Source: an uncultured Lachnospiraceae bacterium | Lineage (GTDB): Bacteria > Bacillota > Clostridia > Lachnospirales > Lachnospiraceae | Direction: 5' to 3' | DNA: 33,323 bases | Assembly (NCBI GenBank): GCA_900315735.1 | Contig: ONAD01000024.1 | Coordinates: forward strand, 1-33,323 | Part shown: piece after piece, positions 1 to 33,323 of the stretch | Position numbering within the stretch: position 1 is the first letter of the stretch | How the letters are laid out: every line of letters begins with the position of its first letter | Translations under genes and position numbers: made by a program | The notes under the pieces: model-generated | Databases searched by the model: none | Told to the model about the DNA's origin: nothing | The model's input: the letters and a program-made list of their open reading frames with translations, nothing else

Positions 1-1
1 C

Positions 2-448
2 AAAAATTTACATGGACAAAAGAATCTGTATTATCAGGTAAATGCCACGTACTACAGTGCATTGGGAGAGTCGGATGAAAAAATGCTTCTGGCGCGGGCA
101 ATCCAGATGTTTATGCCGGGCAAACCGCAGATCTGGTATCTGGATCTGTTTGCCGGAAAAAATGACCATGAAGCGGTGCAGCGCGCGGGAGAATCCGGAC
201 ATAAGGAAATCAACCGGACAAATCTTTCCACTGATCAGATCACGGAAGGGTTGAAAAAAGATGTGGTTCAAAAACAGCTTGCGTTAATCCGCATGCGAAA
301 TACCCATAAGGCATTTTCGGAAGGCGCAGAGGTAGCAATCTCCGGAGGGGAGAGGTCTCTGGAAATCCGCTGGGAATATAATAGTGCATTTGCAACATTA
401 TATGTAAATTTTGAATCAGGGACATATACAATAGTAGAAAGCAGATAG
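2..448 (+). CDS. Sucrose phosphorylase-like GH13 enzyme, C-terminal part (5' end outside window)
   Basis: The reading frame is open from the window edge to a TAG at 446-448, so only the last ~148 residues are present. The visible start reads NLYYQVNATYYSAL, which matches the NLYQVNCTYYDAL-type segment of GH13 subfamily 18 (sucrose, sucrose-6-phosphate and related glucoside phosphorylases). It is followed by LLARAIQMFMPGKPQIWYLD and LFAGKNDHEAV, the loop that caps the substrate pocket in this family. The C-terminal small beta domain (about the last 50 residues) is complete. These cytoplasmic enzymes split a glucoside with phosphate to give glucose-1-phosphate. The acceptor specificity cannot be set from this piece. 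The upstream operon partners are not visible. A hairpin at 509-546, inside the end of the convergent gene, may end its transcript. Confidence 0.85.
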   Translation, partial: KNLHGQKNLYYQVNATYYSALGESDEKMLLARAIQMFMPGKPQIWYLDLFAGKNDHEAVQRAGESGHKEINRTNLSTDQITEGLKKDVVQKQLALIRMRNTHKAFSEGAEVAISGGERSLEIRWEYNSAFATLYVNFESGTYTIVESR

Positions 449-478
449 TTAAGTTGGGCTGTCGATTGTACATAAAAC

Positions 479-1015
479 CTAAACTTTATAATGGAAATAA
501 TCATAGATGAAACAAGCCACATAGGGATAATGCTCGGTGGCTTGTTTTGAAAATGGATAATTTAAATCTTCCAACAGGATGTTTATGTAATACTGTTCTG
601 TCTCAATGTGAGAAGTATCAAATATTTTTGTAAAAGCATTGGTGGAATCGGTACCGAGTTCGTTCAGTTTATATCTCATCACATCAAGAAAAGCATTTTC
701 TGATAATAACCGTGGATTATATTTTTCATCAGTCAGTATTTGAACTGCATCATCATTGAGATGCAGATTGGATACTGACTTATTTGTATGTTCACGTAGT
801 TCGGTTCGGCAAAGAAGATAATCGGTGCTTACTTGATAAAAGTCTGCAAGCGTCAGTAGATTGCCAAGTGACATATCTACATTTTCATCTTTCTCATAGT
901 TGCCGAGTGTGGAACTTGGGATGCCGGTAGCATCAGACAATTCCTGCAATGACATTCTTTTTTCTGCGACTCTCAAATCTTTCAGCCGTTCCGGTATGGT
1001 AAGCCTTGTGTGCAT
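479..1015 (-). CDS. XRE-family (Cro/CI-type) transcriptional regulator
   Basis: Protein of about 178 residues with an N-terminal helix-turn-helix: IPERLKDLRVAEKRMSLQEL, then TGIPSSTLGNYEKDE and NLLTLADFYQVSTDYLLC. This is the common Firmicute XRE layout, in which the DYLL motif closes the DNA-binding domain. The C-terminal ~100 residues (rich in Asp, Asn and Tyr) are a domain I do not recognise. The frame is open further upstream to an ATG at 1102, but those 29 residues are hydrophobic and unlike any XRE N-terminus, so I prefer the ATG at 1015. Neither start has a good Shine-Dalgarno, so the start is uncertain. It is transcribed divergently from the small membrane protein at 1175, whose promoter region it may control. 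Its target is unknown. Confidence 0.8.
   Translation of the reverse strand: MHTRLTIPERLKDLRVAEKRMSLQELSDATGIPSSTLGNYEKDENVDMSLGNLLTLADFYQVSTDYLLCRTELREHTNKSVSNLHLNDDAVQILTDEKYNPRLLSENAFLDVMRYKLNELGTDSTNAFTKIFDTSHIETEQYYINILLEDLNYPFSKQATEHYPYVACFIYDYFHYKV
509..546 (+). terminator. Candidate bidirectional terminator inside the 3' end of the XRE gene
   Basis: AAACAAGCCAC (509-519) pairs perfectly with GTGGCTTGTTT (536-546) around a 16-base loop and is followed by one more T, then GAAAA. It lies within the last codons of the minus-strand regulator and downstream of the plus-strand phosphorylase, so it could end the plus-strand transcript and, less well, the minus-strand one. The U-tract is short, so efficiency is uncertain. 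Confidence 0.45.
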
Positions 1016-1174
1016 AGTACAAAGGAAGTGTGGGAAGCAGGTAATCGGAAGAAAGCAATAAGGACTTGTCAAAAAATTTTTAAAAAAAATAAAACCTGCC
1101 ATAATATTATTCCGTCATATAAGTGAAAACAATAATAAAAACCGGTGGAACATCGGGGAAAAGAGGAAAATATT

Positions 1175-1642
1175 ATGGCAAAAGAAAAAAGGAATCTTTA
1201 TGAAGAAGTAGAATTTGGTAACGATTATGGTTATGCAATGCAGGTAAAACGGGAAGCGGAGACACAGTTATATGAGATTCAGAAAATCTGGGGACTGGCA
1301 ATTGCCGGAACGGTCTGTGGAGGTATCGGAATGGTGCTGGCATTCCATCCGATTTTTATTATGATAGGATTTGTTATGGGCTGTGTTTGTTACAGCAAAG
1401 TGGGTGGTTTTGGAATAGCGGCAAAATGGGCATGGAACATTGCAAAATTTGGCTGGTTTGTAGTCCCGTATTTTCCGATTGATTTATTAGTCGGTGCCAT
1501 CGCATTGTGTTTAGGTTTCCTTTCCTTATTTTTCCTGCCTTTTTTCGTGGTTAATCATATCAGAAAACAGGCACAGCAGAACCAGCAGCTGGCAGAGGCA
1601 TTCCTGCATACATGCCAACAGAATGATGGTGCAGCTGCATAG
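1175..1642 (+). CDS. Small membrane protein of unknown function
   Basis: A 155-residue protein that I do not assign to a family. It has a charged N-terminus (MAKEKRNLYEEVEFGNDYGY, then a Gln/Glu-rich helix), followed by three or four hydrophobic segments (about WGLAIAGTVCGGIGMVLAF, FIMIGFVMGCVCY and LLVGAIALCLGFLSLFFLPF) and a Gln-rich polar tail. The ATG at 1175 is preceded by AGAGG at 1162-1166 with 8 bases of spacing; a GTG ten codons upstream lacks such a site. It stands alone between the divergent XRE gene and the mgl operon. No function is inferred. Confidence 0.7.
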   Translation: MAKEKRNLYEEVEFGNDYGYAMQVKREAETQLYEIQKIWGLAIAGTVCGGIGMVLAFHPIFIMIGFVMGCVCYSKVGGFGIAAKWAWNIAKFGWFVVPYFPIDLLVGAIALCLGFLSLFFLPFFVVNHIRKQAQQNQQLAEAFLHTCQQNDGAAA

Positions 1643-1675
1643 TTGTTCGTCAAAATACATATAAAAATCACAGAT

Positions 1676-1693
1676 TATCAAAATATTTTGATA
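1676..1693. promoter_or_regulatory. 18-bp perfect palindrome upstream of the mgl operon (candidate operator)
   Basis: TATCAAAATATTTTGATA is its own reverse complement over all 18 bases. It sits about 45 bp upstream of the -10 hexamer of the mgl promoter, a typical distance for an activator or repressor site. The arms are AT-rich and there is no loop, so it does not look like a transcription terminator for the preceding gene. The binding protein is unknown; the AraC-type regulator encoded downstream (6515-8119) is one candidate. Confidence 0.4.
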
Positions 1694-1713
1694 TTTCATC
1701 CAAAAAAATTCTA

Positions 1714-1742
1714 TTCTTTCCAGATTGGTTTGTGATTATAAT
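1714..1742 (+). promoter_or_regulatory. Candidate promoter of the mgl operon with a poor -35
   Basis: A consensus -10 hexamer TATAAT lies at 1737-1742. The bases 17 bp upstream (1714-1719, TTCTTT) match the sigma-A -35 consensus poorly, which is typical of activator-dependent promoters. The first gene starts at 1811 after a clear AGGAGG at about 1797-1802. Assignment is from motif and spacing only. Confidence 0.45.
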
Positions 1743-1810
1743 GAATTTAGTCGATGAGACAGGTTCGGAGAAACCAAAATCAACAAATTGCAAACCAGGA
1801 GGAAAAAAGA

Positions 1811-3079
1811 ATGGGAAGGAAAAAATTATTAACTGTATTGGTAGCAGCAACACTTGCATTATCCATGGTTGGATGTGGCTCTTCCGGAGGAAGTGATTCA
1901 GGAAGCACCAGCAGCGTAGCAAACAAGGATAAACCACTTTGCTGGTTTAACCGTCAGCCATCCAACAGCTCCACAGGAGAACTTGACATGGATGCATTAA
2001 ATTACAACAAAGATACCTATTATGTAGGCTTTGATGCAAATCAGGGTGCTGAACTGCAGGGACAGATGGTTCTTGATTATATCAAAGAAAATGCAGCGAC
2101 CATTGACCGTAACGGAGACGGAGTAATTGGTTATGTACTTGCAATCGGAGACATCGGACATAACGACTCTATTGCACGTACCCGTGGTGTCCGTTCTGCA
2201 CTTGGAACCGGAGTAGATGCAAATGGAGCAATTGATTCAACACCGGCTGGTACAAACGTAGACGGTTCTGCAAAAGTTGTTCAGGATGCAACACTGGATG
2301 TAGATGGAAAGACTTATACAATTCGTGAACTTGCTTCACAGGAGATGAAGAACTCTGCTGGTGCAACATGGGATGCAGCTACAGCAGGAAATGCAATCGG
2401 AACATGGACCGCATCTTTTGGTGACCAGATTGACGTAGTTGTTTCTAATAATGATGGTATGGGAATGTCAATGTTTAATGCATGGGCAAAAGATAACAAA
2501 GTACCAACCTTCGGATACGATGCAAATAGTGATGCTGTTGCAGCTATCGCAGAAGGATATGGCGGAACAATTTCACAACATGCAGATGTTCAGGCTTACC
2601 TGACATTAAGAGTGCTTCGTAATGCGTTAGATGGAGTAGACATTGATACCGGTATCGGTACTCCGGATGATGCAGGAAACTGCTTAACAGAAGGAGAAGA
2701 TTACAGATATAGTGAAGAAGAAAGATCTTACTATGCATTAAATATAGCTGTTACAGCTGATAATTATCAGGATTTCACAGACTCAACCAAGGTTTATAGC
2801 AAAGTATCCAACCAGCTGGACGCAGGCAAGAGTCCAAGCAAGAAGGTATGGCTTGATATTTACAATGCTTCCGATAACTTCCTTAGCTCAACTTATCAGC
2901 CACTTCTTCAGAACTATGACAAACTTTTGAACCTTGAAGTAGATTATATCGGTGGTGATGGACAGACAGAGTCTAACATTACAAACCGTCTCGGCAACCC
3001 GGGTGAGTATGATGCATTTGCAATCAACATGGTTAAAACAGACAATGCATCATCTTATACATCACTTCTTTCAAAATAA
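1811..3079 (+). CDS. mglB: Galactose/glucose-type ABC transporter binding lipoprotein, apparently circularly permuted
   Basis: A 422-residue lipoprotein; the ATG at 1811 follows AGGAGG, and the lipobox ends at Cys22 (SMVGC). After a Ser/Gly linker the mature protein starts with PLCWFNRQPS (residues 42-51), which equals the FFNKEPS segment ~85 residues into mature E. coli MglB. It runs through a Ca-loop (DRNGDG, 99-104), GHND (116-119), ATWDAA (185-190), SNND (212-215) and FGYD (234-237) to the usual C-terminal strand (SYYALNIAVTADNYQDF, 306-322). After a ~20-residue linker, residues 345-422 supply the missing first segment: LDIYNASDNF and DAFAINMVKT match TIYKYDDNF and KALAINLVDP. Expected sugar contacts are D355, F357, N47, H117, D119, R123, W187, N214 and D237; MglB N256 becomes Q256. 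An insertion of about 35 residues lies at 133-168. It heads the mglBAC operon and should deliver a hexose to the MglA/MglC proteins. Confidence 0.9.
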   Translation: MGRKKLLTVLVAATLALSMVGCGSSGGSDSGSTSSVANKDKPLCWFNRQPSNSSTGELDMDALNYNKDTYYVGFDANQGAELQGQMVLDYIKENAATIDRNGDGVIGYVLAIGDIGHNDSIARTRGVRSALGTGVDANGAIDSTPAGTNVDGSAKVVQDATLDVDGKTYTIRELASQEMKNSAGATWDAATAGNAIGTWTASFGDQIDVVVSNNDGMGMSMFNAWAKDNKVPTFGYDANSDAVAAIAEGYGGTISQHADVQAYLTLRVLRNALDGVDIDTGIGTPDDAGNCLTEGEDYRYSEEERSYYALNIAVTADNYQDFTDSTKVYSKVSNQLDAGKSPSKKVWLDIYNASDNFLSSTYQPLLQNYDKLLNLEVDYIGGDGQTESNITNRLGNPGEYDAFAINMVKTDNASSYTSLLSK

Positions 3080-3111
3080 GGTTATTGCCCGGAAGAAAAC
3101 AGCATAGATAC

Positions 3112-3143
3112 AGAAGGGCATCAGATAAAAATGGTGTCCTTCT
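3112..3143 (+). promoter_or_regulatory. Intercistronic stem-loop between binding protein and ATPase genes
   Basis: AGAAGGGCA (3112-3120) pairs with TGTCCTTCT (3135-3143), with one G-U pair and two further inner pairs, followed by TTT. Hairpins at this position in binding-protein transporter operons often act as leaky terminators or 3' stabilisers that keep the binding protein more abundant than the membrane parts. That role is inferred here. Confidence 0.45.
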
Positions 3144-3167
3144 TTTCAAAGAAAAGGAAGTAGAATT

Positions 3168-4676
3168 ATGGCAGAGGATAAGAATAAATATGTCTTATCG
3201 ATTAACGGCATGAGCAAATCGTTCGGAAGAAATAAGGTTCTGAATCATATTAATCTGAATGTCAGACCTGGAACAATCATGGGACTTATGGGTGAAAATG
3301 GTGCCGGTAAATCGACAATGATGAAATGTCTCTTCGGAACTTATCAAAAGGACGAAGGAACAATAATATTAGATGGAAAAGAAGTTAATTTTTCTGGCCC
3401 AAAGGATGCACTTGAAAATGGTGTCGCAATGGTTCATCAGGAATTAAACCAGTGTCTGGAGCGCAGTGTCATTGACAATATGTTCTTAGGACGCTATCCG
3501 AAGAATTCATTGGGAATGATTGACGAAGGAAGAATGAGAAAGGAAACTTCCGATTTATTCCGTAAACTTGGTATTACTGTTAATCTGACACAGCCAATGA
3601 AAAAAATGTCTGTATCACAGCGCCAGATGTGTGAAATTGCAAAAGCAATTTCTTATCATTCCAAAGTAATCGTATTAGACGAGCCGACTTCATCACTGAC
3701 AGCACCGGAGGTTGCAAAACTTTTCAAGATGATGCGGCAGTTAAAAGAACAGGGAATTTCATTGATTTATATTTCACATAAAATGGATGAAATTTTTGAA
3801 ATTTGTGATGAAATATCAGTTCTTCGGGATGGCAACCTTGTTATGACAAAGGCAAGTAAAGATACCAATATGAATGAACTGATTTCTGCAATGGTTGGCC
3901 GTTCTTTGGATAACCGTTTTCCACCGGTAGATAACCAGCCTGGTGAAACGGTTCTTTCTATACAGAATCTTTCAACTAAGTATGCACCAAAATTACAGAA
4001 TATTTCTTTTGATATTAAAGAAGGAGAAATTTTTGGACTGTATGGTCTGGTTGGAGCCGGTCGTACGGAACTATTGGAAACTATTTTTGGTATGCGTACC
4101 AGAGCGGCAGGAAATGTAATTTATAATGGAAAAGTAATGAATTTTACATCCCCGAAAGATGCAATGGATCATGGTTTTGCTTTAATTACAGAAGAACGAA
4201 AAGCAAATGGACTTTTCCTGAAAGCAGATATTACATTTAATACTACAATCGCCAATATGAATCATTATAAAAATGGATTCGCACTTTCCAATGATGATAT
4301 GGTTCGTGCGACGGCAGAAGAAATTAAAGTCATGCATACAAAATGTATGGGACCAGATGATATGATTTCCAGTTTGTCCGGAGGAAATCAGCAGAAGGCA
4401 ATATTTGGTAAATGGCTGGAGCGCTCACCAAATATATTTATGATGGACGATCCTACAAGAGGAATTGATGTAGGTGCCAAATACGAAATATATGAATTAA
4501 TTATCAATATGGCAAAACAGGGAAAAACAATCATTGTTGTATCCTCTGAGATGCCGGAAATCCTTGGAATCACAAACCGGATCGGTGTTATGTCAAATGG
4601 ACATCTTGCCGGAATTGTTAATACAAAGGAAACAAATCAGGAAGAGTTATTAAGACTCAGTGCGAAATATTTATAA
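3168..4676 (+). CDS. mglA: Galactose/methyl galactoside ABC transporter ATP-binding protein (double ATPase)
   Basis: A 502-residue protein with two fused ABC domains, the standard length for MglA/RbsA-class ATPases. Domain 1 has a Walker A GENGAGKST (42-50), signature SVSQRQ and Walker B VIVLDEPTSSL. Domain 2 (from about residue 260) has the degenerate Walker A GLVGAGRTE usual in this class, signature SLSGGNQQK and Walker B FMMDDPTRGID. The divergence of the second nucleotide site is normal for the class. It powers uptake of the hexose delivered by the upstream binding protein, working on the cytoplasmic face of the permease encoded 19 bp downstream. GGAAG precedes the ATG. The sequence looks intact. 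Confidence 0.93.
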   Translation: MAEDKNKYVLSINGMSKSFGRNKVLNHINLNVRPGTIMGLMGENGAGKSTMMKCLFGTYQKDEGTIILDGKEVNFSGPKDALENGVAMVHQELNQCLERSVIDNMFLGRYPKNSLGMIDEGRMRKETSDLFRKLGITVNLTQPMKKMSVSQRQMCEIAKAISYHSKVIVLDEPTSSLTAPEVAKLFKMMRQLKEQGISLIYISHKMDEIFEICDEISVLRDGNLVMTKASKDTNMNELISAMVGRSLDNRFPPVDNQPGETVLSIQNLSTKYAPKLQNISFDIKEGEIFGLYGLVGAGRTELLETIFGMRTRAAGNVIYNGKVMNFTSPKDAMDHGFALITEERKANGLFLKADITFNTTIANMNHYKNGFALSNDDMVRATAEEIKVMHTKCMGPDDMISSLSGGNQQKAIFGKWLERSPNIFMMDDPTRGIDVGAKYEIYELIINMAKQGKTIIVVSSEMPEILGITNRIGVMSNGHLAGIVNTKETNQEELLRLSAKYL

Positions 4677-4695
4677 TCAGGAAGGAGCATTGGAT

Positions 4696-6348
4696 ATGGC
4701 AGACAGTAGTATTATTCTTTCATCCGCTGCAGAGGCAGAGCTTTTGAAGCCGATTGATGAATATGTAGGAAAAATACAGGCACAGATTGATGAACTTCGT
4801 AAGGATGGTTCAGACAAGGTGCGCAGCTTAAAAAATCACATTGCAATCGTAAAGGAAAATAAGAATTTAACAAAAGAAGAAAAGAGAAGAATGATTGCAA
4901 AGGACAAGGAAGCCTTAGAAAAGGCAAAAGCGGTAGAGTCTTCGAATAAAGACAAAGTATCAAAGCTTATCGCAGATGCAGAAGGTTATCTTGCAAAACA
5001 TTATAAAAATGATTACTATCAGAAAGTTGCTGATAGCTGCAAAGCTGAGAAAGAAGCAGAGAATGTGGAATACAAAAAAATATGTGCTTCCATTAAAGCA
5101 GAGCATGAGCAGAATATGAGCAGACTCAGTGATGCAGATGAGAAAAAAGATGAGAAGTATGTTTACAAGAACAAATTATTTGATGCCCAGATGGCACATG
5201 AGTCCAGACTTCAGGAGATTAAGGACAGAAAGCATGATGCATATGCACATAAGTATCATCTGATTGACTTACTTCGCATGTCAAGATATACATTTGCACA
5301 GAAGAGAGCACAGAAATTTGAAAACTATAAATATACTTTTAATACCACACAGTTCCTTTATAAGAATGGTTTGTATATTGTTATTATTTTAATCTTTATT
5401 GGTTTATGTATTATCACACCGGCTGTCAAGAATACACAGTTACTGACAATGACAAACATCTTAAATATTTTGCAGCAGGCTTCACCAAGAATGTTCTTAG
5501 CTTTAGGTGTTGCTGGTCTGATTCTTTTGACAGGTACTGACCTTTCTGTTGGACGTATGGTTGGTATGGGCATGGTAACAGCAACCATCATCATGCATAA
5601 CGGAATTAATACCGGTGGTGTATTTGGTCATATCTTTGACTTTACCGGTATCCCGGTTGCAGCAAGAGCTCTCCTTGCATTAGCAGTCTGTGTTGTACTT
5701 ACAACAGCATTCTCCATGCTGGCAGGTTTCTTTATGGCGAAGTTCAAGATGCATCCGTTTATTTCAACCATGGCAAACATGCTGATTATCTTTGGACTTG
5801 TAACATATGCAACAAAGGGAGTTTCATTCGGAGCTATTGATTCCGCAATCCCGGCAATGTTTATTCCGCAGATTGGAAAATTCCCGACAATTATCCTCTG
5901 GGCTGTTGTTGCAATTATCGTAGTATGGTTCATCTGGAATAAGACTACATTTGGTAAAAATCTGTATGCAGTTGGTGGAAATCCTGAAGCAGCAGCAGTT
6001 TCCGGTATTTCCGTATTTAAAGTAACATTAGGTGCATTTATTCTGGCAGGTATCCTTTATGGATTTGGTTCCTGGCTGGAATGTAACAGAATGGTTGGTT
6101 CCGGTAGTGCAGCATATGGACAAGGATGGGATATGGATGCTATCGCTGCCTGCGTAGTTGGTGGTGTATCCTTTACCGGTGGTATTGGTAAGATTTCCGG
6201 AGTTGTGACCGGTGTACTTATCTTTACATCCCTTACCTATTCTCTTACCATTCTTGGTATTGATACAAACCTTCAGTTCATTTTCGAAGGAATTATCATT
6301 TTAGCAGCAGTAACACTTGACTGTCTGAAATATGTACAGAAAAAATAA
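4696..6348 (+). CDS. mglC: MglC-type sugar ABC permease with a ~220-residue coiled-coil N-terminal extension
   Basis: A 550-residue protein; the ATG at 4696 has an ideal AGGAAGGAG at 4679-4687. An in-frame ATG at 4660, inside mglA, is less likely. Residues from about 226 to the end form a standard branched-chain-type sugar permease of ~325 residues with 8-10 membrane segments, including the family motif LTGTDLSVGRMVGMGM and the cytoplasmic loop GKNLYAVGGNPEAAAVSGI. Residues 1-222 are very rich in Lys, Glu, Ala and Asp with heptad-like patterns (KDKEALEKAKAVESSNKDKV) and no hydrophobic segment, so they should be a cytoplasmic helical or coiled-coil domain. Classical MglC (~336 residues) has only a short N-terminus. 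The extension is rich in Lys and Glu but in frame and with its own start signal, so it is not a misread upstream gene. Confidence 0.9.
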   Translation: MADSSIILSSAAEAELLKPIDEYVGKIQAQIDELRKDGSDKVRSLKNHIAIVKENKNLTKEEKRRMIAKDKEALEKAKAVESSNKDKVSKLIADAEGYLAKHYKNDYYQKVADSCKAEKEAENVEYKKICASIKAEHEQNMSRLSDADEKKDEKYVYKNKLFDAQMAHESRLQEIKDRKHDAYAHKYHLIDLLRMSRYTFAQKRAQKFENYKYTFNTTQFLYKNGLYIVIILIFIGLCIITPAVKNTQLLTMTNILNILQQASPRMFLALGVAGLILLTGTDLSVGRMVGMGMVTATIIMHNGINTGGVFGHIFDFTGIPVAARALLALAVCVVLTTAFSMLAGFFMAKFKMHPFISTMANMLIIFGLVTYATKGVSFGAIDSAIPAMFIPQIGKFPTIILWAVVAIIVVWFIWNKTTFGKNLYAVGGNPEAAAVSGISVFKVTLGAFILAGILYGFGSWLECNRMVGSGSAAYGQGWDMDAIAACVVGGVSFTGGIGKISGVVTGVLIFTSLTYSLTILGIDTNLQFIFEGIIILAAVTLDCLKYVQKK

Positions 6349-6385
6349 GTAATTCGTAATCAGAGTCATTCACATATAATCACCA

Positions 6386-6424
6386 TAGGCCGCCCGCTCA
6401 TCACTAAGATGAATGGACGGCCTA
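6386..6424 (+). repeat. Imperfect inverted repeat after the mgl operon
   Basis: TAGGCCGCCCGCTCAT (6386-6401) can pair with ATGAATGGACGGCCTA (6409-6424) over 16 positions with two mismatches and one G-U pair. It lies 38 bp after mglC, where a terminator is expected, but it is followed by AAAAAAT rather than a T-run, so it is not a canonical intrinsic terminator. A 3' end stabiliser or a Rho-type end is possible. Confidence 0.45.
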
Positions 6425-6438
6425 AAAAATATCAGGTA

Positions 6439-6467
6439 TTCAGAAAAAGACATTTGTCTGATATAAT
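6439..6467 (+). promoter_or_regulatory. Sigma-A-type promoter of the sugar-sensing operon
   Basis: TTCAGA (6439-6444), a 17-bp spacer and TATAAT (6462-6467) stand 48 bp before the response regulator start at 6515. The spacer carries AGACATTTGTCT (6448-6459), whose 5-bp arms are inverted repeats, a possible operator overlapping the promoter. Confidence 0.65.
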
Positions 6468-6514
6468 AAGAGCAGGAGAAGAAAGAGCTGAACATGCTGA
6501 AAGAGGAACGTCAT

Positions 6515-8119
6515 ATGGAAAAGTATAAAGTGATTTTAGTTGATGATGAAATAGAAGCAATCCAGGCAATGGAACAGAAGATGGACTGGGAAGCACTGGG
6601 CTTTGAAGTGGCAGGTAGTGCAACCAATGGCGTGAAAGCATTAGAACTGGTAGAAAATGTACAGCCGGATGTTGTAATAACCGATATAAAAATGCCTTAT
6701 ATGAATGGGCTGGAACTGGCGCAGAAGTTAAATAATGATTATCCAAATATACATATTATTATTTTTACAGGATTTGATGAATTTGAATATGCCAAAGAGG
6801 CAGTACATCTGGAAATTGAAGAATATATGTTAAAGCCGGTAAATGCAGTTGAATTATCTGACTGCATGAAAAGATTGAAAGAGACTTTAAACAGGGAGAG
6901 AGAAGAAAAATTAAATGTAACAAAGCTGCAAAATTATTTCCAGGATGCACTTCCGGTATTAAGGACGAATTTCTTCGTTTCTTTAATTGAGGGAAGAGCA
7001 AATGAGGAAGAATGTGAAAAATTTTTATCTGCATATCAGATTCCACTGGAAGGACCTTATTATTGCTGTGTAGTATTTCATACTTCAGAGCATCATGTAC
7101 CGGAAGGGATGAGTCCATTGCTGTTATCCATGTCGGTAGAACATGAAATAAAAGAAAGAATTGCGGCAGAACTCAATTGCCAGGAATTTATGTATCTTGG
7201 GAATACAGTTTTGATAGTATCGCTTGATTCAGAAGATAAGGCAACAGAACTGACAGATTTTTGCGATAGATTCTGCAGATGGGCGAACCGTGTGATTGGT
7301 GCAGTTGTAACGGCCGGTGTTGGAAGATATTGCGAGAGTCTTTTGAATATCAGTAATTCTTATGAAGGTGCAAGAAAAGCAGTATCCTACCGGGTTCTTT
7401 ATGGAACTGCAAGGGCTATAAATATTGCGGAAGTAGTTCCACGGGAGCAGACGGTAGCCGTACAGTCAGAAGATACAAAAATGCATGAGTTGTTTAAAAC
7501 GATTTATCTTGGAAATGTAAAAGACATTGAGTCAGCAGTAGAGAGGGAAGTGGAAAAACTTCATAAAAGTGCTGCTACAGTAAATCAGTATCATTTATCA
7601 GTTATGGAGATGGTAGGTGCTTTTTACCGGTTCTGCGCCAATAATTTTATGGACTTTAATGATTTCTTTGAAGAAAAAGAAAATCTCTATGAAAAAGTGC
7701 CGGAACTGGATAAGACTACTTTAACTGACTGGATGAAAAAGGCAGCAGTGGCAATCAGCGAAAAACTGAAAAGTGCACGAAACAACACTTCAAGACGTCT
7801 GATTACAGATGCAAAAAATATTGTGGCAGAGCGTTATATGGAACCGGATTTTTCATTAGATACGGTATGCTCTGTACTTGGTGTATCCAATTCATATTTT
7901 TCGTCAGTATTTAAAAAAGAAACCGGAAAATCTTTTATTACATATCTGACGGATTACCGGATGGATGTTGCAGCACAGCTCATTGTGGAAACCAATGAGA
8001 AAAGTTATAAAATTGGAGAAAAAGTAGGTTATCTGGACGCAAATTACTTCAGCTATGTATTCAAAAAGAAGTTTGGAGTATCTCCGTCAAAATACAGAAA
8101 ATCACCGGAACAGGAATAA
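6515..8119 (+). CDS. YesN-type response regulator with AraC DNA-binding domain
   Basis: A 534-residue cytoplasmic regulator. Residues 1-125 are a receiver domain (KVILVDDE, phospho-acceptor Asp57 in VVITDIKMP, then IIIFTGFDEFEYA and the conserved Lys in YMLKPV). The middle ~300 residues are the poorly conserved region typical of YesN proteins. Residues ~430-530 carry the two AraC-type helix-turn-helices (FSLDTVCSVLGVSNSYFSSV and GEKVGYLDANYFSYVFKKK). I start it at the ATG at 6515, which has AGAGGA at good spacing; an ATG at 6494 in frame is an alternative. The histidine kinase gene follows after 7 bp, so the two are almost certainly partners. By position it probably controls the mgl operon just upstream. 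Confidence 0.93.
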   Translation: MEKYKVILVDDEIEAIQAMEQKMDWEALGFEVAGSATNGVKALELVENVQPDVVITDIKMPYMNGLELAQKLNNDYPNIHIIIFTGFDEFEYAKEAVHLEIEEYMLKPVNAVELSDCMKRLKETLNREREEKLNVTKLQNYFQDALPVLRTNFFVSLIEGRANEEECEKFLSAYQIPLEGPYYCCVVFHTSEHHVPEGMSPLLLSMSVEHEIKERIAAELNCQEFMYLGNTVLIVSLDSEDKATELTDFCDRFCRWANRVIGAVVTAGVGRYCESLLNISNSYEGARKAVSYRVLYGTARAINIAEVVPREQTVAVQSEDTKMHELFKTIYLGNVKDIESAVEREVEKLHKSAATVNQYHLSVMEMVGAFYRFCANNFMDFNDFFEEKENLYEKVPELDKTTLTDWMKKAAVAISEKLKSARNNTSRRLITDAKNIVAERYMEPDFSLDTVCSVLGVSNSYFSSVFKKETGKSFITYLTDYRMDVAAQLIVETNEKSYKIGEKVGYLDANYFSYVFKKKFGVSPSKYRKSPEQE

Positions 8120-8126
8120 AAAGAGT

Positions 8127-10007
8127 ATGGGTCAGAAAGAAAACGGAAAGAAAAAGTACAATCAAAAGAATATTATTCAAAAGACGATACAGAATATTTC
8201 TGTCCGGCTGGATATACAGTCTATGTTTATGCTGGTTCTTTCTGCCATGACCATTGCAACAACAATTGTTATGGGATTATTGATTTATAACCGGTTTAAA
8301 ATGTCGGTAAAAGAGACTGCGATTTCCAATGCAGAAAGCAGGATAGAGAGCACAACTGACCAGGTAAACGGTGAACTGCGGAATATGAGACAGATTTGCA
8401 ATGCTATTAATTATAATATCGTACAGGAATATGATATTTCTGACCAGGAGTTCAGCAGGCAGTTCAGTCTTCTGTATGAAGTGAATAATGATAAGATACA
8501 GAGTATGGCACTTTATGACAGCAATGGAAAAATTATTGCGGCAGAGCCGGTAGCAGCCCAGAAAAAGAATCGGAAAGTGACAGAACAGGACTGGTATAAA
8601 AGTGCTACAGACGAGATAGAAAATATACATATTTCCACACCCCATATTCAGGATTTATTTGAGAATGAGACATATCAGTATAACTGGGTAGTGTCGTTAA
8701 GCAGTCTGGTGGACATGAATCAGGGTGACACTCCGGATAATGGGGTATTGCTGGTTGATATGAAATATTCCATGATAGAAGAATTACTGGATAACCTGAA
8801 TGAAGCAGCAGGGGAAACTTATTATTATTTGTGCACGGATGATGGAGAGATTCTTTATCATCCAAGAAAGGCAGAAATAGACCGGGGACTTTTTGTAGAG
8901 GAGAGCAGTAAAGCGGCCGGTTATGAAAACGGTACATATGAGCTTTCTTTGAATGGGAAAAAGGGAAATGTTGTAGTGAATAATCTATCCTATACCGGCT
9001 GGAAACTGGTAGGAGTTGTGCCGGAAGGTGTGCAGACGGCAAGTATTAATAAATTCCGGTATTATATCATTGCAACAACGATTATTCTTTTAATGATGCT
9101 TTTGATAGTAAATAAAATGATAGCAAGAAAGATTTCAAAGCCAATTCTGAAACTGGATGAATCTGTAAAATCCTATGAAACAGGTGGAAAGGCGGAAATA
9201 TATATTGGCGGCTCTTCTGAGATAAGGCATCTGGCAAATTCTGTTCAGAATTCTTATAAGCAGATAGAGCAATTGATGGAAGAAATCATCCGGCAGCAGA
9301 ATAAAAGAAGAAAAAGTGAACTGGATGCATTGCAAAGCCAGATAAACCCGCATTTCCTATATAATACACTGGAATCTATTACCTGGATGGTAGAGGCAAA
9401 TAAGAATGAAGAAGCTGTCTTTATGATTTCAGAACTGGCGAAACTGCTTCGAATCAGCCTTTCAAAAGGGAAAACAGTGATAAGGATTTCGGATGAACTG
9501 CAGCATAGCAAAAGCTATATGAACATACAGCTGATTCGTTATAAAGACAGGTTTAAAGTAGAATTCCTGATAGATGAAAAGGTAGAGAATTGCTGTATAG
9601 TAAAACTGGTGGTTCAGCCGGTGCTTGAAAATGCTATCTATTATGGTGTGGGCAATATGGATGAAGATGAAGGCGGTAAAATTACTGTCCGTGGAGAGCG
9701 CAAGGATGATGATATTTTCCTGTCTATAGAAGACAATGGAATGGGCATGAGTCAGGAAGTGGTAGATAATCTTCTGACGAATAGTGAAAAAGTTCCAAAA
9801 CATGGTTCGGGAGTTGGACTTATTAATGTGCATACCAGAATACAACTGATGTTTGGCGAGGAATATGGATTAAAAATTTACAGTGAACCGGATGAGGGAA
9901 CAAAAGTAGTGATACATATTCCGGCAATTCCTTATTCTGAAGAAAAACGGGAGGAACTTGAAAATAAGAACAGAAAAAGAGAGAGGGTAGAAGATGAAAA
10001 AAAATAA
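8127..10007 (+). CDS. YesM-type sensor histidine kinase with extracellular sensor
   Basis: A 626-residue membrane kinase. A membrane segment at about 33-54 is followed by a ~255-residue extracellular region of the dCache type (MALYDSNGKII, DWYKSA, TGWKLVGVVPEG). A second membrane segment (about 309-328) and a HAMP linker (ARKISKPILKLDESV) follow. The His_kinase box has His409 in INPHFLYNTLES, and the ATPase domain has VLENAIYYGV (N box), DNGMGM (G1) and GSGVGLINVHTR (G2). This is the usual partner of the preceding regulator. ATG 8127 follows AGGAA at 8112-8116; the frame is open further upstream inside the regulator gene. Its 3' end overlaps the next gene by 14 bp. Two binding proteins encoded directly downstream suggest indirect sugar sensing through the extracellular domain, which is inference. 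Confidence 0.92.
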   Translation: MGQKENGKKKYNQKNIIQKTIQNISVRLDIQSMFMLVLSAMTIATTIVMGLLIYNRFKMSVKETAISNAESRIESTTDQVNGELRNMRQICNAINYNIVQEYDISDQEFSRQFSLLYEVNNDKIQSMALYDSNGKIIAAEPVAAQKKNRKVTEQDWYKSATDEIENIHISTPHIQDLFENETYQYNWVVSLSSLVDMNQGDTPDNGVLLVDMKYSMIEELLDNLNEAAGETYYYLCTDDGEILYHPRKAEIDRGLFVEESSKAAGYENGTYELSLNGKKGNVVVNNLSYTGWKLVGVVPEGVQTASINKFRYYIIATTIILLMMLLIVNKMIARKISKPILKLDESVKSYETGGKAEIYIGGSSEIRHLANSVQNSYKQIEQLMEEIIRQQNKRRKSELDALQSQINPHFLYNTLESITWMVEANKNEEAVFMISELAKLLRISLSKGKTVIRISDELQHSKSYMNIQLIRYKDRFKVEFLIDEKVENCCIVKLVVQPVLENAIYYGVGNMDEDEGGKITVRGERKDDDIFLSIEDNGMGMSQEVVDNLLTNSEKVPKHGSGVGLINVHTRIQLMFGEEYGLKIYSEPDEGTKVVIHIPAIPYSEEKREELENKNRKRERVEDEKK

Positions 10008-10959
10008 ACTTACCTTTATTCTCACAGAACTGGTGCTTGTTGTACTGGCAGCATTTTTTATAAGCAGGATTTTTGCAGACAATGAACCACAGAAAAGGGT
10101 TGCGGTCATTGTGGAAGATTCCGGTGATAAGAGATGGGATGCATTATTGAACGGATTAAAGCAGTCCGCAAAAAATAATAATCTGCATTTGATTATCTGC
10201 AATACTGATTTAATTGAAAATGCAGAGGATGAGAAAGAATTAATCAATGAGCAGCTGCAGAATAATGCAGATGCATTTATAATCTGTCCGGCTCCCGGAA
10301 GGAAAACAAAGGATATGCTGGGACAACTGCAGGGGGAGAAGCCGTTTGTTCTGATTTTGGATGATGCATATACGAAAGGTACATCCGGCTATGTGACGGT
10401 AAAACCGGATAATTATAAGATGGGGCAAATGATTGCGGAGCAGCTGATACAGGATGATACAGAGCAATTGAGAAATAAAAAAGTTGGTGTTGTCCTCGGA
10501 AAGGCAGAGACGGAAGAAGCTGCAAACAGAATTGCAGGCTTAAAGGATGGACTGGAAGGGTATGACTGTGAAATTGCTTGGGAATATAATTATGCCAGAG
10601 GAAGCCAGAACATCAGTGATATAATTGCATCCAAGGAACAGGTAGATTATCTGGTAGTGTTGGATAACTGGGCGTTGGAAGAACTGGGGGAGGCAGCAGA
10701 AGAAAATAAGTATTATGGGGCACAGATTTATGGAGTTGGAAACAGTGAAAAAGCAATCGTGTTATTGGATAATCAGAATATAAAATGTCTTTTGGTTCCA
10801 GATGATTATGAGACGGGGTATATGAGTATGAATGAGATTGCAAAAAAGCTAAGGCATTCCTTTTACAAAATGAACAGTTGTGAAACAGAAGTCAGAATAA
10901 TCAATAAAGAAGATTTGTATTCAAAAGATCTGGAAAGGTTTTTGTATTCATATGAGTAG
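9994..10959 (+). CDS. Membrane-anchored periplasmic-binding-protein-like sensor component
   Basis: A 321-residue protein with one N-terminal membrane segment (LTFILTELVLVVLAAFFI, about residues 6-25). It has no lipobox, so it is probably an uncleaved anchor. The rest is a type 1 periplasmic binding fold of the Peripla_BP_4 kind: RVAVIVEDSGDKRWDALLNG, NNADAFIICPAP, KPFVLILDD and QVDYLVVLDNWALEELGEA. It overlaps the kinase gene by 14 bp and the next gene by 8 bp, which points to translational coupling and fixed stoichiometry with the kinase. The MglB sugar contacts (GH-D-R, W, NND) are not recognisable, so its ligand may differ, or it may be an adaptor between the lipoprotein and the kinase. 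It is not expected to serve the transporter. Confidence 0.82.
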   Translation: MKKNKLTFILTELVLVVLAAFFISRIFADNEPQKRVAVIVEDSGDKRWDALLNGLKQSAKNNNLHLIICNTDLIENAEDEKELINEQLQNNADAFIICPAPGRKTKDMLGQLQGEKPFVLILDDAYTKGTSGYVTVKPDNYKMGQMIAEQLIQDDTEQLRNKKVGVVLGKAETEEAANRIAGLKDGLEGYDCEIAWEYNYARGSQNISDIIASKEQVDYLVVLDNWALEELGEAAEENKYYGAQIYGVGNSEKAIVLLDNQNIKCLLVPDDYETGYMSMNEIAKKLRHSFYKMNSCETEVRIINKEDLYSKDLERFLYSYE

Positions 10960-11992
10960 AACAAGAAGAAGGACAATGGCGGTTACGGTAATACTGATAA
11001 TACTGATACTGGTGCTGCCCGGATGCAATCAGAAGACAAAACGGATAGAAAATACACTGAGGGTGAGTGTAGTTACCTATACTCATGATGATCCATTCAT
11101 CAATGCCATGGTGGATGAATTAAAAGAAGAGTTAAAGACATGGGAAACAGAAGACCGGAAGATTATTACTTCTGTGAGAAGTGCTGATAATGACCAGAAA
11201 GCTCAGAATGAAATTGTAGAGGAAATGATAGATGCCGGATGTGATATTTTATGCGTAAATCTGGTTGACCGGACGGATCCGACAACAGTTATCAGACTGG
11301 CAAGGCAGAATGATATTCCGGTTATTTTCTTTAACAGAGAACCGGTTCCGGAAGACCTGGCACAGTGGAATCAATTATATTATGTGGGGTGTGAGGCAAA
11401 ACAGTCCGGAGAGATGCAGGGAGAAATTGCAGCAGATTATATAAAGAATCACCCAGAGATTGACCGGAATCAGGATGGAAGAATCCAGTATGTTTTACTG
11501 GAGGGAGAAGCAGGACATCAGGATGCCATCAGCCGTACAGACAGCTCTGTAAAAACACTGATAGAGCAGGGAATAAATCTGGAAAAACTAAGTTACCAGT
11601 TTGCAGACTGGAACCGGGGACAGGCAGAAAACAGAATGAATCAGATTATTAACCAGTATGGGGCAGAGGTGGAGATGATTCTTTCCAATAATGATGAAAT
11701 GGCATTAGGGGCAATTGAAGCATATAAAAATGCCGGATACAGTCAGCAGGAATGGCCAATTATATTTGGTATTGACGGACTGGATGATGCATTAGAAGCA
11801 ATACAAAATGGTACCATGCAGGGAACGGTATATAATGATAAAGAGGATCAGGCGGGAGAAATTGCAAGACTTGCAGTAGATATTTATGATGGAAAAAATC
11901 AGGAAATACAAAATCTGCAGGAGGAAAAATATTATGTATCCCAGTATCGGAAAGTTGACACCAGTAATGTAGAAGATTTTTTAAAACAGTAG
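10952..11992 (+). CDS. Galactose/glucose-binding lipoprotein in normal domain order (probable sensor subunit)
   Basis: A 346-residue lipoprotein (lipobox VLPGC, Cys25) with the conventional MglB order: RVSVVTYTHDDPF (37-49), CVNLVDRTDPTTVI (101-114), IFFNREP (125-131), the Ca-loop DRNQDGRIQ (171-179), GHQDAISR (188-195), DWNRGQ, SNNDEM (245-250), FGIDGL and VYNDKEDQ. All ten E. coli MglB sugar-contact positions appear to be kept (D47, F49, N128, H189, D191, R195, W220, N247, D275, N295), so a hexose such as galactose or glucose is the likely ligand. It lies in the kinase operon and overlaps the anchored binding protein by 8 bp, which favours a sensory role, although supply to the MglA/C transporter cannot be excluded. 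It serves as the in-window reference for the permuted protein at 1811. Confidence 0.9.
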   Translation: MSRTRRRTMAVTVILIILILVLPGCNQKTKRIENTLRVSVVTYTHDDPFINAMVDELKEELKTWETEDRKIITSVRSADNDQKAQNEIVEEMIDAGCDILCVNLVDRTDPTTVIRLARQNDIPVIFFNREPVPEDLAQWNQLYYVGCEAKQSGEMQGEIAADYIKNHPEIDRNQDGRIQYVLLEGEAGHQDAISRTDSSVKTLIEQGINLEKLSYQFADWNRGQAENRMNQIINQYGAEVEMILSNNDEMALGAIEAYKNAGYSQQEWPIIFGIDGLDDALEAIQNGTMQGTVYNDKEDQAGEIARLAVDIYDGKNQEIQNLQEEKYYVSQYRKVDTSNVEDFLKQ

Positions 11993-12007
11993 CAGAGAGG
12001 AAACAGT

Positions 12008-12583
12008 ATGCAGGAAAAGGAAGAGTGGCTTAAGGACTTTTATCAGGAAGTAAATGCAGAAAAAAGAATGAAACTCTGGCAGGAGCATGGATGTGCGGAA
12101 CAGACAGAAGAAGACAGCTTCCGGGAGAAACTTTTGCTTGCACGATATGGGAAGAAGAAAAAGAAAGAGGATGCATTTGTGGGATACCTGATGCAGATGA
12201 AATATCTTTCAGAAAGTACCGGAGTAGATTTCTCGGGACAACGGAAGAAACAGGCAATTGAAATCATAAACGGGTTATCTCTTTTTGATGTAGAGAATCA
12301 GAGCCAGGTGGAACGGGAGATACTTCAGGCAGAATTAAAAAATACTTTTCTCACTTTTATGGATGTAAGTAAAAAAGGGAGAGGTTTCACTTCATTGGTA
12401 TTTGGAATGGGACAGCTGTCAGAGGAAGGAATTGCAAAAAAAATTGCAGAGCAGATAAGTGCGATTGCATTTACAATGCCGCACATGTTTCATATGGACA
12501 GAGAATTTGCTGTTTTGCAGAAAGCGGCATTGGAGGCATTCCGGCAGGAATATCCGAATCGGGAACATTTTTTGAAAAAGTAA
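12008..12583 (+). CDS. Conserved-looking protein of unknown function at the end of the sensing operon
   Basis: A 191-residue, mostly helical soluble protein with no signal peptide or membrane segment. It starts MQEKEEWLKDFYQEVNAEKR and has a very basic patch (ARYGKKKKKEDAF) and a C-terminal segment with IAFTMPHMFHMDREFAVLQ. It begins 15 bp after the binding lipoprotein, behind GAGAGG, so it is co-transcribed with the kinase system. It may belong to a domain-of-unknown-function family seen in Lachnospiraceae, but I cannot name it with certainty and infer no function. Confidence 0.75.
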   Translation: MQEKEEWLKDFYQEVNAEKRMKLWQEHGCAEQTEEDSFREKLLLARYGKKKKKEDAFVGYLMQMKYLSESTGVDFSGQRKKQAIEIINGLSLFDVENQSQVEREILQAELKNTFLTFMDVSKKGRGFTSLVFGMGQLSEEGIAKKIAEQISAIAFTMPHMFHMDREFAVLQKAALEAFRQEYPNREHFLKK

Positions 12584-12677
12584 CGGTGATGTTCTGACAG
12601 ATAGCAGACGTTATTGGTGATTCTTTGTCAGAAACTGTCGAAATCTGCGAAAAACCGCGAAATGTTTGATTTCCATA

Positions 12678-12706
12678 TTGAAAAATAATAAGATAAAGCC
12701 GATAAT
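12678..12706 (+). promoter_or_regulatory. Sigma-A-type promoter of the hydrogenase-chemoreceptor operon
   Basis: TTGAAA (12678-12683), exactly 17 bp, then GATAAT (12701-12706), 72 bp before the start codon at 12779. Further upstream TTCTGACA (12592-12599) and TGTCAGAA (12626-12633) form an inverted repeat with a 26-base gap and no T-run; this may belong to the end of the preceding transcript. Confidence 0.65.
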
Positions 12707-12778
12707 AAAATGCATCATTTTACTAGTTGAAGTTGGCTGATGAAAGCATATGAGTAGAAGTAAAGGGTGGTGCTGGAA

Positions 12779-14710
12779 ATGAGTCTGGTTTTTACCAATG
12801 ACAACTGTATTGGTTGTAACAAATGTATTCGCGTATGTCCTTGTCCAGGTGCATGCGTATCAGTGACGACAGAGGAAGGGAAGGAACGGATTCAGGTAGA
12901 TCCGGCAAAGTGCATTGCGTGTGGTGCGTGTATGGATGCATGCAAGCATGGTGCGAGAGAATATGAAGATGATACGGAACAGTTCTTTGCGGATTTGGCA
13001 AAGGGAGAGAAGATTTCCATTCTTTTAGCTCCGGCATTCAAGGCAAATTATCCGGAAGATTATGAACGGGTATTAGGTGGTTTGAAGAACCTTGGAGTAA
13101 ACCGTATGATCAGTGTATCCTTTGGCACAGATATTACAACCTGGGGATATCTTAATTATGTAAAGAAATACAACTTTACCGGTGGAATTTCCCAGCCATG
13201 TCCGGCAATTGTGGGATACATTGAACACTACTTACCGGAGCTTCTTCCAAAGCTTTTCCCGGTACATAGTCCGATGATGTGCAGTGCAATTTATGCAAAG
13301 CAGGAGATGGGTGTAACAGACAAGCTGGCATTTATCAGTCCCTGTGTAGCAAAGTGGTCAGAGATACATGATTCGAATACAGAAGGTTACATATCCTATA
13401 ATGTGACCTTTGACCATTTGATGAAATATGTAAGAGAGCATAATATATCCGGCGCATCTGTCAGTGATGAAATAGAATATGGACTGGGTTCCATCTATCC
13501 GATGCCGGGTGGTTTAAAGGAAAATGTATACTGGTTCTTAGGAGAAGATGTTTATATCCGCCAGATAGAAGGTGAGAAGCATGCTTACCATTATCTGGAG
13601 AGCCACAAAGAGGAAATTGCAAAGGGAATGAATAAGGAGTTATTCATCGATGCATTAAACTGTGGCATGGGCTGTATTTACGGAACCGGTGTAGAAGATG
13701 AAATCGCAAGGACAGATACCGCATTATATAATATCCATCAGATACAGGAGAACTGTAAGAAGAATACGAAGAACAGTGCATGGTCAAGAAAACTGACTCC
13801 GGCACAGCGCCTTGCAAAATTAAATAAGCAGTTTTCAAAATTAAAGTTGGAAAATTATCTTAGAAAATATACGGACCGCTCAGAAGAGTGTAATTATAAG
13901 CTTCCATCTGCAGAAGAACTGGATCAGATTTATAATGAGATGGATAAGAAGACGAAGAAAGCAAGATGTATCGATTGTGAATGCTGTGGCTATGAAAGCT
14001 GTGAAAAGATGGCGTTTGCTATTTACAATGGATTCAATAAGAAGGAAAATTGTATTCATTTTGTAAAGGATACGGTAGAAGACGAGAAGCAGAGGGCATT
14101 AGAGCTTGCTGATGAAATCAAGGCAGAAAAAGATATGGTAGTAAAACAGCAGGAGAACATTAAGACAACGGTGGAAACCGTCAATGATTTATTTGTTTCT
14201 CTCTATGATTCCGTAGATGATATGGTCAACGGAAATGAAAGCAATGCAACGGAGTGCAGTGCCGTATCACAGGAGATTGGCAATGTCTCAGAATTCTGTG
14301 AGAAGCTGACCAGCAGAATGCAGGAGATAGATACTCTGTTAGAATCCATGGCAGAGAATAATCAGGAAGTGGTTTCCATTGCTGCACAGACGAATCTTCT
14401 GGCACTGAATGCCAATATTGAGGCAGCCCGTGCAGGAGAGGCAGGAAGAGGGTTTGCAGTAGTTGCGGATGAGATAAATAAGCTGGCGATGAATTCCAAG
14501 GATACAGCATCCCGAAGCACAGAGAGTCAGGCAAAGGTAAAAGAATCCATTGCGGAGATTATCAAAGATGCGGATGAGCTGGCAAATGTTGTAAATGATA
14601 CCGGCAACCGGATTCAGAATCTTGCCGCAGCAACGGAGGAGATTGCAGCATCGTCCAATGTAATTTTAAGTGCAGCAAATAGTGTGAAGAGCACACTGGA
14701 ACAATTATAA
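12779..14710 (+). CDS. Sensory [FeFe] hydrogenase fused to a methyl-accepting chemotaxis signalling domain
   Basis: A 643-residue cytoplasmic protein starting at the ATG at 12779 behind GGTGG; a GTG at 12767 is the alternative. Two ferredoxin-type clusters are bound by C10/13/16/20 and C45/48/51/55. The H-cluster domain follows: L1 SQPCPAI (C141), L2 SPCVAK (C189) and L3 NCGMGC (C295, C299), so all four H-cluster cysteines are present. The proton-relay cysteine of catalytic enzymes (first Cys of TSCCP) is Pro140, and the conserved Met of L3 is Leu293. A third Fe-S motif (C400/C403/C408/C425) precedes a coiled coil and an MCP tip ([18 protein letters not shown], 537-554). There is no membrane segment. 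This matches the chemotaxis-linked class of group C [FeFe] hydrogenases, proposed H2 or redox sensors that signal to CheA. An ECF-like membrane protein follows after 29 bp. Confidence 0.92.
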
Positions 14711-14739
14711 AAACATCAGCGGGATAGGAGAAAAACATC

Positions 14740-15276
14740 ATGAAAACTAGACAAATTACAGTTACTGCAATTATGCTTGCAATCTGTATTGCAAGTCAGT
14801 TCTTTAAGAACTTAAGTGTATACATAACAGGTCCGATTATCAATGCAGCATTAATTTTAACCGTATTATATGCGGGACTGGCATGCGGAATTATTTTAAG
14901 TATCATTACACCGGTTACGGCATTCTTTATTACCGGAAGCCCGGTAATGGCAGCCATTCCGGCGATGTTCCCATGCATTATGGCAGGAAATGTCATCCTG
15001 GTGCTTTGTGTAGCGTTGCTTAAGGGTAAGTTTGGTAGTAAAGCAGGATTCCCAGTTTCTATTGTAATCGGCTCTATCTTAAAAGGATTATTTATGGGAG
15101 TTGTAATTTCCCTAATTATTTTACCAAATATGCTTCCGGAGAAAATGGCACCGATGTTAAGGGTATTGCAGCTTCAGTTCTCACTGACTCAGGTAGTTAC
15201 CGCACTGATTGGTGGAGTGTATGCATTTATTATTGCGGCAGCATTAAGAAAGACTTCATTAGGCAAGCAGGATTAG
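14740..15276 (+). CDS. ECF-transporter S-component-like membrane protein
   Basis: A 178-residue very hydrophobic protein with five or six membrane segments, starting KTRQITVTAIMLAICIASQF, the usual start of ECF (energy-coupling factor) substrate-binding S components. Typical features are the small Gly/Pro-rich segments (GPIINAALILTVLYAGLACG, FPCIMAGNVILVL) and a short basic C-terminus. The vitamin or metal it binds cannot be told. No A or T components are nearby, so it would rely on a shared ECF module elsewhere. It lies 29 bp after the hydrogenase-chemoreceptor and is preceded by TAGGAG, so it is very likely in the same operon. A functional link is suggested only by position. Confidence 0.8.
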   Translation: MKTRQITVTAIMLAICIASQFFKNLSVYITGPIINAALILTVLYAGLACGIILSIITPVTAFFITGSPVMAAIPAMFPCIMAGNVILVLCVALLKGKFGSKAGFPVSIVIGSILKGLFMGVVISLIILPNMLPEKMAPMLRVLQLQFSLTQVVTALIGGVYAFIIAAALRKTSLGKQD

Positions 15277-15404
15277 TAGCTTGAAATGCGGCAAAAAAGC
15301 CGGGTGAGATAAATTTCTCATATTTTGAAACGGATGTAGACTGCACATAATCTATCGTTTTCCTTATAGTGTTTTTATAATACGAAGAAAGGAAGGATAG
15401 ATTT

Positions 15405-17297
15405 ATGAAAATGAAGCGTGCTTTAAAATGTATTGGCGCACTGGCACTGGCAGCATCCCTGATGATGGTTCCATCCATGATGCCGGTACAGGCGTCAAAT
15501 GGCCCATGCATCGAGGGAGAGTTTGCATTTGCCAATATTCAATTGAATGATACGGTTGTATTTTCCGCCAATGAGAAAAATACAGTGGACGGAGTATCTT
15601 ATGACCAGACAAGCAATACGCTGACCTTAACCAATTATGACCATCCGGATGCTGCACTTTATACCAACATGATGGGAGATGATTTCAAACTGAATCTGGT
15701 AGGCAGTAATAAGCTGCAGAACCTTGGAATCTGGCATGGCGGCTGGGGCGGCTCCCTGACAATCTGTGGTTCCGGAAGCCTTACCGTCAATGAAAACAGA
15801 AAGAACCCGGATGGTATTGAATTATTTGCAGAAGGTGGTAAGTCTCTGCTGACGGTTTCCGGGGACAGTACAGTAACGGTATATCGTGGAGCTGACGGAT
15901 GTCCGTTTGGTTCATCCTGGAATTATACATCATCACCGATTGTAGCAAAGGGACAGGTGAGTGATATGAAGATTCAGGCAGAGCATCCATTTGAACCGAT
16001 TCAGGTATATGGGGGGTATTTTGGAATTGATATAGGCGCAAGCCAGAGTAATGTGTATACAAAAGCCGGAGAAGAAGGACGTTTTGTGGTAACGGAAGTA
16101 ACCGATATGTCCGGAAACAAGACCTACCGGATTGAAAAATTACAGGAATGTGCCGCTCTGGGCGCAGAAGTAGCAATAACTGTAGAAGATAAGCTTACAG
16201 ACATTTCTGCCTATACAGAAAATGGAGAGGTGGCAACCTATTATTCCACTACGATGGCAAGTGGCGGCAGCGATGCCCGCCTGGTAAAGAAACTGGATAC
16301 GGGAGACACCTTTATTTATAGAGGAACCTATTATGAGGCTGGTAATTCTTACCGGATTCTCTGCCCGATTCTTATGAGTTATACGGATTACAATACACAG
16401 GAAACCAGATATCTTATGGACACAGCACATCCGGTTATGAAAGAGCTTGTAGAAAACATGGCACTTGCGGAAGATACCTTACCGGCTGGTTATGAATTTG
16501 AAGGAAAAGAAGTAGAGAATGTTTACAATGTACATTCCGAAGCAGATGTGATTTCCTTTACCCCGAAGCAGGTTGTAGTGAATGGCGTAGTGGATGTAAC
16601 AGATGGAGATACCGCAATTTCCGACAATGGCTTCCAGCAGATATTGGCAGAGAATCAGACAAAGGACATTGTTATCAAATCCAATGATGAGCTTTCCTTT
16701 ACCTTTGGAAAAGGAACCATGTCAGCCGTTGACAATGTTTCCAGCTATGATTTTGGAGTAAAGATTGTAAAAGATTACAGTGAGCTGGGTGTACTTTCAA
16801 GTGCAGTCAATAAGAATATTTTCATTGAACAGATTAAGTATAATTATTCCGGTCAGCTTCCGGCAGAAGCACAGATTCGTATTTTTGTGGGAACACAGTA
16901 TGCCGGAAAGACCTTATATTACAGCCGGTTATTTGACAATGGAACGATTTTAAATATTGATGCGGGAGTAGTAGATTCAGAAGGATATCTGACCGTAAAA
17001 CAGAGTCATTGCTCTACTTATCTTATTACCACAGAAAAGCTGGCAGATACAGCTGCCACTGGAAATAGTGGTACAACTTCCGGAAATGGCGGTACAACTT
17101 CCAGAAGTGACAGTACAGCATCCGGTGGTGCGGCTGGAACAGCAGCAAATGCATCAACAACAGCAAACAGCCAGCCAACCGTAAAGACATCCGGTAAACC
17201 AAAGACCGGTGATAATTCTGCAATTGCAATCTATATGACATTGCTTGCAGCAGGCTGTGGCGGAATGTTTGTTTTCAGAAGAAAGAAAAGCAACTGA
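15405..17297 (+). CDS. Sortase-anchored cell-surface protein with a possible carbohydrate-binding beta domain
   Basis: A 630-residue exported protein. A signal peptide (residues 1 to ~30, LALAASLMMVPSMMPVQAS) leads into a Gly/Asn/Thr-rich region to about 170 with repeated short strands (TLTLTNYD, LNLVGSNKL, SLTICGSGSLTV, LLTVSGDSTVTVY), which resembles beta-helical carbohydrate-binding modules. The middle ~350 residues are not recognised. A Ser/Thr/Gly-rich spacer (about 550-595) precedes a sorting signal PKTGD (599-603), a hydrophobic stretch and the tail FRRKKSN, so it should be linked to peptidoglycan by a sortase. GGAAGGA precedes the ATG. It appears to be transcribed alone and ends before a strong terminator. 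The ligand is unknown; host glycan or plant fibre binding is a guess. Confidence 0.85.
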   Translation: MKMKRALKCIGALALAASLMMVPSMMPVQASNGPCIEGEFAFANIQLNDTVVFSANEKNTVDGVSYDQTSNTLTLTNYDHPDAALYTNMMGDDFKLNLVGSNKLQNLGIWHGGWGGSLTICGSGSLTVNENRKNPDGIELFAEGGKSLLTVSGDSTVTVYRGADGCPFGSSWNYTSSPIVAKGQVSDMKIQAEHPFEPIQVYGGYFGIDIGASQSNVYTKAGEEGRFVVTEVTDMSGNKTYRIEKLQECAALGAEVAITVEDKLTDISAYTENGEVATYYSTTMASGGSDARLVKKLDTGDTFIYRGTYYEAGNSYRILCPILMSYTDYNTQETRYLMDTAHPVMKELVENMALAEDTLPAGYEFEGKEVENVYNVHSEADVISFTPKQVVVNGVVDVTDGDTAISDNGFQQILAENQTKDIVIKSNDELSFTFGKGTMSAVDNVSSYDFGVKIVKDYSELGVLSSAVNKNIFIEQIKYNYSGQLPAEAQIRIFVGTQYAGKTLYYSRLFDNGTILNIDAGVVDSEGYLTVKQSHCSTYLITTEKLADTAATGNSGTTSGNGGTTSRSDSTASGGAAGTAANASTTANSQPTVKTSGKPKTGDNSAIAIYMTLLAAGCGGMFVFRRKKSN

Positions 17298-17372
17298 AAA
17301 TGAATAATCAGAAATGAAGAAATAAAAAAGAATAATCAGAATGGAATAAACAGAACAGAATAATTAGAACAG

Positions 17373-17405
17373 AAAGGACAGGCATTGTATCAGAGCCTGT
17401 CCTTT
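17373..17405 (+). terminator. Intrinsic terminator after the surface protein gene
   Basis: AAAGGACAGGC (17373-17383) pairs perfectly with GCCTGTCCTTT (17395-17405) around an 11-base loop, ending in a TTTT run. Confidence 0.85.
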
Positions 17406-17457
17406 TATGATGCCGGGAATTGATAGCTCACCCGCAGAAAGCCGGCTGCCAAAAGAA

Positions 17458-17486
17458 TTGTACAATCATCTTATTTGCCGTATAAT
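17458..17486 (+). promoter_or_regulatory. Candidate promoter of the SulP transporter gene
   Basis: TTGTAC (17458-17463), a 17-bp spacer and a consensus TATAAT (17481-17486) lie 32 bp before the ATG at 17519. The -35 matches the consensus only in its first three bases. Confidence 0.55.
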
Positions 17487-17518
17487 AAAAAAATAATATA
17501 GTAGAAAGAAGCGATAAT

Positions 17519-19638
17519 ATGCGCATACAACTTGCAGCTACCATCCGTAAATATGATAAGAAAAATCTTCCAAAGGATATTTTAGCCGGCATTATTATTA
17601 TGGCGGTTTCCATTCCGATAGCTATGGGCTATGCACAGATTGCGGAACTTCCGGCAGTCTATGGTCTGTATGGTTCCATTTTCCCAATTCTGATATTTGC
17701 ATTGTGTTCAACTTCGCCACAGTTTATTTTTGGTGTAGATGCGGCACCGGCAGCCTTAATCGGTTCGGCACTGGTAGGACTTGGTATTGAGAGCGGAAGC
17801 AGTGAAGCAATTGCAGCAGTGCCGGTACTTACTTTCTTTGTGCAGTCTGGTTATTGGCGTTTTATTTTATGAAAGCAGGAAAACTGGTGAACTATATTTC
17901 GGCACCGGTTATGGGTGGATTTATTACCGGAATCTGCACCACGATTATTCTGATGCAGGTACCAAAGTTAATGGGCGGTACCGCCGGCGTTGGAGAACTC
18001 ATTGAGCTGGCAGAGCATATCGGGCAGACGAAGGTGAATGTGCCATCCCTGATTTTAGGCGGCATTTCCCTTCTGATACTTCTTGTATCGAAGAAAGTAA
18101 TGCCGAAATTTCCAATGGCAGTGCTTTTAATGGCAGCAGGAGCAGTAATGACAAAATTTTTGCCGGTGAGGGAATGGGGAATCCAGACGCTGTCTGCAGT
18201 AGAACCGGGACTTCCACAGTTTGTGATTCCGGATATCCGCATGCTTCCGATGAAAGAGGTAGTAACTATCAGCCTTTCGGTGGCAGTGGTTATTATGGCA
18301 GAAACGCTTCTGGCAGAAAATAATTTCGCACAGAAGAATGGATATCGAATGAATGATAATCAGGAAATTTTTGCATTCTCCATGGGAAATTTTCTGGCAG
18401 CATTTACAGGCTGCTGTCCCATTAATGGCTCTGTTTCAAGAACTGCAATGGGAGAACAGTATCAGAGTAAGACACAGCTGACCGGAATCATAGCTGGTTT
18501 ATCCATGCTGGTATTGCTGCTTTGCGGAACCGGATTTATCGGCTATCTGCCAATTCCGATGCTGACGGCAATTGTAATTTCAGCACTACTTGGGGCAACG
18601 GAATTTGAGCTTGCTGCAAGATTGTTGAAGGTCAGCCGTACAGAATTCTTCATTTTCTTAGGAGCATTCTTTGGCGTGCTGATGCTTGGAACCATCAATG
18701 GCGTTTTGATTGGCATTATACTTTCCTTTACTGAGATGATTATCCGTACTGCCAAGCCATCAAGATGTTTTCTTGGAATCCAGCCGGGACATCGTCATTT
18801 CCGGGATTTAAAAGAAAGCCATCAGATACATGCGATAGAAGGCGTTCTGATATACCGGTTCAGCAGTAATCTCTTTTTTGCTAATGTGCAGATATTAAAG
18901 CGGGACATTGAAGACAATATAAAAGAAGATACGAAGGCAGTCATTTTAGATGCCAGTGCTATCGGCTCCATGGACATTACAGCGGCAGATCAGTTGGAAA
19001 TGCTGTATCAGAGCCTTAAGAAACGTGGTATCTGTTTTTATATTACAGAACATATTGCAGATTTGAATGAACAGATGCGAAAGCTTGGTCTGGGACACAT
19101 CATAGAAGAGGGCAGCGCAAGAAGAACAATACATATTGCTTTAAAGGATATGGGTTATGAACGTCCTTATCCGCTGGAGGGCGGTGTAGATAATAAACAG
19201 CGCAGTGCCTCAAGAAAGCGGGCGGATAACCGGGTGCAGGAATTTGTCTGGGCATTTGGTTCGGAAAGTGAAGATGCGATAGAGCGGCAGATTGTGGCAC
19301 AGATAGAACAGCTGAAAAAGACAGGAGATGTGGAAAAGCTGTTACATGGAAGCTGGTCCCATATGGAAGAATTGGACGAAGACGAGTGGCTGGAGCATTT
19401 AGAGGAGCATTTGAAAGAGATTGTTAATATTTCCGGTAAAGATGAAAGAACGCTGGCTATGCGGTTAGAGGAACATCGACGGGAAGTACATGAGCGTATT
19501 GCAAAGGAACATCCGGAACTGGCAGAGCGATTTAAAGAACGCCGGCATGCGTTAGACGAACATCTGAAGGAACGGAGACCGGAGGTTTATGCACTGGTAG
19601 AGGACTTAAGGGAAAAACGGACTTCAGGAAAGATTTAA
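17519..19638 (+). pseudogene. SulP-family anion transporter with STAS domain, split by a single frameshift
   Basis: Two overlapping frames encode consecutive parts of one SulP (SLC26-type) transporter. The first (17519-17872) runs from the N-terminus through AGIIIMAVSIPIAMGYAQIA to VPVLTFFV and then goes out of frame, ending WRFIL-stop. The second frame carries on the family sequence as AVWLLAFYFMKAGKL and NYISAPVMGGFITGI to a stop at 19638. The break is a net -1 shift near 17840. Frame 1 has stops at 17788 and 17803, so the shift must lie after those. The second part holds the remaining membrane segments, a STAS domain (about 18810-19130; ILDASAIGSMDITA) and then an extra ~165-residue highly charged tail rich in Glu, Arg and His. 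It may be a recent pseudogene, a phase-variable allele or a sequence error. The second part is otherwise intact, which argues for a recent event. Confidence 0.82.
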
Positions 19639-19722
19639 TTAGGCAGAGACATCTTGCTTTTTCGACAAAATTTGCAGGAACCAGTCTGATAATCTGAAAC
19701 AGATTGGAAGGGATTATGCGGG

Positions 19723-22389
19723 ATGAAAAAGGAAAAGCAGGAAAAAAAGTTTTTTACGGTATTAATTGTATGTATTATGGTTATGGCTTTGATATTTGGA
19801 TGGATGTCAAAAGACCTTGGGGGTTCAAACCAATACATTGATAAGAACAGCAAACAGAGTTTATCTGAACTGATGGAACAGATGGAGCGTGCTTACCGGA
19901 ACCGTCTTGAGATTACTTATGAACAGATAGATTCTATTGAAAAATATATGTTCGGGGATGGGGAAAGGGAAGCAGAACTGAAAGATTACCAGAACTATTT
20001 TGACTCTATGGAAAGTAATATGGTGCGGGATATTGTCTTTGTCAATGATGAAGGCGAATATCTGTGCATGCGTGGACTGAATGGCAGGATACAGATGCAG
20101 GATGGATTGTCGGAATTATTTGGTGGGAATAAAGGAATTGCCCAGTACTGCACCTGGAAGGATGGAGAGGAAATCTTTATAATTGCAAAATCAGTAGATT
20201 CTTTTTGGGTCAATGGGGAAGAATATGAAGCAATTGCATTTCTATTCCGGCCACAGATTATTAACGATCTTTTTGTGACGTCTGCTTATAACGGACAGGC
20301 TAATATCTATGTCATGGATGAAAATGGCGAAGTGGCGTACGCAAGCATTAATAATGAGCCGGGTGAAGTAACCATAAATTATAATCTGTTTGACAGTTAC
20401 CATGAACAAAAGATTATGAATAAGAAAGATTATGAAAAAGTGAAGTCGGACTATGCAGAACGCAGCTCCGGCTGTATAACCCTGGAACGTGAAAATGAGT
20501 CCGACTATTTTTCATATCGTGCATTAAAAGGAACACAGTATATGATAGCCTGTGAAGTGGACATTACGATTGTGCAGAATGTACTGGCAGATTATCAGAT
20601 TATGATGCTGCATATCTGGCTGACAGTGACCTGCATTATCATTGCAATGTTAGCAGCACTGGGTATCAGTATTCTATGGATTTATAATGAAAAGAATAAG
20701 GTGGCTTACGCGAGACGAAATGCAATGCAGCAGGCAGAAGCAGCAGAGAAGCTGGAAGAAGTCAATACTGCATTGGAAGAGACGGTGCAGTTCGCGAATA
20801 CGGCAAAAGCAGAGGCAGAGCGTGCCAATGAAGCAAAAAGTGTTTTTTTATCCAATATGAGCCATGATATGCGGACTCCTTTAAATGCGGTTATGGGACT
20901 GGCTACACTGATATCAAGAGATGCTGAAAATCCGGATTGTGTCCGGGAATATGCAAGAAAACTGACTTATTCAGGGGAACATCTGCTTGGACTCATTAAT
21001 GATGTCCTTGATATGTCGAAGATTGAGGCGGGCAAGACGGTCCTTAATATTACGAACACGAATATTGCTGAACTGGTGGAAGAACTGGATATAATCATCC
21101 GTTCACAGACCAGAGAGAAGGGGCAGGAATTCAAGATTCATGTACATCGGATAGAAACAGAAGAAGTGGAAGCAGATAAATTACGTCTGAACCAGATACT
21201 GCTGAACATTTTATCCAATGCCGTAAAATATACCCCAAAGGGCGGTAAGATAGTATTTGATATTACAGAAGTACCAAAGAAAACGGGAAGTTTTGCACAG
21301 TATCAGTTCCGGATCAGTGATAATGGACAGGGAATGGGAGAGGAGTATCTTAAGAATCTTTTTGACCCATTCAGCCGGGAAGTGCAAAGCACTGTTAATC
21401 CGGTTTCCGGAACGGGTCTTGGAATGCCGATTGCCAAGAGTCTGGTGGAGTTAATGGGTGGAAGCATTCATGTGAAGAGTAAGCTTGGAAAAGGAACTAC
21501 TTTTGAGGTGATTTTGAATTTCCGGAAAATAAAGTACCAGGAGAAGGTTAACTGGTGGAAACTGCAGAAGATAAGCCGGGTACTGGTGGTTGATGATGAG
21601 AGTGAATCAGGAAGATATATTATGGATGCGCTGCATCCGTTTGGAATTGATGTGCAGACAGCAGATTCCGGTGAAATGGCAGTTCATATGGCAGAACAGA
21701 CGGTAGAAACTGGAAAAACAAAGATTTGGGATGTTGTAATTATAGACTGGAAGATGCCGGGAATGGATGGCGTTACTACGGCAGAAAAATTGCATCGGAT
21801 TCTGGGAGAAAAAACGGTATTACTGCTTTTTGCCTATGATTGTAAGGAGATAGAAGAAGCAGCGGGTTATGCTGGAATTCAAAGTATTTTAAGCAAACCG
21901 TTTTTTGTGACAAATTTTAAACGGTGCATCGAACAGGTGAGAAAAGAACAGCAATTGCAGGGAAAAGAACAGGCAACAGAAAAAGGGAAAATGACATTAA
22001 AGGGAATGCGTTTTCTGATAGCAGATGATAATGATTTAAATGCAGAAATATTGGAAGAACTGTTAAAAATGGAAGGTGCAGACTGTGACCGGGCAGTAAA
22101 TGGCAAGGAAGCCGTAGAAATGTTTGCAAGAGCGAAAGAAGGACGATATAATATTATTCTAATGGACATTAAGATGCCTGTTATGAACGGCTATGATGCA
22201 ACGAAAGAAATCCGGAGACTTAGGAAGAAGGGAGCAGCGGAAATACCGATTTTTGCTATGACTGCCAATGCCTTTGCGGAAGATATCCGAACCTGTATGG
22301 AAGCAGGGATGGATGCACATATTGCCAAACCGGTGGATATGGATTTATTGGAAGAAAACATCCGGATTTATATGCAGGCAAAAGCATAA
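19723..22389 (+). CDS. Hybrid sensor histidine kinase with two receiver domains
   Basis: An 888-residue membrane protein. The first membrane segment is at about 10-28, a ~265-residue extracellular sensor follows (MFGDGEREAE, VFVNDEGEYLCMRG, IYVMDENGEVAYAS, giving a Cache-like impression), and the second segment is at about 295-321. After a coiled coil, the HisKA domain has His381 in NMSHDMRTPLNAV. The ATPase domain shows LNILSNAVKYTPKGG, DNGQGMG and GTGLGMPIAKSL. Receiver 1 has VLVVDDE and Asp675 (IIDWKMPGMDG); receiver 2 has FLIADDN and Asp815 (ILMDIKMPVMNGYDA). No DNA-binding output or Hpt domain is present, so phosphotransfer to a separate protein is expected. GGAAGGGA precedes the ATG at 19723. 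The rhodanese-like gene follows by 23 bp. The signal is unknown. Confidence 0.92.
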   Translation: MKKEKQEKKFFTVLIVCIMVMALIFGWMSKDLGGSNQYIDKNSKQSLSELMEQMERAYRNRLEITYEQIDSIEKYMFGDGEREAELKDYQNYFDSMESNMVRDIVFVNDEGEYLCMRGLNGRIQMQDGLSELFGGNKGIAQYCTWKDGEEIFIIAKSVDSFWVNGEEYEAIAFLFRPQIINDLFVTSAYNGQANIYVMDENGEVAYASINNEPGEVTINYNLFDSYHEQKIMNKKDYEKVKSDYAERSSGCITLERENESDYFSYRALKGTQYMIACEVDITIVQNVLADYQIMMLHIWLTVTCIIIAMLAALGISILWIYNEKNKVAYARRNAMQQAEAAEKLEEVNTALEETVQFANTAKAEAERANEAKSVFLSNMSHDMRTPLNAVMGLATLISRDAENPDCVREYARKLTYSGEHLLGLINDVLDMSKIEAGKTVLNITNTNIAELVEELDIIIRSQTREKGQEFKIHVHRIETEEVEADKLRLNQILLNILSNAVKYTPKGGKIVFDITEVPKKTGSFAQYQFRISDNGQGMGEEYLKNLFDPFSREVQSTVNPVSGTGLGMPIAKSLVELMGGSIHVKSKLGKGTTFEVILNFRKIKYQEKVNWWKLQKISRVLVVDDESESGRYIMDALHPFGIDVQTADSGEMAVHMAEQTVETGKTKIWDVVIIDWKMPGMDGVTTAEKLHRILGEKTVLLLFAYDCKEIEEAAGYAGIQSILSKPFFVTNFKRCIEQVRKEQQLQGKEQATEKGKMTLKGMRFLIADDNDLNAEILEELLKMEGADCDRAVNGKEAVEMFARAKEGRYNIILMDIKMPVMNGYDATKEIRRLRKKGAAEIPIFAMTANAFAEDIRTCMEAGMDAHIAKPVDMDLLEENIRIYMQAKA

Positions 22390-22412
22390 CAAAAGAAGAA
22401 GGGAACAGAAGA

Positions 22413-22733
22413 ATGGGTATTTTTAAGAAACGTCTGACTGTAAATGAAGCAATCAATGCAGCACATACTTCGGAAAATGCAATTTTAATTGACTGCCGGG
22501 CAAAGGAAGATTTCCAGAAAGGACATGTGGCAGGAACAAAGAATATTCCGCTGGACAAGATAACGGAAGACCGTATTTTGCGGAGATTCCCGGATAAGGA
22601 AAAATCTTTTTATATTATAGGAAGTTACAGCTGCCGCTCCGAAAAGGCGGTAAAAGCATTTAAGAAATTAGGCTATAAGAATGCCATTTTTGGTGGTTAT
22701 ATGGAGGAACACCACGGAATTCTGGTGAAGTAA
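22413..22733 (+). CDS. Rhodanese-fold protein lacking the catalytic cysteine position
   Basis: A 106-residue single rhodanese domain: LIDCRAKEDFQKGHVAGTKN (residues 25-44) and NIPLD are the typical first half. The active loop reads IIGSYSCRSEKAVKAF. In active rhodaneses the persulfide Cys lies five residues before the conserved Arg (C-x4-R); here that place is Gly70, and a Cys (Cys74) lies directly before Arg75. Thiosulfate sulfurtransferase activity is therefore doubtful; a binding, redox or regulatory role is possible. It lies 23 bp after the hybrid kinase, so it is probably co-transcribed, and is followed by a terminator. Confidence 0.85.
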   Translation: MGIFKKRLTVNEAINAAHTSENAILIDCRAKEDFQKGHVAGTKNIPLDKITEDRILRRFPDKEKSFYIIGSYSCRSEKAVKAFKKLGYKNAIFGGYMEEHHGILVK

Positions 22734-22773
22734 GCTTAATGATTAGAATTGTATAAAGTCTATAAAGAATAAG

Positions 22774-22821
22774 AAAAATGCAGAAAATGTTTGTGAAAAA
22801 ACAGGAAAATTCTGCATTTTT
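22774..22821 (+). terminator. Intrinsic terminator after the rhodanese-like gene
   Basis: AAAAATGCAGAA (22774-22785) pairs perfectly with TTCTGCATTTTT (22810-22821) around a 24-base loop and continues into further T residues. Confidence 0.75.
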
Positions 22822-22972
22822 TTAATGTCAAAATATACAAACTGACGCAAGTGTACAAATTGCACAAAAAAACAACCAAAAAACTGGCAAAAATTGCAGG
22901 AGAATATGGAATATTTACACGAAAAAACGGCAACTGGTCAGACCTATTTCCGCAGGAAGAAAACGGTTGCGT

Positions 22973-23001
22973 TTGCAATTTTTTCTTGTTAGAATTTTAA
23001 C
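22973..23001 (+). promoter_or_regulatory. Possible promoter of the ATP synthase operon
   Basis: TTGCAA (22973-22978), 17 bp, TTTAAC (22996-23001), each matching the sigma-A consensus at four of six positions, 41 bp before the atpB start. The placement fits, but the match is only moderate. Confidence 0.35.
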
Positions 23002-23042
23002 GATTTAAAAATGCCTTAGAGCAGCAGAAGGAAGTGAGACAG

Positions 23043-23729
23043 ATGGATGCTCTGGTAAATAGCCTGATGGAAGAACTGAACTGTGAAACGGTATTTACAA
23101 TTCCGATTTTCGGAGGCATTCCCATTTATGAATCCGTAGTGGTAACGTGGATTATCATGGCAGTAGTCATTGTGCTGTGCATACTCCTGACCAGGAACTT
23201 AAGTGTGGAACATCCGGGACGCAGACAGATTGTTCTGGAAACGGCTGTAAACGGGTTGAATAACTTCTTCCGGGATACCATAGGCGAGAATGGAAAGCAG
23301 TATATTCCTTATCTTATGACAGTTGCAATTTATATTGGAATTGCCAACTTAATCGGTCTGTTGGGATTTAAACCACCGACCAAGGATATGAATGTTACCG
23401 CAGCATTATCCCTGATGAGTATCATATTGATTGAGATGGCGGGTATCCGCAAGAAAGGAACGAAAGGCTGGCTTAAGAGTTTTGCAGAGCCGATGCCGGT
23501 AGTACTTCCAATCAATATTCTGGAGGTCTTTATCAAACCATTGTCGCTGTGTATGCGACTTTTTGGAAATGTATTAGGTTCATTTGTCATTATGGAATTG
23601 CTGAAAATGGTAGTACCGGCAATTCTGCCAGCAGTATTTAGCTGTTATTTTGACATTTTTGACGGATTGATTCAGGCATATGTATTCGTATTTCTGACCG
23701 CATTGTTCGTCAAAGAAGCAACCGAATAG
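23043..23729 (+). CDS. atpB: ATP synthase Fo subunit a
   Basis: A 228-residue membrane protein with five or six hydrophobic segments. It carries the essential arginine of the proton path at Arg172 in LCMRLFGNVLG, and the family segments IGIANLIGLLGFKPPTKDMN and FDGLIQAYVFVFLTALFV. The ATG at 23043 is 8 bases after AAGGAAG; a GTG three codons earlier is less likely. It is the first gene of the atp operon; no atpI is seen before it. Subunit a forms the half-channels against the c-ring. Confidence 0.93.
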   Translation: MDALVNSLMEELNCETVFTIPIFGGIPIYESVVVTWIIMAVVIVLCILLTRNLSVEHPGRRQIVLETAVNGLNNFFRDTIGENGKQYIPYLMTVAIYIGIANLIGLLGFKPPTKDMNVTAALSLMSIILIEMAGIRKKGTKGWLKSFAEPMPVVLPINILEVFIKPLSLCMRLFGNVLGSFVIMELLKMVVPAILPAVFSCYFDIFDGLIQAYVFVFLTALFVKEATE

Positions 23730-23784
23730 GGAAGAAAAAACAAAAAGAGAAACAAAAAAGTAGAAAAGAAAAGGAGTGCATATT

Positions 23785-24015
23785 ATGTCATCAACATTAT
23801 TAGTAGCAATCGGAGCAGGTATCGCAGTATTAACAGGTATTGGAGCAGGACTTGGAATTGGAAAAGCAACATCATCCGCAGTAGATGCAATTGCAAGACA
23901 GCCGGAAGCAGAGAGCAAAATCAGCAAATCACTTCTTCTTGGATGTGCGTTAGCAGAGGCAACTGCTATTTACGGATTCGTTATCGCATTGTTAATCATC
24001 CTCTTCTTAAAATAA
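23785..24015 (+). CDS. atpE: ATP synthase Fo subunit c
   Basis: A 76-residue two-helix hairpin with the family loop ARQPEAESKI and the ion-binding carboxylate Glu58 in helix 2 (LAEATAIYGF). In Na+-type rings helix 1 has a Gln and the residue after the Glu is Ser; here these places are Ile25 and Ala59, so a proton-translocating ring is predicted. The ATG at 23785 follows AAAAGGAG with 8 bases of spacing, a strong site fitting the high copy number of this subunit. Confidence 0.95.
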   Translation: MSSTLLVAIGAGIAVLTGIGAGLGIGKATSSAVDAIARQPEAESKISKSLLLGCALAEATAIYGFVIALLIILFLK

Positions 24016-24048
24016 TAAAGAAAGATTATAGAAAGGCAGGTACGGGAA

Positions 24049-24501
24049 ATGCTTAGCATTAATTTTTGGAATATTTTGTGGACCGTTGTAAATCTGCTGG
24101 TATTATATGTAGTCTTTCGTAAATTTCTTTATCAGAGAGTCATGAACGTGATTGAGGCAAGAGAAGAAATGGTAAAGAAGCAGTTCGACGATGCAAAAAA
24201 AAGCGAAGAAGATGCCAACAAATTAAAGGCAGATTATGAGGCACGCTTATCTGATGCAAGAGTTGAAGCAGACCAGATTATTATCGATGCCAGAGCAAGA
24301 GCGGAAGAAGAGCATGCACGCTCGGTAGAGAAAACTCGAGAAGAGACTGAGCATATGTTAGAAAAAGCCAAGGAAGATATTGCAAACGAGCAGGAAAAGG
24401 CACAGCAGGCAGCTCAGGCAGAGATTGCAAAACTGGCAGTCATCGCTGCAAGGAAAATTATGAAAACAGGTGATGCTCATGACACAGGAAGCAGTAAATA
24501 A
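24049..24501 (+). CDS. atpF: ATP synthase Fo subunit b
   Basis: A 150-residue protein with one N-terminal membrane segment (NFWNILWTVVNLLVLYVVFR) and a long Ala/Glu/Lys-rich helix that forms the peripheral stalk dimer. The tail after KLAVIAARKIM is short and overlaps the start of atpH by 23 bp, which suggests coupled translation. Confidence 0.93.
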   Translation: MLSINFWNILWTVVNLLVLYVVFRKFLYQRVMNVIEAREEMVKKQFDDAKKSEEDANKLKADYEARLSDARVEADQIIIDARARAEEEHARSVEKTREETEHMLEKAKEDIANEQEKAQQAAQAEIAKLAVIAARKIMKTGDAHDTGSSK

Positions 24502-24997
24502 CGCAAAGGTATTGTATCGGCTGGGTGCCACAAGACAGGAGGCAGATGAACTCCGGAAGCTCTATGAGCTTACGCCGGAACTGCTTAAGGTTCTCGCAAG
24601 TCCGGTGATTTCCATACATAAGAAGGATGCCGTGATAGAGAAAATTTATCAGGATGCCGGATTATCCAAGGTGCTTGTGAACTATACCAAGATGATGTGC
24701 AGACTGGGTTATATCGGAGAAATAGAGGATATCCTGGATGCATTTTATCTCTATTGGGACAGACAGAATCATATCCTGCGTGCAGAACTGACCTGTGCAG
24801 GCACACCGCAGCCGGAAGAAGAAGCAGAGGCAAGAAAGATTCTTGCAGAGAAATATCCCGACTGTGAGATTGTTCTGACAGAAAAGGAAGATGAGAATCT
24901 CTTAGGCGGATACATCATTAAAGTTCATCATAAAGAATATGACAGAAGCTATGAAGGCCGCTTACGTCAGTTGGAAAGAAAATTAACAGGGAGGTGA
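24479..24997 (+). CDS. atpH: ATP synthase F1 subunit delta
   Basis: A 172-residue protein of the OSCP/delta family: an N-terminal helical domain ([40 protein letters not shown]) and the C-terminal strand-helix segment [20 protein letters not shown]. It links the b-subunit stalk to the top of F1. Of three clustered possible starts (24470, 24473, 24479), I choose the ATG at 24479, whose spacing to CAGG is best. Confidence 0.92.
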
Positions 24998-25002
24998 AGC
25001 CT

Positions 25003-26514
25003 GTGGGCGCAATTAGTGCTGCAGACATAATCTCGATTATCCAGAGCGAGATAGAAGAATTTGACTGGGATGAATCCAGTCGTGAGACCGGTTCCGTAAT
25101 CTGGGTTGGTGATGGAATTGCAACCATTTACGGAATTGACCATGCAATGTATGGTGAAATCGTTGTATTTGATAACGGTGTCAAAGGAATGGTACAGGAT
25201 ATCAGACAGAATGAAATCGGCGTTATTTTATTCGGCCGTGATACCGGAATCAAAGAAGGAACCAAAGTGGTTCGTACCAAGAAGAAAGCCGGAATCCCGG
25301 TAGGGGAAGGCTTTGTTGGAAGAATTATCAATGCATTAGGTGAGCCGATTGATGGAAAGGGCGAAATTAAGGAAGATGATTATCGCCCAATCGAAGAGGA
25401 AGCACCGGGTATTGTAGAACGTAAATCAGTAAATACACCAATGGAAACAGGAATCTTATCCATTGACTCCATGTTCCCAATCGGTAGAGGACAGCGTGAG
25501 TTAATTATCGGAGACCGTCAGACCGGAAAGACCTCCATTGCAACAGATACCATCATTAACCAGAAAGGCAAAGGGGTAATCTGTATCTATGTTGCCATCG
25601 GACAGAAGGCGTCCAGTGTAGCAAAAATCGTATCTACACTGACCAAGCATGATGCAATGGATTATTCCATCGTGGTTTCCTCAACTGCAAGTGACCCTGC
25701 ATCCATGCAGTACATTGCACCATATGCAGGAACTGCAATGGCAGAGTACTTTATGCATCAGGGAAAAGATGTGTTAATCGTATATGATGATTTATCCAAG
25801 CATGCGGTAGCATATCGTGCGATTTCTCTGTTGTTAGAGCGTTCTCCGGGACGTGAAGCTTATCCTGGTGACGTATTCTACTTACATTCCAGATTGTTAG
25901 AGCGTTCCAGCCGTCTGAGTGATGAATTAGGTGGTGGTTCCATTACCGCACTGCCAATCATTGAGACACAGGCAGGAGACGTATCCGCATATATTCCGAC
26001 CAACGTCATTTCCATTACAGACGGACAGATTTTCTTAGAGAGCAATCTTTTCTTCTCTGGTATGCGTCCGGCAGTCAACGTTGGTTTGTCTGTATCCCGT
26101 GTCGGTGGTGCTGCACAGACCAAGGCAATGAAGAAGGCATCCGGAAGTATCCGAATCGATCTGGCACAGTATCGAGAGATGGAAGTATTTACCCAGTTTG
26201 CATCTGACCTTGATGACATGACCAAGGCACAGTTACAACATGGAAAAGCATTGATGGAGCTTTTAAAACAGCCACTCTGCCATCCGCTTTCCCTGCATGA
26301 GCAGGTAGAGACACTGTGTATGGCAAATCATGGTGTATTTGATAAAGTAGAAACAAAGAATGTAAAACAGTATCAGAATGAGATTCTTGAATATATGGAT
26401 TTGAAGCATCCGGAAATCGGCAGGGAAATCGAAGAAACCAAAGTGCTTTCCGATGAACTGACCGATAAGATTATTGCGGCTGCAAAAGAATTCGAAGACA
26501 GTAGAAATCAATAG
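25003..26514 (+). CDS. atpA: ATP synthase F1 subunit alpha
   Basis: A 503-residue subunit with the delta-binding N-terminus ([17 protein letters not shown]), a beta-barrel domain, Walker A GDRQTGKT (170-177) and the conserved [19 protein letters not shown] segment holding the arginine finger. I use the GTG at 25003, 8 bases after AGGGAGG; the GTG at 24994 overlaps that ribosome site and is unlikely to be used. It forms the non-catalytic nucleotide sites of F1. It ends 18 bp before atpG. Confidence 0.96.
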
Positions 26515-26532
26515 GAATGAGCAGGTGTTGTT

Positions 26533-27426
26533 ATGGCAAATGCAAAGGAAATTCAGGATCGAATGAAGAGTATCAATGATACATTGAAGATTACCAATGC
26601 AATGTATATGATTTCTTCTTCGAAGCTGAAGAAATCAAAGAAAATGCTTTCTGACACGGAACCTTATTTCTTTACCCTGCAGTCGGAAATGAGCAGAATC
26701 TTAAGACATCTTCCGGATATTGAGGACATTTATTTTAAGACCAACGAAGAGAAAAAGCCGGAAGAGCGGATGGTAGGTTACATTGTTATTACGGCAGATA
26801 AGGGTCTGGCAGGCTCCTATAATCATAATGTATTAAAGCTTGCAGAGGAGCATTTGAAAGCACATAAAAATAACAAACTGTTTGTATTAGGTGAGTTAGG
26901 TCGTCATTATTTTGAACAGCGTGGAATTGAGATTGATAAACAGTTCCACTATACCGTACAGAATCCGACACTGAACCGTGCAAGAAATATTGCGGAGGAA
27001 CTTTTGGAGCTGTACCGGAAGGAAGAATTAGACGAGATTTATATCATCTATACCAGCATGGTTAATGCAATTCAGGAGGAGACACAGATCAGACAGTTAC
27101 TCCCACTGAAGAAAGCAAGCTTTAACGTGAAACTGCCTGCAGATATTCCGATGGAGGAACTGGCATTGAAACCATCTCCGGAGGCAGTGATGGATCGAAT
27201 TGTACCGGATTATGTAGTTGGTTTCATCTATGGAGCGTTAGTTGAGTCTTATTCCTGCGAGCAGAACGCAAGAATGATGGCAATGGAGGCAGCAACCAAA
27301 AGTGCCAAAGACATGCTCCATGAGCTGGATATCTTATATAATCGTGCAAGACAGGCAGCAATTACCCAGGAAATAACCGAGGTCATTGCAGGAGCGAAAG
27401 CTCAGAAACGGAAAAAGAGGCAGTGA
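26533..27426 (+). CDS. atpG: ATP synthase F1 subunit gamma
   Basis: A 297-residue rotor subunit with the expected terminal helices: N-terminal IQDRMKSINDTLKITNAMYM and C-terminal NARMMAMEAATKSAKDML with NRARQAAITQEITEVIAGA. The central Rossmann-like part includes ITADKGLAGSYNHNVL. The length is normal. It lies between alpha and beta in the standard order. Confidence 0.95.
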   Translation: MANAKEIQDRMKSINDTLKITNAMYMISSSKLKKSKKMLSDTEPYFFTLQSEMSRILRHLPDIEDIYFKTNEEKKPEERMVGYIVITADKGLAGSYNHNVLKLAEEHLKAHKNNKLFVLGELGRHYFEQRGIEIDKQFHYTVQNPTLNRARNIAEELLELYRKEELDEIYIIYTSMVNAIQEETQIRQLLPLKKASFNVKLPADIPMEELALKPSPEAVMDRIVPDYVVGFIYGALVESYSCEQNARMMAMEAATKSAKDMLHELDILYNRARQAAITQEITEVIAGAKAQKRKKRQ

Positions 27427-27429
27427 TAA

Positions 27430-28842
<1,413 letters not shown>

Positions 28843-28873
28843 GAGCTATCATCTTTAGAATAGAGGTACAGGT

Positions 28874-29290
28874 ATGGCAGGAAATACATTTTATTTAAAA
28901 ATAATTGCAGCAAACCGGGTATTCTATGCCGGCAGATGCCGTTCTCTGATTGTTCCGGAATATGACGGACAGAAAGAGATTTTAGCACACCATGAAGATA
29001 TGGTCATTGCCATTGATGAGGGTGAAATGCGTTTTCAGCCGGAAGGTACTGCAAATTGGGAATATGCAGTAGTTGGCATGGGTTTTGTGGAAATCGTCAA
29101 CAACCGTGTGACGCTTCTGGTAGAAACTGCAGAGCGTCCGGAAGAGATTGACGTTGCCCGTGCCAGAGAAGCAAAAGAACGTGCCGAGGAGCAGATGCGG
29201 CAGAAGCAGAGCATCCAGGAATACTATCATTCCAGAGCATCCTTATCCCGTGCCCTGACCCGACTGAAGGCAACCAGCAAGTACCAGTAA
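28874..29290 (+). CDS. atpC: ATP synthase F1 subunit epsilon
   Basis: A 138-residue protein with an N-terminal beta-sandwich (LKIIAANRVFYAGRCRSLIV; GQKEILAHHEDMVIAI) and a C-terminal helical hairpin (DVARAREAKERAEEQMRQ and ASLSRALTRLKATSKY). It completes the central stalk and can inhibit ATP hydrolysis in many bacteria. It is the last gene of the operon, before a terminator. Confidence 0.94.
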   Translation: MAGNTFYLKIIAANRVFYAGRCRSLIVPEYDGQKEILAHHEDMVIAIDEGEMRFQPEGTANWEYAVVGMGFVEIVNNRVTLLVETAERPEEIDVARAREAKERAEEQMRQKQSIQEYYHSRASLSRALTRLKATSKYQ

Positions 29291-29391
29291 GCAACAGGAA
29301 AGTTGTGGTATGCTGTGATAGTGTTATAAATGAAGATATAATATAGATAGAACCGGAAATAGAATTAGAACTAGAAATAAGATTATAGCAG

Positions 29392-29437
29392 GAAACCCGC
29401 AGATTATCTGTTTGAAAACAGGTGGTCTGCGGGTTTC
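29392..29437 (+). terminator. Terminator after the ATP synthase operon
   Basis: GAAACCCGCAGA (29392-29403) pairs perfectly with TCTGCGGGTTTC (29426-29437), with a second internal hairpin (CTGTT with AACAG). It lies between atpC and the convergent Rpn-like gene and may serve both strands, although the T-run is short. Confidence 0.7.
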
Positions 29438-29491
29438 TTGAGCTGCCGGTGGCAGGTTCTATAGGTATCAAATATTTATGTAATATAAAAG

Positions 29492-30397
29492 TTATTTCAT
29501 GAGTGCAGTAACGTCCTCTAAAGGAAGATTACAAAGTTCCGCTATTTCCTTCGCATCAAACTTTCCTGTTTTTAATAGACGAAGGGCGGTATCGGTAGAA
29601 GCCTGTTTCTGACCAAGGTTAATACCCTGCTCAACACCGGCGTCAAATTCAGCTTTTCTCAGTTTTTTCTCTTCTTCAACTTTATCATATTCAAAAATAC
29701 TCATAGCAATTACCTCCGCCTGATTCTTCCTAAGAAAATCTGCCAGAATATTTTCCTGAATGCATTCGGTGACAGCCTTTTGCACGGCATCATCCAAAGG
29801 CATCTGTTCTGCAAGGGAACGAACCTTTGCAACATAAATGGAATATTCCTTTAATATCTGGCAATGGGACATTAACTTGGTGTTGTGTCCTGCGTTTACA
29901 TTGAATGTAGTAACAATAAGTTCCAACGATGGATTGTCGGTTGCATGATAAAAAGCATCTGACAAACGGCTGGTATAGCAATCATCTATCGGTGAGCTTC
30001 CATTATAAAATACAATAAAATGGGGATTTGGAATTTTTTGTAGTGCAGAAGAATACAGGGATTTCTTATCCACAAGCTTCTGGTATTCCGCTGCGATGTA
30101 GAATAAATCCCGAAGCGGAATATTTGGATTCATTGTGGACTGATGCTCGTATAGATAGAGATTCATGTCCAGAATAAAAGCCAGATCGTTCTTCATTCCC
30201 ATGTAAATGGCATTTTCCAGGGTTACAATTTCAAGTGCACCGGAATCCGTGTAATGACTGTTATTAATTGCATTGTAAAGGGATAATAGTGCTTCCTTAT
30301 CCGAAAACAGCATCCGGAAAACAGTGTCCTTAAATTTGCGGTTCGCCACCGGTGTGTGTTTCGTTGTTTCATTTGCTTCATGTGCTTTTCCTGTCAT
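29492..30397 (-). CDS. Rpn/PD-(D/E)XK nuclease-transposase family protein
   Basis: A 301-residue protein of the Rpn (recombination-promoting nuclease) / YhgA-like family common in Lachnospiraceae. The N-terminal part has FKDTVFRMLFSDKEALLSLY, then MKNDLAFILDMNLYLYEHQS, where Asp71 and Glu84-x-Gln86 give the PD-(D/E)XK-type core, followed by NIPLRDLFYIAAEYQKLV. The C-terminal ~90 residues are charged helix ending in a small helical domain (TGKFDAKEIAELCNLPLEDV) that looks like DNA binding. It starts at the ATG at 30397, eight bases after GGAGG; a TTG two codons earlier is also possible. Such genes are often multicopy and may be mobile or linked to anti-phage defence, but no inverted repeats or partner genes are seen here. 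Confidence 0.82.
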   Translation of the reverse strand: MTGKAHEANETTKHTPVANRKFKDTVFRMLFSDKEALLSLYNAINNSHYTDSGALEIVTLENAIYMGMKNDLAFILDMNLYLYEHQSTMNPNIPLRDLFYIAAEYQKLVDKKSLYSSALQKIPNPHFIVFYNGSSPIDDCYTSRLSDAFYHATDNPSLELIVTTFNVNAGHNTKLMSHCQILKEYSIYVAKVRSLAEQMPLDDAVQKAVTECIQENILADFLRKNQAEVIAMSIFEYDKVEEEKKLRKAEFDAGVEQGINLGQKQASTDTALRLLKTGKFDAKEIAELCNLPLEDVTALMK

Positions 30398-30678
30398 AGG
30401 CAAGTCCTCCTTGTGTGTGGCAGGAGGATAAGCAGCAATAGTAAATAAATATCATATCCAGTGGCAAAAGATTACCTGCTATCGAATAATGGCAGTTATT
30501 TCCATACTGTATCGCTCCTGCTTTTTAGTTAAATAGTGAATCAAAAGCATAGATAGATACAGAAATGCTGGGTTCTATGCAGAACCGGATTTGAACTATA
30601 GAAAGTGCCATATAGATTGTATAATATATGCTTTTTCACATTTTAACATAGGAAGAGGGCAGGAGCAAGACAGAAAAA

Positions 30679-31278
30679 TTATTCCGCGTCTATTTCCGCC
30701 TTGATTTCATCTTCGGTTGCCGCCATTGCCTGTAAAGTCATGGTAAGCAGTTTCTCTAAATCCCAGCCAAGCTGAGCGGCACCGCGCTCGATGACCTCGC
30801 GGGAACATCCGGCAGCAAAGCCTTTGCTTTTATATTTCTTCTTTAAGGATTTTAATTCCATATCTTTCGTGCTCTTGGACGGACGCATCAGTGCAGCAGC
30901 CCAGATAAGACCGGTTAATTCGTCTGCGGCAAATAAGACCTTTTCCATTTCGTGAAGCGGTTCCACATCAATGGTTGTGCCACATTCTACGGTCATGCCG
31001 TAGCCGTGGGAGCAGACCGCATGAATAATGTCATCCGAAACGCCGCCATCCTTTAACAATTCCGGAGCCTTAAGACAATGCTCGGCAGGATATAATTCGA
31101 AGTCGATATCGTGAAGCAGTCCCACGATACCCCAGTATTCAGCATCCTCGCCATAGCCTAATTCATTGGCATACCATTTCATAACAGCTTCAACCGTAAG
31201 CGCATGCTGAATATGAAAAGGGTCTTTGTTATATTTTTTCAGTAATGCAAAAGCATCATTTCTTGTAATGTGTTCCAT
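30679..31278 (-). CDS. HD-domain (HDIG-like) phosphohydrolase
   Basis: A 199-residue soluble protein with the metal-binding pattern H...HD...D: His25 in HIQHALTVE, His56-Asp57 in GLLHDIDFEL, a likely His91 (SHGYG) and Asp119 in FAADELTGL. Close relatives are annotated only as HD or HDIG hydrolases and the substrate (a nucleotide, or none) is not known. AGAAGG precedes the ATG on the minus strand. It is the first gene of a leftward unit; 281 bases separate it from the Rpn-like gene, in which I see no further gene. Confidence 0.83.
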   Translation of the reverse strand: MEHITRNDAFALLKKYNKDPFHIQHALTVEAVMKWYANELGYGEDAEYWGIVGLLHDIDFELYPAEHCLKAPELLKDGGVSDDIIHAVCSHGYGMTVECGTTIDVEPLHEMEKVLFAADELTGLIWAAALMRPSKSTKDMELKSLKKKYKSKGFAAGCSREVIERGAAQLGWDLEKLLTMTLQAMAATEDEIKAEIDAE

Positions 31279-31390
31279 TTTTTCGACCTTCTTTCTTTTG
31301 GCAGTTCAGTAAAATACTTCAGTAAAAATATACACCGGATAAAATAAATGTGCAAATCAAATTAGTGTGGAAAGAGGGCATTTTTTGCAT

Positions 31391-32142
31391 ATGGCATCAT
31401 TATCCAAAGAACTGCTGCAGGGATTGTTAAGAGGAAAGCTTGGTTTCAACGGAATGATTACTACAGATGCCACCAATATGGTAGGCTTTGGCTGTGCCGG
31501 AAGACGTAAAGAGCTGCTTCCGAAATCCATCAATGCAGGCTGTGACATGCTTTTATTTACGAAGAATCTGAAAGAGGATTACGAGACTGTTTTAGAGGCA
31601 GTTAAGAGTGGCATAATTTCAGAAGAACGTCTGAATGAGGCGGTTACTTATATTTTGGCAACAAAAGCATCTTTGAAGCTGCATGAGAAACAGAAATCGC
31701 ATACTCTGATTCCGGATGAGTCCGCCCTTGATATTTTGCGTTGTAAGAAGCATATTGACATGGCATATCAGGTATCCGATAAAGCAATTACACTGGTAAA
31801 GGATGAGCAGAATCTTCTGCCACTTTCTAAGGGTAAATATAAGAAGGTACTGACCATCGTATTAGGAGATGCCATCAGTGCCAGCGGAAAACCGGCAGTG
31901 GGAGACCACCAATCGGCTATGATGCACCATGGTTTGTCCATGAGCTTCCGACCATGTTTATCTCCATTGCAAATCCGTATCATATGCAGGATGTGCCGAT
32001 GATAGAGACCTTTATCAATGCATAAACAGACAATGAATTTAACGTTGAAATGCTGGTAAAGAAATTAAATGGCAAGTCATCCTTTAAGGGAAAGAATCCG
32101 GTAGACCCGTTCTGCTATCAGAGACAGACAAGAACCATATAA
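31391..32142 (+). pseudogene. Remnant of a GH3 beta-N-acetylhexosaminidase/glucosidase-like gene
   Basis: Homology to the family begins abruptly at ASLSKELLQGLLRGKLGFNG, in the middle of the GH3 catalytic barrel, with the nucleophile-type motif TTDATNMVGF next; the first ~270 residues are missing. It continues through the linker to SDKAITLVKDEQNLLPLS, then breaks at about 31890-31912, where sequence is deleted and the frame changes. The last part reads in another frame as YDAPWFVHELPTMFISIANP and ends ...NPVDPFCYQRQTRTI at 32142, with an in-frame stop TAA where the family has Tyr (after ETFINA). A 5' truncation, an internal deletion with frameshift and a stop codon together make this a dead gene. 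The longest surviving frame is 31367-32002. Confidence 0.8.
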
Positions 32143-32166
32143 AAGTACAGGGATAAGAGGAAAAAG

Positions 32167-32268
32167 ATGAAAGCCTTGAAATTATACTGGATCGATATGA
32201 AGGAAAGGCACCTTGAAGAGAACCAAAAAGAAATCCTTTTACTGGTACAAAAAAGTAATCGAAAGTAA
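32167..32268 (+). CDS. Possible 33-residue ORF after the GH3 remnant
   Basis: MKALKLYWIDMKERHLEENQ followed by 13 more residues and a TAA, preceded by AAGAGG. It has no recognised domain; it could be a small protein or part of the decayed operon. It is reported only because of its good ribosome site. Confidence 0.2.
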   Translation: MKALKLYWIDMKERHLEENQKEILLLVQKSNRK

Positions 32269-32356
32269 CGGAGAAATTCTAAGATAAACGGCTGTTATTA
32301 TCTTAAAAAATATTGCATATTTACGAAAAAATAGGAAAAAAAGTAAAAAAAACCCC

Positions 32357-32385
32357 TTGTTCTATCAGAAAACCTGTTTTATAAT
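32357..32385 (+). promoter_or_regulatory. Promoter of the P-loop protein gene
   Basis: TTGTTC (32357-32362), a 17-bp spacer and a consensus TATAAT (32380-32385), 42 bp before the start codon. A small inverted repeat (TAAGATAA at 32280-32287 with TTATCTTA at 32298-32305) lies upstream. Confidence 0.6.
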
Positions 32386-32426
32386 AGAGGGAAAAATGAA
32401 CAGGCAATACGGAGGAAGAAGTAGAA

Positions 32427-33029
32427 ATGAGCAAGAAACTGATTATCGTAACATCACCGCCAGCTTGCGGGAAAACATATATTTCAAAAGAACTGGCAAA
32501 GAGATTAAATCATATTGTATATCTGGATAAGGATACTTTAATTACATTATCTAAACAGATTTTTGTAGTGGCTGGACAGCCATATAATAGAAGCAGTGAT
32601 TTCTTTGAGAAGAACATTCGTGATTATGAATATGAATGTGTCGTAAATCTGGCACTGGAGGCATTGGAGTATGAAGATCTGGTTCTTATCAATGCACCAT
32701 TTACAAGAGAAATCCGTGATATGGAATATATCAAAGGTCTGAAAGCCCAGCTGGCAAAGAAAGATGCTACATTAGTAACAATCTGGGTACAGACAGATCC
32801 GGAAATCGTTCATGAGAGAATGATTACCAGAGCATCTGACCGTGATGATTGGAAGTTAGAGCACTGGGATGAATATATTGCATCCTGTAACTTTGAGATT
32901 CCGGAAGATCTGCATGATCCGAATGTAAAAGATGATTTACTGATTTTCAATAACAACAATGATGAAGAGTTTGAAAAGTCCATGAAAGAGATTACTGGAA
33001 TCTTAAATGAGACTATCAATCAGGACTAA
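32427..33029 (+). CDS. P-loop NTPase / small-molecule kinase-like protein
   Basis: A 200-residue soluble protein of the AAA_33 / zeta-toxin-like kinase type. The Walker A reads SPPACGKT (10-17) instead of the usual G-x4-GKT, with Ser at the first place, and is followed by ISKELAKRL. Then come the substrate-side YLDKDTL, a Walker-B-like VLINAPF, IWVQTDPEIVHERMITR and a lid RASDRDDWKLEHWDEYI. Such proteins phosphorylate small molecules (gluconate, shikimate, RNA ends), and the substrate cannot be told here. GGAGGAAG lies at good spacing. It is a single-gene unit with its own promoter and terminator. Confidence 0.82.
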   Translation: MSKKLIIVTSPPACGKTYISKELAKRLNHIVYLDKDTLITLSKQIFVVAGQPYNRSSDFFEKNIRDYEYECVVNLALEALEYEDLVLINAPFTREIRDMEYIKGLKAQLAKKDATLVTIWVQTDPEIVHERMITRASDRDDWKLEHWDEYIASCNFEIPEDLHDPNVKDDLLIFNNNNDEEFEKSMKEITGILNETINQD

Positions 33030-33050
33030 TTACATAGTTTAAAAGTGGAA

Positions 33051-33104
33051 CCCCGGGCAAAATGCTTCTTATGGGAAGAGAAGTATTTTGCCCGGGGATT
33101 TTTT
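33051..33104 (+). terminator. Strong intrinsic terminator after the P-loop gene
   Basis: CCCCGGGCAAAAT (33051-33063) pairs perfectly with ATTTTGCCCGGGG (33085-33097), and pairing extends inward by about five more pairs. Six T residues (33099-33104) follow. Confidence 0.9.
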
Positions 33105-33232
33105 ACTTTACAGGAAATTGCTTTCCTGTAAAGTAAAAAATGCTCCGCGAGGATGCGCACTGCGGCGTATAAGGTAGATGTCGCAAGCGACCGCCGCAGG
33201 CGCGAGAATGTGCCAAGGCACATTCTTTTTTA
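33099..33232. repeat. Stack of three inverted repeats (possible dispersed palindromic element)
   Basis: First, a 19-bp perfect inverted repeat: TTTTTTACTTTACAGGAAA (33099-33117) with its reverse complement at 33122-33140. Second, TGCGGCG (33161-33167) pairs with CGCCGCA (33192-33198), enclosing GTCGCAAGCGAC (33180-33191). Third, AGAATGTGCC (33205-33214) pairs with GGCACATTCT (33217-33226) and runs into TTTTT, a terminator in its own right. The GC-rich second unit differs in composition from its surroundings. No ORF is present. Composite elements of this type are often dispersed in Clostridia genomes; copy number cannot be seen here. Confidence 0.6.
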
Positions 33233-33245
33233 CTCTATAGGAAAT

Positions 33246-33274
33246 TTCTCAAATCGTCAGAAATAGTGTATAAT
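33246..33274 (+). promoter_or_regulatory. Promoter for a gene beyond the right edge
   Basis: TTCTCA (33246-33251), a 17-bp spacer and a consensus TATAAT (33269-33274). No start codon with a usable frame follows inside the window. Confidence 0.5.
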
Positions 33275-33323
33275 AAACTGGAAATAAAAAATGACATGAC
33301 AAAAGAGCGAAGGGGGCTTCGCC

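Follow-up and report, generated by a model that had tools for sequence, protein, structure and literature searches.

The gene at positions 1811–3079 of the window, by which we mean the whole stretch of 33,323 nucleotides analysed here, encodes a circularly permuted MglB-type sugar-binding protein. The permuted segment order, proposed in an earlier note on this DNA, is confirmed at the level of sequence by Pfam entry points, rotation tests and HHalign profile comparisons, and the protein is a real and well supported new member of the already described MglB-2-like permuted class. With a probability of about 0.88, it would be a lipid-anchored MglB-family protein that captures D-glucose or D-galactose for the adjacent MglA–MglC importer; if this is true, the cassette is an uptake system widespread among gut bacteria. 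The part worth attention is an unexplained extension of the MglC permease and its close companionship with the permuted protein. The features are collected in Table 1.

Table 1. Features of the permuted gene and its neighbourhood in the window
Feature	Positions	Strand	Basis
Circularly permuted MglB-type sugar-binding protein, predicted lipoprotein, 422 aa	1811..3079	+	ORF, ribosome site, PF13407 and PF18610
Predicted lipoprotein signal, residues 1–22, lipobox MVGC with Cys22	1811..1876	+	Lipobox read by eye
Residues 41–322: MglB from lobe 1 strand 4 to the old C-terminus	1931..2776	+	Peripla_BP_4 match, structure alignment
Residues 323–344: linker between old C- and N-termini	2777..2842	+	Lies between two matched parts
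Residues 345–422: first ~78 MglB residues (strands 1–3), PF18610	2843..3076	+	PF18610 (4.9e-41), rotation tests
MglA-type sugar ABC ATPase	3168..4676	+	NCBIfam MglA, 676 bits, below cut-off of 828
MglC-type permease with N-terminal extension, 562 aa	4660..6348	+	NCBIfam MglC, 283 bits, below cut-off of 386
Helical MglC extension, about 228 residues	4660..5343	+	No Pfam family; all-helical model
Response regulator, receiver and AraC-type HTH	6494..8119	+	Pfam
Sensor histidine kinase with dCache domain	8055..10007	+	Pfam; start uncertain, overlaps regulator
Binding protein beside sensor pair, ordinary order	9994..10959	+	Peripla_BP_4 1–254 of 258
MglB-like lipoprotein, ordinary order	10952..11992	+	Peripla_BP_4 2–257 of 258

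Natural permutation in this family is not reported here for the first time. The earlier note, which knew of no such binding protein, was mistaken, as the structure of Treponema pallidum MglB-2, solved at 2.05 Å resolution and circularly permuted, was published in 2016 (Brautigam et al., 2016; PMC4990184). In the parts of that paper drawn upon here, MglB-2 has the lobe strand order 5-4-6-1-2-3, binds glucose and undergoes a ligand-induced conformational change; the same topology is placed in spirochaetes and in Gram-positive bacteria, of which many are gut commensals, and the class name proposed is 'Type Ic / Cluster Bc' ligand-binding proteins. Membrane tethering as the selective force behind the permutation is likewise an idea of that paper, which also gives 13% identity for the permuted part and allows for its origin from a different gene. 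The window protein is a full-length homologue of MglB-2 (Tp0684; 5JX2/6BGC/6BGD) in the same order (E = 4.7e-91, about 43% identity), and its predicted model has the same fold. The alignment of this model to MglB-2 spans the linker (residues 323–344), the counterpart of the stretch called the 'fourth hinge' in MglB-2 (PMC4990184). Unlike T. pallidum MglB-2, the window protein comes from a bacterium with Lachnospiraceae as its nearest named relatives.

A strong ribosome site, AGGAGGAAAAAAGAATG, lies upstream of the ORF start at 1811, and Cys22 is nearly invariant in 38 aligned rows. Peripla_BP_4 (PF13407) matches residues 64–275, entering at profile position 91, and Peripla_BP_7 (PF18610), to which the moved piece belongs and whose Pfam model covers this piece only (71 positions), matches residues 344–413 with 139.2 bits against a gathering cut-off of 36.8. 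VIA-align matches of the predicted model to MglB structures, 5kws and 2fvy among them, covered model residues 32–325. The predicted strands in the moved piece are 344–350, 375–381 and 402–405. By Pfam and structure alignment, strands 1–3 of the window protein are not N-terminal, unlike those of ordinary MglB. In its native order the protein scores 88.1 bits with the NCBIfam MglB profile (NF011924), which is below the equivalog cut-off of 420 that is passed in none of the 299 sampled genomes of the phylum. The breakpoints and the linker of ~20 residues between the old C- and N-termini were correctly drawn in the earlier note, whose 'mature' residue numbers are actually those of the precursor. 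Because of the permuted order, the lipid anchor of the predicted lipoprotein would lie on a different face.

For the rotation tests, residues 341–422 were set before residues 39–325. The rotated protein reached 97.5 bits with NF011924 (same cut-off), and the match crossed the artificial junction (profile positions 27–188). The junction was likewise crossed in the alignment to the solved MglB 5kws (query 5–174 to chain 9–170) and to 3gbp, another solved MglB; the letter matches quoted originally, IYNASDNF/IYKYDDNF and AFAINMVK/ALAINLV, are in register between the rotated protein and 5kws. Three profiles were then used: O, built from 13 ordinary transport MglB; B, from 53 MglB-like lipoproteins resembling the one at 10952; and OB, from both sets. 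They were applied to 87 permuted rows, the window included (84 distinct), with 20 shuffles per row (1740 in total). The mean gain of the rotated form over the body alone was 14.1 (O), 13.0 (B) and 16.6 bits (OB), compared with 1.9, 0.4 and 2.3 bits for the native order and maximum shuffle gains of 7.8, 9.4 and 8.6 bits. Every one of the 87 rows beat its own 20 shuffles, with O-profile gains of 5.2–17.1 bits, although the smallest row gains (5.2, 5.5 and 8.3 bits for O, B and OB) are below the overall shuffle maxima. With HHalign, the rotated family aligned to transport MglB over 298 columns (5–366 to 50–355 of 356) with a score of 167.2; the body alone scored 147.3, and in 60 shuffles column-shuffled C-terminal pieces placed in front did not exceed 155.3. 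The corresponding scores for set B were 204.2, 182.7 and at most 188.5. The permuted order is present in 113 of 113 aligned rows (the window and 112 others; 102 distinct). An assembly error that swapped gene segments, raised in the earlier note as a possible refutation, is already refuted by the 112 further rows and the solved structure sharing this order; we found no evidence supporting it, and its probability is negligible.

The C-terminal piece alone was rejected as too weak to prove homology, and the rotation tests were used instead. Its HHalign match (E about 0.003, probability 9–12%) is not significant; its score against the MglB-like set, 25.0, is within the shuffle range (maximum 25.5, 60 shuffles), that against transport MglB, 24.5, is above the shuffle maximum of 17.3, and a C-piece profile run against the PDB did not find ordinary MglB up to E 10. 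The originally proposed match of the C-terminal residues to the N-terminal segment of MglB thus holds as an in-register gain upon rotation, but not as a significant match of the piece by itself, so the permutation claim rests on the in-register fit with the rest of the protein. A profile of 31 C-terminal pieces (A3) was also scored on 15 MglB, 53 MglB-like lipoproteins and 26 other Peripla_BP_4 proteins, a 27th of the phylum being omitted as itself permuted. The score was above 0 in 10/15, 32/53 and 1/26 of these, respectively, and above 3 bits in 4/15, 16/53 and 0/26 (i.e. 20/68 versus 0/26), with a maximum of 7.5 bits against single proteins. The best place ended in the first 140 residues in 15/15 MglB, 51/53 MglB-like and 10/26 others; 18 of these 26 gave any A3 alignment, and N-terminal placements there score 1.4 or less. 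These scores are low, giving support rather than proof, and the moved piece probably derives from MglB itself. The alternative, allowed by Brautigam et al. (PMC4990184), is that a different gene donated the piece, which only converged on the missing strands. The low pairwise identity (13% for MglB-2) and the missing significant match of the piece by itself would fit such a donor; the gain above all own shuffles in all 87 rows and the A3 preference for MglB and MglB-like proteins do not, and neither does the homologue from Treponema saccharophilum, which shows the same in-register gain (20.9, 9.0 and 16.5 bits for O, B and OB; maxima of 5.1, 5.9 and 6.7 from 200 shuffles each). We regard an outside donor as improbable. 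The sequence tests favour a true permutation, a question left open in PMC4990184.

The glucose-contact positions were mapped by eye from printed alignments and Table 2 of PMC4990184, not by superposition. On this mapping, D355, F357, N47, H117, D119, R123, W187, N213 and D237 are as in E. coli MglB, and the tenth contact, E. coli N256, is Gln256, as in MglB-2 (PMC4990184). E. coli MglB has a homologous body, nine of ten identical contacts and an N-terminus with which the moved piece is in register, but a different segment order. The set of sugar-contacting positions is that of MglB-2, except that Asp355, equivalent to E. coli Asp14, is replaced there by Asn311 (PMC4990184). With this Asp, the window protein would be predicted to retain galactose better than MglB-2 does. 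Nine of the ten positions are invariant in the 113 rows (102 distinct), and D119 is kept in 112. In the putative counterpart of the Ca2+ loop of MglB-2, D99, D103 and G107 occur in 113/113 rows and N101 in 111/113. Glucose or galactose is taken as the ligand because of the conserved contact positions and the likeness to MglB-2. The predicted lipoprotein would be tethered by the new N-terminus, immediately ahead of old strand 4, and the moved piece would fold as strands 1–3 of lobe 1, as the MglB-2 crystal structure and the predicted model suggest. D-glucose or D-galactose would be captured between the lobes by clam closing as in ordinary MglB, and the protein may dock on MglC as MglB does, handing the sugar to the MglA–MglC importer.

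A scan of genome contigs from about 85,000 species gave 571 pattern matches, of which 545 are binding-protein relatives; only the best 80 (L012–L091) were kept, and segment order was checked in these 80 only. Nearly all of these best 80 loci are titled Lachnospiraceae or similar Firmicutes, and one (L055) belongs to the cultured commensal Roseburia faecis. MglA and MglC directly follow the permuted gene in all 71 of them that have 3.5 kb downstream; of the 62 that have 9.5 kb, 48 continue with the regulator, the kinase and two binding proteins in this order. The second of these binding proteins is an ordinary-order MglB-like lipoprotein; that of the window (10952–11992), rightly described before as ordinary in order, scores 232.7 bits with NCBIfam MglB, collinear over 24–343 and below the cut-off of 420. 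On the analogy of two-component systems linked to binding proteins elsewhere, expression of the operon is likely controlled by this downstream system, in which both binding proteins retain the ordinary segment order. In XylFII–LytS (5XSJ) and in CuaD of Ruminiclostridium cellulolyticum (PMC10384115), as far as the consulted parts of these sources go, a binding protein lies beside a kinase and regulator, near a sugar importer; unlike in those systems, the window kinase has two binding proteins and the importer's own is permuted. In the same genome (94% complete), searches with the 10952 lipoprotein and the permease revealed no second importer of the ordinary MglB kind: the former matched only itself and the permuted gene, and the latter gave one match.

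The frequent two-component system downstream (48/62 loci) could also mean that the permuted protein is mainly a sensor or chemoreceptor, as could an orphan permuted protein (L009) without MglA or MglC in its 19.5-kb locus. However, MglA and MglC directly follow in 71/71 loci, the sensor cluster owns two binding proteins, and it is incomplete at this place in 14/62 loci, which makes a mainly sensory role improbable; service as the binding protein of the importer remains the preferred reading. The orphan gene (9639–10901 of its locus) lies beside genes that by eye resemble GGDEF- and HD-domain genes, and its product, possibly a sensor, is by alignment the one row of 113 with Ile at position 119.

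In Lachnospiraceae, for which the earlier note suggested a survey of the same order, PF18610 is present in 32 of the 299 genomes sampled, compared with 4/391 for the class and 2/398 for the phylum (own genome included, where it occurs once). A 69-row tree of the shared body unites the permuted proteins in a single clade with support of 100 and a long stem; this is a quick tree, and the tool warns that long branches, including the permuted stem, meet. A single origin of the permutation is inferred from such quick trees, subject to this long-branch warning. A derivation of the permuted gene from the adjacent 10952 lipoprotein was not supported, the latter grouping with transport MglB (support 89) and outside the permuted clade. 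Duplication, fusion and trimming are a usual route to circular permutation. Here, the permutation probably arose once, through a tandem duplication whose copies fused and then lost their outer parts, in an ancestor of a transporter subtype that also bears the helical MglC extension. We came across no relic of this duplication route. Two longer homologues, P0016 and P0066 (525 and 479 aa), show only direct repetition of the permuted protein within their length, through either assembly artefacts or real duplications. In an ordinary-order MglB-like operon (L121, genome G270), MglA is the closest ordinary one to that of the window (51% versus 45–47%).

The NCBIfam MglC match is limited to residues 228–562 of the 562-residue permease, and the extension before it gave no match in Pfam. 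Its model is all helical, with a helix at 72–155, pLDDT mostly 87–94 over residues 30–200 and pTM 0.51. The extension is charged, and is predicted to be cytosolic because it is placed before the first membrane helix. A complete permease ORF was present in 73 of 82 loci (L010–L091), 72 of them with 508–563 residues; the other (L090) has 385 residues and is preceded by a separate ORF of 175. Among the remaining nine loci, three permeases are cut by contig ends and six have no match. At ordinary-order MglB loci, a permease matched in 14/15, all of 333–360 residues. The extension was found in 31 of the 299 family genomes, all within the 32 with PF18610; in the 32nd (G970), only about 1.5 kb of contig remains past the binding-protein gene, which leaves no room for a permease. 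The permuted protein and the permease extension are co-inherited; as both share one history, their joint occurrence does not independently prove that they are functionally linked. Only tentatively do we suggest a distinct co-inherited importer subtype (permuted MglB, MglA and extended MglC) common to Lachnospiraceae and treponemes, in which the anchor shift and a cytosolic helical stalk might have changed docking, assembly or switching, with the extension as a regulatory platform.

Plasmid pTS2 of Treponema saccharophilum (L216, 8914–13402) encodes a permuted protein 44% identical to that of the window, MglA and an extended MglC of 562 residues, with a homologous extension (31% identity over 136 columns, E = 3e-12). 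This set falls on the permuted side of the ATPase (support 100) and permease-core (support 99) trees, which are unrooted with 27 rows each. On an Agathobacter rectalis plasmid (L217, 11878–22155), the binding protein and the importer are accompanied by the sensor pair and two additional binding proteins, and the 11 kb upstream include integrases, a transposase gene and a MobA/MobL gene.

Elsewhere in the window, the gene at 12767–14710 joins an iron-hydrogenase large-subunit domain to a chemoreceptor signalling domain, carries 4Fe-4S motifs and looks like a hydrogenase-derived sensor. At 17519–19638, a transporter that by eye resembles SulP-like anion transporters appears split over two overlapping frames, possibly by a frameshift.
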